NCBI GenBank assembly: GCA_040218535.1 | Contig: JAVJRG010000013.1 | Location: forward strand, 1 to 64,000 | Direction: 5' to 3' | Length of the DNA: 64,000 nucleotides | DNA from: Lacipirellulaceae bacterium | GTDB lineage: Bacteria > Planctomycetota > Planctomycetia > Pirellulales > Lacipirellulaceae | Shown: positions 1 to 64,000 of the stretch, piece after piece | Position numbering within the stretch: the stretch's first letter is position 1 | How the letters are laid out: every line of letters begins with the position of its first letter | Made by a program: the position numbers and the translations under genes | The notes under the pieces: generated by a model | What the model was told of the DNA's origin: nothing | The model's database searches: none | What the model saw: only the letters and a program-made list of their open reading frames with translations

Positions 1-1
1 G

Positions 2-124
2 CTACGAGACGGCGCACGAAGAACCCAAGAAAGGCTCGTTGAACTCTGCGGACAAGTCCTCGAACTCTTCACCGAAACCGAGATCCGAAACTACTTTCGA
101 CATTGTGGGTACCGCTACGAATAG
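2..124 (+). CDS. IS630-like transposase, 3' end only (runs off window)
   Basis: Forty codons are open from the window edge to a TAG stop. The tail reads [20 protein letters not shown], which resembles the conserved C-terminus of IS630/Tc1-mariner DDE transposases, many of which end in NYF.HCGY. The catalytic DDE residues lie upstream of the window and cannot be checked. No terminal inverted repeat could be placed with confidence in the next 80 bases, so it cannot be said whether the element is complete. Confidence 0.45.
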
Positions 125-271
125 ATGTAACACGCTCTAGACCGTGGTTCAATTCCCCGCGGCTCGATGGGGTGCTAGCAGTGGATAGTCGCAAATTCAG
201 CTTTGCATTTGGAGGAAGTTTTCGTACGCTTCGTGCGAAAAATCTCTGGTTCCTTCAAGGGTAGGACGAGC

Positions 272-874
272 ATGGGCAAAGAAATGAGCGATGGCACCCG
301 GGCGGCGGTTATTACCGGGGCGATGGGAATTGTCGGCACCCTGTTGGCATGCGTTACGACTTGGGCGTTGGGGCACTTTGGTCCGGGGCCTGATCCGGTG
401 AATCCTCCGTCGCCTCCCTCACCTGTGCCGCAGCCGATTTCTACCGACACGCGACCCGACTATCAGAAGTTGCTCGCCGAAAGTCCGATCAGCTTCGCCG
501 ACTGGCAAGCGGCAGTGCGCGACAAGTTCAGCGTCGAGCAACGGCAGGCGATCTTCGGTGACGAAGTCGGCACGCGGGTCACCTGGCTAGGCGTGTTCGA
601 TCAGTACAACGCGATCAAGTACGGCGAGGTCAGTGGCGACAGCGCTTACATCCTGGTGATGTTTGAGGACGAGAAGGCGCGGGAAGGTGTCGACCCGTTG
701 AAACCGACGCCGGCGTTGTGCCATTTTTCCGCGTTGGCGAAACGGCAACTGGCGCAGTTGAAACCGGGTCAGAGGGTTGTCGTCTCTGGACGAATTGCCG
801 ACCCTGACATGGCGGGGCAGCTCTTGGGAACGCGGCTGAAAGAGTGTGAGCTGTTGGCGGTGCCTGAGGAGTAG
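272..874 (+). CDS. Membrane-anchored protein with possible OB-fold domain
   Basis: This 200-residue protein has one N-terminal hydrophobic segment (about residues 9-35, AAVITGAMGIVGTLLACV), then a short proline-rich linker (PVNPPSPPSPVPQP) and a soluble domain that would lie outside the cytoplasm. The C-terminal part (GQRVVVSGRIADPDMAGQ... then LKECELL) has the rhythm of tRNA_anti-like/OB-fold domains; that fold is an inference. The frame stays open upstream to a TTG at 203, but ATG 272 is preferred because an AGGGTAGG purine stretch precedes it and the hydrophobic anchor starts right after it. No function can be assigned. Confidence 0.6.
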   Translation: MGKEMSDGTRAAVITGAMGIVGTLLACVTTWALGHFGPGPDPVNPPSPPSPVPQPISTDTRPDYQKLLAESPISFADWQAAVRDKFSVEQRQAIFGDEVGTRVTWLGVFDQYNAIKYGEVSGDSAYILVMFEDEKAREGVDPLKPTPALCHFSALAKRQLAQLKPGQRVVVSGRIADPDMAGQLLGTRLKECELLAVPEE

Positions 875-912
875 CGGAGTTGAAGTCTCACGCGGAGTCG
901 CAGTGTAGCACG

Positions 913-1024
913 TGTCATTCCGAAGGGAGGCTCACCGACCGAGGAATCCGGCTAGAAGACCAACAAGAGTACGAACCAGATTTCTTCCCGATTTCTCGGT
1001 CGCTGTCGCTCGGTCGAAATGACA
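913..1024. repeat. Imperfect inverted repeat, about 112 bp
   Basis: The ends TGTCATTCCGA (913-923) and TCGAAATGACA (1014-1024) are inverted copies with one mismatch. The interior holds GAGGAATC and CTCGGTCGCTGTCGCTCGG, which can also pair. It lies between the OB-fold-like gene and the TauE/SafE gene. It looks like a short non-coding palindromic repeat; copy number elsewhere in the genome cannot be seen from here. Confidence 0.5.
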
Positions 1025-1092
1025 TAATGACCTATCTAAACTAGTTCTCTGTAACTCTGCGCCTCCACGCGAGGCTCCAAATACCGACTAGT

Positions 1093-1842
1093 ATGCAACC
1101 TTGGCACTGGGAACTTCTGCTTATACCGGTCGGCTTTGCTGCGGGCGTGATTAATACGATTGCTGGTGGCGGTTCGTTTCTGACGCTGCCGGCTTTGATG
1201 TTTTTTGGAGGGCTAGAACCGAAGCTCGCCAACGGGACAAATCGGGTTGCTGTTTTAGTATCGAATCTTTCGGCAACGACGACTTTTCGGAAGGCGGGAC
1301 ATTGGGATCGGCAACTCACATGGCGGTTAGCGTTGCCGGTGGTGTTGGGGTCAATTCCTGGGGCGTGGATCGCGGCGACGCTCGATCCGTTTTTGTTTAA
1401 GAAGATCTTCGGCGTGCTCTTCTTGTTGATGGCGTTGGTCGTGTGGCGGAAGCCGCAGTTGCTGACGGCTGCGGACCGCGAAGCCTACGAGTCGCCGTGG
1501 CTTGAAGCCCTTCTGTTCTTCGTGATCGGTCTCTACGTAGGCTTCATTCAAGCAGGCACGGGGCTGTTGCTGCTGCTAGGGATCGGGCTATTCCACGCCC
1601 GTGAGTTGGTAAACGCAAACGCCGTGAAGAACGCGGTGGGACTGATCATCACGGTGGCCGCGCTAGGCGTCTTCGTTTATCACGACCAGGTCGCTTGGCG
1701 GCCCGGATTGATCATGGCCGCGGGAAATTTAGCCGGCGGCATCGTCGGGGCGAAACTGGCGATGAAAAAGGGCGAGCGGCTGGTGCTGGCGTTCTTGCTC
1801 GTCGTGATGGTGGCGACGGGGGTGAAGTTACTAACTTCCTAG
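1093..1842 (+). CDS. Sulfite exporter TauE/SafE family membrane protein
   Basis: The protein has 249 residues and about seven to eight hydrophobic segments. The N-terminal region (GFAAGVINTIAGGGSFLTLPALMF, residues about 14-37) is the TauE/SafE hallmark of a first helix followed by a glycine-rich GGGS.L..P turn. The second half repeats the pattern around FIQAGTGLLLLLGI and GNLAGGIVGAKLAMKKGERL, as expected for this internally duplicated family. Members export or import small anions such as sulfite, sulfoacetate or thiosulfate; the substrate here is unknown because neither neighbour concerns sulfur. Length is normal and the gene appears intact. Confidence 0.85.
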   Translation: MQPWHWELLLIPVGFAAGVINTIAGGGSFLTLPALMFFGGLEPKLANGTNRVAVLVSNLSATTTFRKAGHWDRQLTWRLALPVVLGSIPGAWIAATLDPFLFKKIFGVLFLLMALVVWRKPQLLTAADREAYESPWLEALLFFVIGLYVGFIQAGTGLLLLLGIGLFHARELVNANAVKNAVGLIITVAALGVFVYHDQVAWRPGLIMAAGNLAGGIVGAKLAMKKGERLVLAFLLVVMVATGVKLLTS

Positions 1843-1885
1843 AATTGATCAAGAACATCTCGGTGAATGACAAACGACCAAACCT

Positions 1886-1950
1886 AAATGACCAAACGCA
1901 AGCGATAGGCATACCTGCCTTGGTCATTTGGATTTGGACATTGGTCATTT
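1886..1950. repeat. Inverted/direct repeat between convergent genes
   Basis: AAATGACCAA (1886-1895) has inverted copies TTGGTCATTT at 1920-1929 and 1941-1950. It sits between two convergent genes (ends at 1842 and 1945) and touches the 3' end of the minus-strand gene. It could form a hairpin and help end transcription, but no T-run follows the stem. Confidence 0.4.
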
Positions 1951-2979
1951 CGTCGCCCTCGGGCTGTCCTTCCCGAACTGGGTGATCCAGTAGAACGGCT
2001 GGCCGTTTTCGTCGACACGGACTTCGCCAGTGAGGCGTGCTTGGCGGAGGACGAGGTCGATGCCGCGTTTGATGAACATCTTCTTGCGGGCGACCTTCAC
2101 CTGGACTTTCGTCGGGTCGATCTTCTTTCGGTCGAGAATGTATTGGTCGTACACCAGCGGCAAACCGGCAGCCGGTTCAAGGGCTCGCAGGGCTTCTTCG
2201 AGGGAGAAGCCGCTGATTTCGATGGTGGTGGCTCGATAGAGATTCGGCGCAAGTTGCCGTGGCGGGGCTTCGCTGAGCCAGCCGACAGGCCATTGTTCTA
2301 ACTCTCGCTGATCGGTGGGAAGGTCAAAGATGCGAAGTTGAAGTTGTCCCCCACGGGGCTGTTCAGGGACCATCGCATGACCGTGCGTTCGCAAGAACAT
2401 CGCAAGCGTGGTGCCCAGAGTCAGCTCTGATTTCGTATTCTTCTCTGGCGACTTGTCGCTTAGCCGTTCCTCCGCGAAAAAGTCGCCCTCAATCGGGAGG
2501 CGTGTTTGTCGCGTGAGCGAAGAAAAGAAAGCTGCGGGCTTCGTCTCCTCTGAAGAATTCAATACCGGCTGCGAGAACGATTCGAACACGCGTTTGAACT
2601 GCTGAGCCGTGAGCCCGAAGCGTCCGCGTTCGACGGCGTTGTGTTCGGTGTTGAGCGGCAACTCTTGAAAGAACTTTTTCAGGGCAACGACTTGGCCATC
2701 GGTGAACTTTCCGCCCGGCAGAATTAACCGATCGCGGGCGTCGAGTGCCGCGGTGATGACGTACCGTTTGGAACGCCCGGTGTCGATCGTACGGATGCCA
2801 ATCTGGTCCCCTCGTTTTGCTCCACGAATCCGGACACGGGCCAAATCGCACTCGCCCAAGATGCGCGACCATCGCTGCATCGCTTCTGGGGAATCCGCAG
2901 CGACCTCCAACTCGATCGGCAATGCCGCGAGGGCAGGGCAGGGGAGGAGAAGTAGAATCGTGATAGTGAATGGACGCAC
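1945..2979 (-). CDS. Secreted hypothetical protein with STN-like C-terminus
   Basis: This 344-residue protein starts with GTG and has a clear signal peptide (hydrophobic TITILLLLPCPALA with a probable cut after ALA). The body is not recognised. The last 90 residues (ISGFSLEEALRALEPAAGLP..., ending near FYWITQFG) have the helix-strand pattern of the short secretin/TonB N-terminal (STN) domain, in which LEEALR..L...AGL precedes paired strands; this is an inference from pattern only. It stands alone and is convergent with the TauE/SafE gene. Confidence 0.65.
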   Translation of the reverse strand: MRPFTITILLLLPCPALAALPIELEVAADSPEAMQRWSRILGECDLARVRIRGAKRGDQIGIRTIDTGRSKRYVITAALDARDRLILPGGKFTDGQVVALKKFFQELPLNTEHNAVERGRFGLTAQQFKRVFESFSQPVLNSSEETKPAAFFSSLTRQTRLPIEGDFFAEERLSDKSPEKNTKSELTLGTTLAMFLRTHGHAMVPEQPRGGQLQLRIFDLPTDQRELEQWPVGWLSEAPPRQLAPNLYRATTIEISGFSLEEALRALEPAAGLPLVYDQYILDRKKIDPTKVQVKVARKKMFIKRGIDLVLRQARLTGEVRVDENGQPFYWITQFGKDSPRATK

Positions 2980-3036
2980 TATGCAAGCTCGCTATTGGAT
3001 TTCGCGGGACTGTAAATTGTAGCATGCTCTGGGACC

Positions 3037-3064
3037 GTAGCTCGGGCCTCCAGGCCTGAGCTAC
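3037..3064. repeat. 28-bp imperfect palindrome, copy 1
   Basis: The sequence begins GTAGCTCGGGCCTCC and ends AGGCCTGAGCTAC, so its two halves pair almost perfectly. A 24-nt stretch of it occurs again in opposite orientation at 5716-5739. This copy lies in the spacer between divergent genes, about 90 bases before the sugar isomerase-like gene. Confidence 0.65.
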
Positions 3065-3153
3065 TGGTTGTCAGCCAAGTCAAATTCACGACAATACGGG
3101 TCATAAATAGTTGAAACAATAACCGACACTTTTCCTTTCAGGAGTTTTCTGCC

Positions 3154-4152
<999 letters not shown>

Positions 4153-4207
4153 GAGCTATCGGCTGTCAGCTATCAGCCTTCAGCTTTCTGTTAGTGGAGT
4201 TCCAGCC

Positions 4208-4273
4208 AGCCGCGACCTAACAGGTCGCCGGTGAATTACTCGCAGAACCCCGGCGACCTGTTAGGTCGCGGCT
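4208..4273. repeat. Perfect 24-bp inverted repeat, 18-nt loop
   Basis: Arms 4208-4231 and 4250-4273 are perfect inverted copies. Each arm also contains the shorter near-palindrome CGACCTAACAGGTCG. It follows the isomerase-like gene and precedes the peptidase gene. It can form a very stable stem on either strand, but the downstream bases are not T-rich, so a classic intrinsic terminator is not shown. Confidence 0.75.
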
Positions 4274-4305
4274 GTTCTGGTGTCTTCTACGCCGAAAGGG
4301 CATGG

Positions 4306-4311
4306 TATAAT
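4306..4311 (+). promoter_or_regulatory. Candidate -10 box TATAAT next to start codon
   Basis: A consensus TATAAT ends five bases before the ATG at 4317. Transcription from it would begin at or next to the ATG, giving a leaderless or nearly leaderless message. No good -35 is seen at 16-18 bases upstream, so this is weak evidence. Confidence 0.3.
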
Positions 4312-4316
4312 AGTGT

Positions 4317-5678
4317 ATGCTAATCGTGCTCCGTCTTTTGCTTTTGCCGCTCTTCGTGCTGTGCACTTCCTTGTGTCAGGCGGAAACACGGCTTCATGTC
4401 GCGGCGGACATTTACACGCAGGTATCTGCCACAAAGCAAGTAGGCGACGCGTCCAAAGCTGAAGCGCTACTCGCCGAGCTGCCTGCGTTGCTCGCCGAGG
4501 AACAGGTCTCCGAGGCGATCCGGCTAGCCACGGATGTCTTGGTTCTCGATCCTAACAACGCGACGGCCCGCCGTCTGCTTGGCTACCAGCGTGTCTCTTC
4601 GCCGGCCGGAACGGAGCATTGGTGTGGCGGTTACGCAGCACTCATGCTCGAGCGTGGCAACGTCTGGCACCAGGATTTCGGCTGGGTGAAGGCCGAAGAT
4701 GTTTCGCGTTGGGAAGCGGGTGAGCGACCTTGGGGGAAAAAGTGGATCACGAAGGAGGAAGACGCCGAGCGGCACGCGACCATTAAACGGGGCTGGACGG
4801 TTCGCACGGATCATTTTCACATCACGACGAATCATAGCCGTGCGTCCTCTATCGAATTGGCGATACGATTGGAAACGCTTCACCAGATTTGGCGGCAACT
4901 CTTTGGCGAATTCGATGTGAGTGCACGAGAGTTGCAGGCACGGCTCGACGGTAAGCAGCCGACGGGCTATCGCCGCAAGCCCTTCCGGGTGATCTATCAT
5001 GCAACTCGCGACGAGTACAACGCGGCACTACGACGTCGCCAGCAGCAGATCGAGATGACCCTTGGAATCTATTTTGATCGCGAACGGGAATTGCACTTCT
5101 TCGCGGGTGAGGATCAAGACGCAGGGACCATTTATCACGAAGCGGTTCACCAATTCTTCTTCGAGTCGAAGAAAGCGAACAAGCAGTTCGCGAGGCTCGC
5201 GAATGCGTGGGCCGTTGAGGGCGTGGCCTGTTATTTTGAGTCGCTCATGAGGGGCGGGAGGCAAGAGGCGAGAAGCGAGACTAGCCCGCGAGCTACGTCT
5301 GGCGCGGAGGGTTTGGGAAATGCCACAAACTCATTCTCACTCGGCAGCCCCGACGCAGGTCGCCTCCCGGCTGCTCAGCATCGGCGTCTCGTTGACAAGT
5401 ACTATGTGCCGTTGCGTGAACTTTCCGCGTTAGGAATGGTCGACTTGCAGAGTCGGAAAGACTTGCCGCAACTTTACAGTCAGTCTGCGGGCTTGGCGAC
5501 TTTTTTCTTGGAGTACGAAGAGGGAAAATATCGACCGGTGTTTCGCGAATTGTTAGCAAGCATCTATGCTGGGCGAGACGAACCTAATACTTTGGAACGA
5601 GTCGCCGGCGTTTCGTTCGAAACGCTCGATCGTGAGTACGGGGAGTTTTTAGCAACTCTGGCTTCCGAGCCTGAGTAG
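4317..5678 (+). CDS. DUF1570-like secreted zinc metallopeptidase
   Basis: The 453-residue protein has a signal peptide (LIVLRLLLLPLFVLCTSLCQA), a TPR-like helical part (about 40-100) and a peptidase-like domain. HEAVH at 274-278 is a zinc-binding HExxH motif, and AVEGVACYFE supplies the probable third ligand Glu301, the gluzincin arrangement used by DUF1570-type proteins. Residues about 313-351 (rich in G, S, R, A) do not look like the rest of the fold and coincide with a repeat-like segment at 5255-5369. Predicted to be exported; substrate unknown. Upstream is a perfect hairpin, and no ribosome-binding site is visible. Confidence 0.75.
   Translation: MLIVLRLLLLPLFVLCTSLCQAETRLHVAADIYTQVSATKQVGDASKAEALLAELPALLAEEQVSEAIRLATDVLVLDPNNATARRLLGYQRVSSPAGTEHWCGGYAALMLERGNVWHQDFGWVKAEDVSRWEAGERPWGKKWITKEEDAERHATIKRGWTVRTDHFHITTNHSRASSIELAIRLETLHQIWRQLFGEFDVSARELQARLDGKQPTGYRRKPFRVIYHATRDEYNAALRRRQQQIEMTLGIYFDRERELHFFAGEDQDAGTIYHEAVHQFFFESKKANKQFARLANAWAVEGVACYFESLMRGGRQEARSETSPRATSGAEGLGNATNSFSLGSPDAGRLPAAQHRRLVDKYYVPLRELSALGMVDLQSRKDLPQLYSQSAGLATFFLEYEEGKYRPVFRELLASIYAGRDEPNTLERVAGVSFETLDREYGEFLATLASEPE
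5255..5369. repeat. Repeat-like segment inside peptidase gene
   Basis: CGGGAGGC (5255-5262) and GCCTCCCG (5362-5369) are perfect 8-bp inverted ends around a segment starting with purine-rich GGCGAGAAGCGAGA-type sequence. It encodes a low-complexity stretch (about residues 313-351) that interrupts an otherwise well-formed protein without breaking the frame. It looks like an inserted non-coding repeat that became coding; comparison with homologues would be needed to prove this. Confidence 0.35.
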
Positions 5679-5715
5679 GGCGACGTTTCCGCTTGTGAGA
5701 AAGATAACACACTGA

Positions 5716-5739
5716 CTCAGGCCTGGAGGCCCGAGCTAC
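5716..5739. repeat. Palindrome copy 2, abutting a start codon
   Basis: These 24 bases are the exact reverse complement of the main part of the palindrome at 3037-3064. The copy ends directly before the ATG at 5740. It contains GGAGG at 5725-5729, ten bases before that ATG, so the repeat probably also serves as the Shine-Dalgarno site of the next gene. Confidence 0.65.
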
Positions 5740-6114
5740 ATGCACCTGGTTCATTCACTTTCCAAGCACCTACAAGTCACCGACGAGCAAGCTGCGGGCG
5801 GTGTGGGGGCGATTCTAATCGTTGTTTCGGAGCAACTTGAACGCAACGAGTTAGAGACACTAGCCGATGCGATTCCCGGCTTCTCCGATCTGGTGGCTAA
5901 GTCGCCCGTATTCGACCCTCAAGTTCCCGTCTGGCTGTCGACGCTTAGCCGGTGGTGTGGTGGGCTGGGAAAGCTACGCTCCATAAAGCCCGTCTTCGAG
6001 GCGTTGGGGCTTACCAACAACCTGATCGGTACATTCACCGAAGCCTTGCGTGAGTTTCTTGCCAACAAGCTCGATCAACAGGCTCTACGGGTGTTTGAAA
6101 AAGCGTTAAACTAG
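5740..6114 (+). CDS. DUF2780 (VcgC/VcgE-like) small protein
   Basis: The 124-residue protein starts LVHSLSKHLQVTDEQAAGG and continues with a helical pattern (LADAIPGFSDLVAKSP), matching the DUF2780 layout of an N-terminal L...L.V...QA.GG block followed by an AIPG..L turn. Function of the family is unknown. The start is fixed by family alignment: the ATG abuts the palindromic repeat, whose GGAGG is at Shine-Dalgarno distance. It is 40 bases upstream of the HerA-like ATPase gene on the same strand and may be co-transcribed with it. Confidence 0.7.
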   Translation: MHLVHSLSKHLQVTDEQAAGGVGAILIVVSEQLERNELETLADAIPGFSDLVAKSPVFDPQVPVWLSTLSRWCGGLGKLRSIKPVFEALGLTNNLIGTFTEALREFLANKLDQQALRVFEKALN

Positions 6115-6154
6115 TAGCCACCGACTACTCTTTCTTTTCTGCAACTTCTGACGA

Positions 6155-8602
6155 ATGACAACGAACGCGAATCCGACTGACACACGCGTCACTGAGAAAC
6201 TCGGCGAGTTCTATCTCGGTCGCAAGCACGATCTTTCGACCGGCCAGACTTCCGACACGGACGTCCTCTACGACAGCAAGGACCTGACCACGCACGCCGT
6301 CTGTGTGGGAATGACCGGCAGCGGAAAGACGGGGCTCTGCCTGTCGCTGCTTGAGGAAGCGGGGCTCGACGGGGTTCCAGCTATTGCCATCGATCCGAAG
6401 GGGGACTTGGGCAACTTACTGCTGACTTTCCCAGAGCTGAAACCCGCTGACTTTGAACCTTGGGTGGATGAAAGCGTCGCGTCGCAGAAGGGAATCACCC
6501 GCGAGCAGCTTGCGGAGAACTTTGCTGAGTTGTGGAAGAATGGCCTCGCCAAGTGGGGGCAGGATGGGGAGCGGATCCGCCGATACAACGAGTCGGTCGA
6601 GAAAGTCATCTACACGCCGGGCAGTAGCGCTGGCGTACCGTTGACAATTCTTAAATCGTTCAACGCGCCGCCACAGGCAGTGCTGGACGATGGGGATGCA
6701 TTTCGCGATCGGGTTCAATCGGCGGCCTCAGGCGTGTTGGCGTTGCTGGGGATTGATGCCGATCCGGTGAAAAGTCGCGAGCATATTCTGCTGTCCAATG
6801 TTTTAAGTCACGCCTGGCAAGAAGGGCGGAATCTCGACCTGCCGCAGTTGATTCAAGAAATTCAGCAGCCGCCATTCAAGCGAGTGGGCGTGGTCGACCT
6901 AGAAACATTCTTCCCAGCGGACGATCGACTTGAATTGGGGATGCAGCTGAACAATCTGCTCGCCTCTCCTTCGTTCGCCAGTTGGCTCGAAGGGGAAGCG
7001 CTCGACATTCAGAAACTGCTCTACACCGACAAAGGAAAACCGAAGCTTTCGATTCTGTCGATCGCTCACTTAAACGATTCGGAGCGAATGTTCTTCGTCA
7101 CGATCCTGCTGAACGAGATGCTCAGTTGGATGCGTTCGCAGCCCGGCGTCGGCAGCCTGCGTGCGCTACTGTACATGGACGAGGTATACGGCTACTTCCC
7201 ACCGACAGCCAATCCGCCGAGCAAGAAACCGATGCTCACGTTGCTGAAACAAGCACGAGCGTTCGGCGTAGGATGCGTTCTGGCGACACAGAATCCGGTG
7301 GACCTTGACTACAAGGGACTCTCCAATGCGGGGACTTGGTTGCTCGGCCGGTTGCAGACCGAGCGTGATAAATCGCGAGTGATGGAAGGCCTAGAAGGGG
7401 CATCCGCCCAAGCGGGGGCGAAGTTTGACCGTGGCAAGATGGAAGCAATGCTTGCGGCACTCGGCAGCCGTGTGTTCCTCATGAACAACGTGCATGAGAA
7501 CGCGCCGACCGTGTTTCACACGCGTTGGGCGATGTCTTTTTTGAGCGGCCCTCTCACGCGGAATCAGATCAGCAAGCTGATGGCAGACGCGAAAGCAAAG
7601 CTCGCCGAGTTGCAAGCTGCGGCTGAGCCCTCGTCGGAGGAAGTACAGCAGACAACAAAGGCAGCCGCCCGTGCCAAGTCGTCACGCCCGGTGATTAGTG
7701 CCGACATTGATCAGGAATTCTACGAGATCAACGACCGCCGACCCGAAGGGGCGACACTCTTCTATCAACCGGGGCTGTTGGGCGTTGGCCAAATGCACTT
7801 CGTTAAGTCCGCCGCCGATGTCGACCACTGGCAAGACTTTGCCGCACTGCTCACGGTGCACGAAGAGCTTCCTCGCCGGGTTTGGGATTCGGCCATCGTT
7901 TACGAGCAACGTCCGCGACTCGAAGCGGAACCGGTTGCCGACGCTGCTTTTGACGACTTGCCTAGCGAAATGTCGCAGGAGAAGAATTACCGAGGCTGGG
8001 AACGCGACCTCAAAGATCATCTCTATCAGACCGAGCGTTACGTGACGTTTGAATGCGAACCGCTGGATGTGCGGAGCGAATCCGGCGAAACGGAAGCGGA
8101 CTTTCGCATTCGCATCACGCAGCAAGCGCGCGAACAACGGGACGCAGAGAAAGAAATGGTGCGTGAAAAATTCGCCACGAAGATTCAGCGACAGGAGGCC
8201 CGCGTCGAAAAGGCGAGAAGCTACCTGGAGGAGCAAAAGTCACAGTTCTGGGCGCGGCTATTTCCTTGGCTGATCAACGCCCTCATGATGATCGCTTCGG
8301 CATTGACCGGCTCCAAGTCACGCAGGATCAGCGGCGGCACGACGACGCAGACGATGCGGGAGCGCTCGCAAGCGAATCGCGCGGAACAGAAACTTGCCGA
8401 GGAAGAAGAAGAGTTCGAAGACCTCAAGCAACAAGAGCGTGTCGCGCTCGAAGATCTTGACATTGAATATCAACCGAATCGGCTTCCAATCGAAAAGATC
8501 GAGATCGGTCCACGCAAAAGCGACATCAGCGTGGATAAGTTGACGCTGGTTTGGTTGCCGTTTTGGAAGCACCAAGACGGACGAGCGACAGCGGCCTATT
8601 GA
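6155..8602 (+). CDS. HerA/DUF87-type P-loop ATPase with coiled-coil tail
   Basis: This 815-residue protein has Walker A GMTGSGKTG (52-60), IDPKGDLGNLL shortly after it, Walker B LLYMDEVYGY with Asp342 and Glu343, a sensor-like ATQNPVDLDYKGLSNAG and a candidate arginine finger in GRLQTERDKSRV. These are the signatures of HerA/FtsK-fold ATPases of the DUF87/DUF853 type. Beyond residue about 450 it has a second region not recognised, then a charged coiled coil (about 640-700), a short hydrophobic stretch (WLINALMMIASALTG, about 708-722) and another coil. Related hexamers move DNA or peptides; the hydrophobic patch suggests contact with a membrane. No HerA partner nuclease (NurA) is nearby. Confidence 0.8.
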   Translation: MTTNANPTDTRVTEKLGEFYLGRKHDLSTGQTSDTDVLYDSKDLTTHAVCVGMTGSGKTGLCLSLLEEAGLDGVPAIAIDPKGDLGNLLLTFPELKPADFEPWVDESVASQKGITREQLAENFAELWKNGLAKWGQDGERIRRYNESVEKVIYTPGSSAGVPLTILKSFNAPPQAVLDDGDAFRDRVQSAASGVLALLGIDADPVKSREHILLSNVLSHAWQEGRNLDLPQLIQEIQQPPFKRVGVVDLETFFPADDRLELGMQLNNLLASPSFASWLEGEALDIQKLLYTDKGKPKLSILSIAHLNDSERMFFVTILLNEMLSWMRSQPGVGSLRALLYMDEVYGYFPPTANPPSKKPMLTLLKQARAFGVGCVLATQNPVDLDYKGLSNAGTWLLGRLQTERDKSRVMEGLEGASAQAGAKFDRGKMEAMLAALGSRVFLMNNVHENAPTVFHTRWAMSFLSGPLTRNQISKLMADAKAKLAELQAAAEPSSEEVQQTTKAAARAKSSRPVISADIDQEFYEINDRRPEGATLFYQPGLLGVGQMHFVKSAADVDHWQDFAALLTVHEELPRRVWDSAIVYEQRPRLEAEPVADAAFDDLPSEMSQEKNYRGWERDLKDHLYQTERYVTFECEPLDVRSESGETEADFRIRITQQAREQRDAEKEMVREKFATKIQRQEARVEKARSYLEEQKSQFWARLFPWLINALMMIASALTGSKSRRISGGTTTQTMRERSQANRAEQKLAEEEEEFEDLKQQERVALEDLDIEYQPNRLPIEKIEIGPRKSDISVDKLTLVWLPFWKHQDGRATAAY

Positions 8603-8609
8603 TCTTTCA

Positions 8610-8697
8610 AACCACGAATTAAACGAATAACACGAATTTTGGTTGCATCGCTTACTCGGCTAGCCGAGTAAGCTAGATATTCGTTTAATTCGTGGTT
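8610..8697. repeat. Nested inverted repeats after ATPase gene
   Basis: Outer arms AACCACGAATTAAACGAAT (8610-8628) and its exact reverse complement (8679-8697) enclose a perfect 22-bp palindrome at 8651-8672 that begins CTTACTCGGC. The whole could fold as a long cruciform or hairpin. It begins eight bases after the ATPase stop codon and may end or protect that transcript. Confidence 0.75.
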
Positions 8698-8733
8698 CCG
8701 GAATACCCTCCAGCGGAACCGGGCAGGCTGGGC

Positions 8734-8739
8734 TATAAT
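8734..8739 (+). promoter_or_regulatory. Candidate -10 box TATAAT for lipoprotein gene
   Basis: A consensus TATAAT lies 50 bases before the GTG start of the lipoprotein gene. No convincing -35 hexamer is visible at 16-18 bases upstream, so support is limited to the exact -10 match and its position. Confidence 0.35.
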
Positions 8740-8788
8740 TCTTGAGCGTTCGTAGCCTTTTGAATCCCATGCCAATTCTGATAGTGCC

Positions 8789-9367
8789 GTGTCGACTCGA
8801 ACCTCTATAACCCGCTTATTACTTTGTTTTTCGCTTTTGGTGCTGTTCTCCGCTGGCTGCCAGCAAGGTATCGTTGGTCAGTTGCAAGGGGAGTGGGTGG
8901 GGACGCCCAAACCTCCAAAGAAAGCAGCCACCAAAGACGCAGGCCAGCCGGTCACGCAGTCTGAGAACGCGACGAAGCAAGAGGTGAAACTCACCGATTG
9001 GCAAAGCTACGACGCGCAGGTCGGGATGAAGTTCACCGATTCGCAAGTCGAAGTGACGATGGACGGCCAAAGTGACAAGGTCGTTGCCAAGTGGCGCGTT
9101 CTTGAACAGACGCCGGCGAATATTCTCGTTGAGTTCATTACCGAAACGAAGCAGCCGCCAACTAACGAGGAACCGGCGACTGAGACGCAACCCTCCAAGG
9201 TTCTGCGACGTTTCGAAATTATTCCCGAACTCGAAGAAGAGAAACTCACGGGCTTCGCTTTGAATGAAGAAGGAGCCGACCGCCAAGTTGGGAGGCTGTA
9301 CTTTGTTCGCAAGGGTCAGCAAGCCAAAACTAAAAACGTCTCAGCGACTGACGATTCGCAAGATTGA
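8789..9367 (+). CDS. Putative lipoprotein, function unknown
   Basis: The 192-residue protein starts at GTG and has a lipoprotein-type signal: charged start (STRTSITR), hydrophobic LLLCFSLLVLF and a lipobox-like SAGC with Cys24. After that come GQLQGEWVG, a lysine/threonine/glutamine-rich linker and a beta-rich domain (VEVTMDGQSDKVVAKWRVLE). Small planctomycete lipoproteins with an LqGeW start are common, but no function is known to me. Predicted attachment is to a membrane by a lipid on the Cys. Confidence 0.6.
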   Translation: MSTRTSITRLLLCFSLLVLFSAGCQQGIVGQLQGEWVGTPKPPKKAATKDAGQPVTQSENATKQEVKLTDWQSYDAQVGMKFTDSQVEVTMDGQSDKVVAKWRVLEQTPANILVEFITETKQPPTNEEPATETQPSKVLRRFEIIPELEEEKLTGFALNEEGADRQVGRLYFVRKGQQAKTKNVSATDDSQD

Positions 9368-9451
9368 AAAACTCCGAGAGCTCCAACCCGAGAGCTTACG
9401 CTTCTCGGCTCAGAATTCTTACTGCCCACTGCCTTCTGCCCACTGCCAACT

Positions 9452-10117
9452 ATGAGCGAACGCGAACGCTGGATTGTTTACCCACTATTATTCTTTGCTT
9501 TGGGAGCCGCGATCCGTGACAAACTGTTTCGGCATGTGGCAACTAAGGACGTCAGGTGCGAGACACTGGTTGCCGACAAGATTATCTGCCGCGAGGGGGG
9601 GCAGTTCACTTCGTTACTCGCTGGGGAGGTAACAAGTCAGACAGGAATTTCTTGCCAGCATGTCGTTGTGCATGCGCCCGATAATCCAAAATTGCATTTG
9701 GTAGAATTGGGGGCAGCGGTGACCCAGCCAGCTGCCGAGCGCAGCCTGGGTGTCCTAGTACTAAGGGACAACCAAGGAAACGAGTTCTGTGGCGTGACTA
9801 ATGACCAGCTCTATGTGAAAAGCGTTGTCTGCGAGGATGCTCGTGTGGTCGCGAATAAAAGGAATATGAACCCGCTCATTCGACTTGGCAGCGGAATGGC
9901 ACGTGACGAACGGACCGGGCAAGCTGGAGTTGTCGGAATCGTCTCGGTGAACAATCAGAATTACTTCGGTGCCCCCGGACAGCGTTTCACACCGCTGCCT
10001 CAGAAGGGTTTGCCTCAAAAGGGCCAGCCAAAACCAACGACAGAGGAGGCGAAAGAGAAGCCGAACAGGCTAGAACCTGAGGCCGTTCAGACCGAGCAAT
10101 CTCCTTTAGAAGAATGA
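9452..10117 (+). CDS. Hypothetical protein with N-terminal membrane anchor
   Basis: The 221-residue protein has one short hydrophobic N-terminal segment (WIVYPLLFFALGAAI, residues 7-21), then a beta-rich soluble region (VRCETLVADKIICREGGQFTS) and a proline/lysine/glutamate-rich C-terminal tail from about residue 180 (LPQKGLPQKGQPKP). The strand-turn periodicity suggests a repetitive beta fold, which is an inference. No family is recognised. Upstream is a low-complexity CTGCCCACTGCC-type repeat, and no ribosome-binding site is visible before the ATG. Confidence 0.55.
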   Translation: MSERERWIVYPLLFFALGAAIRDKLFRHVATKDVRCETLVADKIICREGGQFTSLLAGEVTSQTGISCQHVVVHAPDNPKLHLVELGAAVTQPAAERSLGVLVLRDNQGNEFCGVTNDQLYVKSVVCEDARVVANKRNMNPLIRLGSGMARDERTGQAGVVGIVSVNNQNYFGAPGQRFTPLPQKGLPQKGQPKPTTEEAKEKPNRLEPEAVQTEQSPLEE

Positions 10118-10318
10118 AGCAAAGCGTTATATTGGCGGTTTGAGCCACTACTTTGCCTTTTCTCTACGAGTTGCTAATCGAGTACGTTGCAAATCACCGT
10201 GGCCAACGCTTACTCTAGTAGCTTGCGAATTCCCGCAAGCTGCGGCCGTTGTGAACACTGACCCACTGTCCGGGTGATCACAACGGTTGACTCGGTACCT
10301 GCAGCTCGAGACAACGTC

Positions 10319-12481
10319 ATGCCCACGGCCAGCCCCCAGAACACGCCAACTACACTCACGCAACTTCTTTCGGCGCGTGCGGAAGTATGCCCTGAGCGGA
10401 TCGCGTTTCGCTTCACCGACGACTCGGGAAATGAAACGACGTGGACTTTCAAGCAGCTTCATAAAAGTGCCAAGGGTATTGGGGCTAAGCTGCAAGCAGC
10501 TTACAGCCCTGGTGAACGGGTTCTACTCGTTTACCCACCCGGGTTGGAGTTTATTGCGGGCTTCTTCGGAACGCTCTACGCCGGGTTGTTGCCCGTTCCT
10601 GCAACGTACCCCAAACCGCGTCGCCCGTTACCGCGACTCGATGCGATCGCCGCCGACTGTGCTCCCAAGGCAGCGCTAACGACAGCGGACACGCTGAGTC
10701 TGCTCAAGCTCGAAGAGCAATCAACTGCCGTCCGCGAACTCGAGTGGCTAGCCACCGACGCAGTACCTGTCGAAACGGGCGAATCGTTTGAGCCGTTCGC
10801 GCCGCAACCCACCGACGCGGCCTTTTTGCAATACACTTCCGGCTCCACCTCGCAGCCCCGGGGCGTTGTTGTTTCACATGGCAACGTCATGCACAACCTG
10901 GCTTCAATCTGCCAAGGATTCGGGATCGAGTACCAACCCGAAGGCCCCGCCACTCGAGGAGCCTTCTGGCTGCCTGCTTATCACGACATGGGACTGATCG
11001 GCGGCGTTCTCACACCGATTTTTGTCGGTGGCGATAGCTCGCTGATGGCACCGGCAGCTTTTCTGCGAAGCCCAATCACTTGGCTCGAAGCGATGAGCAA
11101 CACCGGCGCTTCAATCAGTGGTGCGCCGAACTTTGCGTACGACTTGTGCGTCGAGAAGACCACTCCGGAGCAACGAGCCGGACTTGATCTCAGTGGTTGG
11201 GAGCTGGCCTTCTGCGGAGCGGAACCCGTGGATCCGGCGACGCTCAACCGATTTGCCGAAGCGTTTGAGCCACACGGTTTTCGTCGTGAAGCGTTCTATC
11301 CCTGCTACGGGCTGGCAGAATCAACGCTAATGGTGACCGGTGGATACCGGGAGAAACAGCCAGGAATCGTTTATCTTGACCGCGAAGAACTCACCCAGAA
11401 GCGAGTCGTCCGCGTTGAATCAAATGGCTCGATTCCTAGCCCTGCGAAAGCCAAGACGCTCGTCAGTTGCGGTCGTGTGCTAGGCGGTCAGGAAGTGCTG
11501 ATCGTCGATGCGGCCACCCAAAAGACTTGTGCTCCGGGGGAAATCGGCGAAGTATGGGTCCGTGGCGAATCGGTCGCTACTGGCTATTGGCAGCAAGCGT
11601 CAGCAGACTGCCCGACCTTCGCCGCGACTTTAGCAAATGGCATCGAGGGGCAGAATCGCTTCATGCGGACAGGTGACCTTGGATTCATCGACGACGAGCC
11701 TGGAGAACCGGAACTCTACGTCACCGGGCGCACGAAAGACGTCATCATCATTCGCGGCCGCAACCACTATCCTCAAGACATTGAACGATCAGCGCAAGAA
11801 GCCCACTTGGCGATTGATATGGGAGCCGCGTTCAGCGTGGAAGCCGAGGGTGGGGAGCAGTTGGTAGTCGTCCATCAGGTGCATCGCGAGCATCGTCGTG
11901 GCAACTTGGACGAAGCGGTGCAAGCCGTCCGGTCGGCGATCGTCGATCAACACGAGATCAACCCACAAGCCATCGTCCTCATCAAGCCGGCAAGCCTGCC
12001 GCTCACGACCAGTGGGAAAGTCCAGCGAAGTCGCTGTCGCGACCTCTACGAGGCGGGCGAGTTGAGCGTTCTGGCTTATTGGAAGCAGCCAGTATTGGAG
12101 AGCTCGACGGAAGCGTCGCTTGAATCTCCTCTCGGCATCACTCCACCAACCGCAGTTCCAGCTCCCGACTTTTTGGATAACGTCTCCGGCATGGAGGCAA
12201 CCGAATTGGCGGCTGCCGTCGAACGCTGGATGCTAGCGTTACTAGCGACCAAGGTTGAGAACAACACTGCGACCATCTCGGGCGACACACCGTTTTCTGA
12301 GCTCGGCATTGACTCGATGACGTCTATTGAGTTGAGCCTGGAGTTCGAGCAGGCTCTGAATCTTCAATTGCCACCCGATGCCGCGTGGAGCTATCCTACG
12401 CCAGCGACGCTCTCGCAGTTCCTGGCAGAACAATTGCAAGCTGTGCCCCAACCGGCTGCCGATCTTTCGGCTGCTAGCTAA
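10319..12481 (+). CDS. Fatty-acyl-AMP ligase fused to acyl carrier domain
   Basis: This is an ANL-superfamily adenylating enzyme of the FAAL type. The AMP-binding signature YTSGSTSQPRG starts near residue 172, followed by FWLPAYHDMGLIGG, which is typical of FAALs, then YGLAESTLM and TGRTKDVIIIRGRNHYP. The C-terminal 90 residues form an acyl carrier domain with GIDSMTS; its Ser666 is the expected phosphopantetheine site. FAALs activate fatty acids as acyl-AMP and load them on a carrier, here on the same chain. No PKS or NRPS gene is near. An upstream GTG at 10274 is also in frame; ATG 10319 suits family length better. Confidence 0.88.
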   Translation: MPTASPQNTPTTLTQLLSARAEVCPERIAFRFTDDSGNETTWTFKQLHKSAKGIGAKLQAAYSPGERVLLVYPPGLEFIAGFFGTLYAGLLPVPATYPKPRRPLPRLDAIAADCAPKAALTTADTLSLLKLEEQSTAVRELEWLATDAVPVETGESFEPFAPQPTDAAFLQYTSGSTSQPRGVVVSHGNVMHNLASICQGFGIEYQPEGPATRGAFWLPAYHDMGLIGGVLTPIFVGGDSSLMAPAAFLRSPITWLEAMSNTGASISGAPNFAYDLCVEKTTPEQRAGLDLSGWELAFCGAEPVDPATLNRFAEAFEPHGFRREAFYPCYGLAESTLMVTGGYREKQPGIVYLDREELTQKRVVRVESNGSIPSPAKAKTLVSCGRVLGGQEVLIVDAATQKTCAPGEIGEVWVRGESVATGYWQQASADCPTFAATLANGIEGQNRFMRTGDLGFIDDEPGEPELYVTGRTKDVIIIRGRNHYPQDIERSAQEAHLAIDMGAAFSVEAEGGEQLVVVHQVHREHRRGNLDEAVQAVRSAIVDQHEINPQAIVLIKPASLPLTTSGKVQRSRCRDLYEAGELSVLAYWKQPVLESSTEASLESPLGITPPTAVPAPDFLDNVSGMEATELAAAVERWMLALLATKVENNTATISGDTPFSELGIDSMTSIELSLEFEQALNLQLPPDAAWSYPTPATLSQFLAEQLQAVPQPAADLSAAS

Positions 12482-12483
12482 AC

Positions 12484-12539
12484 GTGGCTGGGGCATCTTG
12501 CCCCAGTTTTCTTTCGCTGTGGCTGGAAGCCCCAGCCAC
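12484..12539. repeat. Inverted repeat after FAAL gene
   Basis: GTGGCTGGGGC (12484-12494) and GCCCCAGCCAC (12529-12539) are perfect inverted copies, and GGGGCATCTTGCCCC (12490-12504) forms a smaller hairpin inside, followed by TTTT. The small hairpin plus T-run starts eight bases after the FAAL stop and could act as an intrinsic terminator for it. Confidence 0.5.
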
Positions 12540-12651
12540 TTACCTTCGGCAACCCTCAAGACCGGAACAATCGTTACCGATACTCACAAGGTGAGCCGCG
12601 CTTTTAGTACGCGCGGACAGTGCTAGCAAAAGCTACACGGGAAAGCTCATC

Positions 12652-13374
12652 TTGAAACCACGATCGACAACAGCCACGGTTACCGCTGGGATTTCGCCCG
12701 CACGGACGCTACCTGTACTGGCTCGCTTGCCACGTGTAGGTGCCGCTGAGCCCGCGAAATCCCAGACTTTGGTCGCTGCCTTTGAATTACCACCGGTGGA
12801 AATCGCTCCTTTGGTTGAAGCGGCGGCGGCGAAACCGCAAGCGGAGGTTAAGCTCCCACCGCGAAAACAAAGTGATTTCGTTTCGAAGCGTATACAGGAG
12901 CCTGACCACAAAGTCACGCTTGCAAGCCGACTGTTTCGATTCCACGAAGCGATCGCCCCACACTCGGGGTTCGTTATGGCTGCCACGCTGCTTGTCGCGG
13001 GTGGGTTGCTGATGTGGATCAATTCGACAGGCGATCAGCCGGGCGGATATGATCCCACCTCGTTTGCCTTTAGCAGCCAGGGAAAGAATCAGCCGCAGTG
13101 GGTTTCTAATTCTACGGAATCCCCTTCGGGATCGTGCAACTTGGACGAATCTGACTCCGTGGAACCCGTCTGCTCGGATGAAGTTCCACTCGATCGTTTC
13201 GCCGCGGAGCAGAAGCCTCAACAGTTAGACGCCCTGCCGGACTCAAGCCAAGCACCGCCGCTGTTGGCACCCGCAGAAGGTGGTTACCACTCAACCGGGT
13301 TTGCCTCGGATTACCTCAGTGCGATCCACAGCGAAACGAACATGGCGAAAAGACCCACGCAAGAAACACGCTGA
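12652..13374 (+). CDS. Single-pass membrane protein of unknown function
   Basis: The 240-residue protein starts at TTG. A basic, proline-rich N-terminal part (about 1-100) precedes one membrane segment (HSGFVMAATLLVAGGLLMWI, about 104-123) and a polar C-terminal tail rich in Ser, Glu and Gln. This is the layout of a cytoplasm-to-exterior linker protein. No family is recognised. It precedes the CpsD/MinD-like and ExeA-like ATPase genes on the same strand by 61 and 1085 bases, suggesting a shared envelope role, but that is inferred from position only. Confidence 0.5.
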   Translation: MKPRSTTATVTAGISPARTLPVLARLPRVGAAEPAKSQTLVAAFELPPVEIAPLVEAAAAKPQAEVKLPPRKQSDFVSKRIQEPDHKVTLASRLFRFHEAIAPHSGFVMAATLLVAGGLLMWINSTGDQPGGYDPTSFAFSSQGKNQPQWVSNSTESPSGSCNLDESDSVEPVCSDEVPLDRFAAEQKPQQLDALPDSSQAPPLLAPAEGGYHSTGFASDYLSAIHSETNMAKRPTQETR

Positions 13375-13435
13375 GCGGACTAAGCACTAGGCTAAACAAA
13401 GCACCAGGCTAAGAGAAGTAACGGCGAATCCTAAA

Positions 13436-14407
13436 ATGAACAACGTCGATCAAGCATTTATTCGCGCGTATGATGACCGAAACGATCCGCCGCCGGCGTC
13501 GCTCGATAGGCTTCCAGGTGCCGTCCACGACACAGAACCACTTGGCCAAGCATTCACGCGTCCTTTTTTGCCTGTAACAGAGCAAGCCGAACTGCCACCG
13601 GATCGGCAGCCATCGATTCCATTTCCTGCCAGCTTGCCACTCTCTGAAACGCCCACTGCGCCCATCGAACGAAAACCGCTCTCGGCATTCACCCCAGCAC
13701 CAACAACCGTCGAAGCGAAATTCCAGCCGGGCCTTGAAGTGGATGCGTTCGCCTGGTCGGACGTTTGCAACGAGCTGACAGCCGTGGGAGCTCCCTACTG
13801 GAAGCAACTTCACGAGGCTCTTTACAAGGCGACTGACGAAGGCCGAACCGTCGTGGGGATTGCGGGAACGAACGAAGGGGTTGGCTGCACAACCATGTTG
13901 CTTTGTGTTGCCCGGAGTCTGGCAGCGGCTGGCAAGTCGGTCGCGATTGTCGATGGTAACTTCCGTGCACCGGGACTTGCAACTCACCTCGGGCTGGAAG
14001 TTGATCTGGGATGGGAGCAAGTTCTCTCGGGAGATTCATCGCTCGCCGAAGCGGTCGTCGGCTCGCTGAAAGATTCGATTGCACTCCTGCCATTGGTGCG
14101 CGGCGGGCTTCGTGCCGCGGGGCACTTGGATTCGATCCACTCATCGGTTACCGCCGGAGTGCTCCGCTACCACTACGACCTTGTGTTGATCGATCTTGGT
14201 TCACTTTCAAACGCCCAACAAGCGGGCTTCGCGGAGACGATTGCTAGGCAGTGTCGCCTTGATGCGGCCCTGTTGGTCACGGACGATGCTCAAGCGACGG
14301 TCGCCAGTGCGGGGAACTACGATCGGCTCGCGCCAAGCATTGCCGCTGTCACCCTCGGTACGCTTGAGAACGAGCCGGCTCGCATCCCACTTGCCGCTGC
14401 GGGTTGA
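13436..14407 (+). CDS. CpsD/MinD-like P-loop protein with abnormal Walker A
   Basis: The 323-residue protein has a disordered proline-rich first 110 residues, then a domain like the ATPase of bacterial tyrosine kinases (BY-kinase/CpsD) and MinD. The P-loop region GTNEGVGCTT (144-153) lines up with the usual G..PGEGKST but has Cys151 where the catalytic Lys belongs. The following VAIVDGNFRAPG (Walker A' position) and YDLVLIDLG (Walker B) are well kept. No tyrosine-rich C-terminal tail is present. It is probably a regulatory relative in exopolysaccharide or envelope assembly, upstream of an ExeA-like ATPase. Confidence 0.7.
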   Translation: MNNVDQAFIRAYDDRNDPPPASLDRLPGAVHDTEPLGQAFTRPFLPVTEQAELPPDRQPSIPFPASLPLSETPTAPIERKPLSAFTPAPTTVEAKFQPGLEVDAFAWSDVCNELTAVGAPYWKQLHEALYKATDEGRTVVGIAGTNEGVGCTTMLLCVARSLAAAGKSVAIVDGNFRAPGLATHLGLEVDLGWEQVLSGDSSLAEAVVGSLKDSIALLPLVRGGLRAAGHLDSIHSSVTAGVLRYHYDLVLIDLGSLSNAQQAGFAETIARQCRLDAALLVTDDAQATVASAGNYDRLAPSIAAVTLGTLENEPARIPLAAAG

Positions 14408-14459
14408 CACTGAACTCCTCAACGCACAATAAGCGACACCCCCTGGCGGACGAACACCC

Positions 14460-15287
14460 ATGTACACTGACTACTGGCAACTTGCGGCAAAGCCTTTTGA
14501 AGCACGGTACGACGAGAGTTTCTACTTCTCCTGTGCTGCTCATCAGGCGACGCTTCACAAGCTGCGTTACTTGCTCGGTAGCCGTCGAGCCGCGGGCCTG
14601 CTTGCCGGTCCAGCCGGGGTTGGCAAGACACAGCTCATCTCGGTGCTCAAGCAACAAGCGGGTGAATCGAATCGTCCGTTTGTCGAAGTGGTCTTTCCAC
14701 AGATGACTGAACGCGATTTGCTCGTCTACTTGGCGGAGCAACTTGGGGCACCGCCGGCTGCGGAACCCCGTTACACCGTCGAAGAAAGCCTGCGCCGTTT
14801 GCAATTCGTCCTGAAAAACAACGCCCAGCAAGAGCGTCACGCAGTGGTTGTCGTGGATGAGGCCCACCTCCTCGAAGATACAGGGCTGCTAGAACCACTT
14901 CGGTTACTACTGAATCTAAACGATGCGGGACAGCCTTTGTTTACATTGTTGCTCGTCGGGCAACCAAGCTTACTGCCAGCGATTGCTCGTTTCGGAGCAC
15001 TCGAAGAACGACTCGACTCCAAGGCGACTCTGCAACCTTTGGATGCTGAAGACACCTGCCAATACATTGAGCACCGCCTAAAAACTGCCGGTGCGACACG
15101 CGAAATCTTCGACGTGGATGCTTTGCTGGCGGCACATCAACTGACGGGCGGGCTGCCGCGGAGGATTAATCGCCTTTGCGACCTTGCATTGCTGGTGGGC
15201 TTTGCTAATGAGCAGCCAACGATCGACGCGGAGACGCTTCAATCAGTGCGGGACGAGTTGGTGGGCGTCACGCCGCTCGCGGCTTAG
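14460..15287 (+). CDS. ExeA/XrtA-associated-type AAA ATPase
   Basis: The 275-residue protein begins MYTDYWQLAAKPFEARYD, the characteristic opening of ExeA/GspA and of the ATPase linked with exosortase systems. Walker A is GPAGVGKT (50-57) and Walker B is VVVVDEAHLL with Asp133 and Glu134. The arginine-containing LPRRINRLCDLALL near residue 230 matches the sensor-2 region. It lacks the C-terminal peptidoglycan-binding domain of full ExeA. Several proteins in this window carry PEP-CTERM exosortase signals, which fits a role in that surface system. The last codons and stop lie inside an inverted repeat. Confidence 0.8.
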   Translation: MYTDYWQLAAKPFEARYDESFYFSCAAHQATLHKLRYLLGSRRAAGLLAGPAGVGKTQLISVLKQQAGESNRPFVEVVFPQMTERDLLVYLAEQLGAPPAAEPRYTVEESLRRLQFVLKNNAQQERHAVVVVDEAHLLEDTGLLEPLRLLLNLNDAGQPLFTLLLVGQPSLLPAIARFGALEERLDSKATLQPLDAEDTCQYIEHRLKTAGATREIFDVDALLAAHQLTGGLPRRINRLCDLALLVGFANEQPTIDAETLQSVRDELVGVTPLAA

Positions 15288-15323
15288 CCGTCACCACTAT
15301 TTAGCGGCTAAGCCGCAAGCGGC
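15272..15323. repeat. Inverted repeat joining two convergent genes
   Basis: Arms 15272-15290 and 15305-15323 are 19-nt inverted copies with one mismatch (right arm CGGCTAAGCCGCAAGCGGC). The left arm encodes the last residues and the TAG stop of the ExeA-like gene; the right arm ends at the last base of the convergent phosphoesterase-like gene. It may act as a terminator for both strands. Confidence 0.65.
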
Positions 15324-16180
15324 TAGTGTTTTCCCCGCCTTCGCTCCTTGCTTGGTAAAACCTCCAAGCACGTCGTCCACCAGCCGGTGAGAATCGCTTC
15401 GACGAACTCCTCGGGCAATTGCTCTGCTCGCATTTCTTGCGCAAGCCGTCGGTGATCGTATTCGATGGAGACGAATTCGACTCTCACCTCTTCGCTGCTG
15501 ATTACGAGAAGCGTGTACCAGACGTTCGTCTGGCCATCGTTTTCGGGGCGTCCGAGTACGCCGACGTTTACGAAGTGCTTACCGCCGGCTAATTCACGCT
15601 GCCACTTGATGCCCGTATGGGTAGCCAGGATGAGATCAGCCTTGTGTTCGGCTGCGAGCGAGTCAAGAAAGTGCGTGCTGGTAGTGCTTTCCCAAAGGAA
15701 CTCGTTGACGCGGCGTGGGCTGCCGTGGCAGAGCAGGGCAGTGCGACCGGCTATTTCCAATCGTCGAGTCGGAGGAAGCGCGCGCATCCAGGCCCTGTGT
15801 TCCGACGACGTATTGGCCAACGTGTAGTCGTAGCTTAGCTGCGCAAAGTAATTGTCCCGCGGATCGGTGTAGCCGCACTGGCAGTCTTCCAGCTCGTTGC
15901 CGATCGAATCGTCGTAGTTCCCTTGCAGGCAGATAACGTTTCTATCTCTGAGGATTTCGAGCGTTCGATCAGGATGAGGACCGAACGCTCCGAAGTCGCC
16001 TAGGCAGTGAATCTCATCAACGCCCCGCTTGTCGGCATCAGCAAGAGCTGCTTCGAGAGCCAGATAGTTGCTGTAGACGCCGCCGAAGAGGGCGATTCGT
16101 GTTGGGGATTCGGGCACGGCTAGGAGAAGAATGTTGGAGTGTTGGGGTTTAGAGAATATTGTAGTCGTTTTCACCGTCAT
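15323..16180 (-). CDS. Metallophosphoesterase-like protein lacking metal ligands
   Basis: The 285-residue protein has the calcineurin-like YfcE/MJ0936 order of motifs: a first strand with loop, CLGDFGAFGPHPD, GNYDD, LLCHGSP and ATHTGIKW. In the first loop the usual SD.HGN reads GGVYSN, so the Asp and His metal ligands are replaced by Gly and Tyr. In the last motif the second His of GHTH is a Gly. GD, GN and HG of the middle motifs are kept. The protein therefore may bind one metal or none. The start could lie internally near 16100; the first 20 residues are poorly supported. Confidence 0.65.
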   Translation of the reverse strand: MTVKTTTIFSKPQHSNILLLAVPESPTRIALFGGVYSNYLALEAALADADKRGVDEIHCLGDFGAFGPHPDRTLEILRDRNVICLQGNYDDSIGNELEDCQCGYTDPRDNYFAQLSYDYTLANTSSEHRAWMRALPPTRRLEIAGRTALLCHGSPRRVNEFLWESTTSTHFLDSLAAEHKADLILATHTGIKWQRELAGGKHFVNVGVLGRPENDGQTNVWYTLLVISSEEVRVEFVSIEYDHRRLAQEMRAEQLPEEFVEAILTGWWTTCLEVLPSKERRRGKH

Positions 16181-16240
16181 CGGTCAGTTCGATCATTCAC
16201 ACAGTAGCTCGCGGGTAAGGTTTGTCGCTACAATCGCTGC

Positions 16241-16921
16241 ATGGACTCGAAGACTCAAAAAATCGCAACCGCGTCGATCGATCTCGACCGTGCCCGCCGC
16301 TGCGGTTTTCCTGAGGTCATCTATGGAGAAGGAAAGCCGGCTGAGACCATTGCAGAAATCGCGACGCTCCTACTTGAGCGTGGAGAAAGCGTTCTCGCGA
16401 CAAGAGTTGACCCGGCCAAGGCGAAAGAGCTGCAGAAGCTAATTCCCGACGCCACCTACAACGAAACTGCCAGAACGATTCGCGTGAGTCTCGAGTCCGC
16501 GAACGACAAGCCATTAGGAAAAGTCGCGGTGATTTCTGCCGGGACGAGCGACTTACCCGTCGCCGAAGAGGCTCGCGAAACCCTGTTGTGGATGGGCGTT
16601 GAAGCGAGCATCATTCACGATGTTGGCGTGGCCGGGCCGCATCGCTTGCCGGAGCGACTACCGGAGTTTGCCGACTCAGACGCCCTCGTTGTGGTCGCTG
16701 GAATGGAGGGAGCGCTGCCCAGCGTCGTTGGCGGATATGTTGCTTGCCCCGTGTTTGCCGTGCCAACGAGTGTGGGCTACGGTGCGAACTTCGGCGGGCT
16801 TTCGGCATTGCTCTCGATGCTTAACAGCTGTGCAAGTAACGTGGCCGTGGTGAACATCGACGCGGGCTTCAAGGCAGGTTACCTGGCCGGGCTCGTGGCC
16901 ACCCAAAAGCACTCTCGTTAG
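16241..16921 (+). CDS. larB: LarB, nickel-pincer cofactor biosynthesis
   Basis: LarB carboxylates and hydrolyses nicotinic acid adenine dinucleotide to begin synthesis of the nickel-pincer nucleotide cofactor of lactate racemase-type enzymes. The 226-residue protein has the family N-terminus (ARRCGFPEVIYGEGKP), the PurE-like core (KVAVISAGTSDLPVAEEA) and the C-terminal VAGMEGALPSVVGG and VPTSVGYGANFGG loops. No larC, larE or larA gene is in the window. The nnrD gene follows after 11 bases, so the two are probably co-transcribed. Confidence 0.9.
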   Translation: MDSKTQKIATASIDLDRARRCGFPEVIYGEGKPAETIAEIATLLLERGESVLATRVDPAKAKELQKLIPDATYNETARTIRVSLESANDKPLGKVAVISAGTSDLPVAEEARETLLWMGVEASIIHDVGVAGPHRLPERLPEFADSDALVVVAGMEGALPSVVGGYVACPVFAVPTSVGYGANFGGLSALLSMLNSCASNVAVVNIDAGFKAGYLAGLVATQKHSR

Positions 16922-16932
16922 GCAGCAAACTC

Positions 16933-17814
16933 ATGCAAAATCTAACGGAACAACCGCTGCCTCAACTGCCAGAGCGTGACACCGATAGCCACAAGGGCGA
17001 CTATGGTCGGGTGTTGGTGATCGCCGGTTCGCGAGGAATGGCGGGGGCGGCGGGGCTGACGGGAATGGCGGCATTGCGTAGCGGAGCCGGACTGGTAACC
17101 GTAGCCACACCCGTTGGCGTTCAGGATACGGTTGCGAGCTATTCACCGTGCTACACGACGATTCCGCTGCTCGAAGACGAGTACGGCATCGTGGATTTGG
17201 GCAACGTTATTGAGCTCTCTTCGGTCCGCAATCAATACGATGCTTGGGCGATCGGCCCTGGCTTGGGTATTACTGAAGGGTCAACGGAGTTGGTTGGCCA
17301 ACTGTATTGCGACGTACCGTGTCCACTGGTTGTCGATGCCGACGGGCTTAACGCTTTAGCGAAGCTAGTCGAGCGATCACCACAGATTCTTGAAAACCCC
17401 GCCGGGCCACGGTTCCTGACGCCACATCCGGGAGAGTTCGCGCGTCTGCTCGGCGAAGAGTCTCCGACGTCCGAGGAAGAACGGGCTCGAAAGGCGTCGG
17501 ACTTCGCGTCCCGAGATTCCTCTGGGCAAACAACCGTTGTTCTCAAGGGTCATCGAACCGTCATTGCCCGCGGAGACGAGTACGCCGTCAACGACACGGG
17601 GAACCCAGGAATGGCTACCGGCGGCACCGGTGACTGTTTGACGGGCGTGATCGCGGGTTTAGCCGCCCAGGGGATGCCTTCCTTCGAGGCAGCGCGACTT
17701 GCCGTGCATGTCCACGGCAAGGCAGGAGACCAGGCGGCAGAGAAACTGGGGCAGTTGTCGTTGGTTTCAAGCGATCTCTTGGATTTTCTGCCTGGGGCGT
17801 TTCTTTCGCTCTAG
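16933..17814 (+). CDS. nnrD: ADP-dependent NAD(P)H-hydrate dehydratase
   Basis: This 293-residue protein is the ribokinase-fold half of the NAD(P)HX repair system and dehydrates the S-epimer of damaged NAD(P)HX at the expense of ADP. Family motifs are KGDYGRVLVIAGSRGMAGAA near the start, AIGPGLG, LTPHPGEFARLLG, VVLKGHRTVI and NPGMATGGTGDCLTGVIAG near residue 220-245. The epimerase half (NnrE) is not fused, as is usual in some bacteria, and is not adjacent. It lies 11 bases after larB; both proteins handle nicotinamide or nicotinate dinucleotides. Confidence 0.9.
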   Translation: MQNLTEQPLPQLPERDTDSHKGDYGRVLVIAGSRGMAGAAGLTGMAALRSGAGLVTVATPVGVQDTVASYSPCYTTIPLLEDEYGIVDLGNVIELSSVRNQYDAWAIGPGLGITEGSTELVGQLYCDVPCPLVVDADGLNALAKLVERSPQILENPAGPRFLTPHPGEFARLLGEESPTSEEERARKASDFASRDSSGQTTVVLKGHRTVIARGDEYAVNDTGNPGMATGGTGDCLTGVIAGLAAQGMPSFEAARLAVHVHGKAGDQAAEKLGQLSLVSSDLLDFLPGAFLSL

Positions 17815-17831
17815 GTACTCGCAATCTCTCT

Positions 17832-17923
17832 ATTTCGCCGCGGTGCTTGCGCCGCGAAGTTGTAGATTGACTTCTCACGATCATTCAACCTGAAAGAGCG
17901 CGGTGCAAGCACCGCGGCGAAAT
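17832..17923. repeat. 19-bp inverted repeat after nnrD
   Basis: ATTTCGCCGCGGTGCTTGC (17832-17850) and its exact reverse complement (17905-17923) frame 54 bases. It begins 17 bases after the nnrD stop. The left arm is followed by a second GCCGCGAAG, so alternative pairing is possible. It is probably a non-coding repeat that can act at the 3' end of the larB-nnrD transcript. Confidence 0.65.
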
Positions 17924-17936
17924 TTTGAATCCTCGA

Positions 17937-18146
17937 TTATCTCGCTATGAGACGACCGTCTCGATCGAGCATCACCCTGTTTCGTGGCTTTCCAGCAGAC
18001 AATTTGATCCTGGTTAGCGCTTGTTTTCTCGGTAAATCGTGGAACTTCGCGAATTCATCGAGTGACTTGAATCCGCGAAGCAGCCGTTTGGCATCGTTCC
18101 TGCTTACTCTTCCTAGCGTCGTGCCTGCAAGCGACGACTTACGGAA
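17937..18146 (-). pseudogene. Possible gene remnant, C-terminal part only
   Basis: The minus strand is open and ends with a protein-like stretch (RNDAKRLLRGFKSLDEFAKF then KLSAGKPRNRVMLDRDGRL) before a TAA stop. No ATG, GTG or TTG exists in this frame between the methyltransferase start region and this stretch, so an intact gene would have to start inside the oppositely directed methyltransferase gene. It may be the 3' remnant of an old gene or chance. The family is not recognised. Confidence 0.25.
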
Positions 18147-18162
18147 CTGAGGAGAGAAACAG

Positions 18163-19236
18163 ATGTGTACGGTAGCAACCAAGAGCGAGCAGCTCAGCGC
18201 ATTCGCGAGCCGCATGGACCAAGCGATGAACGAGGCCAGTCTGATGTTGATGCTTTCGCTTGGGCATCGCACGGGATTGCTCGACACGATGGCGGCAATG
18301 GAGTCAGCCACCAGCGAAGAGATCGCTAGGCGAGCCAAGCTGAACGAACGCTATGTTCGCGAGTGGCTCGGCGCGATGTTCACCGGCGGGATTGTTGAGT
18401 TGGATGCCGAGGCGAATACCTATCGCCTTCCACCCCGGCACGCCCATTGGCTGACGCGGGGCGGGTTGGGAGATAACTATGCCTCGCTCGCTCAATGGAT
18501 TGGTTTGCTGGGGAGTGCTGAGGACTTGGTGGCCGAAGCGTTCAAGCATGGACAGGGCGTGCCGTACTCGGCTTACCGACGCTTTCACGAAGTGATGGCT
18601 GAGGAGAGCGAACACACGGTCGTCAACGCTCTGGAAGAACACATATTGCCGCTCGTCCCCGGCCTGACGCAGCGGCTTGAGGAGGGGATTGAGGTGGCCG
18701 ACGTAGGATGTGGGCGCGGTGAAGCGGCGCTGAGATTAGCAACTTTGTTTCCCAACAGCCGCTTCACCGGGCTCGACTTTAGTGAAGACGCGATCGCCGC
18801 CGCGATGACCGAAGCGAGTGAACGCGGCTTGAGTAACGTCCGCTTCATGCTGCAAGACGCGGGCGACTGGAATGCACGTGGCCAGTTTGATCTCGTGCTG
18901 GCATTTGACGCCGTTCACGATCAGATCGATCCGGGCCGAGTGTTAGAGAATATCTACTCGGCGCTACGCGAGGACGGTGTCTTCTTGATGCAAGACATTG
19001 GTGCTTCCAGCCATACCCACCAAAACAAAGACCACGCCATGGGGACGTTTCTGTACACGATTTCTTGCATGCACTGCATGAGTGTCTCGCTCGCCTCGGG
19101 CGGAGCGGGCTTAGGAGCCGTGTGGGGTAAGGAACTGGCGATCGACATGCTCGACCACGCAGGTTTCAGCAACGTCGCGGTCGAGGAGCTGCCGCACGAT
19201 GACATGAATTACTACTACGTTTGCGAGAAGGAGTAA
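18163..19236 (+). CDS. SAM-dependent methyltransferase with winged-helix N-terminus
   Basis: The 357-residue protein has an N-terminal helical region with a winged-helix pattern (ATSEEIARRAKLNERYVREW), as in O-methyltransferase-like proteins, then a class I Rossmann domain. Motif I VADVGCGRGEAAL (about 178-190), FTGLDFSEDAIAAA and FDLVLAFDAVHD mark the SAM site. Substrate is unknown. GGAG lies ten bases before the ATG, giving a firm start. The final part contains several Cys/His/Met residues (TISCMHCMS) of unclear meaning. Confidence 0.85.
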   Translation: MCTVATKSEQLSAFASRMDQAMNEASLMLMLSLGHRTGLLDTMAAMESATSEEIARRAKLNERYVREWLGAMFTGGIVELDAEANTYRLPPRHAHWLTRGGLGDNYASLAQWIGLLGSAEDLVAEAFKHGQGVPYSAYRRFHEVMAEESEHTVVNALEEHILPLVPGLTQRLEEGIEVADVGCGRGEAALRLATLFPNSRFTGLDFSEDAIAAAMTEASERGLSNVRFMLQDAGDWNARGQFDLVLAFDAVHDQIDPGRVLENIYSALREDGVFLMQDIGASSHTHQNKDHAMGTFLYTISCMHCMSVSLASGGAGLGAVWGKELAIDMLDHAGFSNVAVEELPHDDMNYYYVCEKE

Positions 19237-19595
19237 TCCTTGAAAACTCGCAGCACACAGAGAATGGAAACGTAAAAGAATTAACCACAGAGAGCACGGA
19301 GTACACGGAGAAGAATTAGACAGGATTTAAAGGATATACAAGTTTAGAAGCAGTTCTGCCGATCATGGAGAGCTGCAACAGCAACAACAAACTAAGTGAA
19401 GTATTCGCTATCCAAGTTTGCTATAGGAATAGACATCGAAAGTTCGTTCACAGAATCCTGTGCATCCTGTTAATCCTGTCAAAAAGAACTCCGTGTTCTC
19501 TGTGATCTCCGTGGTGAAATAAAGATGACAGTCCAGCCACCCGTCGCGTCCACGAGATCGAGCCGTGTGGAAAGAGATCGAGATTCCCGGAGGGT
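19237..19595. repeat. Spacer with long inverted-repeat element (19281-19520)
   Basis: Between the convergent methyltransferase and nitroreductase genes, TTAACCACAGAGAGCACGGA at 19281 pairs loosely with CTCTGTGATCTCCGTGGT ending near 19515, and an inner pair ACAGGATTTAAAGGAT / ATCCTGTTAATCCTGT lies inside. The central 100 bases are AT-richer and hold nothing recognisable. This type of CACAGAG...CACGGAG sequence looks like a widespread non-coding repeat; no open frame here is convincing. Confidence 0.5.
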
Positions 19596-20207
19596 TCAAT
19601 CCGCTGGGAAGAAGTTCTCGATAACCACCTCTTCACGCGGTAGTTGCCCTCCTCGTGGGCGCGCGGGCTGGGCGGCCTTGCCGATGACAAGCATCATGGC
19701 AATTTCGTGATCGTCCGGCAGGTGGATCAACTCGGCAACGCGGTCACGGTCAAAGCCGATCATCGGGCACGAGTCGTAGCCCATCGCCTTCGCGGCAAGC
19801 ATCAGCGTCTGAGCAGCGATGCCGCAGGAACGCATCACCTCGTCCCGCTGGACGGACTCACGCCCGTTGTAGAAGTTGCCGATCATCGGAACCAACGTAT
19901 TGCCTATTTCTTCAGGAGCATTCTGCCAATAGCGTTCAGGTTCCCGACCGTAAGCTTTGATGTCCCCGCAAAGGACAAACGTCAGTTGTGCCTCTTCGAC
20001 TTGTGCCTGGTCCCAAGCCGCGGCCCGGACGGACTTCTTCAGCTCAGGATCTTTGATCAGTACGAATCGCCAGTTCTGGATGTTGAAGGACGTGGGCGAG
20101 AGCAGGGCCAGGTCGAGCAGGCGATCAATGTCTGCTTGAGGCATGTCAAACGAGGTGTCGTAATGCTTGACCGAACGGCGTTCTTGGATGGCAGTGAGGG
20201 TGTACAA
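19596..20207 (-). CDS. Nitroreductase family flavoprotein
   Basis: The 203-residue protein starts TAIQERRSVKHYD after the initiator, the FMN-binding opening of nitroreductases, and continues with LLSPTSFNIQNWRFVLI and a GIAAQTLMLAAKAMGYDSCPM helix that is typical of the family. Such enzymes use NAD(P)H and FMN to reduce nitro compounds, quinones or flavins. The start is TTG at 20207: AAGGAG lies seven bases upstream, whereas the frame further upstream runs into a repeat and has no such site. Monocistronic and flanked on both sides by inverted-repeat elements. Confidence 0.85.
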   Translation of the reverse strand: MYTLTAIQERRSVKHYDTSFDMPQADIDRLLDLALLSPTSFNIQNWRFVLIKDPELKKSVRAAAWDQAQVEEAQLTFVLCGDIKAYGREPERYWQNAPEEIGNTLVPMIGNFYNGRESVQRDEVMRSCGIAAQTLMLAAKAMGYDSCPMIGFDRDRVAELIHLPDDHEIAMMLVIGKAAQPARPRGGQLPREEVVIENFFPAD

Positions 20208-20264
20208 AATTCTACTCCTTAATATTCGACGATAAGACACAGAGGAAGCAAAGAAACTTTTTGG

Positions 20265-20400
20265 AACCACAGATCGACACAGATGAACGCAGATGTTTCA
20301 ATATAGGTAGACAACAAGTAATCGAGCATAGGGAGATTGTCAGCTTTACCTCAGACTCCGTAGAACTGAGATCTGTGTCTATCCGTGTTCATCTGTGGTT
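20265..20400. repeat. Inverted repeat with 30-nt arms
   Basis: The left arm 20265-20294 starts AACCACAGATCGACACAGAT and the right arm 20371-20400 ends CATCTGTGGTT; the arms are inverted copies with a few mismatches. It lies between the MoxR/BchI-type gene's 3' end and the nitroreductase gene start, both on the minus strand. It is related in style, but not in sequence, to the element at 19281-19520. Confidence 0.6.
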
Positions 20401-20449
20401 ACTTCTACTTTGCGCTTCTCTGCGTTCTTCGCGTATTTGCGTCAATAAG

Positions 20450-21871
20450 TTAGGTTTCGTAAACAATCCGCCCGTGGCTCTGGCTTCGGCTGATCCGGTC
20501 CGTCGCGTAGAGTCCCGCGAGGATGAACTCCACGCAGGAAGCTCGCACAGCGGGGCTTTCGCTCGCATTCACCTCGAAAGCCTTGTCCCAAACCGGCGGA
20601 ACACGCTGGATTAGCTCAGCGTAGTGGGTTGAAGGGAGCATGTCGCCCACTTCGATCTTGACGCCCTGGGAAAAGATCTCAGCAATCTCGGCTAAGCCAT
20701 GTTTGTCCACGTACTCGTTGAACACGGTGGAAATCGCTTCGGCAACCACAGCGTCGAGCACTTGCCGTTCGCTCATTTGGTGGGTGCCCATGAGGTCGAG
20801 TTCGAGCTTGCCGAGCGACGACGCATACAGATGTCCCAGATCGCTGATCCGCGGCACTGCTGGCGATTCACCAAGTACAGCCGCACGATGCCGGGCGGAA
20901 GCAAGCATTGTGCGATAGTTGGCCAGCGATAACCTTGCCGAGACACCCGATTGTTGATCGACGAACTTTGACTCGCGAGCAGCGCGGCTGATCTCTTCAA
21001 CGAGTTCCTTCATGAAGTACGGGACCACGACTTCGTTGCTACTGCCGTCCTCAACTTCTTGCTCCATAATCTCGACGCCTAATTGGCGTTCGAGTGGATA
21101 GTGGGTCTGGATCATCGAGCCGATGCGATCCTTCAATTGCGGAATCACTTTGCCGCTACGATTGTAGGTGGCAGGGTTGGCGCTGAAGAGGATCAGCACG
21201 TCGATATCGAACTTCACCGGATAGCCACGGATCTGGACGTCGCGTTCTTCGAGAATGTTGAAGAGGCCCACCTGGACGAGCTCGTCAAGCTCAGGCAGTT
21301 CGTTCATCGCGAAAATGCCACGGTGCATGCGCGGAATCAAACCGAAGTGCAAAGCTCCTTCGGCGCCCATGCTAACGCCCGCTGCGAGTTTCGCGGGGTC
21401 GATCTCGCCGATGATGTCAGCGAACTTCGTGCCGGGAGCTAACCGTTCCGCGTAGCGATCTTCCCGGCGCCACCAGCCGATACGAATCTCCTCAGGCGGC
21501 AGGTTGGCAACGATCTCCTTACCTCGCCTGGTGATTGGATTCAGCGGGTCGTCGTGCAGAGGAATCTCAGGATCATCGATGTAGGGAATCGCCGGATCGA
21601 GAAACTCCGCAATCAGTCGCATCAGTCGGCTCTTCGCTTGGCCTTTTTCGCCGAGGAAAAGCATGTCGTGCTGAGCGAGCAAAGCGACGTTGAGTTCGGG
21701 GATGACCGTGCTGTCATAGCCAACAATCCCCGGATACAGGGGCTCGTCACCACGTAGCTTTTCGAGGAAGTTATCGTGAATCTCTTGCTTGACGGTGCGA
21801 CTTTTCCAGCTGCTTTCTTTGAGTTCAGCAAGGGTAGAAGCTTGCGGAGTGGAATCGGGCGTGTCGGACAT
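20450..21871 (-). CDS. MoxR/magnesium-chelatase-I-like AAA+ ATPase
   Basis: The 473-residue protein has the AAA+ core of the BchI/MoxR class: Walker A-type loop GEKGQAKSR (about 75-83), an inserted region with [41 protein letters not shown] for the Walker B/beta-hairpin region and [15 protein letters not shown] for sensor 1. The P-loop has Gly-Gln-Ala before Lys-Ser. Such ATPases act as chaperones inserting metals or remodelling complexes, generally with a VWA-domain partner, which is not adjacent here. Planctomycete copies are often labelled magnesium chelatase; that activity is not implied. Confidence 0.78.
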
Positions 21872-21974
21872 GCTGCCAGGGGTACCGGAGGGGAGTTGGC
21901 GGGGGAAGTTACGATTATAGAGCCGTAACCTGGCTTGCCAACTTAACGCGCTGCACTTCTGACACTGCTCGTGG

Positions 21975-23732
21975 CTAAGCCGCCAAGCGGGTGGTGTGAG
22001 TGTTCGCCTGGAGAATCTCTAGCGTGCGCTCAGGGGCGTGTTGCTCGCCGTATTGGAGGGCGAAGCTTCGAGCCGAATCGCGGTAGTGCTGGTAGTGGTT
22101 CAGCATTTCTCGAAGCAGCAGAGGGATCTGTTGCGGCTCGGCAGCAATGAGGCCGACCCGACTCGTCGGAGCGTCGGACGCGCTGTTGATGAAGCTGAGT
22201 TCGAGATGGTCGAGCTCCATCATTCGATTGGCGTACGCATTGGACAGTTCGATGTTTAGGTAAGAAGCATCTTTGGGCACGTTGATCAGAATCGCCGGCT
22301 CAATGGCAGAGTCACGGGCGACGCCACAGAGGGAGACTTGCTGATCTCCCTTCGCGTTACCTGATTCGTCAATCGAACGGACTGTAATCCGCACGTACTG
22401 ACCTTGGAATTGTTCAGGGTCCCAATTCCACGAGAGAACGGCTTTTCGTTCTGTTGGTGAATTGGATTCGGGGATCGCCACGGTCGCTGAAGCAACCCGG
22501 CCATGATCTCGAGTTTTCCAGATTGAGGGCAGGTTCGCATCGAGACTGATCTTGGCTTCCTTCAGCAAATGCCGAGCGTGGCAATATTGCTCGCCTTGGA
22601 TTTGTTCCGAGAGCCAGCACCCTCCCGGCACGATCACTGGCACGCCGGCGCTGAGCATCTCGAGGAGGATTCCGCTTGCGCGTGAGTGGTACCGATCGCT
22701 GTCGTAAAGGAACAAGCCGACGTCGGAGCCACGGATAAACTCTTCGTACTCGTCCGAAGTAAGGGGATGCTTCACAACGACTACGGGAGAACGATCCCCA
22801 GCCGCTGAGCAATCACTAACCGTGGCTCTTGCCAGTCCCGCTTTGCCCAGATGACGACGGACTCGCTTCGGGTTGATCTGCACGGCCAGTTGCATGTCGC
22901 CCTGCTGCAAGAGGTCTGCCGTATCGCTCAGCATGTTCGTCAGTGAGTAGCCATACTTCTCACGACGCACCATCCCGGCACACGAAACTCTTAGCGGCCG
23001 CCCCACGGTAGGCTTCTCGTTCGGCTTGCGGAAAACCTCGCCGACAGGGTAGGGCAGATGTTGAAAATCGCCGATGCCCAAGCGATTGTACTGGCGGCAC
23101 ATTGCCTCAGTGGTGGCGTAGAAATGAAACTTGTGGTCGGGGACAGCTTGCTTGGCGAAATTGATTTGCCGATCGAATCGAAGCTGGCGTTCCTGCTGCG
23201 AGGCGTGCTCGGTCTCGCGACCTTTGAAGGCGTCGAAGTGAAACTGCATGTGCCAGTCGAGTTGAACGCTCTCAGGGTGGGTCCGCAAGAAGCGGATCAG
23301 CCCCAACAGGTCGAATTCACCAAGGGTCGGCAAGAAGACACGGTCCGCAGGATCCCAATCGGTCTTTGCAAAAACCTGTTCGCAGCCAGCGACAAACGCT
23401 TCGAGCTGATCAATCCGCTGCCGCTGCCGCCAGCGTTCGAGCGGCCTGAGGACCATTCGCGGTCCCTTCTCAGCCAAGGGGCGACCTTCAACATCCACGG
23501 CATACCGGCTCCGACCATCCACACCTAGTTGGTGAGCCTTGCGTGCTTGATAGTCGAATGCCGGAATCACTTCCCAACTTACAGGAAACGAATCGGGAGA
23601 AAGCGATCGATGAGTGGCGAGTACCGGATGATGCCCCTGCTTCTCGGCGGCGGTCAGCATGTCGCGCGCGTACTGGAAGTTGTGTCCTCCCATACGCTTG
23701 AGACCGTGATCAATTAGGATGAATCGTGACAT
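21975..23732 (-). CDS. Glycosyltransferase with inserted beta-rich module
   Basis: The 585-residue protein opens with [20 protein letters not shown], the glycine-rich acceptor loop of GT-B enzymes. The donor-binding half is visible at [27 protein letters not shown] and [20 protein letters not shown], where the Glu and Gly-rich loop match GT4-type enzymes. Between the latter and the final helices (about residues 400-530) is a strand-rich stretch ([30 protein letters not shown]) that does not belong to a simple GT-B fold. It is the last gene of a three-glycosyltransferase run on the minus strand and starts 15 bases after the GT2-like gene stop. Confidence 0.75.
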
Positions 23733-23747
23733 GCAGTTTGGAGAAGC

Positions 23748-24695
23748 TTAGGCGGCTCGCGAGGGTGCTAGCAGGTTGTTTGAGAAGAGCTGGCGGGCGG
23801 CTCGACGGAGCTTTCGTGTGAGTTTGTCTTGGTAATAGCAGCGACCGAAGGAATATCGGTCTGCTTCCCGATGGCGATAGACGCTGGCCGGATGAGTTAT
23901 CTCATGTATCGGCACCGTCGGCTGGTTGGCATGGGGATGATCTGCGTTTTTTGTGTGCGTTCCTGCTTCGCCGAAGCCAATGTTGCTGACGAGGTTGGTC
24001 GCCGGAAGAGCGGTCAGGCCATGCTCTGCCCAGCAGGTGAATTGATAAGCGAACGCCCAACTGTCGATTTCGCCGCCGAACTGACGCTCGAAGATGTAGC
24101 GCCAGTAGTCGGCTTCGGCTGGGGAGTCGGCCATGAGTTCCGGGCCGCCTGAGTCGCGGAAACTTGGCCAACGGCTAAGCGACAAGTCGCATTTTTGCCA
24201 AGCACGCCGCCACGTGGCCCAGCCCCAGCAGTGCATGTATTTGCTGAAGTAGTAACTGTCCGGGGAGCGGCTTTGCCCATCTTGCCAGTTGTTGCCGCTG
24301 ATAGCCATTACGCGCTGATCGTCTGCATACCGCTTGAGCAGTTGTTCGCAGAAAGGAAAGAATGTGGGGTCGGGCAGGCAATCGTCTTCGAGAATGATTG
24401 CTTGCTCAGTTTGCCCAAAGACCCAGTTCAAACCTTCGGCGACGCCGAGCTTGCAGCCGTGATTCTCCATAGAGAACCGTGTTCTTAGATCGCAATCCCA
24501 ATCGAGATTCTCGAAAAGTGCCCTCGTCGCGGCGACCTGCGAGGCTTCGTTGGGACGATCCACACGCGGTCCATCTCCGCAGACAAACAACGTCTTGGGG
24601 CGTTGTTTGGCCACTTCCGCTAACACGCGGGCGGTCATGTCTGGGCGGTTGAACACCAACATCACGACAGGGGTTTCTAAGGGGTGGGGTCCCAT
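23748..24695 (-). CDS. GT2-like glycosyltransferase
   Basis: The 315-residue protein starts with ETPVVMLVFNRPDMTARVL, a GT-A fold opening, and has the acidic metal motif IILEDDCLPDPTFFPF, followed by YMHCWGWATWRRAW, a pattern of sugar transferases that resemble hemolysin-type and GNT-I-like enzymes. The frame is open further upstream, but ATG 24695 overlaps the preceding gene's stop as TAATG, which is the natural coupled start and fits the fold. It probably builds an extracellular or lipid-linked glycan with its two neighbours. Confidence 0.8.
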   Translation of the reverse strand: MGPHPLETPVVMLVFNRPDMTARVLAEVAKQRPKTLFVCGDGPRVDRPNEASQVAATRALFENLDWDCDLRTRFSMENHGCKLGVAEGLNWVFGQTEQAIILEDDCLPDPTFFPFCEQLLKRYADDQRVMAISGNNWQDGQSRSPDSYYFSKYMHCWGWATWRRAWQKCDLSLSRWPSFRDSGGPELMADSPAEADYWRYIFERQFGGEIDSWAFAYQFTCWAEHGLTALPATNLVSNIGFGEAGTHTKNADHPHANQPTVPIHEITHPASVYRHREADRYSFGRCYYQDKLTRKLRRAARQLFSNNLLAPSRAA

Positions 24696-26032
24696 TAGGC
24701 GGCCCTCGTTTCTGCGGACTGGGCTACCAGAGCGCGGTAGAGTTCGGCATACCGTGGCGTCTGCACACGCTGATCGAAGTGCTCGAGAACAAACTGACGT
24801 GCTGCTTGCGACATCCGCTGTCGTGCTTCCTGATTGTCGAGCATCCACTGCAGGTCGTCCGCCAAGCCAGCGACATCGCCTAGCTGCGAGAGTAGCCCCG
24901 TCTGACCAGGCAACACGTATTCGGGGACAGCGGTCGTGTCGTACGCAACGACCGGCACGCCGCAGGCCATTGCCTCAACACTCACGAGCCCGAACGACTC
25001 CGCCCGGCTTGGTTGAGCGAACACGTCCATCGCCGAGTAAGCTTTGGCAAGTTGAGTGGTGCTCTCAATCACACCAAGCGGATGCAATTGGACACCTGTG
25101 GGTAGCGCCACGTCTTTGGTCGCATTTCCGAAGGCAATCAGGTGGATCGGTCCCTCGTGTTTCACCTTTGCTACTGCGGCAAGCAGGTCTTGAAAACCTT
25201 TCCGAGGATTCCTCAGTGAAGCGGCACCGCAGCCGATGGTTGGTTCGTCGGTGGGAATGCCAAGTCGCTGCTTGGCAGAATGCTTTTCGCTGGGCTTGAA
25301 GACTTCTAGATCAAGGCCGTGGGGAATCGTCTGAATACTATTTGCTTGCTGACCGATCGAACTAGCGCGTGCGCACTGTTCCATCCAACGACTGGGGGCA
25401 ACAAGGTGCAAGTTCTTGCCGGCCAGGGAATCGACTTTTGTTTTCCAAGCCTCCGGGACGAGCCGGGGGAGTGCCGCTGGTCCCATTTGCGGACAAACGC
25501 TGCAGGACTGCTTGTACTCTTCACAAGCGTCCGCATGATGGCAACCGCCAGTCAGCGGGTTCATATCGTGCAGCGTCCAGACGATGGGCGTTTGGTCGTC
25601 GATACTCGCGAAGAACGACTCGTAATCAACGAAGTTGGCGATCCAGTGCAGGTGAATAACGTCGGTCCCGCGGGCGTCGAAGTCGACGGGAGTCGTTTCC
25701 GCTTGATTTGGCAGTGTGAAGATCTCCAGCCCATGAGGGCGCCCTTTCAACGAACGCTTGAGATTGATTCTTTGCCAGCGATAGCGGACCCGACTCTTCA
25801 GTCGCCCCCAGAACGATGGTTCAGGCTTTGTCCAACGTAACTCCTCGCTTGCGGCCAGCTTCTGAAGGTTAGCCCCTCGCTTGCGGTCTCGCCGCGGCGG
25901 CCTATACCAAAATCGACTCTCCACACCCGCCGCGCACAGCGATTCGTGCAGGCGCATGGCCGCGACGGCAGCACCGCCGGTGGCGAGGGTGTTGATGTGA
26001 TCGATTCGCATAGCAATAGCCTTGCGCGACAT
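24695..26032 (-). CDS. GT4 family glycosyltransferase
   Basis: The 445-residue protein starts near MRIDHINTLATGGAAVAAMRL, has the GT-B acceptor half with DVIHLHWIANFVDY and PIVWTLHDMNPLTGGCHHADAC, and a donor half with GAASLRNPRKGFQDLLAA, QPSRAESFGLVSVEAMACGVPV and DLQWMLDN. E.FGLV..EAMACG.PV is the GT4 retaining-transferase signature. The cysteines after HDMNP (C..YKQSCSVCP) form a cluster found in some GT4 enzymes that begin this way. An internal ATG seven codons in is an alternative start. First gene of the three-gene glycosyltransferase run. Confidence 0.85.
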   Translation of the reverse strand: MSRKAIAMRIDHINTLATGGAAVAAMRLHESLCAAGVESRFWYRPPRRDRKRGANLQKLAASEELRWTKPEPSFWGRLKSRVRYRWQRINLKRSLKGRPHGLEIFTLPNQAETTPVDFDARGTDVIHLHWIANFVDYESFFASIDDQTPIVWTLHDMNPLTGGCHHADACEEYKQSCSVCPQMGPAALPRLVPEAWKTKVDSLAGKNLHLVAPSRWMEQCARASSIGQQANSIQTIPHGLDLEVFKPSEKHSAKQRLGIPTDEPTIGCGAASLRNPRKGFQDLLAAVAKVKHEGPIHLIAFGNATKDVALPTGVQLHPLGVIESTTQLAKAYSAMDVFAQPSRAESFGLVSVEAMACGVPVVAYDTTAVPEYVLPGQTGLLSQLGDVAGLADDLQWMLDNQEARQRMSQAARQFVLEHFDQRVQTPRYAELYRALVAQSAETRAA

Positions 26033-26126
26033 GATGCGCGCGGATTATCCCCATAAAGTTGCCTATTAGGCGTGGCGAACCGTAAGAAAACGAAAGCTTT
26101 AGATCAAGTTCAACTGGCTGAAATCT

Positions 26127-26241
26127 GTAGCCCTCTCGTTCCGCGAGAGGAATGGCGACACTCTAGCAACACTTCGCAATGAGTACGGATAAACTAGAGC
26201 ACTCGACTACTGCTGAACCTCTCGCGGAGCGAGAGGGCTAC
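26127..26241. repeat. 24-bp inverted repeat after S10 peptidase gene
   Basis: Arms 26127-26150 and 26218-26241 are inverted copies with one mismatch; the left arm starts GTAGCCCTCTCG and itself contains the palindrome CTCTCG...CGAGAG. It lies just downstream of the S10 peptidase gene on its strand and could end that transcript. Confidence 0.65.
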
Positions 26242-26252
26242 AATAGCTAGCA

Positions 26253-27818
26253 CTACTCAGCTTCAGCATCGAGAGCCGAATCGTAGAACTTCAGCAGATC
26301 CTTGCGTAGTTTCACCAACGAGGGCTCGTGAACGTACATCATGTGGCCCCCTTCGTAGTACTCAAGCTGGATATGGTCGCGGTACTCGGGGGGAAGGCTG
26401 AGGTGATTGCGGGTGTACTCCATCGCATACGGTGGGGTGGCGAGGTCGTAATAGCCGCACGCGGCAAACACACGCAGGTAGGGGTTGTCGGTCATTGCCT
26501 TGCGGAGCGTATTGGTGGCATCGACATAGCGGTTGGTGAATTCGCTGTAGTCCCAGGGATGGACGTTGCCGGTGAGGATTTCGTAGACACGTTCTTCTTC
26601 GACTTCCAGCACCTCTCGGAGATACTGATTCATCGCCGAGGTGAAGGGACCAAAAACGGCTGCCCCGCTCGGATCGTGACCGGTGTATTCGCCGATCGAG
26701 TTCTTATCGCTTCCCGTATAGCGACTATCAAATCGGCCAACGACGAGCCGACGATCGCGCAGCAACTCCTTACCGAACTGGTGCATGCTGACGCGCAAGT
26801 TTGCCCGGTCTAGGTAGTCTTCGCTAAGGCCCGTAAGCTCCGACATCCGTTTGATGACTTTCGCTCGCTCTTCCTCAGGCAGCGTGTCGCCTTGGAGTAA
26901 GGCGTTCAAATACTTGCCGCTGGCAAACTTCTCCGCCCGAGCGACGACTTTTTCCAACGACTGCTTCTGCAGGTGCTCAGGCAACGCCTTGTGATACCAA
27001 GCGGTCGCCGCGTAGCCGGGGAGAAATAGGCCGTAGGCGATGTCGTTGTTGCCGCCCGCTCGAAGCGTTTGAAAGTCAACGACCGCCGAGACCAGCACGA
27101 CCCCGTTGAGATACATGTGGTAACGATCTTGCAAGCGACCGCTGAGTCCTGCTGCCCGCAAGCCGCCATAGCTTTCACCGAGCAGAAATTTGGGCGATCC
27201 CCAACGGCCATATTTGGTGGTGTAGTCGTGAATGAACTGACCGACCGACTTGAGGTCTTCGTCGTAACCGTGGAACTGATTCTTCTTCTCGCCCTTCGCG
27301 GGCCGGCTAAACCCAGTACTGACTGGGTCGATGAATACCAAGTCCGTCTTGTCGAGCAACGAGTAGGGATTAGCAATCAGTTCCGCCGGCGGTTTCATGC
27401 GGCCCGCATCGGAATCGAGCTTCACGCGTTGCGGACCGAGCATGCCCAGATGGAGCCAGACGCTCGAAGAGCCAGGGCCGCCGTTAAAGCAAAACGTGAC
27501 CGGACGGGGCCCATCGGACTCAACGGTGTACGCAACAAAGAAAACATCGGCCTTGGTTTTCCCGTCGTCGGTCTTCTGCGGCAGCTTGCCGGCGGTCGCG
27601 GTGTAAGCAACTTCTTGGCCGTCGATCGTCACCGAGCCGTTGGTGACTTTGGGGTCGCTAGCGTCATTGTCCTTCTTTGCATCGGACTTCTTCTCAGGAG
27701 TTTCTGACTCTGCCTTCGCTTCCTGCTTTTCTTTGTGATGGTCCGCGTAAGAAGCCGAAACGAGAAATGAAAGACAAAGTAGGCCGCCGAAGAGAGTCAT
27801 CAAGTAACCGCGGGACAT
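26253..27818 (-). CDS. Secreted serine carboxypeptidase-like protein (S10)
   Basis: The 521-residue protein has a signal peptide (MTLFGGLLCLSFLVSASYA), a charged Lys/Glu/Asp linker (about 27-60) and an alpha/beta-hydrolase domain of the S10 type. Visible are oxyanion-loop GGPGSSSVWLHLGMLGPQ (about 109-126), nucleophile elbow GESYGG with Ser216, Asp458 in YYDLATPP and His492 in EGGHMMY, which make a complete triad. Family members remove C-terminal residues in acidic compartments; substrate here unknown. It stands alone on the minus strand, and the 3' spacer holds an inverted repeat. Confidence 0.88.
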   Translation of the reverse strand: MSRGYLMTLFGGLLCLSFLVSASYADHHKEKQEAKAESETPEKKSDAKKDNDASDPKVTNGSVTIDGQEVAYTATAGKLPQKTDDGKTKADVFFVAYTVESDGPRPVTFCFNGGPGSSSVWLHLGMLGPQRVKLDSDAGRMKPPAELIANPYSLLDKTDLVFIDPVSTGFSRPAKGEKKNQFHGYDEDLKSVGQFIHDYTTKYGRWGSPKFLLGESYGGLRAAGLSGRLQDRYHMYLNGVVLVSAVVDFQTLRAGGNNDIAYGLFLPGYAATAWYHKALPEHLQKQSLEKVVARAEKFASGKYLNALLQGDTLPEEERAKVIKRMSELTGLSEDYLDRANLRVSMHQFGKELLRDRRLVVGRFDSRYTGSDKNSIGEYTGHDPSGAAVFGPFTSAMNQYLREVLEVEEERVYEILTGNVHPWDYSEFTNRYVDATNTLRKAMTDNPYLRVFAACGYYDLATPPYAMEYTRNHLSLPPEYRDHIQLEYYEGGHMMYVHEPSLVKLRKDLLKFYDSALDAEAE

Positions 27819-28075
27819 TCAAACGAGCTCCGTAAAGTTATGCAGATTATGTGCCGGTTGTGCACAGAGATTTGTGGAAACAGCCCTCTAGTATAGTCAG
27901 CGAACTCACCGAGGACTTAAAGAAGGCGCCTCCGGATTTAAGGAATTCGGTAGAAGCGTTCGCGTCATACCCGCCAGTACACGCTACAACGTGCCTGGAA
28001 ATACCGACAACCTCACCCCCCAATCCTTTTCCGCAAGCAGGAAAGGGAATCATGAAGTGATGATTCGCCCTCCAG

Positions 28076-29131
28076 CTATTCGGGCTTGGAAAGTCCCTGC
28101 CGCTGGCTGCGTTTCTGCCACTTTTCTTGGGCGAGTTTGCGCATGTCATCTGTCTGATCGTACTCGTCGACGATCTCCAGCCCCAGCAGAGTTTCGAGTA
28201 CATCTTCAAGTGTGACGATGCCCTCGAAGCCGCCGAACTTATCAACCACCTTCGCGATATGGGCACGTTCGGCCAGTAATAGCTCGAATGCAACCGTGAT
28301 GCCGTCATCCTCTCCTATCGCTAGCAGTGGGCGGGTGAAGGAATTTAGCTGGCGATCCGTCTCGCCGGTAGCGATCGCGTTGAGAAGATCACTTCGCAAA
28401 ACGAACCCAGTGCAGTGGTCACGCTGTTTGTCGAAGAGCGGAATACGCGAGACAGGTAGATCGGGAATCTGCTGGGCAACGTCGCTCACCGTTTGCGATT
28501 GCTCCATGGCAATCACCACGGTGCTTGGGGTCATCACATCTTCGACCGTGACCTTCTCCATGCGCAGGAGATTGCGGAGGATTTTGGTCTCATGGCCACG
28601 CAGCTCGCCGGCTGTAGCGCCCAATTCTGCGACGGCAGCAATTTCGGCACGCGTTACGAGCTCCTGCTCCTTCGACCCGCTGAGCAGCTTCGTGACAAAT
28701 TCCGAAAGCCAAACCAGCGGCAACATCAAAATGATCAGCCAGTCGATCATCCATGCCACCGGGCTGGCCAGCCTGCGCCAGTGGAGAGCGCCGATCGTCT
28801 TGGGGATGATTTCGCTGAAAACAAGAATCAGCAGCGTGAGCACGGCACTGATAACGCCCACATATTGGTCGCCATAGACTTTCGTCGCCTGCGCACCCAC
28901 ACCCGCGGCGCCGACGGTGTGGGCGATGGTGTTGAGGCTAAGGATGGCTGACAACGGTCGATCGATGTTTTGCTTGAGGCGTATGATCCGCTTTGCAGAC
29001 GCGGTCTCCTCCTGTCTCCGCTCCGCGAGGAAGCTTGGAGTGACCGAAAGCAGTACCGCTTCTGCGATTGAGCAGAGGAAGGAAAAACCGATGGCGATTG
29101 CTAGGTACAGCAGCAGGAGCGTGATTTCCAT
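28076..29131 (-). CDS. CNNM/CorC-type membrane protein (DUF21 + CBS)
   Basis: The 351-residue protein has an N-terminal DUF21 membrane domain with about four segments (LLLYLAIAIGFSFLCSIAEAV, VISAVLTLLILVFSEIIPKT and SPVAWMIDWLIILMLPLVWL) and the family motif FSEIIPKTIG. Two CBS repeats follow (VEDVMTPSTVVIAM and AHIAKVVDKFGGFEGIVTLEDVLETLLG). The C-terminal CorC/HlyC transporter-associated domain is missing; the protein ends soon after the CBS pair, which is a known shorter form. Such proteins transport or sense divalent cations, chiefly magnesium. Confidence 0.88.
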   Translation of the reverse strand: MEITLLLLYLAIAIGFSFLCSIAEAVLLSVTPSFLAERRQEETASAKRIIRLKQNIDRPLSAILSLNTIAHTVGAAGVGAQATKVYGDQYVGVISAVLTLLILVFSEIIPKTIGALHWRRLASPVAWMIDWLIILMLPLVWLSEFVTKLLSGSKEQELVTRAEIAAVAELGATAGELRGHETKILRNLLRMEKVTVEDVMTPSTVVIAMEQSQTVSDVAQQIPDLPVSRIPLFDKQRDHCTGFVLRSDLLNAIATGETDRQLNSFTRPLLAIGEDDGITVAFELLLAERAHIAKVVDKFGGFEGIVTLEDVLETLLGLEIVDEYDQTDDMRKLAQEKWQKRSQRQGLSKPE

Positions 29132-29198
29132 GGCATCTAGAAAGCAGGGGTTAGTGACGAATGACGAACTACAGAAAAGTCAGCGGGTTCAACACTGT

Positions 29199-30881
<1,683 letters not shown>

Positions 30882-30936
30882 TGTGAGGGGCAAGGGGTTA
30901 AGAGCGAAAAGTGAATTAAGTATCGAGCCTACCTAT

Positions 30937-30956
30937 CCCCCAGCGCAAGCTGGGGG
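30937..30956. repeat. Hairpin with GCAA tetraloop between ilvD and metH
   Basis: CCCCCAGC-GCAA-GCTGGGGG makes an eight-pair stem with a GNRA loop in the divergent ilvD-metH spacer. No T-run follows on either strand. No S-adenosylmethionine, cobalamin or T-box element could be recognised around it, so it is listed only as a stable structure, possibly a dispersed repeat. Confidence 0.45.
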
Positions 30957-31116
30957 TCGATTCCGGAGCCGATATTCTAACGTGAACCCAAGCCTTGCGC
31001 CACGGGCTAGAGAGGCGGTATTCTCCGCTTGTGAACTCGCTCCCGCCCTGGGCGGTCCTTCATAAGGCCGGTATCATAAGCGGTTCTACCCACACACAAA
31101 CCATCCATCCCTAGCT

Positions 31117-34100
31117 ATGCCCACTACTTCCGTCGACCACACCGAGCTTCTCCAATCGCTCATGGAGGAACGTATCCTCGTTCTCGATGGGGCGATGGGC
31201 ACACAGATTCAGGCCCTGGGACTTGAAGAGGCAGATGTCCGGGGGGAAAGGTTCGCTGATCACACAAAAGATCTCAAGAACTTTTCTGACATCCTCTGCC
31301 TCACCCGGCCTGATGACATCACGGAGATCCATCGCCGCTATTACGCAGCCGGGGCGGACATTGTCACGACTAACACCTTTGGCGCTAGTGTCGTAGGGAT
31401 GGACGAGTTTGATCTGCCGGACTCCTTCGTTGAAGAAATCAACGCTGCGGCAGTCGCCTGCGCGGTGAAAGCACGGGACGAGTTCAACGAGAAGACGCCC
31501 GACCGACCCCGATTCGTCGCCGGTTCGATCGGCCCGACGACTAAGCAAACGGCCATCAGCACCAAGGTTGACGACCCTGCGTACCGCGGGACGACTTTCA
31601 CGGAGATGGAAGCGTCGTACTACGGACAGATCAAAGCTTTGGCCGAATCTGGCATCGATATCCTTATGGCCGAAACGGTCATCGACACGCTGAACCTAAA
31701 GGCTTGCCTCTTCGCCGTCCAACGCTATTTCGACGAGTCGGGCAGCCGCCTACCGGTGATGGTTTCAGCGACGTTCGATAAAGGCGGTGCGACGTTTGTC
31801 TCTGGGCAATCGGTTGAAGCGTTCTGGCATGCAGTTTCGCACTTCCCGATGCTTACCGTCGGCATGAATTGTGCGCTTGGCCCTGAACTGATGAGACCGC
31901 ACCTGGAAACTCTGCAGAGCGTCTCAGGATGCTATATCAGTTGCCACTCCAACGCTGGCCTACCGAACGAGATGGGCGCCTACGATCTCGACCCTGCGGG
32001 CATGGCCAAGTATGTCGGTGAGTTTGCGGACGCCGGCTGGCTGAATATCGTCGGCGGTTGTTGCGGCACCAGTCCCGCGCATATCGAAGCAATCGTTGAT
32101 CGCGTGAAAAACGCCAAGCCGCATCAACGCGTGAAATTGGAACCACGCCTGCGTCTCAGTGGCACGCAGCCGATGGAATTGCGTCCTGAAAGCAACTTCC
32201 TGATGATCGGCGAGCGCACGAACGTCACCGGTTCACGAAAGTTCGCCCGCCTGATCAAGGAAGAGAACTACGAAGAAGCGATCGAAATAGCACGCAGCCA
32301 GGTAGAAGGCGGAGCGAACGTCATCGACATCAACATGGACGAGGGACTGCTCGACTCCGAAGCGGTTATGACCAAATACCTGCGTCTGATCGCCGGCGAG
32401 ACGGATATCGCGGCCGTCCCGGTGATGGTTGACAGTAGTAAATGGTCGGTCTTGGAAGCCGGCCTGCAGGCGATTCAGGGCAAGCCGATTGTCAATTCGA
32501 TTAGCCTCAAGGATGGCGAAGAGGAGTTTCTCCAGCGGGCCAAGCTCTGCCGCCAGTACGGTGCTGCCGCGGTGGTGATGGCTTTCGACGAGGAAGGCCA
32601 AGCCGCAACGAAGTCAGACAAGGTGCGGATCTGCCAACGTGCCTACAAACTGCTGACCGAGAAGATCGACTTCCCGGCGAGCGACATCATCTTCGACCCG
32701 AATATTCTTACGGTCGCTACCGGGATCGAAGAGCACAACAACTATGCCGTCGATTTCATCGAAGCGACACGCGAAATTAAAGCGGCATGCCCTGGCGTGC
32801 ACGTTTCTGGTGGCGTGTCGAACGTAAGCTTTTCCTTCCGAGGTAACGATATAGTCCGCGAGGCAATTCATTCCGCGTTCCTCTATCATGCGGTCAACGC
32901 CGGTCTCGACATGGGAATCGTCAACGCCGGGCAGCTTGAAGTCTATGACGACATCGATACCGAGTTGAAGGAACGCGTCGAGGACGTGCTGCTCAACCGA
33001 AGGGACGACGCCACTGAACGCCTTGTCGACTTCGCCGAAAACATCAAAGACAAGTCGAGTGGGCGTTCCGCTTCAGCGGATACGCAGTGGCGTAACGGCA
33101 CGGTCGAGGAACGCCTCCAGCACGCCCTGCTCAAAGGCATCGTCAAACATGTCGAGGAAGATACCGAAGAAGCCCGCCAGAAGTACGACACGTGCCTGCA
33201 AATCATCGAAGGCCCACTGATGGACGGCATGAGTGTGGTCGGCGATCTGTTCGGTGCCGGGAAAATGTTTCTGCCGCAGGTCGTTAAGTCGGCACGTGTA
33301 ATGAAAAAGTCGGTCGCTTACCTCACTCCCTTCATGGAAGCGGAGAAGGAAGCCGCGGGCACCGCGGGGCAGGCGCGCGGAAAAGTGCTCCTGGCGACGG
33401 TGAAAGGAGATGTGCATGACATCGGCAAGAATATCGTCGGCGTCGTGCTTGGCTGCAATAACTTTGAAGTGGTTGACCTGGGCGTGATGGTTGCGTGCGA
33501 GACAATTCTCGAAGAAGCGAAGAAGCACGACGTGGATTTGATCGGCCTTTCGGGGCTCATTACTCCGAGCCTCGACGAGATGGTCCACGTCGCGCGGGAG
33601 ATGTCGCGTACCGAGTTCGACACGCCACTGCTGATTGGCGGAGCTACGACCAGTGCTAAGCACACGGCCGTGAAAATCGCCCCGCACTACGAGAACATTA
33701 CTGCCCACGTGCTCGATGCGTCGCGGTCCGTGGGCGTTGTTGAGAAGCTGATCAACCCCGAGAGCCGCCCTGCGTTTGATGCGGAGAACCGTGAGCAGCA
33801 GGCGCAACTTGCCGCGTCGTTCGCAAAGCGACAGGCTGTGGCACTATTGCCTTACCAAGAATCGAAGGAGAAGCAGTTCCGGTCCGATTGGGATGCGATC
33901 GATATTCCTCAACCTGCTTTTACTGGGGTGCGTCGTTTCGAGGACGTTCAGCTTTGCAAGCTTCGAGACTACATCGACTGGTCCCCCTTCTTCCTGACGT
34001 GGGAATTGAAGGGTAAATATCCGAGGATTTTCGAGGACCCGAGTGTTGGCGAAGAAGCGAAACGCCTTTTCGACGATGCCAATGAACTGCTCGACCAAAT

Positions 34101-34812
34101 CATTGCGGATGGTTCCTTAACGGCCAAGGGCGTTTATGGCTTTTGGCCCGCCACCAGCGATGGTGACGACATTCTGGTTTTCACGGACGATTCGCGGGCA
34201 GAAGTTCAAGCACGATTCTGTTGCTTGCGACAACAGTGGGAACGCAAAGGACAAGACACGTTCTATTCCCTAGCAGACTTCATCTCACCGCGAGGAAACG
34301 ATTACCTGGGCGGGTTCGTTGTGACCGCCGGTATCGGTTGCGATGAGCTTGCTGCGAAATACGATGCTGAACACGACGACTTCAATTCGATTCTTGTGAA
34401 GGCACTCGCCGATCGCCTCGCAGAGGCTTTTGCCGAGTATGCCCACGAACAAGTCCGCCACGAGTGGGGCTACGGCAAAAACGAAGGCTTCAATAACGAA
34501 GACCTCATCGCCGAAAAATACCGCGGTATTCGCCCGGCCCCCGGCTATCCTTCGCAGCCGGACCACACGGAAAAGCGGACACTTTTCGACTTGTTAGACG
34601 CAGAGAAAGAAACTGGCGTAACGCTCACGGAATCGCTCGCCATGCACCCCGCTGCAAGCGTCAGTGGGCTCTATTTCGCCCACCCCGAGGCACGCTACTT
34701 TGCTGTCGATCGAATTAGCAAAGAACAGGTCGAAGACTATGCCCGCCGCAAAGGGATGAGCGTGGGAGAGGTCGAGCGTTGGCTGCGGCCTAATCTAGGG
34801 TATGAGGCGTGA
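31117..34812 (+). CDS. metH: Cobalamin-dependent methionine synthase
   Basis: MetH transfers a methyl group from methyltetrahydrofolate to homocysteine through cobalamin. At 1231 residues it is full length, with four modules in order: homocysteine-binding (zinc Cys252 in GMNCALGP and Cys315-Cys316 in [10 protein letters not shown]), pterin-binding (about 350-620; [14 protein letters not shown]), cobalamin cap and Rossmann domain ([12 protein letters not shown] with lower axial His767) and the C-terminal reactivation domain (about 900-1231; [16 protein letters not shown], which binds SAM). All signature residues checked are present. A BLUF protein gene follows immediately, with a possible GTGA overlap. 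Confidence 0.97.
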
Positions 34813-34910
34813 GCCGACATCACGACTATCGACACGACCGCCCCTTGAGTTATGCTATCGCTCAGTCAGGCTCGACTCTCAAAACTGCGCAAGAAGACCC
34901 TGACTTGGCC

Positions 34911-35354
34911 ATGAAAGAGCATCGTTACTCGTACATCAGCCACGCCACGATTGAATTCAATCCTGAGTTGCTACAAGAGCTGGCGGCCTCTTCAGGCGAG
35001 CGAAACGCGCGTGAAGGACTCACTGGCTTTCTGACATTTCACATGCATTATTTCTATCAGTACGTTGAGGGGCCGGAGACTGCCCTTCGATCGCTCAGAG
35101 AGCGACTGCAAAAGGACACGCGGCACACGATTCAAGATGAACTTTCAGTGCAGCCAATCGAATCGCGATTGTTTCTCGGTTGGAATATGAAGTACCTCGA
35201 ACACGAACAAATGCAGACCTTCTTCACTGCGGAAAACTTGGCTGCCAATCTTGTTGAAGATGTCATCACGCCGCAAGGTGGGTTGCGCAGTGTGTGGGAA
35301 TGGAAAGTGGAGCAAATCGCGAATGTCGTCGCCCGAACCATGCAACATGTTTAG
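34911..35354 (+). CDS. Stand-alone BLUF blue-light photoreceptor
   Basis: The 147-residue protein is essentially one BLUF domain, which binds FAD and shifts its hydrogen bonds in blue light. The critical residues are present: Tyr8 (in Y.S.A), Asn32 (ERNAREGLTGFL), Gln50 (FYQYVEG), and Trp91 and Met93 in GWNMKY. RHTIQDELSV matches the D.RH.....L block. About 50 residues follow as the C-terminal helices. No effector domain is fused. The frame is also open from GTG 34809, overlapping the metH stop; ATG 34911 fits the domain boundary better. If the upstream start is used the gene would be translationally coupled to metH. Confidence 0.85.
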   Translation: MKEHRYSYISHATIEFNPELLQELAASSGERNAREGLTGFLTFHMHYFYQYVEGPETALRSLRERLQKDTRHTIQDELSVQPIESRLFLGWNMKYLEHEQMQTFFTAENLAANLVEDVITPQGGLRSVWEWKVEQIANVVARTMQHV

Positions 35355-35405
35355 CTGCTACTTCAATGCCCACCACACGCAACGCCGACCGGCAGCCTCG
35401 ATGAA

Positions 35406-36005
35406 TTGAGTCAGTGGCCGTGGCCGAAGTTTCCTCCCAGCGCGGCATTGTTGCTCGTCTCCAACTTTCTCCCGCTTGTAGGCGTGATTCTCTGGGACTG
35501 GAGTCCCTTCATCATCCTGTTGCTGTACTGGTTAGAGAATGTTGCCGTGGGGGTCACAACGGCGCTGAAAATCTTTCTCTGCAAGGGAGGAGAAATCAAA
35601 GAACGTGTTGGCACCGGCGGATTCTTTGCATTGCACTACGGGATCTTTACACTTGTGCACGGCGTCTTTGTCTTCGCCCTAGGTGGATTCGTTGGCGAGG
35701 AATACTACGGCGGGAAAATCTGGGAACACAATTGGTGGCTGTTGGGTCTGACCGCGATTTCATTGGTCGGTAGTCATGCTTTCGATTTCATCTACGAATA
35801 TCTCTGGGAAGGCCGTGGACGACAACTAAGCCCCAACCAACTCATGTGGCGGCCCTATCCGCGGATGCTCGTGTTGCACGTGACGATTGTCCTTGGCGTG
35901 TTCCTAGCAATGGCACTCGGCGGGTCGTGGGCGGTGATCGCGCTGCTGGTCGTTCTGAAGACGGGGGTCGATTTCGTCCTTCAGCTTGTGCTTCGTGTGG
36001 AGTGA
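35406..36005 (+). CDS. DUF6498-like integral membrane protein
   Basis: The 199-residue protein starts at TTG and has about five to six membrane segments (SAALLLVSNFLPLVGVILW, FIILLLYWLENVAVGVTTAL, FFALHYGIFTLVHGVFVFAL, WWLLGLTAISLVGSHAF, MLVLHVTIVLGVFLAMAL). The YWLEN....TALK and HYG.F...HG.F motifs are those of the DUF6498 family of unknown function. It ends about ten bases from the convergent GH10-like gene. No ribosome-binding site is visible, so the start is uncertain. Confidence 0.7.
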   Translation: MSQWPWPKFPPSAALLLVSNFLPLVGVILWDWSPFIILLLYWLENVAVGVTTALKIFLCKGGEIKERVGTGGFFALHYGIFTLVHGVFVFALGGFVGEEYYGGKIWEHNWWLLGLTAISLVGSHAFDFIYEYLWEGRGRQLSPNQLMWRPYPRMLVLHVTIVLGVFLAMALGGSWAVIALLVVLKTGVDFVLQLVLRVE

Positions 36006-36014
36006 CTTGGGTCA

Positions 36015-37694
36015 TCAACGAAGTCCGCGCCCGAGGTTGCCGCTGCGCGATCTGATTGAAGCAGCCAAGAACCCTAAAACGAACAAACCGATTGAACCTG
36101 GCTCCGGTACGAGGAATGTCTGTTGGGCCAGTGGCGAACTGCTCCACCCGTAGTTGAGCTGCCAGCGTTCGAGGTCCAGGGAGTCGACGAGGCCATCCAG
36201 GTTTGCATCTCCTAGAGAACTCTCTGGGTTAACAAGGCTTTTGGCCGTTTGCCATTTGAGAAAATCGTTGCCGGCGATGTTGCCATCGTCGCCAAAATCG
36301 CCCAGCAGTACCGTTGAACTACGGCGATCTACCAGCAACTCGAGCTGCGTGACATTGGCTGCCGCCAGTTGGTGCGTGCCGGCGTCCAAAGCCGCTACGG
36401 TTAGTTCTTTCCAAATACCACCCTGCCTGCCAATAACACGGTAGCGTCCGGCTTCGGTGACGTTAACATTCCAGTCGTTGGCGCCGACGGAACTTGCCAC
36501 GAGCGGTGCCGGGCGATGGTCGGTCGGGAAGTTGGGGTTGTCGGCATGGCCCTCGCCTGCGACATCATAGAACGACTCAAGCTCGTCATCGTACAGATCG
36601 CGCACGCCGCTACTGTACCAGAGGCTATGTCCAGCAGCCCCCTCTTGCCGGGTGCGGTTGATCATTTGCAGGACATCCGCGGCTGGCGTGGCAGCACCGG
36701 AACCGTTAATTCGGATGCCAACAATCAGTTCGTCGAGATCGTTCGGCTCGAATGGGGCGACTTGGGAGTCGATTGTCGAATTGAACGAGCCGATGCTGCT
36801 GCGATAAACTTGCGGCACAAACTCATCGAACAGATCGTCATCAACCCAAGTCGTCCAATCGGCGTTGAAGTTAGGCTCTGAAAATCCGGCGATCGACGGG
36901 CTGACGGAAAGCTGCAAATCAGGTCGGGCGGAGCGGACGGCTGCGGACAACTCAGCGGCAAACTCGCTCACCTGTTGCTGACGCCAGTTGCTAAAGGCGG
37001 TGTCGTTGACGTTCAGCGGAAGCAGATTACCCGTGTCAGCGTGATAGAGGCCAGCGGTTGTCGGATCCCAGCCAAATTCACGCGGCCAAGCCAGTCGATC
37101 ATCGAACTGGATCCCATCGAGATCGTAACGTTCGACGGCTTCCAACGTGATATCGATGAGGAACTGCCGCACTTCGGGAACCGCCGGATTCATCCAAGCG
37201 AAGCCATTGGAACCGTTCGCGAATTGCCCAGTTTGATCCTGCAGAAGCCAGCCCTGATTGCGCATGTGAGTGGCTAGTGGATTCGAGGGAGTACCTCCGG
37301 AGCCAACGAATTGGGCGGCAAAGCCGTACTCGAACCAAGCGGAGACGTTCATCTGATTGCGGTGGGCATTGATGAGCGTCTCCTGCATCAGGTCGCGATT
37401 ACTGCCGAGAAAAGTTGAGCGATCAGGCCCGCCGGTCAGTGTAGCAAGGGTCGGAGAAGGAAAGTTCGTGTAGCCGTTCTTCCAACTTTCGACGTAGACG
37501 GTATTCAATCCAATCGAGCGTAGATCGCCGGTGACCGACTCCGTGTTGAAACCAGAGCGAATATGGTCCGGCCCGGTCGTTGTGAGCCAGGTGCCGCGCA
37601 CTTCGGCTGGTGCCGCTTGAAGAAGTGTACTCGCTACCATTGCCGCGGTAAGCGTCGTCAAAAGAAGCGTAGATCTTCGGATGTGGGTTAGCAT
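36015..37694 (-). CDS. GH10-like (GHL10) hydrolase with dockerin and PEP-CTERM
   Basis: This protein of about 559 residues has a signal peptide, then a family 10-like glycosyl hydrolase (DUF187/GHL10) TIM barrel starting VRGTWLTTTGPDHI and containing LDGIQFDDRLAWP and LSVSPSIAGFS, where the Asp/Glu-rich loops form the expected active site. A dockerin-like EF-hand pair (GDFGDDGNIAGNDFLKWQ and GDANLDGLVDSLDLERWQ) precedes a PEP-CTERM tail (VPEPGSIGLFVLGFLAASIR SR). It is the last gene of the six-gene operon and is predicted to be exported and sorted to the surface. A start at 37715 (GTG) is also possible. Confidence 0.88.
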   Translation of the reverse strand: MLTHIRRSTLLLTTLTAAMVASTLLQAAPAEVRGTWLTTTGPDHIRSGFNTESVTGDLRSIGLNTVYVESWKNGYTNFPSPTLATLTGGPDRSTFLGSNRDLMQETLINAHRNQMNVSAWFEYGFAAQFVGSGGTPSNPLATHMRNQGWLLQDQTGQFANGSNGFAWMNPAVPEVRQFLIDITLEAVERYDLDGIQFDDRLAWPREFGWDPTTAGLYHADTGNLLPLNVNDTAFSNWRQQQVSEFAAELSAAVRSARPDLQLSVSPSIAGFSEPNFNADWTTWVDDDLFDEFVPQVYRSSIGSFNSTIDSQVAPFEPNDLDELIVGIRINGSGAATPAADVLQMINRTRQEGAAGHSLWYSSGVRDLYDDELESFYDVAGEGHADNPNFPTDHRPAPLVASSVGANDWNVNVTEAGRYRVIGRQGGIWKELTVAALDAGTHQLAAANVTQLELLVDRRSSTVLLGDFGDDGNIAGNDFLKWQTAKSLVNPESSLGDANLDGLVDSLDLERWQLNYGWSSSPLAQQTFLVPEPGSIGLFVLGFLAASIRSRSGNLGRGLR

Positions 37695-37731
37695 AACTGT
37701 GGTTCTCGTTTCCACTTTCTGGCGAATGTGG

Positions 37732-39489
37732 CTACGGCGTATTCGCTTGGTGCTTCGTAAGATCCCAGTCGATGGGGGTGCGCTGCTTCACAAGTTTCTG
37801 GACCCTTTCGATCGACTCGAACTGCTCGCGTGTCGTTTTCCCTTCTTTGGCCATATCTGCTGCCACGACACCTGCAGCAGTCCCCGTCGACCACTCAATA
37901 GGGTGCAGTCGCGTCGCGGAGTTCGCGAGAAAACTCTGCGACATCGTTTTTCCGGCAACCAGCAGGTTTTCGAACTGGTAGTGCGTCAGTGCACGGAACG
38001 GAATGTAAAACGGCAGCGTGTCGTGCGCTTCCTTCAAATACTCCGGCAGAATTTTACCGGTGAGCGGATGAATGTCAGCGGCATAGGCCCCTAATGCAAT
38101 GCGATCAGGGAATTTCTCACCGGTTACTTGGGAAGCGGGTCCAGTCAGGCTAGCAAATTGAAGGACGAAGTCGTCCAACCCGATCGAGCGACGGGTGTCG
38201 CGAATGTAAGGGAGCTTCGCGAGGCCGTGGGCGGTGCCGAGCTCCCGCCCGTTAAGTGCGATGTTCTCGGGAGAGAACTTTTCCGGTGCCTGTTTCCGAA
38301 ACCAATGATGCCAGCCGTAAGCACGCGCTTCCGCTGCCGCAAGCGTCTCCAGATTGATGCCTCCCCGCCAGTCGTCAACCGAAGCAGCCGTCTTATCCTT
38401 CGACAGGAATAAATAGCCGAACGGATAATCGTTGCCGCCTTGTTCGCGACTTGGCGAGTAACCCCAGTTTTGCAAACAAAGGTCGCCCACTGCAGGAGGC
38501 CCTTCGCCGCCGATACGTCGATACGTCCAGATGAGGTCCCAAGCGTTCGGCTTCTCCTGGTAATCGCCATAACCGAGGTGCTCAACTTCTTGCCCCGCTT
38601 CTGGCTGCGTCTGAGCCGTGTCGTGGATCTCTTGGACAAAACAATAGACGGTGGACTGACCGGCGGTGTCGAGGCAGTCTTTCTTCTGCTCTTCGATCTC
38701 TGCCCCTTGCAAATAGTCCGCACCGCTGAGTGCGAGGACTTCGCCCCACTCGGTAGCTTCAATGAACACCGGCATCTTGCCTGCACTGGCACAGAATTTC
38801 AAAACACGTTTCGTAAAACGCTGTGAATCGTCGGGCGAGTACCAGTCCGCTAGATCTTGCGACGGCAGGAGGTCGTAGCCGCGCGCAACGAGGGACGAAC
38901 GAGGGCTTCTTTGGATCGCGATCAGCGATCGAATCTTCTTTCCCTGTTCATCCAGAGTGACTGACTTGACCACCGTTTCATGAAACACCACCAGATTCTC
39001 GCCTGCTGCTTCCTGAAGCGGCATGAGTTGCTTCTCTAAATAGATTGTTGGGCGGAAGCAGAACCGGCTCACCCAGCAATCGCCACATTCGTCGAGGCCT
39101 GTCAAAGTTTGCAGAAAGTTGCCCGTGATGTTTTTGGGGTCGCGAGCGATTTGCGAGACATTCAGCAACTGCTCTCCAGTCTCTTTGTCGGTGATCTTGT
39201 GCCACGCTTCGTCAATCGCTGGCACGCCGCTGGAGGTGAGTTGTCCGCCGACCCAATCAGTAGGCTCCAGCAGTGCCGTGCGTGCTCCACTCTTCGCTGA
39301 AGACAAAGCCGCGGCAAAGGCGGCTGTTGATCCTCCGGCAATAATGACGTCGAACTCGTGCGTCTCCGTTGGCTCTGGCGTGGCTCCACCAGCAGTGTTT
39401 CCGACGATGCCGAGGAGCAACGCGGCTACGATTAGCTTTTGAAGACGTTGTACGATTATCCAGTTCGCGTTTTCTTGATTTCGATTCAT
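37732..39489 (-). CDS. FAD-dependent oxidoreductase, exported
   Basis: The 585-residue protein has a hydrophobic leader (QRLQKLIVAALLLGIVG) and then a Rossmann dinucleotide site (EFDVIIAGGSTAAFAAALSSAKSGARTALLE), typical of the PF12831 FAD-dependent family found in bacterial sugar-utilisation gene clusters. Further recognisable blocks are DWVGGQLTSSG and YIPFRALTHYQFENLLVAGK near the C-terminus, followed by SANSATRLHPIEWSTGTAAG. Substrate is unknown. The frame is open to 39603, but ATG 39489 leaves a clean 22-base gap after the symporter gene and starts just before the leader. Confidence 0.83.
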   Translation of the reverse strand: MNRNQENANWIIVQRLQKLIVAALLLGIVGNTAGGATPEPTETHEFDVIIAGGSTAAFAAALSSAKSGARTALLEPTDWVGGQLTSSGVPAIDEAWHKITDKETGEQLLNVSQIARDPKNITGNFLQTLTGLDECGDCWVSRFCFRPTIYLEKQLMPLQEAAGENLVVFHETVVKSVTLDEQGKKIRSLIAIQRSPRSSLVARGYDLLPSQDLADWYSPDDSQRFTKRVLKFCASAGKMPVFIEATEWGEVLALSGADYLQGAEIEEQKKDCLDTAGQSTVYCFVQEIHDTAQTQPEAGQEVEHLGYGDYQEKPNAWDLIWTYRRIGGEGPPAVGDLCLQNWGYSPSREQGGNDYPFGYLFLSKDKTAASVDDWRGGINLETLAAAEARAYGWHHWFRKQAPEKFSPENIALNGRELGTAHGLAKLPYIRDTRRSIGLDDFVLQFASLTGPASQVTGEKFPDRIALGAYAADIHPLTGKILPEYLKEAHDTLPFYIPFRALTHYQFENLLVAGKTMSQSFLANSATRLHPIEWSTGTAAGVVAADMAKEGKTTREQFESIERVQKLVKQRTPIDWDLTKHQANTP

Positions 39490-39511
39490 TATGTGTACAA
39501 TCGCGAGAGCG

Positions 39512-41380
39512 TTAGGTTGGTTCAACTGCTGCGTCGGCAAGCAAGACTTGCGAATCTTCCATTCGGCGAATGTGCCAGCGGAAAGCGGGTAGAAATATTC
39601 CACCGGAGACCAGGCAGGCGGCCGCTAAGATCGTTGCTATGCCATACTTTCCGACCAATATTTGCGCGATACCCAGGACACCCGCAATTAGAAAAATAGC
39701 CCCCAGGCACGCGACCGCTAGACCGCCCGTAAACAGGTAAGGAAAGTCGTGACCCTCGGTCCCCGGTTGCTCGCTCAGCACTTTCCTGCGGATGGGCCCC
39801 CACAGGCCCAGTGGGGCAGCGCGGCGGTAGAAGCGTTTCAAAGTCGCTTCACTCTCCGGTGGATAGATCAGGACAGCGCTGATCCAAATGAGCGAGGTCA
39901 GCCCAATCGAGATGATCGCTTGCAGCATGGCCATCGCATCGGCGTTGGTCGGACTGACAGCAAGCTGCTCCTTCCACCACGACCACTGCGGAAGCAACCA
40001 ACCGAGGCTGAGGTAGACCACGGGGCCACCAACCATCGCGGCGACCCACGAGGGGAAATTTACCCGCCACCACCACCACTGAGCCCAGTAAAACGCGGCA
40101 CTAGAAGCAAACATTCCGGCAATGACGGTGACAATATCGAAAAGTGAATCCGTCGCGAACACGACTCCGACGCCAAGCGCTAAAATCCCGAGCATCGCGA
40201 AGCGGCCGATCCACAAACAAGCACGACTGGAAGCATCGAGCAGCTGACTCTTGGGAAAGATTTGCCTCAGAACATCATTAACGATCGTTTGCGCTCCGTA
40301 GTTGAGGTGGCTATCAATCGTGGACATCACGCTCGCTAGTAACGCTGCAATCGCGACTCCTAACACACCGACTGGGAGATTCTCTTGCAGCATCATTCCA
40401 TAAGTCTCTTCACGGAGATCCTTATCAGCGTGATACATTTCGGGATGAGTGGCGATCACGCCCAGGGTGGGTAAGGTGAGCAATAAGAGCATGAGAAACA
40501 GAGAACCGGCTGCCCAGATCGGCACTTTCGCTGCTTCGTGGGTGCTACGAGCCGAGAAGAGCCTTTGTCCTTCGAGATCGACGCTTCCGCCTCGGCCAAT
40601 CGTGGGCACAATCAGCCAAGCGAGCACAACGATTGGGGCAAGCACTTCATGCCCAGGGACCGGGGTAACCGACAGAATCTCTCCGTGTTCTTCAGGATGC
40701 GCCGCGACCACCGCCTCGGCCAGCCCGCTTGGGCCTCCATGCTCGTAGAGTACGCTACAAAGCAAAAACAAGCTTGCTAGGACAATGATCGCCGATTGCA
40801 AGACATCTGTAATCACGACGCCCGCGAATCCAGAAATCCAAACGTAAGAAACGAGAATTGGCAACACGCAGATCAGCGTCGTGAGTTTGCTTTCAATCCC
40901 AAAGACTGGGGCGAGGATCTTGTGCATTCCCAGCAGGCCAGCACCAATCCAAGGGATCATATTGATTGACACGGCAAACAAGGCGGAGATCACACGTACC
41001 ACTTTCGCACCGCGGCCACCGAAACGGAGCGAGTAGAACTCCGGCCCCGTGGTGATTCTTAGGGCCCGCCACCGCACGGCAAACAACAGGGCGACGATCA
41101 ACCAAGCGAAAGCAAACCGTGAGAGATAAAACCACGCGACCGGCAGACCGATCACGACGGCCAAGCCGCAATAGAGCGGGGCAACATCGGCATTCATCGC
41201 CGTGACGGCGTAGGAAATTCCGTTCACCCAACCTGGCATGCGGCGTCCGGCCAGATAAAACCCCTCTTCATCGGTCGAAGTGTTCAACATCCGACTGGCG
41301 ATGATACCAATGCCAAAACTACCCGCCAGATAGATGACGATGACCGCCACATCAATGCTGTGAGTTTTGGCAAATTCCAT
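39512..41380 (-). CDS. Sodium:solute symporter (SSS) family transporter
   Basis: The 622-residue protein has about 13-14 membrane segments. The SSS signature is visible as GITLAGRRMPGW-like FYLAGRRMPGWVNGISYAVT in the first helices, VSYVWISGFAGVVITDVLQ and the MSTIDSHLNYGAQTIVNDVL block. It probably imports a sugar-like or other small organic substrate with sodium. It lies 33 bases after the Gfo/Idh gene and 22 before the FAD oxidoreductase gene on the same strand, so it supplies the uptake step for the operon. Confidence 0.9.
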   Translation of the reverse strand: MEFAKTHSIDVAVIVIYLAGSFGIGIIASRMLNTSTDEEGFYLAGRRMPGWVNGISYAVTAMNADVAPLYCGLAVVIGLPVAWFYLSRFAFAWLIVALLFAVRWRALRITTGPEFYSLRFGGRGAKVVRVISALFAVSINMIPWIGAGLLGMHKILAPVFGIESKLTTLICVLPILVSYVWISGFAGVVITDVLQSAIIVLASLFLLCSVLYEHGGPSGLAEAVVAAHPEEHGEILSVTPVPGHEVLAPIVVLAWLIVPTIGRGGSVDLEGQRLFSARSTHEAAKVPIWAAGSLFLMLLLLTLPTLGVIATHPEMYHADKDLREETYGMMLQENLPVGVLGVAIAALLASVMSTIDSHLNYGAQTIVNDVLRQIFPKSQLLDASSRACLWIGRFAMLGILALGVGVVFATDSLFDIVTVIAGMFASSAAFYWAQWWWWRVNFPSWVAAMVGGPVVYLSLGWLLPQWSWWKEQLAVSPTNADAMAMLQAIISIGLTSLIWISAVLIYPPESEATLKRFYRRAAPLGLWGPIRRKVLSEQPGTEGHDFPYLFTGGLAVACLGAIFLIAGVLGIAQILVGKYGIATILAAACLVSGGIFLPAFRWHIRRMEDSQVLLADAAVEPT

Positions 41381-41413
41381 AGGATGGCAGAGAGGGTTCG
41401 AGCGTCGAAGAGC

Positions 41414-42514
41414 TTACTCGACCGAGATGCTGGGGAGCGACTCGAAAAGGTTGGTTGGTGAATCTTTCTGAGGCGAGTCATCTTGCTGGCTGGAAGCGTA
41501 GATCGCGTCAACGATCGCCTGCACTTCCGAGGCCTCATGGCAGTTGGCACCGACAGATGTACGCGACTCAATATTCTCTTGAAAGTCAAGCAACTGCTTT
41601 AAAAAGAAGTCGTTCTCTTCAACGGGAATCACTTCGTCGTGAAGTTGCTCGCGTTCAGTGGTCTGGTGGATCTTGTCGCCGAAGAGTTCGAAGGCAATTC
41701 CGCCTTTCGTACCGCAGAAGCTGACCATGGAAGGTGGCATGAGTCCCTGAGGATAGTTACCGGCCCACGCAACGTGGAAATCAAGAGTCTTGCCTCCTGC
41801 CAGCTTCACCATCGCTTGGGCAGCGTCCTCCACGTTGCAAACACCAGAGTAGTCGGGCGGTCCGGACCACATGTCTTCATACTTGTAGTCTTCCATACGC
41901 ACCCCGAAGTGCTGGAAGGTCTGTCCCGCAACTTCTTGAACGGGTGGAAAATTGAATCCGTAGAGTGCCAGATCGAGTAGATGCACTCCCACGTCAATCA
42001 CCGCTCCACCTCCCGAACGCTCGCGGTCTGTGAACCAACGCCCTAGCCCCGGCACGTTACGGCGGAGGAACAGGAAAGCCTGAGCGAAATAGAGGTCGCC
42101 GAGAGCTCCGCTTTCGATAATCTTCTTCGCAGCCTCGGCAACGCCGGTGAAGCGGTGAACGAAACCGACTTGGAGCACTCGTTCCGCGGCCTGGGCGACG
42201 TGATCAATCTCTTCGCACTGCTCGTAAGAGAGAGCCATTGGCTTTTCCAGAAGTACGTGCTTCCCTGCTCGCAGGGCTGCGATGGCAAAGGATTGATGCA
42301 GCCAGTTGGGAATGCCGATCACGACCGCGTCGATCGAACCGTCTTGGTAAAGCGCCTCAGGCGCTAGCGCGTGCGTGGTCTTGAACTCTTCCGCGAATGC
42401 GCGACCAATCTCCTGGTTGCTGTCGACAACCATACCGATCGGTATGCCCGCCGTTTGCGCAGCCTGGGCGTGCTTTTTACCAATCGCTCCGGCGCCAATG
42501 ATCCCTAGTTTCAT
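41414..42514 (-). CDS. Gfo/Idh/MocA family oxidoreductase
   Basis: The 366-residue protein has the NAD(P)-binding GIIGAGAIGKKHAQAA at its start, HVLLEKPMALSYEQC with the conserved Lys of the EKP motif, and RSGGGAVIDVGVHLLDL with the Asp and His of the substrate half. Enzymes of this family oxidise or epimerise sugars and inositols. It is the third gene of the operon and probably acts on the product of the transporter. A weak tail of Ser/Gln/Asp residues ends the protein. Confidence 0.9.
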   Translation of the reverse strand: MKLGIIGAGAIGKKHAQAAQTAGIPIGMVVDSNQEIGRAFAEEFKTTHALAPEALYQDGSIDAVVIGIPNWLHQSFAIAALRAGKHVLLEKPMALSYEQCEEIDHVAQAAERVLQVGFVHRFTGVAEAAKKIIESGALGDLYFAQAFLFLRRNVPGLGRWFTDRERSGGGAVIDVGVHLLDLALYGFNFPPVQEVAGQTFQHFGVRMEDYKYEDMWSGPPDYSGVCNVEDAAQAMVKLAGGKTLDFHVAWAGNYPQGLMPPSMVSFCGTKGGIAFELFGDKIHQTTEREQLHDEVIPVEENDFFLKQLLDFQENIESRTSVGANCHEASEVQAIVDAIYASSQQDDSPQKDSPTNLFESLPSISVE

Positions 42515-42573
42515 GTCTCCCGAATGTCCTTATGCTTCGACAAGCGGCCTGTGAATGCCGTTCTGGCAACGTA

Positions 42574-43500
42574 TTAGTTTTCTCTTTGCGACGCCGTCTG
42601 CGGTGTCGTCTTCCAGTGGGGCGCGGCCAACGGCCGCGAGTTCGTGGAAACCGGAATCAACTTGTGGCTGTCGTTGGCTGAGGTTGCCAGATCGAGGAGC
42701 CGACGAATGACGAGCGTTTCTCGGCTGTCAATCAGGCTCTCCCCAGCTTCAAAAAAATCCAAGATGCTTGCCGCCGCGTCGACGAACAGGTGACCACCAT
42801 CAACCTCAAAGTGATGGCTTCCCTCTCGATCTGTCAGCGTCGCACTAAACGGGCAGTCCGTGCCGCTGAGAAAATCAATAACGGCAATCCGACCATCGTG
42901 GTAAGTCAACGAGAGTTGCAGGCCCCAGTCAGCCTTGTGTCGCATCAGTGACTGAACCTCGTGCCCAAGACAACTGACGGCCAATTCCAAGGGATGGATT
43001 CCATACTCCTCAAGGGTGCTGCCAGAGGAACAGATGTGAACACTGTAGGGTTTCTCATCTTGCCGTTTCACGAATTCCTGAATTGGTGTCGAGCGTAATG
43101 CGGAGGTGGATTGAATCGGTAGGTCGTGGGCATCAGCAAGCTCAAAAATGGCGCGAGCCGTGGCAACATCAGGAGCAAATGTCTTGTCGACGAAGGTTTG
43201 TTTGCCCAGCGGGAATGCCTGTTGGCACATCTCAAGATGTAACTCGGGGTTGGAGGGGGCGAGTACCATCAGGTAATCGACCTCACCCGCTAGCTGCTCG
43301 ATCGTATCGTAGTAAGGCAGGTCACGCTCTGCGGCCCAAGTAGCACTGGGTTCAGGCTCTAGAGCTGTCGCCCCTGCTATTTCGAAACCTCGATCTGCCA
43401 GAGGACCACGAAGAGCCGACAGATAAACTTCCGCATGGAAGTTATCGAGGCGGTAATCGTAGTAACCGATTCTCTTGTTGGATGATGGTTCAGTCGACAT
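42574..43500 (-). CDS. Gfo/Idh/MocA-like oxidoreductase, divergent N-terminus
   Basis: The 308-residue protein is shorter and more diverged than its neighbour. The Rossmann start reads RIGYYDYRLDNFHAEVYL and lacks the usual G.G..G loop, although VDYLMVLAPSNPELHLEMCQQAF and FVDKTFAPDVATARAIFE, with the family Lys, are clear. The C-terminal beta-sheet half is present. It may bind NAD(P) weakly or be a structural partner of the next oxidoreductase. It starts nine bases after the AnmK-like gene stop and is clearly in the same operon. Confidence 0.78.
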   Translation of the reverse strand: MSTEPSSNKRIGYYDYRLDNFHAEVYLSALRGPLADRGFEIAGATALEPEPSATWAAERDLPYYDTIEQLAGEVDYLMVLAPSNPELHLEMCQQAFPLGKQTFVDKTFAPDVATARAIFELADAHDLPIQSTSALRSTPIQEFVKRQDEKPYSVHICSSGSTLEEYGIHPLELAVSCLGHEVQSLMRHKADWGLQLSLTYHDGRIAVIDFLSGTDCPFSATLTDREGSHHFEVDGGHLFVDAAASILDFFEAGESLIDSRETLVIRRLLDLATSANDSHKLIPVSTNSRPLAAPHWKTTPQTASQREN

Positions 43501-43509
43501 GGAATAGCT

Positions 43510-44598
43510 CTATTGCAGCGGCAACGTGCTAAAGCCCGCGCATTCAGCGTTGCGGCAGTTGCTGGTTTCTGGAGTTGTGATCGGCAAGCGGCGCAAATGG
43601 CGTACCGCCATCCAGGCAAAACACTCAGCCGACATCGTGTGAGGGTTCAAGTCTCGTTGCGTGACGTTTTGAACCCTGTCAATGTGTTCTTTCAGGAGTT
43701 CCACGATGACGGGATGCTCACTGCCGGGGCCGGTCAGCCAAACGAGATCGACGGGCTCAGGAAGTAGCATTGCTGCCTCAATAAAAGCACGGACCGTGAT
43801 CGCGCACATGGTCGCTGCTCCGTCGGCAGCGCTGAGCCCTCCCAGGTCAATATGGTCGAACTCGTGTCGATCCGCAGCTTTGGGGAGCGGACGTTTGAAG
43901 AAGGGAGTTTGGAGAGAGGCTTCGACAAGCGCCTGATCAATCTTCCCTTCGCTGGCGATTCTTCCGTGAAGATCGTGCGGCTGCTGGGCCATCTCCTGGA
44001 CCCATTCATTGAGCAATCCGACACCAGGCCCTACGTCACCAGCAATAATCTCATTCTCGCGACTAAGCCAAGTGACACTCGCGATGGAATCGAGATTCAA
44101 CATCAGTGCCGGGCGTGGCTCTTTGGCCATCAAGGCCCAGTGGAACATGGCTGACAGCGGTGCGCCTGTCCCGCCGATGGTCATATCATGCCTACGAAAG
44201 TCGCTGACAACCGGCAAGTCGAGAGCTTCAGAGAGCTGCCAAGGGTTGCCAATTTCTAATGACAGGCTTTGGCTAGGAATATGACGAAGCAGGTGTCCCC
44301 GAAAGCCAACGAGTTGCGTGTCTGCGACCGCAGCTTGGCACTCACTTCGCAGTTTTCCGAATGCCTCGATGTGATGCTGCGTGAGTTTCTTCTCTAGTCG
44401 CAGGATTTCGGTCGTCGGCAAGTCATTCTGAGTCGCTTCCAAGATGCTCCACTGCAGCTGATCATCGTAGGGCAGCGAGATCCCACCGAGCGAGTGAACT
44501 TCGTCCTGTCCGTCGGTGTCGATCACCGCCGCTTCGACCCCATCACCGGAGGCCGAGCTGGCCAAGCCTACCGAACGATACAACGGGGAAGGTGCCAA
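43510..44598 (-). CDS. Divergent anhydro-N-acetylmuramic acid kinase-like protein
   Basis: The 362-residue protein shares the AnmK fold and overall length. In AnmK the opening GLMSGTSLDG contacts ATP; here the aligned stretch reads GLASSASGDG. The sugar-site GHDGQT is replaced by GFRGHLL, and N.GGIAN by LNLDSIAS. VSDFRRHDMTIGGTGAPL and DVGPGVGLLN retain the acidic residues of the catalytic blocks. So the enzyme may act on a different sugar, or may be a regulatory relative. It is the first gene of a six-gene operon, and starts at TTG; a TTG at 44583 is an alternative start. Confidence 0.78.
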   Translation of the reverse strand: MAPSPLYRSVGLASSASGDGVEAAVIDTDGQDEVHSLGGISLPYDDQLQWSILEATQNDLPTTEILRLEKKLTQHHIEAFGKLRSECQAAVADTQLVGFRGHLLRHIPSQSLSLEIGNPWQLSEALDLPVVSDFRRHDMTIGGTGAPLSAMFHWALMAKEPRPALMLNLDSIASVTWLSRENEIIAGDVGPGVGLLNEWVQEMAQQPHDLHGRIASEGKIDQALVEASLQTPFFKRPLPKAADRHEFDHIDLGGLSAADGAATMCAITVRAFIEAAMLLPEPVDLVWLTGPGSEHPVIVELLKEHIDRVQNVTQRDLNPHTMSAECFAWMAVRHLRRLPITTPETSNCRNAECAGFSTLPLQ

Positions 44599-44686
44599 TG
44601 GATTGTTGCCTATTTGCCAAAAATGGGGCGTGATTTCCTAGAGAAAGCGTGTTTTCAGTCTAACAGCGGAAGGGTAGAACGGCCTG

Positions 44687-44719
44687 ACATAAAGCGCATT
44701 TTTTTCCACATAAAGCGCA
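44687..44719. promoter_or_regulatory. Predicted AraC/XylR-type operator, 12-bp direct repeat
   Basis: ACATAAAGCGCA occurs twice, at 44687-44698 and 44708-44719, in the same orientation with a 21-bp period, that is two helical turns. The copies are identical and separated by an A/T-rich nine bases. They lie between the divergent regulator gene (start 44774) and operon (start 44598). Direct repeats of this spacing are typical of AraC/XylR-family operators, so this is the probable binding site of the adjacent regulator. Confidence 0.72.
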
Positions 44720-44773
44720 GGGGGCAGCAACTTTGGTTTACAGTGGAAGTATCCCACGAGCCCCAAACTTGCC

Positions 44774-45946
44774 ATGACAGCACCTGCCAAACACAAGCCG
44801 CTTGAGATTGCTGTCCTTGTAGAAACGGACAACAGTTGGGGGCGGAGTGTTGTGCAGGGGATTGCTGATTTCGCCAGCAAGTTTGGACCCTGGAACCTTC
44901 TGATCGATCCCCGCGATTACAGCCAGCGGTGGTCATTGCCTGACCGCTGGCGTGGCGATGGCATCATTGCGCGGATCAGTACGCCGCCACAACTGGAGGA
45001 AATCCTCAACACAAAGTTGCCGAGTGTGAATGTTGATGATGTTTATGCCAACCGTAATCGAGTGGGCAATGTGCTTACTAATCAAGCAGAAAAGGCGCGC
45101 CTGGCGATTGATCACTTTCGGGAGCGCGGCATGACGAAGTTTGCCTATTACGCTCCGCCAAGCAACGAGTACTCGAGATGTTCGGAAGTGGAATTCGTAA
45201 AAGCGCTCGCCGAAATAGGAACGGAATGTCACGTTTACAAGCCGGGCTATCGGGTGAGCCGACGAATCGGTCGGGACGAGCAACATCGGCGTATCCTGCG
45301 TTGGCTGAACCAGCTGCCCCGTCCGGTGGCGATTCTGGCAGTCGATGCTCGACGCGGGCGCGAACTGACCGAGGTCTGCAGCATGGAAGGAATTGCCGTA
45401 CCCGATGAGGTGGCAATCCTTGCGGGAGATACCGACGACCTGCTTTGCGAGTTGAGTAGTCCGCCCCTTTCCAGCATTGTCGTAGCCAGCCAAAAACTGG
45501 GCTATGAGGCTGCCGCCATGCTCCATCGCATGATCCACGAGGGCGAAACACCAAGCGAACCGGAATTGGTTCCCCCGATCGGAGTCGTGAGCAAGCAGTC
45601 GACCGATGCACTGGCGATCAACGACCCGATGGTCGTCAAGGCGATGCGATTCATCCAGACGCACGCCTTTGCGGGAATCATCGTTGAAGACGTGCTGCGT
45701 GAAGTCCCCGTCTCGCGTCGATATCTTGAGCAGCAGTTCAAAAGGTATTTTGGGCGACTCCCGGCCGAAGAAATACGCCATCTACGACTGGAACGCGGCA
45801 AGGAACTCCTGGCTCAGTCAGAGATTTCCGTCGAGTCCGTCGCGACCGCGTGTGGCTATGCGGGTTCGACCCAATTCGGAGTCGCTTTCCGCAAGAAGTA
45901 CGGCCAAACCCCGCTGGCCTTTCGCAAAGGGCTGCATAGCAGTTAG
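44774..45946 (+). CDS. XylR-type AraC family transcriptional regulator
   Basis: The 390-residue protein has an N-terminal LacI/periplasmic-binding-like sensor domain (LEIAVLVETDNSWGRSVVQG near the start, through AILAGDTDDLLCELSSPPLSSI) and a C-terminal AraC HTH domain (about 290-390) with VPVSRRYLEQQFKRYFGR and ISVESVATACGYAGSTQFGV. This is the domain order of XylR-type regulators, which bind a sugar and activate catabolic operons. It diverges from the six-gene operon, with a 12-bp direct repeat between them. It is likely the regulator of that operon and of itself. Confidence 0.9.
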   Translation: MTAPAKHKPLEIAVLVETDNSWGRSVVQGIADFASKFGPWNLLIDPRDYSQRWSLPDRWRGDGIIARISTPPQLEEILNTKLPSVNVDDVYANRNRVGNVLTNQAEKARLAIDHFRERGMTKFAYYAPPSNEYSRCSEVEFVKALAEIGTECHVYKPGYRVSRRIGRDEQHRRILRWLNQLPRPVAILAVDARRGRELTEVCSMEGIAVPDEVAILAGDTDDLLCELSSPPLSSIVVASQKLGYEAAAMLHRMIHEGETPSEPELVPPIGVVSKQSTDALAINDPMVVKAMRFIQTHAFAGIIVEDVLREVPVSRRYLEQQFKRYFGRLPAEEIRHLRLERGKELLAQSEISVESVATACGYAGSTQFGVAFRKKYGQTPLAFRKGLHSS

Positions 45947-46118
45947 ATCCGGCTCGTGCGCTTTTGATGGAAAAATATACGCACAATCGCTTGGTGTTCA
46001 CAGGTGGGAATATTAGGATGCAACTGGCTTCAAACCTAAAGCCTACCTGCATAGCGAGTAAGAACTAGGTAATTTGTTCTCTGTCTTGTCACTAGATTTC
46101 TATTTGGAGGGATGACTA

Positions 46119-47021
46119 ATGAGACTTGAAAAGCTTTTCTACGGGCTAGCGTGCGCCCTGCTGCTTGGCAGTTGCGCTGCAAAGTCCCAGGCGGAACTGG
46201 TCGCGTATGATCCGTTTCTCAGCGGCAACAACCGAGGGGCAGGGGAGTACACCGCTGGCAACGACATGCGCACCATGGGCGCCGCAGCACTCGGTTGGGT
46301 TGGAACGTCAGGTCTTGACGGGTTTGGCATCCCTCACTCAGGCAGTACAGGCAACTTCCAAGCGAACGCGCTCGGAGAAGATTCTGCTGCCGTCGCTTAC
46401 GAGCAAGGAGGGCGCGTCCAATGGCTCGGTGTCCCAAATTTCCCATTCGATCGCAACATCACACGTCAGCTCAATCCAACGCCAAGCTCAAGCGAATGGT
46501 GGATGAGCATCATGGTCAACCGCTTGAATTGGGGAAATGATCCGGCAAACGATACCTACGTCGTTGGTGGATTCACCGATGCTGGCGGCAATGGCCTGCA
46601 AGTTGGTTATGACAACTCGGCTGGCCAAGATGCTAACCCTGACTTGGTACTTCGCTCGAACGGTATCAACACCGTGATTGCTGCCGATACGGCATCCAGT
46701 GACAATCAATACGTTTTGGTGAAGCTAGAGATTGACCCCGTCGGCAACGATACAATCTCTGTGTGGGCCGACCCCAGTAGCGTTGATCCTCTTGGCACCG
46801 CTGATGTAATCATTACCGACCAAGACTTGACGAGTTCTCTTGCGCCATTCACACAGTCAAAGTATGAGTCGCCCGGTCAGTCGGGCGCGGCTTTCTTTGA
46901 TGAGATCCGACTGTCGACCGATTTCGATTCGATTATTCAAATCCCTGAGCCCGCTTCACTGGCTTTACTAGGGGTTGCCTTTGGACTGGTAGGAGTTTCT
47001 CGCAAACGTCGAGTTTCCTAA
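46119..47021 (+). CDS. PEP-CTERM surface protein
   Basis: The 300-residue protein has a signal peptide (FYGLACALLLGSCAAKSQA), a beta-rich Gly/Asn/Ser-rich body with a concanavalin-like look, and a PEP-CTERM tail IPEPASLALLGVAFGLVGVSRKRR made of PEP motif, helix and basic cluster. PEP-CTERM proteins are cut by exosortase at the envelope. GGAGGG precedes the ATG at a suitable distance, and a strong intrinsic terminator follows. No enzymatic function is evident. Confidence 0.85.
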   Translation: MRLEKLFYGLACALLLGSCAAKSQAELVAYDPFLSGNNRGAGEYTAGNDMRTMGAAALGWVGTSGLDGFGIPHSGSTGNFQANALGEDSAAVAYEQGGRVQWLGVPNFPFDRNITRQLNPTPSSSEWWMSIMVNRLNWGNDPANDTYVVGGFTDAGGNGLQVGYDNSAGQDANPDLVLRSNGINTVIAADTASSDNQYVLVKLEIDPVGNDTISVWADPSSVDPLGTADVIITDQDLTSSLAPFTQSKYESPGQSGAAFFDEIRLSTDFDSIIQIPEPASLALLGVAFGLVGVSRKRRVS

Positions 47022-47037
47022 GGCCATACTGAAACGG

Positions 47038-47076
47038 GCCGCAGCTATCGAAGCCTCGATAGCTGCGGCATTTTTT
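47038..47076 (+). terminator. Intrinsic terminator after PEP-CTERM gene
   Basis: A 14-pair GC-rich stem (GCCGCAGCTATCGA with its perfect complement) closes a four-base loop and is followed by A and six T. It begins 16 bases after the stop codon of the preceding gene. This is a textbook rho-independent terminator. Confidence 0.92.
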
Positions 47077-47134
47077 AAACATGTCATCAGCACATTCGTA
47101 TTCGATCCGTTCTGGGTCTTCGGGGGAGAAGGCA

Positions 47135-48451
47135 ATGAATAAACTTATCCGGCCACTCGTCTTGTCGAGCTTGTTTTTACTCGGTTCGACCCCAACTGCA
47201 TTTGCCGTGGATTTTACGGAGATTGCACGCTTCGACATTAGTGCGACATCAACCGATTTAGAGAATCCTCCGCCCGACGCGGATGACGTCGGAGTGAACA
47301 CGGTGGCGATGGCTTGGAACGGAACTAGTCTTTATTTGGCGGGGTATAACAATAGCGCCTCGTTCGGTGAGACTAGCATCATCGAAGTCACCAATCCAAC
47401 CGCGACCGGATTGGTCACTCCTACATACAGTGCAAAATTCTCGACCGATACCTTCACGCCAGGGGGGCGGGGGTTTACCGGCTTGGCATTGAGCCCCGAT
47501 GGCTCGCAATTGGCGGCTTCGTTCGACAATGGACTTGCCAACACTCCTTTGGGAATTCAGGTTTTCGACACGACCAACAACACACAAAGCTGGTCAAAGG
47601 CTGTACGCGGTGGTAGCGGCGTCGATTTCGATCCCGGCTTTCCCGGTGGCAACCCCGCCGCCGGTTCTGGCGTTGCTTACATCGAATCCTTCGGAAGCGG
47701 ACGACGCGCACTGCAAGATGCAGCAACAGGGGCAGACATCTGGACGCCATCAGACGGGATGATTTGGGTACCAAATGCCGGAGTCTCGAACAACTTTGCC
47801 CGTGACATCGCCTTCGATCCTGACACGGGCGACATGTTCATTAGGTCTCGCAACGACGTCTTCTTTGCCGAACGCAACGGCGACAACTCGACGAATCAAG
47901 GCAACAACTCTTTACTTCTTGATCTCACTGATGGGCCCTTTGTGAACTATCAGCACATCGCGTTCCTCGATACCGACAACGATGGCGACCTCCTGATTCT
48001 CAACGACCGCAGCGTCGGAGGCGGCATGCAGGCTTTTTCCGACGTAACGAAAGTCATCGATACTGCAGGCACCGAGCAGACGGCCACTTTCACCTTTCTC
48101 CCGAACGCCGACAGTTCGCCGTTTTTGCCTGAAGACGGTGCGGGGTGGTACGACTACGACTTTGATTCCGTCTCGCAAACTTTGGCATTGCTGGACATCT
48201 CGAATCGCAATGTTCACATTTTCTCACTCGGGGAAGCAGTTGCCGACGCCGATGTTGATGACGACGGCGATGTCGACGGAGCGGACTTCTTAGCGATCCA
48301 ACGCACGAATGCGTCACTGATACCGCAATGGCAATCTGACTACGGAACCGTACCGGTAGTCGCCGCTGCTGCAGGAGTGCCCGAGCCTTCGACCTTCGGG
48401 CTCGTGATTTGTGGCCTCCTGAGTTGCTTCCCGGCAAGAAGAACCCGCTGA
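47135..48451 (+). CDS. PEP-CTERM protein with beta-propeller-like body
   Basis: The 438-residue protein has a signal peptide (IRPLVLSSLFLLGSTPTAFA), a repetitive strand-rich region of propeller type (GFTGLALSPDGSQLAASF) and one EF-hand/dockerin-like motif (ADADVDDDGDVDGADFLAI) before the PEP-CTERM tail VPEPSTFGLVICGLLSCF. The start ATG 47135 is preferred over upstream codons because GGGGGAGAAGG precedes it and the signal peptide begins there. Predicted to be exported and sorted by exosortase; no function is known. Confidence 0.83.
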   Translation: MNKLIRPLVLSSLFLLGSTPTAFAVDFTEIARFDISATSTDLENPPPDADDVGVNTVAMAWNGTSLYLAGYNNSASFGETSIIEVTNPTATGLVTPTYSAKFSTDTFTPGGRGFTGLALSPDGSQLAASFDNGLANTPLGIQVFDTTNNTQSWSKAVRGGSGVDFDPGFPGGNPAAGSGVAYIESFGSGRRALQDAATGADIWTPSDGMIWVPNAGVSNNFARDIAFDPDTGDMFIRSRNDVFFAERNGDNSTNQGNNSLLLDLTDGPFVNYQHIAFLDTDNDGDLLILNDRSVGGGMQAFSDVTKVIDTAGTEQTATFTFLPNADSSPFLPEDGAGWYDYDFDSVSQTLALLDISNRNVHIFSLGEAVADADVDDDGDVDGADFLAIQRTNASLIPQWQSDYGTVPVVAAAAGVPEPSTFGLVICGLLSCFPARRTR

Positions 48452-48580
48452 CACTGTCATCTCGCTCAGCTCGCCGGTTGGGGCAGCCGGCAAGCTAGCT
48501 TGACGATGAGTTTTGTCAGTTTTGGGCAAATGCGAATCGTCGCGTAGAAAGACCTCTCGCGGCGCGAAAGGAGACTCTAC

Positions 48581-49573
48581 ATGCGACGTGAAAATCGAGA
48601 CCGAACGAATCAGGGTTTCACTCTTGTTGAACTCTTGGTCGTTATCGCCATTATCGGAGTCCTGGTCGGACTGTTGCTGCCCGCGGTTCAAGCCGCTCGA
48701 GAAGCTGCTCGACGTGCACAATGCTCCAACAACCTCCACCAAATGGGATTGGCGGCGCAGAACTACGCTTCCACCCACAACACACTGCCACCAGCTTACG
48801 GTCGGGAACTCGAGGACGCGCTCGATACGAGACGCTCGTTCGTCAAACGGGGGCTCTTTAACGAGATCCTCCCCTACATGGAACAACAGAGTGCCGTCGA
48901 TACTCTGGTACTCGACTACTACGATCAAGGACAGGCGTATTTCGCCGATCCTGCTCGAGATGTCTCAATCGAACCATTCGTTTGCACGAGCTGGCCTTTC
49001 GAAAAAGTAATCACTGCGGCGGCCCCGAATTTCGAGTATCGACTGGGAGCGATCGTAACGTACACAGGCGTTGGAGGTGCTATTCAAAACCAAGGAGAGA
49101 ACCTTGTTCCCTCTGTCGAGGGATCTATTCCTGACAATGGGGCCTTCTTGATGGGACAGGAACTGGTGAACAACACCTTCCCAACGGGAGTGTCTGAAGG
49201 AAGAGAGCTGAGGCAGATTACCGATGGGCAGAGCAATACTATGATGTTCGCTGAGTACATTCACATTAACTGCGAATTCGGACAGATCCTGCCTGAAGAT
49301 ATTCCTGGCAACGTCCGTCCCTGGTACCTCGGCGGCTTCGGCGACGTTCCCTACCATCTAAAGGTGGTGGAGAATGCTCCGAATATCTGTGTTCACCGAC
49401 AAAACACCCCAGTACCACTCAACCATTTGCCATTGGGAAGTTATCATCCGGGAATCATCCAAGTAGCGTATATTGATGGGAGTGTGAGTACGATCTCCGA
49501 TGATATCGAACTCGTTACGCTCAAAGCACTTGCCACCGCCAATGGGGAAGAAGTTGTTAACTCAGATTTTTGA
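48581..49573 (+). CDS. DUF1559 type II pseudopilin-like protein
   Basis: The 330-residue protein has the prepilin leader and helix [20 protein letters not shown] immediately after a short basic start, followed by [17 protein letters not shown], both diagnostic for planctomycete DUF1559 proteins. Near the end, [16 protein letters not shown] gives the H-x9-DG motif of this family. A prepilin peptidase would cut after the Gly. GGAG lies nine bases before the ATG. The next lipoprotein gene overlaps its 3' end by 32 bases, a common pairing. Confidence 0.93.
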
Positions 49574-50027
49574 AGAGCGTCGTCCAATAACCATTCTGCT
49601 CTCCAGCTTGTCGTGCCTCATCGTCATCACATGCGGTTGCGACAGCGGGCCTGAGATCGCCCCGGCAACGGGAAAGGTTTATTACAACGACCAACCCTTA
49701 CCCTTTGGATCCGTCATGTTCCAACCGGCGAAAGGGCAACCGGCAACGGGGAAGATTCAACCAGACGGTTCCTTCGTCATGTCCTCATTTAGCCCCGAGG
49801 ATGGAGCGACTGTCGGCCCACAAAAAGTGCGTATCAACTGCTACTCCTCGCAAAGTCCCGCGGCACAAAGCAAGCCGGTTGTTGGAGAGCGTTCGATCGG
49901 AGCCTTGTTGATCCCCCGAAAATACACGTCTTTCGACACCAGCGGATTTACTGCGGAAGTGAAAGCAGAGGGCAACGAGCCTTTTGAATTCCGCCTTACG
50001 GGACCTCCGCTGAAACTGCCGAAGTAG
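49542..50027 (+). CDS. Small lipoprotein paired with DUF1559 gene
   Basis: The 161-residue protein has a lipoprotein signal with a hydrophobic [18 protein letters not shown] and a lipid-accepting Cys. The body [20 protein letters not shown], then [14 protein letters not shown], is the transthyretin/carboxypeptidase-regulatory-like repeat that planctomycetes commonly encode next to DUF1559 pseudopilins. Its gene starts inside the 3' end of the pseudopilin gene in another frame, which implies coupled expression. The function is unknown. Confidence 0.82.
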
Positions 50028-50088
50028 GGCGAAAGACGCTTCTCACCAGCCAACTAGCGGTTACCGATTGCGTGCAGACATAAAATCC

Positions 50089-51240
50089 ATGAGCAGCACA
50101 TTGCGCCGTTCGCTTTTCGCTCTGCTTGGCTTAGTTTTCATGTCAGGTTTCGCTCGGCTCTCATTCGCTTCAGATTCTCAAGGTAAGCCCGTCCGAGGCG
50201 TCTGGGTTGCCAACGTTGCCTCCGGTGTGTTGTCGAGCCCCGAAAGTATTCGTCAATTTGTTAGCCAAGCCAAGCGATGCGGGCTTAATACTCTCTACGT
50301 TGTGGTCTGGAATCGAGGGGCCACGACTTACCCGAGCGCTGTGATGCAACGCGAGGTAGGGAAAGCGTGTGATCCACGTTACGCGGATTTCGATGTCCTC
50401 AAGGAGTTCGTTTCCACGGCTCATGCCGAAGAGATGCGGGTGATCGCCTGGTTTGAATTTGGCTTTTCCTGTTCTTATCGCAAACCCGACGGCGGCCTGC
50501 TGATTCGCAAGCACCCTGACTGGGCCGCCAAAGATAGCTCAGGGAAACTCGTCACCAAGAATGGGTTTCAATGGATGAACGCGTTTCGTCCCGAGGTGCA
50601 GGACTTTCTCCTGTCATTGATCCACGAAGTCCTAGAGAACTACGAAGTTGACGGCATCCAAGGTGACGATCGACTACCTGCTTGTCCGAGCACGTCTGGT
50701 TACGATGCGTGGACAGTCGAACTCTACCAGAATGATCATGAAGGAGCATCTCCACCAGAGGACCCCTTGGATCCCGACTGGGTGACCTGGAGGGCAAACT
50801 TGTTGAATCGGTTTATGGAGAGGTTGCATCACGAAACGAAAGCGAAGTATCCCAACGCAACGATTTCCATGGCACCGAGCATCTATCCTTGGAGTAAGTA
50901 CCAATACCTGCAAGATTGGCCAACTTGGGTAGAGCAGGGGTGGGTTGATGAAATCTGCCCTCAGATTTATCGCGAAGACCTGGCCGCTTACCGAAATGAG
51001 CTCGAGAAAATCATCAACAGGCAGGTTTCAAAAGAGAATCGAGTCCGGGTCAAGCCTGGGATTCTGATCCAGACCTCAGATCGGGTTTACAACAGTGCAG
51101 AGAATATCGCGGCAATGGTTCGCGCGAATCGCGAGGTCGGCCTCGAAGGGGAGGTCTTCTTCTACGATGCCGCCGTGACCGAGAAGCCGGCACTGTTTGA
51201 GTCGATCTATCTAAAGAAGAGCAATTCCATTGAGGAATAA
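50089..51240 (+). CDS. GH10-like (GHL10) hydrolase, second copy
   Basis: The 383-residue protein has a signal peptide (LFALLGLVFMSGFARLSFA) and the same DUF187/GHL10 barrel as the PEP-CTERM protein at 36015: VRGVWVANVASGVL, NGFQWMNAFRPEVQDFL, VDGIQGDDRLPACPS and ISMAPSIYPWS align with the earlier protein's blocks. It has no dockerin and no PEP-CTERM, so it is probably secreted free or retained in the envelope. An upstream TTG at 50068 is possible. The substrate is unknown. Confidence 0.85.
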   Translation: MSSTLRRSLFALLGLVFMSGFARLSFASDSQGKPVRGVWVANVASGVLSSPESIRQFVSQAKRCGLNTLYVVVWNRGATTYPSAVMQREVGKACDPRYADFDVLKEFVSTAHAEEMRVIAWFEFGFSCSYRKPDGGLLIRKHPDWAAKDSSGKLVTKNGFQWMNAFRPEVQDFLLSLIHEVLENYEVDGIQGDDRLPACPSTSGYDAWTVELYQNDHEGASPPEDPLDPDWVTWRANLLNRFMERLHHETKAKYPNATISMAPSIYPWSKYQYLQDWPTWVEQGWVDEICPQIYREDLAAYRNELEKIINRQVSKENRVRVKPGILIQTSDRVYNSAENIAAMVRANREVGLEGEVFFYDAAVTEKPALFESIYLKKSNSIEE

Positions 51241-51388
51241 GCCCATGATGGGACGTCAATCGCTTCTCCACAAGATCTGCACTCGTTGTCTTGAATAGAG
51301 TGCAGGGGCTAGATGCCGTAGAAGTGCACCTACACGTCAGCTCATCCTCATTGGACACGAAATAACGTTGCTCAGGTGATACGACCGT

Positions 51389-52570
51389 TCATTTCTCGAA
51401 CGGAGGCAACTTGGGTGGCAAGATCCGTCGTGGGGGCTCCGCTAGAGTATGCAAGAACGCAGTTAGATCTTTAAAGTCTTGTTTGTTCATGTGCAGCGGT
51501 TTCAAGATGGGCGTCGTGCTTGGGAATAAAGGGTCGTTGACCTGATCTTTCCGAGGGCGTGGGTTTCGCATGCCCGCATTGTATAGCGTTAGTAACTCTT
51601 CCAACGTGAACATGCCATTATGCATGTAGGGTGCTGTTGCCGTGACGTTGCGTAGCGACGGTGTACGAAAGGCGCCGACATCCTTGGGGTCTTTCGTAAT
51701 GTGATACCGTCCTAGGTCTTCGAACTTACGACCATAGTTGCTCAGCCCAATGTTGTGGAATTCATCATCCGTCATTAACGGCCCATGGTGGCAGTTGATG
51801 CAACGAGCCGTCGTGCGGAACAAGTGTAAGCCTGCGAGTTCTTCGTCGGAGAGTGCTTTCGTCTTCCCATTTAGGAAGTAATCGAAGCGACTTCTCCCCC
51901 CCTTGAGTGTGCGTTCGAATGCCGCAATGGCTTGAGTAACGCGTTCCATCGTCGGCTGGCTGTTACCAAAAACAGCTTCAAATCGCTCGCCATACTCGGG
52001 CAATTTGGACAGGTTCTCGACGATGGTCTCTTCGGATGAGTGCATCTCCTCTTGGTTGTTCAGGACGTCTTGAGCCTGCTGCTCAAGACTCGAAACTCGT
52101 CCATCCCAGAATAATGAACGACGCAGACCAGAGTGGAGGGCGGATGGTGCGTTCCGCTTGAGCGGTGTTCTGTTGTGACCAAATGAGACGGCGCGACCAT
52201 CGCTCCAGTACATGTCGGGCTCGTGACACGAGGCACATGCGATCTGACCACTGCCGGAGAGACGGGGTTCAAAGAAGAGCATCTTGCCGAGTTCAATCTT
52301 CGCCTTTGTGCCCAGATTATTCTCGGGATGATTGATCTCGGGAATTGGTCCCAGTTCGACCCATTCGATGCCTTCATCGACGTCGGGAGCTGGCCAAGCA
52401 TCACGGGGTTTCGAGTATTGCTCACGTAGTTCTGCAATATGCGTAGCGCGCTCTTTGGAAGAAAGCGACGGGCGTGGCTTCGGTCGCGCTGCCTGCGACC
52501 AACTCGACGCGAGAGCTAGCGCTAGCGAGACCAAAGCCATTAAGGCAAGGCTAGGGCTAGGGTTTTTCAT
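51389..52570 (-). CDS. Di-haem cytochrome c peroxidase/MauG-family protein
   Basis: The 393-residue protein has a signal peptide (LALMALVSLALALASSWSQA) and two haem c sites, CASCHE and CINCHH, with the sequence order of di-haem cytochrome c peroxidases: GKMLFFEPRLSGSGQIACASCH, LKRNAPSALHSGLRRSLFWDGR and FRTPSLRNVTATAPYMHNG. It is exported and reduces peroxide or oxidises an unknown partner; planctomycetes encode many such paralogues. The internal ATG 52570 is preferred because the signal peptide starts there. Confidence 0.9.
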   Translation of the reverse strand: MKNPSPSLALMALVSLALALASSWSQAARPKPRPSLSSKERATHIAELREQYSKPRDAWPAPDVDEGIEWVELGPIPEINHPENNLGTKAKIELGKMLFFEPRLSGSGQIACASCHEPDMYWSDGRAVSFGHNRTPLKRNAPSALHSGLRRSLFWDGRVSSLEQQAQDVLNNQEEMHSSEETIVENLSKLPEYGERFEAVFGNSQPTMERVTQAIAAFERTLKGGRSRFDYFLNGKTKALSDEELAGLHLFRTTARCINCHHGPLMTDDEFHNIGLSNYGRKFEDLGRYHITKDPKDVGAFRTPSLRNVTATAPYMHNGMFTLEELLTLYNAGMRNPRPRKDQVNDPLFPSTTPILKPLHMNKQDFKDLTAFLHTLAEPPRRILPPKLPPFEK

Positions 52571-52638
52571 GCAACGGTGCTCCATTTTCTCGCGAGAGGC
52601 CCGATTACCTATCGGAGATAAATACGTCCGACTCACTA

Positions 52639-54231
52639 CTAGGAATTGTCAACGTCACGGCACCTTGTTGCCAAGTGAGAAAACAGCAACGCGCAGAACA
52701 TTAGACAAGTTGAACTTGGCTCTGGGATCGCAATTCCGGCTGGGAGCGGGGATGCGAAAGCACCGTATGCTGGTTTCCACAGTGCTAGATCATCAGCGTC
52801 GACGTCACCGTCACCGTCGGCATCTCCCTCGCCTTGGGTCGTACCGATGCCAAATCCTCGCTGGAATGTCAGAAAGTCCGTTCCGTCGACGTCAAAGTCG
52901 CCGTCGAAGTCGGGGTCTCCGGTTGCCGGCTTCAGCCGAACGTACATACTTCGATCGCCGGAGACCCTACCTGCAAAGTAAGTCACAGGAAATCCGTCGC
53001 CTCCGGCAGCTGGTTGATCAGTAATCTCTAGGCGACCAAGCGAGAAGTTCACGATTGGATCGTCGCCGATGTCATCGTCGTTGGTATCAACAAGCGTTCC
53101 CAGGCCAGCGACCTTTTGGTCGTTGATAAACACCGTGTCGTTCCACACGAATGCAACGTCCCCAGCGTTATTGATCGCCACCCCCTGAACTTGCCCAGAT
53201 AGCGTAATCCCATCCACCACGTCGTTTTCACGGTGCACAATAGCACCGTTGACCGCAAGTACCGAGTCGTTCGCTACGTTGTCATTAAATGCACTGAATA
53301 CAAAATCACCGGTATCGTTGATGTCGAAGAGGCCAGCGAAGTCCCAAGTTTCTCCAGGAAGTCCTCCATCGGCGGCAGGGACGAGATTTCCTTCGCGAAT
53401 GATCGCGCCACTAGGTGTCGTGATTGGAGCTCCATTGATCACAGGTAATTCATCCGTACCCGTGAAGCCATTTTCGACGTCTACTTCGGTCATGTAATGC
53501 GTCCCCGAATCAGACCAACGGATATTTCCACTAATCGCGAACGATTCGTCTACGATGGTTCCCTCAGACCCAACCATATCGCCCGACTTGAGAAGCACAT
53601 TAAAGTCGGTCGTGTCTTGAAATATCGCATAGCCGCTCTGTGTGCCGACATACTCACTGATCCAGCTCGACACACCAGACGGAGAACGATAGACACCCAA
53701 CGCAGAGTCGAACATCTGGCCAGCCAGCGGGCCAGCGGGGATCGTATCGCCCTCGACGAAGATGTTGATGTCGTTCTCCCAAAGACTAGCAAAACGATTG
53801 GGCGGGGCGTTCGGATTGACCAGTGTCGCGGAGTAGGTGACGTTGCCTGCGTAGTCGATGCCGTTCGAGCCAATTGTTTCCTGCTCAAGTCCACTTAAGG
53901 TCGCCTCGCGCCTCAATGCAGTGGGGGTTGCTCCAAAATCGCTCGACCCGAACAAGTAATAGGTGCCAACGAAACCGGAGTTCCCCTGAGAACTATCAGT
54001 GTTCACGGCACCCACGAAGTTCCCATTAAGAGCTGCGGTGATACGACGCTGTCCGTTGGGACGAACACGGTCTCTGAACGAGTCAAACCCCGGAAGATTT
54101 TCAGCACCGTCTAAGAGCTGGTTTTCGACATAGAGCAATTCAATAACGGGGTCGGCATGGCACTGCTGGCTAAGCCCACAGACATAGAGCAGACAGAGTC
54201 CCAGAACAGAAGCTAGTTGAAATCGAACCAC
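52639..54231 (-). CDS. PEP-CTERM protein with dockerin, paralogue A
   Basis: The roughly 530-residue protein has a signal peptide, a strand-rich repetitive body built around blocks such as INGAPITTPSGAIIREGNLV and FDINDTGDFVFSAFND, then a dockerin-like EF-hand pair (DPDFDGDFDVDGTDFLTF, GDADGDGDVDADDLALW) and a PEP-CTERM tail IPEPSSTCLMFCALLFSHLA. The same body pattern occurs in the protein at 57908. AGGA precedes GTG 54231, which is preferred over the longer frame from TTG 54255. Function unknown; probably a surface-displayed protein. Confidence 0.8.
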   Translation of the reverse strand: MVRFQLASVLGLCLLYVCGLSQQCHADPVIELLYVENQLLDGAENLPGFDSFRDRVRPNGQRRITAALNGNFVGAVNTDSSQGNSGFVGTYYLFGSSDFGATPTALRREATLSGLEQETIGSNGIDYAGNVTYSATLVNPNAPPNRFASLWENDINIFVEGDTIPAGPLAGQMFDSALGVYRSPSGVSSWISEYVGTQSGYAIFQDTTDFNVLLKSGDMVGSEGTIVDESFAISGNIRWSDSGTHYMTEVDVENGFTGTDELPVINGAPITTPSGAIIREGNLVPAADGGLPGETWDFAGLFDINDTGDFVFSAFNDNVANDSVLAVNGAIVHRENDVVDGITLSGQVQGVAINNAGDVAFVWNDTVFINDQKVAGLGTLVDTNDDDIGDDPIVNFSLGRLEITDQPAAGGDGFPVTYFAGRVSGDRSMYVRLKPATGDPDFDGDFDVDGTDFLTFQRGFGIGTTQGEGDADGDGDVDADDLALWKPAYGAFASPLPAGIAIPEPSSTCLMFCALLFSHLATRCRDVDNS

Positions 54232-54499
54232 GTGGATTCCTGTGATGATGCGCAAAAAAAAGGCTTGTTCACAGCAACTCGAAGAATTGTGGTGAACCGA
54301 AAAACAAGCGATTCAAGGATCCTGAAGGCCTTTCAACCATCGTGCGTTTTGCCCGCTCGATTGTCAATATTTTTATGCTATCTCATCGTGATTCTCATCA
54401 CATCTTCTGGCAAGTTGCTATATTAATAATTTGGTTGATCTGCACATTCTGGCTGGACCGATGTGGATGTCCGCTACCCTCGGTTGGCGATTACAAGTC

Positions 54500-55318
54500 A
54501 TGCTATCCACACCTCGAAAACGCTCTGCGACTCTCGGTCCAAGACCTGCAGGTTTCACCATGGTGGAACTGCTTGTCGTGATTGCGATCATTGGGGTTCT
54601 GATTGGGCTGTTGCTGCCAGCGGTTCAGGCAGCTCGCTCGTCCGCTCGTTACGTTGCCTGTACTAATCACCTACGTCAGATTGGTTTGTTGACGCAGATG
54701 TACCGTGATACCCATAAGGGACGCTTCCCACATCCCATCGACGATCTCGGCGGCTTCGCTTTGCAGAAGAAGAAGCCTGCGGAGCTTGAGGATGACGAGC
54801 AAGAAATCTTTGAGGGCGAGGATTATGTGACGGTCACGCGGGGTAGTAGCAATTTCCGCGTCTCACACGGACGGAAATGGCCCGAATCGAATCGATCGCT
54901 GCCCGAACGATTCGGCATGGAAGCGACCTTCGTAGGCGATCGTCTCATCGCTCCGCAGAGCGGCATCTTCAAATGCCCTGACCTTGAGGAAATGAGCAGA
55001 CTATGGGGCGTCAGTTATGCTTATAATGCAAAAGTCGCGAAGTTCTTGCTCAAGCCGCCAGTCGACGACCCTCCGAAGATGGCCCGAATCGCGTGGGCTT
55101 GGTGCAACACAGTTAGCCTGCCTGCCCGTAGTGGCTGGCGAGGCGACGCGGCTGGATTAACGATTCGGACGATGTCGAAGAACGACCCTTTCTACGACGT
55201 CTACAAAGAAGTGTTTCAGCGTCCACACCCCAGACAAAGCGATACTGGGTGCGGCCAAAACACGCTGTTCTTCGACGGACATGTCGAGTACCTCAGCACG
55301 ACCTGTTTCGAGTTGTGA
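54500..55318 (+). CDS. Type II pseudopilin-like protein
   Basis: The 272-residue protein has the prepilin helix [20 protein letters not shown] and [17 protein letters not shown] after a short basic leader, and near its C-terminus [16 protein letters not shown], the processing-associated block of planctomycete pseudopilins. The middle is not recognised. ATG 54500 is chosen; starts further upstream in the same frame would add an improbable leader. It diverges from the PEP-CTERM gene at 52639 across an AT-rich spacer and precedes the large PEP-CTERM gene at 55402. Confidence 0.8.
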
Positions 55319-55401
55319 CCACCGGAACGGTCATCTCTCACCATCGACACCGAGTTCAGCTGAATCAGGACGACACCGCTGCGCCGATTGATTGACAACC
55401 G

Positions 55402-57789
55402 ATGAAGCTTTCATTCCACAGCGTACGATTACTTTTTTGTGTACTGGCGTCCCTTGCTCTTTTCACACTTCCTATCAGCAGGGCTCACGCTCAAGACCAG
55501 TTTGTGTTTTACTTCTCCGGCCAAACCGCGGGAGTTGGCGATCTTGGCTCGGTGACGTTTGACTCCAATGGTGACTTCTGGGTGATAGGGCGGAGCCCGA
55601 TCGTTGCTCCAATTCCGGTGCCAAGAATAAGCAAAATCACCGATAGCGGCTCAGGCTGGGTTGCCGAGCCCCATGTCTTGGACGAGGATCTTGCGTTCTT
55701 CTATCGCACGGTCGACCTCGCATCTGGCATCGCCAATGCCAACTTAGGCGGCCCCCAGATTGGCACCCCCGCCAGCTTCTTACTCAATCCGGCGCCGCTG
55801 ACGCTTACGATTCCTACGGGCTCTGGCGGTACAACACAGCAGACTTATCAACCCGGTGAACTCGCCTACGTTAGCGACGCGATGGGGCAGCTTGCCGAAC
55901 CGGATGGAACGCCACTGCTCGCCGCAACGAAAAAGATCTATCGCTACGACCTGAGAAAGGTCGACAATCCCAACGGTACGCGCGTTAGTGGCCCCACTAG
56001 TCAGCAGCCGGATTTTGCCACCGCGGCAATTACCGACGGCGTCGGCACCACGATCACGTTTGGCTCGTTCGGATTCACCGACTTCAACGATGCCTTCAGT
56101 ATCGTGATGAGCGAGCAAGACTTGCAAGACGCGACTGTCGCTTCACTTTCAGCAGACTTCAACGGCAACATGCAGGTCGGAGCAACCGACATCCAAACTT
56201 GGCGAAGCAACTATGGTAATGCAGCAACGCCTTCCACCGGCGACACAAATGGTAACGGCCTCGCCGAAGGGTCTGACTTCCTGACGTGGCAGCAGCAATT
56301 CGGCCTCCGCGATGGTGGCAGCGACAACTTTGGTAGGTCATTTGCTTGGTCAAGCGACGGGCAGTCGCTCTACGCCGTTGATGCGGGATCAAACACGGGG
56401 GGAATCTACCGTATCGATGCGACCGGCGAATCTCCCGCGCAAAGAATTCGGATCGATACGCGCACGACTGATAGCGGCAGCCGGATTAATAGTGAGCCGG
56501 CAATCATTCACACGTCCGTCCGAAATTTCGATCCGTCAAACTCAGCCGAAGGCGATCAGATCGTCGTCGAGGGCTCTGCGATGGGCGGCAACGAGGGCGG
56601 AGTCAACGTCTATCTCGATGCCGGTGGATCGACCGCTACGCGGCTCAAGCCGCTATTTACCGATCAGCAATTCCGTGACTTCGCCGAATACATCGGAGAC
56701 AGCGCCCCGCAATACCTGTCACTGACTGCCGACGCAGTTGGAAACCTTTACTTTCATGAGATCCGCACCGATGGCATTTTCGTTTATGACACGGAGGGGC
56801 GTTTCGCGAAGATTGCCAGCGAGGCCGAGCACAACGATTTCCAAGTGGCCAACGGCGTCGGACGCAACGATACAGTCCTCGATCTTCAAGTCCGCACAAC
56901 AAATACACCAGGCTTCGCCGTCAATGAACTCATTTACACTGACGACACACTAGACGCTCCGGTTGGAGTGTTGGCTTATAAAATCGGCGACTTCGATCGG
57001 GACAATGTCGTTGATAACGACGACTTTGCCATGTTTGGGGCGGCGCTTGGAACGCGTGGCACTGCCGCGGACTCAATGAACAATAAGTTTGACCTAAACG
57101 GCAATGCCGAGTTGGCTTTCGACCCGGACGATCAGCGCTTTGAACACGTCTCGAACGGGGCCGTGGTCGTCGACTGGAAGGATGTCAAGATTCTGCAGGA
57201 CTTTACAGACATCCAAGACGGCGATGCCAATCTTGATGGATCGATCGATTTCCTAGACCTTGACATTATGGCGGCCAACTATTTCACGATAGCCGGTCAG
57301 ACGGAAGAAACCTGGATCGATGGCGACTTTGCGAGCATCGACCCGAGCTATGCGTTCAACGCGATTGACGCCAACTTGGTCAATCTGATCGACCTAGAAG
57401 TTATCGCAAACACCTGGGTCAACGTACTCGGGCAGACTCCGGTCACGGAAGCGGATGCAGACACGCAAGGCTACACCGGTCAGTTCCGAGCGGATCTGCT
57501 GCTCGCCTTCTCCTCATTCGGTGGGCTGATGGCAGATTTTAATGGCGACACGATTGTCGACGGCGATGACTTGGCAATTTTCATGGCAAATTATGGGAAC
57601 TCCGCAGATCCCGCCACAGGAGATGCCAACGGTGATGGCGAAGCGGAAGGATCGGACTTCCTTATTTGGCAGGGCGAGTTTACCGTCGGATCCTCGCTGG
57701 CCAGTTCGCGAGTTGTGCCCGAACCGTCTTCGGGTGTCGCGACCTTGCTAGGGTTGTTGCTGTTGTTGCCCACTCGTCGACGAAGCTGA
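55402..57789 (+). CDS. Large PEP-CTERM protein with four EF-hand/dockerin blocks
   Basis: The 795-residue protein has a signal peptide (LLFCVLASLALFTLPISRAHA), a strand-rich propeller-like body and four separate EF-hand/dockerin-type blocks: about 250-305 (ADFNGNMQVGATDIQTW, GDTNGNGLAEGSDFLTW), about 530-565 (GDFDRDNVVDNDDFAMF), about 610-680 (DGDANLDGSIDFLDLDI) and about 710-765 (ADFNGDTIVDGDDLAIF, GDANGDGEAEGSDFLIW). The tail VPEPSSGVATLLGLLLLLP TRRRS is PEP-CTERM. The first block sits inside the body rather than at the end. Surface role unknown. Confidence 0.85.
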   Translation: MKLSFHSVRLLFCVLASLALFTLPISRAHAQDQFVFYFSGQTAGVGDLGSVTFDSNGDFWVIGRSPIVAPIPVPRISKITDSGSGWVAEPHVLDEDLAFFYRTVDLASGIANANLGGPQIGTPASFLLNPAPLTLTIPTGSGGTTQQTYQPGELAYVSDAMGQLAEPDGTPLLAATKKIYRYDLRKVDNPNGTRVSGPTSQQPDFATAAITDGVGTTITFGSFGFTDFNDAFSIVMSEQDLQDATVASLSADFNGNMQVGATDIQTWRSNYGNAATPSTGDTNGNGLAEGSDFLTWQQQFGLRDGGSDNFGRSFAWSSDGQSLYAVDAGSNTGGIYRIDATGESPAQRIRIDTRTTDSGSRINSEPAIIHTSVRNFDPSNSAEGDQIVVEGSAMGGNEGGVNVYLDAGGSTATRLKPLFTDQQFRDFAEYIGDSAPQYLSLTADAVGNLYFHEIRTDGIFVYDTEGRFAKIASEAEHNDFQVANGVGRNDTVLDLQVRTTNTPGFAVNELIYTDDTLDAPVGVLAYKIGDFDRDNVVDNDDFAMFGAALGTRGTAADSMNNKFDLNGNAELAFDPDDQRFEHVSNGAVVVDWKDVKILQDFTDIQDGDANLDGSIDFLDLDIMAANYFTIAGQTEETWIDGDFASIDPSYAFNAIDANLVNLIDLEVIANTWVNVLGQTPVTEADADTQGYTGQFRADLLLAFSSFGGLMADFNGDTIVDGDDLAIFMANYGNSADPATGDANGDGEAEGSDFLIWQGEFTVGSSLASSRVVPEPSSGVATLLGLLLLLPTRRRS

Positions 57790-57840
57790 TTGCTCCTAGC
57801 CCACAGGCGAGCAACTGCCGCAATCGGACGACTCCCCATG

Positions 57841-57878
57841 AAAAAGCCGCGGTCCCGACAACAGTCGAAACCGCGGCT
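57841..57878 (-). terminator. Intrinsic terminator of minus-strand PEP-CTERM gene
   Basis: On the minus strand AGCCGCGGT pairs with ACCGCGGCT across a 16-base loop, and TTTTT follows. It starts 30 bases beyond the stop of the gene at 57908-59206, which ends toward this site, so it is the probable terminator of that gene. The plus-strand reading lacks a T-run. Confidence 0.8.
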
Positions 57879-57907
57879 ACGTTTACAACGATCAACCGAT
57901 TCGCAAA

Positions 57908-59206
57908 CTAATGTTTGCGTCGACGAACTTGGCAGAGCACTAGGCCGAAGCTGAGTAACGCGATCGCTCCTGGTTCAGGAATCGTAATCACGAACTGCCG
58001 CTGAACGCCATCAGACACGCCACGGAACCACACATTATAGGATCCGTTCGCCTGAATATCGCCAATCGAAAGTCCGGTAGTGATATCGTCCAGGGTCTGA
58101 CTTACACCGCCCACCAGAACCGTATCACCTTCCTTGATCACTAATTGGTCAACGCCGCTGGAATCTCCAACATAAATGGCTTCTGAATCTGTGCTTCCTC
58201 CGGTGAGGTCGGTATCGAAATCCCAGATAGCGGCCCAGATACCTTGCTCATTCAGGTCAGCGTTCTCGATGCTACCGTCGATAATTCCACCAGCGATAAG
58301 ATCGCCTTCGCGGGCAACGATCACACCATTGATCGAGACGAATTCATCGGCACTACCGCCCGTTTGGTCGGTGTCACCAGTGATGAGAAAATCTCCCACT
58401 TCATTGATGCGATGGAAATCGAAGTTGTCCCAACTGTCGCCAACGCCTCCGCTCGACACAGGAATTAGATCACCTTCACGAATGTTGCCTGCCCCAGAAG
58501 CAATGGGGGCACCATTAATTAAGACGATGCCATCATCGGCCGACGATCCGGTGTCGATGTTTACCTCCTGAATCGGCCCATTGGCATCGCTATTGCCGTG
58601 CTGGAACTCGTCAAAGCCATCGATCGCAAATCCAAGAATCAGATCGCCAATCTGTGGGGAGTTCGACAAGCCTGCTCCAACGAAGAGGCCGTTGTCCGGG
58701 CTAATACCGAAAAACGAAGCTGTGCCGCCATGAGTCGATACGACGTCAAGAAAGTTGGTCGCAGTGCCAGCACCGGCGTCTCCTTCTTTTACAATGAGTG
58801 TATCGTCTTGGTAGATAGAATTACCTACTGGTGCGCCTGTCACCTCGTCGATGTCGGCTCCATAGGTAACCACACCAGCGTTCGACAAACCGATTTCGCC
58901 ATCAAATGAAGTTTGCACGAAGTTGCCAATGGTGCCGGCTGTGCGAACGACGCCATTGGGAGTTACGCCGTCAACGCTGCCGTAAATGTGAGCGGCTCCG
59001 TCCGTGGTGTCGAGTTGGACCACGAAGCCATTCGAGCTGTTAGAAGCACCGGAAAAGCGAATGACTTCGACGGTCGAACCACCTAGGGCATCGCCCTCAC
59101 TGATGATTGCCGTGGCCGGCGCGGCGAATGATGATGACACAGAGATCGAGAGTCCATACAACAGGAAGCAGAAGCTCCCAAAAACTAATTGTCTGTACGT
59201 TTTCAT
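57908..59206 (-). CDS. PEP-CTERM protein, paralogue B
   Basis: The 432-residue protein has a signal peptide (LVFGSFCFLLYGLSISVSSS) and a strand-rich body in which GAPIASGAGNIREGDLIPVS, GVGDSWDNFDFHRINEVGDF and INGVIVAREGD match blocks of the protein at 52639, so the two are paralogues. It ends in IPEPGAIALLSFGLVLCQVRRRK but has no dockerin. GGGGGAG lies nine bases before its ATG. It faces a strong intrinsic terminator. Function unknown. Confidence 0.84.
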   Translation of the reverse strand: MKTYRQLVFGSFCFLLYGLSISVSSSFAAPATAIISEGDALGGSTVEVIRFSGASNSSNGFVVQLDTTDGAAHIYGSVDGVTPNGVVRTAGTIGNFVQTSFDGEIGLSNAGVVTYGADIDEVTGAPVGNSIYQDDTLIVKEGDAGAGTATNFLDVVSTHGGTASFFGISPDNGLFVGAGLSNSPQIGDLILGFAIDGFDEFQHGNSDANGPIQEVNIDTGSSADDGIVLINGAPIASGAGNIREGDLIPVSSGGVGDSWDNFDFHRINEVGDFLITGDTDQTGGSADEFVSINGVIVAREGDLIAGGIIDGSIENADLNEQGIWAAIWDFDTDLTGGSTDSEAIYVGDSSGVDQLVIKEGDTVLVGGVSQTLDDITTGLSIGDIQANGSYNVWFRGVSDGVQRQFVITIPEPGAIALLSFGLVLCQVRRRKH

Positions 59207-60588
59207 TAGACGTATCTCCCCCTAACAAGAAAAAACGGTCTCGCTCGTCGGCAGATCTAGTGCAGTGACGAGCACAAAGCATCATTGTGTGACGGCCTTT
59301 ACGCACCATCACGATTCAGCATAATTCGCTATATTAACAAACTCTTACGCTAAGGGCTCGCTACGGCGAAGTCAACGGAATTCAACCGAAATTTGCGGTA
59401 CTGTTGGCAACTCAGCTAGTGAGTTTCATGCAGCGAAAGCGACCCCCAACGCGGAAACAGCGTATCCGGCGACCAGAGAGCCAAGAATAGGACCAAGAGA
59501 GCGACAACCTCTCAGGATCCGAAGGGGAATAGCGCAGGCCAATAATCACGCTTGAAGAAGGCGTGATACTCGATGCGTCAGAATTCGCTCAGTCCACACC
59601 CTGAGAGTCGATCAGCGACTTTAATGTGCTGCCACGATCAATGCTGGCTCGGGAGATGTGTGGAAGCCTGGAGCCGCACCCCTCGCACCTAGGGGCAACG
59701 GACCGTAAACGCTCATGGTCACAGACAACATGACTGTTTCCGGTGGTCTCGGTAAGACGAAAGGGTTGGTGATTCTTGAACTCTCGGAAACCTCCTACGG
59801 AGCCAACGACCAGATTGCCGTCTGCGTTAACTTGAATACAGCAGGCACTTCTAGTAACGCAACTGTGACCGTGATCCCAGCAGAAGCATAGCTGGCAAGT
59901 TCTTACGACTCGAGTACTGTCGAACGAACTCACTCGGCGAACGATTCGGATTCCCCGGGTATTGCGAGCATACAGACGCGTTTCAGACAGTCGATTTTCG
60001 TGGATTTAGACTCGGCAGACTTGGACATCGACCTTCCCACTTTTCTTGCTCCATGTGGGCTTCGATTTTCTAGTATCTTTCGATTTTGACGTAGGGCCAT
60101 AAGCCATGAAACGGAAGCGCGAGTGTTATTTGCTCCTCGACAAAGCACGCTTCCATCATCTTTCTGTCTTCTCTGTCTTGTTTAAGCCATTGAAAAACAT
60201 CTCGTTTCAAGTTGAGCAAAGAATTGAAGGGAGCGTCAGGGTTGCCTGGTGATTGCGATTGTGATGTGTAATTGGCTCCCAAGCTCAAATGGCATGCTAC
60301 TTGCGTTGGTAAGCACCATTATCCCAAAAACGGTTGGCGGCCGTGGGGTGAGTTGCCCGGTTTCTGCCGGGCAATAACCGATTTTCCGAAGTTCCCGAAG
60401 CGAGAGCTGCTGAACTTGATTGCTGTCGAAGAAGTGCCGTCAATCCTCTACTTGCCCAAAAACAGAGCGAACTCTGTCGAATTATTTGGCAGTTGTTTTG
60501 TCTCTGCGAAGGCAACTCTGAGTCGCAGCCTAATAGAGGCGGGCGCTTCGAGGCGTTCAGCATTCCTGCCATTCCTAAGGACTAATAA
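59207..60588. other. 1.4-kb stretch without a confident gene
   Basis: This region separates the minus-strand PEP-CTERM gene from the nitrate-type transporter operon. It is AT-richer than its surroundings and has short open frames on both strands without family signatures, signal peptides or ribosome-binding sites of note. The first 140 bases hold the divergent promoter area of the PEP-CTERM gene. One short plus-strand frame, 59715-59891, reads like part of a real protein and is listed separately. No insertion-sequence ends, tRNA or recognisable RNA was found. Confidence 0.5.
59715..59891 (+). CDS. Possible short protein or gene remnant (58 aa)
   Basis: From ATG 59715 the frame reads through KGLVILELSETSYGANDQ and ends IAVCVNLNTAGTSSNATVTV-IPAEA before a TAG. 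The Thr/Val/Asn-rich, strand-like composition is like that of the secreted proteins next door, and may be the last part of a decayed gene. There is a TAA directly upstream and no ribosome-binding site, and a longer frame runs on the opposite strand, so this may be chance. Confidence 0.22.
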   Translation: MVTDNMTVSGGLGKTKGLVILELSETSYGANDQIAVCVNLNTAGTSSNATVTVIPAEA

Positions 60589-62037
60589 ATGATGATTCTT
60601 CCCGTAGCCAAGTCACCTCATTCTAGAAGTCGTGCCTATTCGAATCGGCGGCACCATTCTGGGATGTTTGTAGGTTCGGTTTCGCGCTGGGTCTTGCGGT
60701 TTCTCTTGTTGCTGAGCTTTCTGTCAACTTCAGTCACCGGAGTGGCTGCCGACAAGCAACTGCTTGATCTTGAGAAAGACGAGGTGAAGTTTGGGTTCAT
60801 TAAGCTGACCGATTGCGCTCCGATCGTCATTGCCAAGGAGAAGGGCTTCTTTGAGGAAGAAGGTTTGCAGGTTGAAGTGATCGCGCAGCCTAACTGGAAG
60901 ACTTTGCTCGACAACGTGATATCCGGCGAGCTGGACGGGGCGCACATGCTCTCCGGGCAGCCGATTGCCGCAACCATTGGGTTTGGAACCAAGGCGCATA
61001 TCATTACTGCCTTCACGATGGATCTGAACGGTAACGGGATTACGGTTTCCAACTCGATCTGGGAGCAAATGCAAGAGAACGAAGAGCGGCTTCGTGACGA
61101 CGCGCCTTCGCATCCCATCACCGCTGATTCACTGAAGCCAGTCGTTGAAGAAATGCTCGATGACGGTGAGAAGTTGCAGATGGGCATGGTCTTCCCCGTT
61201 AGCACACACAACTACGAACTGCGTTACTGGCTAGCTGCGGCTGACATTCATCCGGGAATGTATACCAAGAGCGACATCGGTGGTCGCACCGACGCTCAGG
61301 TGGAGCTTTCGGTGACGCCGCCACCGATGATGCCAGCCACCCTCGAAGCCGGGAACATTCAAGGCTATTGCGTCGGTGAGCCTTGGAACCAGCAAGCCGT
61401 TGCTAAGGGGATCGGCGTTCCGGTAACGACCAACTATGACGTTTGGAAAAACAACCCTGAGAAAGTCTTCGGTGTCACCAAGTCGTGGGCGGATGAGAAT
61501 CCCAACACCCACCTTGCAGTCGTCAAGGCGCTGATCCTCGCCGGGAAGTGGCTTGATGAGACGGACGAGCAGGGCAAGCTCGTCAACCGTGAAGAAGCAG
61601 CTCGAATTCTCTCCCGATCCGACTACGTCGGCGCTGACTTCGATGTCATCAAGAACTCGATGACTGGCTTCTTCTACTTCCAGAAAACCGACAAGCGGGC
61701 GATGCCAGACTTTAATGTCTTCTTCAAATACAACTGCACCTACCCGTGGTACAGCGATGGCGTCTGGTTCCTAACGCAGATGCGTCGCTGGGGGCAGATC
61801 ACTGAGCCCAAACCGGCTGAGTGGTACGACACAACTGCTAAAGAAGTTTACAAACCGGAAATCTACCTGAAGGCGGCTCGCATGCTAGTTGAAGAAGGGC
61901 TGCTCGAGGAAGCCGATGTGCCCTGGGATACCGACGGCTATAAGCCTCCGACCGACGAGTTCATTGATGGGATTACCTACGACGGCAAGAAACCGATTGA
62001 GTACTTGAATTCACACAAGATTGGCAACAAAGACTAG
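60589..62037 (+). CDS. NrtA/CmpA-like substrate-binding protein
   Basis: The 482-residue protein has a long basic leader, a hydrophobic segment ([20 protein letters not shown]) and a domain of the nitrate/bicarbonate-binding class: [40 protein letters not shown] and the later [19 protein letters not shown] are NrtA/CmpA signatures. It captures an anion outside the cytoplasmic membrane and passes it to the adjoining permease. AAGGA lies seven bases before ATG 60589; a start at 60664 would shorten the leader. First gene of the transporter operon. Confidence 0.9.
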
Positions 62038-62053
62038 CAACAGAAGGCCGTGG

Positions 62054-62091
62054 TGAGCATCTCGCACCCACCACCCTCCGCGAGATGCTCA
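62054..62091. terminator. Hairpin between binding-protein and permease genes
   Basis: TGAGCATCTCGC and GCGAGATGCTCA pair perfectly over a 14-base loop, 16 bases after the binding-protein stop. No clear T-run follows (CTCGGTTCTTTC). It may cause partial termination or protect the upstream message, giving more binding protein than permease. Confidence 0.55.
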
Positions 62092-62142
62092 CTCGGTTCT
62101 TTCGAGACACCCCGAGGAAGCAAACGATAGGCGGTAATCAGA

Positions 62143-63747
62143 ATGAAGTACAAGATCATCAAGGCCATTGATGTTGCGGGGCTGAACTTTCTCACACCGA
62201 TCGTGAGGCTATGCTACGGAGAGGAGCCACAGAAGCAGCTCAAACTAATCGGCCAATTCATTGTCGTGCCTTTCTTCGCGATCTTGGTTGCTGTTGGTGC
62301 TTGGTACGTCGTCTCAGACAGCATTCAGACCAAAAGCGGTAAGCTACCGAACCCGAGTGGAACTTGGGATTCCGCCAAGTCGATCTGGACATTCCATAAG
62401 CGCGAGAAGGGGAAAGAACGTGCTTTTGACCTCACGGGAGAAGCGCGTGCTGCTGAGCTCGAACGAGTGGAGAAAGAGATCGAAGAGCTCGCGGTAATCG
62501 AAAAGCAGGCGAACGATCGGGTCAAAGAAGCCAAAGAAGAGGCGAAGCAACAACTCGCCAAACTCGTGGGACCGCTTCAGGAAAAATACGACGCTCTCAA
62601 AGCTGAGTTCAAGTCGAAGCAAGAGGAGCGGGAAACGGCACTCAAGACGAAAGCTGCTGACGTCGTAACAAAGGGTGAGGATGCACGAGCGGCTTATGTT
62701 GCTGAAGTGCGAGCCCATCGCCAACAGAACGATCTAGAGAAAGATCAGCTACGCGAGTTGAAAGCCGAGATCGATCAGATTCGCGGTCGAAAATTTCCTG
62801 CGGAAGAAGCAGCGCTTGCAGCACAGACCGATGTTGCCGAACAACGCCAGTACTTGGGAAAGATGCGAGATCAGCTCACTCGTGCAAATCGCGAGGAAAA
62901 AGTTGCCAAGGCAACCGAGAAGCTCGATGCTGAGAAGTCGAAGCTGAACTCTGCGGAAGCTGACAAGCTCTATTCCGCTGCAACAAGTGTCGTCCGCAGC
63001 GAAGATCGCATTCAAAGCCTGAAAGAGGCTGAGTATGCCAAACCGAAAACGCTACCTAATCAAATCAAGCGTAGTGTGCTTTGTGTCTTCACCGGTTTCT
63101 TCCTCGGGTCTGCCATCGCAATCCCGATCGGCGTGTTGTGTGGACTCTCAAAAACCTTCATGGCAGCGATGACGCCGTTTATCGCGTTCTTCAAGCCGGT
63201 TTCACCAATCGTGTGGCTGCCGGTGGCCATGATTGTCATGAGCGCTCTGATCCCCGATCCCGATAAACACTGGTTCACGCAATGGCTGTGGGATCTGCCG
63301 TGGTTGGGCCAATACAAAATTAACCCCGCGTTTATTGCTTCCGCGATTACGGTCGCGCTTTGCTCGCTATGGGCGACGATGACTAACACCGCTTTGGGCG
63401 TCGCTTCGGTAGATAAAGATCACTTGAACGTCGCTCGTGTACTTCGTTTAGGTTTTTGGGATCGTCTTTTCAAGATTGTTCTTCCCTCCGCCTTGCCGCT
63501 GGTATTTGCTGGGCTGCGGATTTCCCTTGGCGTTGGCTGGATGGTTTTGATCGCTGCCGAATTGCTCAGCTCGTCAGAAGGGATTGGCAAGTTTGTTTGG
63601 GATCAATTTAGCAACGGGGCTTCCGATTCATTCGCCAAGATGGTGGTGGTCGTTTTTGTCGTGGGACTGATCGGCTTGCTGTTGGACCGTCTGATGATCG
63701 TCCTGCAGAGACTTGTCAGTTTCGACGGAGCTCCCACCGCGATTTAG
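62143..63747 (+). CDS. NrtB-like ABC permease with large coiled-coil insert
   Basis: At 534 residues this is about twice the usual NrtB length. An N-terminal membrane segment (IGQFIVVPFFAILVAVGAWY, about 36-55) and KLPNPSGTWDSAKSIW match the start of nitrate/taurine-type permeases. Then about 210 residues (90-303) form a highly charged Glu/Lys/Ala heptad-like region, followed by the rest of the permease (SVLCVFTGFFLGSAIAIPIG onward, with the ABC-contact loop GVASVDKDHLNVARVLRLGF and further helices). By family topology the insert lies outside the cytoplasm. It belongs with the adjacent NrtA-like and ATPase genes. Confidence 0.88.
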   Translation: MKYKIIKAIDVAGLNFLTPIVRLCYGEEPQKQLKLIGQFIVVPFFAILVAVGAWYVVSDSIQTKSGKLPNPSGTWDSAKSIWTFHKREKGKERAFDLTGEARAAELERVEKEIEELAVIEKQANDRVKEAKEEAKQQLAKLVGPLQEKYDALKAEFKSKQEERETALKTKAADVVTKGEDARAAYVAEVRAHRQQNDLEKDQLRELKAEIDQIRGRKFPAEEAALAAQTDVAEQRQYLGKMRDQLTRANREEKVAKATEKLDAEKSKLNSAEADKLYSAATSVVRSEDRIQSLKEAEYAKPKTLPNQIKRSVLCVFTGFFLGSAIAIPIGVLCGLSKTFMAAMTPFIAFFKPVSPIVWLPVAMIVMSALIPDPDKHWFTQWLWDLPWLGQYKINPAFIASAITVALCSLWATMTNTALGVASVDKDHLNVARVLRLGFWDRLFKIVLPSALPLVFAGLRISLGVGWMVLIAAELLSSSEGIGKFVWDQFSNGASDSFAKMVVVVFVVGLIGLLLDRLMIVLQRLVSFDGAPTAI

Positions 63748-63781
63748 TAGTCACCACACCGTTTGGGAATCCATCGGAAAA

Positions 63782-63849
63782 GCCCCCTGTGGATTCTGTT
63801 GTAGCGGGTCTTCGGACTTGCTGCACCGCCACAGAACTCTGCAGGGGGC
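63782..63849. repeat. Long inverted repeat before ATPase gene
   Basis: GCCCCCTG (63782-63789) pairs with CAGGGGGC (63842-63849); inside, TGGATTCTGT and ACAGAACTCT extend the arms imperfectly. It lies between the permease stop and the ATPase start and could be a weak terminator or an attenuating structure. No T-run is directly attached. Confidence 0.5.
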
Positions 63850-63909
63850 GTTGCCGAAGAGTTATTCCACTAAGTTTACTCGTTCATAATTACTCAGTTT
63901 TTTGCCCTA

Positions 63910-64000
63910 TGCCATTTCTTGAACTCAAAGATGTCTGCTTTGGCTTCGGTCTGGTATCGAATCGGTACGAGGTATTTGAGAACGCTTCACTATCGGTCGA
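63910..64000 (+). CDS. NrtD-like ABC ATPase, 5' end only (runs off window)
   Basis: The first 30 residues are FLELKDVCFGFGLVSNRYEV and FENASLSV, which match the start of nitrate/taurine-type ABC ATPases, where a strand with L...V...F is followed by V...V.L.V. The Walker motifs lie beyond the window. It follows the binding-protein and permease genes on the same strand and is the energising subunit of that importer. Confidence 0.75.

Follow-up and report, generated by a model that had tools for sequence, protein, structure and literature searches.

A direct repeat at positions 44687-44719 of the window (the whole 64,000-nucleotide stretch analysed) is very probably an activator operator of the I1-I2 type, read by the adjacent XylR-type regulator and serving mainly the divergent anmK operon. 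The sequence-only reading had described two identical 12-bp copies in the same orientation with a 21-bp period, and both are where it placed them: ACATAAAGCGCA occurs on the + strand at 44687-44698 and again at 44708-44719. We infer binding, activation, autoregulation, and an anhydro-sugar effector from sequence, conservation, spacing, and the distance to a predicted -10 hexamer.

In the mechanism that we propose, each subunit of a regulator dimer would read one 17-bp half-site, composed of box A (TGCGC), 6 bp, and box B (TGGAAA or a weaker form of it). A 17-bp half-site and a 4-bp gap give the 21-bp period, which would place both subunits on the same face of the DNA. The proximal half-site would end close to the -35 region from which anmK is transcribed on the - strand, and the dimer, once it has bound its ligand, would bring in RNA polymerase at that point, as AraC does at I1-I2. 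Activation would turn on anmK, two Gfo/Idh genes, an SSS symporter gene, and an FAD oxidoreductase gene. The same bound site may hinder the regulator's own promoter, and the gene at 46119 would be activated from another site, located 3′ of the regulator.

The regulator and the divergent operon

The regulator gene (44774..45946, + strand) encodes a protein with PBP1_XylR, Peripla_BP_3, and AraC HTH_18 domains. Its DNA-binding part belongs to the AraC/XylS family by its scores with HTH_18 (70.2 bits; cut-off, 33.6) and HTH_AraC (46.2 bits; cut-off, 26.6), and its sensor is of the XylR type by its scores with PBP1_XylR (33.3 bits; cut-off, 27) and Peripla_BP_3 (103.7 bits; cut-off, 26.5). E. coli XylR (4fe4) was matched across residues 11 to 384, nearly its full length, with an E value of 1.2e-53.

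The divergent operon on the - strand begins with an AnmK-family kinase gene (43510..44598; putative TTG start; Pfam AnmK E value, 2.7e-57). The protein falls short of the thresholds set for NCBI's AnmK models (best NCBIfam score, 285.9 bits; cut-off, 352), so the substrate of the kinase is not certain. AnmK is followed by genes for two Gfo/Idh/MocA-type oxidoreductases (42574..43500 and 41414..42514), a sodium:solute symporter of the SSS family (39512..41380), and an FAD-dependent oxidoreductase (37732..39603). The neighbouring genes, AnmK among them, suggest that the effector is a sugar other than xylose.

We compared this locus with those of close relatives of the regulator (group A; E ≤ 1e-155, 65 to 74% identity), nine loci in all including this one, drawn from 8 of 43 genomes of the family, some of which are incomplete. 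AnmK is divergent from the regulator and adjoins it in all nine. Within the roughly 18 kb covered at each locus, five of the eight others keep the gene order AnmK, Gfo, Gfo, SSS, FAD. Of the remaining three, L065 shows AnmK alone, and in L069 and L071 the symporter gene lies across the regulator from AnmK. In genome G034 (L065, 602-3655), an A-type regulator lies a few kilobases from a second AnmK that is closer to the B type described below; a MurQ-like gene and one for a BadF-type kinase are in the same segment, and an exact copy of the operator lies at 3630.

Conservation of the site and the paralogous regulator

The core TGCGC-N16-TGCGC is present at the identical place and in the identical direction in all nine orthologous anmK/regulator spacers, and it is exact in seven. 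The distal TGCGC is found in all nine, and the proximal TGCGC in seven; two genomes of one genus have TCGC instead. Conservation in orthologous spacers had been set beforehand as a check, and it held, with a degenerate proximal box in two cases. The proposal that the repeat is an operator of the adjacent regulator thereby gained support, given also that the neighbour is an AraC-type protein with XylR architecture. The perfect 12-bp repeat is exact in this genome and is more than relatives keep: they have GCGCA-N16-GCGCA and a central TTTC (a TGGAAA-like box), not the 12-mer. When the nine spacers were aligned, the invariant columns were almost solely those of the core, of the TTTC at its centre, and of the hexamer AGT.TA.

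The 21-bp period also stands out. Eight orthologous loci hold 13 GCGCA pairs at period 21, whereas the other periods from 8 to 60 average 0.77 pairs and reach at most 5. Eleven loci of a second regulator group (group B), namely two halves of an island in this genome and nine loci of other genomes, hold 37 such pairs, compared with a mean of 1.13 and a maximum of 4 at other periods. In these counts, as in the outward-offset counts below, sites matching in both directions are counted twice, and the counts are not independent because the genomes are related and their sites have a common origin. Since TGCGCA is itself a palindrome, two group-B sites can be read either way; the operator copies at L072 8650 and L080 13493 match in both directions, one base apart. 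The search for related loci in contigs also returned four distant AraC-domain matches, in clostridial genomes by their titles, which we left unused.

The group-B regulators are 53 to 59% identical to the one studied here, and AnmK adjoins nine of ten. This genome has one of them, a 55% identical paralogue on contig C12 near 1,214 kb, beside another AnmK. Of the 19 distinct exact sites in this genome, 10 lie in the surrounding segment (C12, 1,183-1,219 kb), and 6 of these 10 have the hexamer TANNNT at 35 to 37 bp. Across the island as delimited (1180001-1220000; L072 and L073), 28 open frames were listed and 23 scanned with Pfam, the regulator and four others lying outside the scan. Its products include two amidases, a beta-lactamase/S11 peptidase, an LD-carboxypeptidase, a gamma-glutamyltranspeptidase, a DAP epimerase, and a SpoIID protein, together with a SIS protein, which we take to be of the MurQ type, a BadF-type kinase, AnmK, transporters, DUF1559, and other proteins. 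Judged by gene names, the island appears to be rich in genes of peptidoglycan catabolism. Relatives of some of these genes adjoin the paralogue in other genomes. By position, several island sites lie ahead of genes for DUF1559 or PEP-CTERM proteins, not ahead of enzyme genes. Among the group-B anmK spacers, five of nine have a site with at least 8 of 10 core letters and a -10 hexamer, and those of this genome, G001, and G049 are without such a site.

Could the repeat belong to a different regulator, for example the group-B paralogue, or be common to both? Group-B neighbourhoods share the TGCGC-N16-TGCGC core and the -10 distance. An alignment of 20 regulators (9 of group A, 10 of group B, and 1 more distant) showed that the first recognition helix, SRRxLE, which presumably reads box A, is also kept in both groups. 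However, box B is TGGAAA-like in group A and GAGAAA-like in group B among the selected sites, and the second helix reads YAGxTQFG in group A and mostly FANxTRFG in group B (FSN in two). Moreover, an A-type regulator adjoins the site in nine of nine spacers. We consider this assignment unlikely.

A broader picture, which we offer tentatively and as somewhat less than an even bet, is that both of these XylR-type paralogues, encoded next to an AnmK of their own, have shifted from sensing pentoses to sensing 1,6-anhydro sugars from peptidoglycan (anhydro-MurNAc or a relative). They would share box A TGCGC and be told apart by box B and the second helix, and one of them would run a dispersed peptidoglycan-catabolism regulon over some 35 kb of this genome.

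Direction, promoter distance, and chance

Read on the - strand, toward anmK, the distal, I1-like half-site includes the copy at 44708..44719, with box A TGCGC at 44719-44715 and box B TGGAAA at 44703..44708, the latter being the consensus derived from 12 selected sites of group A, in a few of which TCGAAA, CTGAAA, or similar letters stand instead. The proximal, I2-like half-site includes the copy at 44687..44698, with box A TGCGC at 44698-44694, and adjoins the expected -35 region of the anmK promoter. The predicted -10 hexamer of the anmK operon, TAGACT (44657..44662, - strand), lies 35 bp from the proximal box. A LacI/GalR-type operator would be an inverted repeat; all nine group-A spacers show a direct repeat. 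The site has two sequence features of an AraC I1-I2 operator: two direct half-sites with a 21-bp period and a fixed distance from the proximal half-site to the -10 hexamer.

The evidence for that fixed distance comes from the loose -10 model TANNNT. Pointing outward, away from the regulator, TANNNT is found 35 bp from the proximal box in eight of nine orthologous spacers and at 36 bp in the ninth. In the 20 loci first examined, 33 of 52 sites have it at 35 or 36 bp, counted from the G in the proximal box (11 of 15 group-A sites and 22 of 37 group-B sites); at 64 other offsets the same 52 sites gave a mean of 0.56 and a maximum of 4. Sites within 60 bases of the upstream end or 120 bases of the downstream end of a locus were dropped from this count. 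Among 18 held-out loci that do not overlap the first 20, five of eight exact sites have TANNNT, all at 36 bp, compared with a mean of 0.05 and a maximum of 1 at other offsets; just 3 of 23 held-out sites with one mismatch have it at the expected distance. At the seven distinct exact sites of this genome that lie outside both regulator neighbourhoods, TANNNT was found at 30 to 41 bp in none. The sequence logos (12 group-A and 23 group-B sites) depict selected sites, because sites lacking TANNNT at 35 to 37 bp and repeated identical sites were left out; the second operator of the window was added by hand. The near-constant distance to a -10-like hexamer, together with the direction away from the regulator, points to the anmK operon as the main target.

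The site might instead act mainly by repressing the regulator's own promoter, without activating anmK. TANNNT is also found inward, 13 to 15 bp from the site in seven of nine spacers, where the site would cover the regulator's -35 region and spacer. In this locus and in G034b the distance is 24 bp; the regulator's weak candidate -10 hexamer here is TACAGT (44739..44744, + strand). Compared with the seven others, these two spacers place the candidate farther from the site by roughly one turn of the helix. The inward distance varies (13, 14, or 15 bp, and 24 bp in two spacers), whereas the outward distance is 35 bp in all spacers except one, and the outward hexamer recurs in most of the 52 sites. 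Repression as the main function is therefore improbable, slightly more so than assignment to another regulator. Because an inward TANNNT is near the site, a bound protein could nevertheless hinder the regulator's promoter, and, on weak evidence, the activator operator that we favour perhaps also represses the regulator.

A second predicted operator, TGCGCTTTTGATGGAAAAATATACGC (45957..45982, + strand), has 9 of 10 core letters, with TACGC as its proximal box. It faces a gene for a PEP-CTERM protein (46119..47021, + strand; Pfam PEP-CTERM E value, 4.7e-05), and a predicted -10 hexamer, TAGGAT (46014..46019, + strand), lies 35 bp from its proximal box. By position, the 46119 gene is probably its first target. 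Exact sites lie close 3′ of the regulator in three of the eight other loci (L067, L068, and L070), with TAGGATGCA at 36 bp, and L066 has an exact site about 1.5 kb downstream with TAGCAT at 36 bp; an exact site close behind the regulator was not found in L064, L065, L069, or L071. An exact GCGCA pair at 46152-46177 was rejected as a chance match: it lies inside the 46119 coding sequence and has TANNNT at 32 bp and none at 35 to 37 bp. Further + strand frames 3′ of the regulator include those for a DUF1559 protein with a prepilin-like N terminus and for a GHL10 protein. Such features are reminiscent of Planctomycetota.

As for the repeat as such, a perfect direct repeat of at least 12 bp with a period of 12 to 50 was found in 1 of 5,000 dinucleotide shuffles of the 175-bp spacer (44599-44773). 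The whole window has three such repeats, compared with a mean of 0.1 in 20 shuffled windows; the remaining two are at 9422 (period 14) and 25843 (period 32). The exact pair of ACATAAAGCGCA with a gap of 6 to 12 bp occurs a single time in the 5.36-Mb genome. The lone 12-mer is unremarkable, with 6 places at up to two mismatches in the window against 3.99 expected. Genome-wide, the bare pattern is mildly enriched, with 21 matches compared with 12 for a backward control; the 21 represent 19 distinct exact sites, two of which matched on both strands. Since this enrichment is mild, the claim rests on local context. That the 12-bp repeat is a functionless product of chance or recent duplication, as its single occurrence and the lack of letter-for-letter conservation of the 12-mer in orthologues might suggest, is hardly credible, given the shuffling result and the conservation of core, spacing, direction, and -10 distance. 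An RNA element was also considered and dropped because a scan of 44000-47200 gave no Rfam match at the gathering threshold.

Comparison with known systems

The domain families of the regulator are identical to those of E. coli XylR (PDB 4fe4 and 4fe7). E. coli XylR controls xylose genes, whereas the neighbours here are anmK, symporter, and oxidoreductase genes. We did not locate XylR sites in the E. coli xylA-xylF spacer from sequence alone. A passage of PMC8647362 on XylR concerns its dimerisation only. By their titles and abstract openings, none of the literature matches listed deals with use of a XylR-type operator on AnmK-linked genes. The kind of operator is already known, and its use on AnmK-linked genes seems to be new. 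For one group of regulators in this family of bacteria, the site would provide a testable operator code, in which TGCGC-N6-TGGAAA occurs twice at a 21-bp period and the -10 hexamer follows at 35 bp.

Kinases of the AnmK family act on an anhydro sugar found in bacterial cell walls, and the associations described above would link AnmK with XylR-type regulators and, in the case of the paralogue, extend the link to peptidoglycan catabolism. MurR, an RpiR-type repressor, controls muramic-acid genes in MurNAc catabolism. In contrast to MurR, the regulator here is a predicted AraC-type activator.

The closest parallel in layout is AraC, whose half-site is 17 bp long with a 4-bp gap; in the site here, box A TGCGC occupies positions 0 to 4 and box B TGGAAA positions 11 to 16. 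The sensor domain of AraC is a cupin, whereas that of the regulator here is LacI-like, and box A is TGCGC here but TAGC in AraC sites. In araBAD, the letters of I1, I2, and the -10 hexamer were assigned by their established positions. Like the site here, the E. coli araBAD I1-I2 operator has a period of 21, and its proximal-box G is 35 bp from the hexamer, TACTGT (NC_000913). As described in PMC4486848, an arabinose-bound AraC dimer occupies the adjacent I1 and I2 half-sites, and transcription then starts. The geometry of AraC at I1-I2 thus appears to be kept to within a base pair at promoters that have a different box A.
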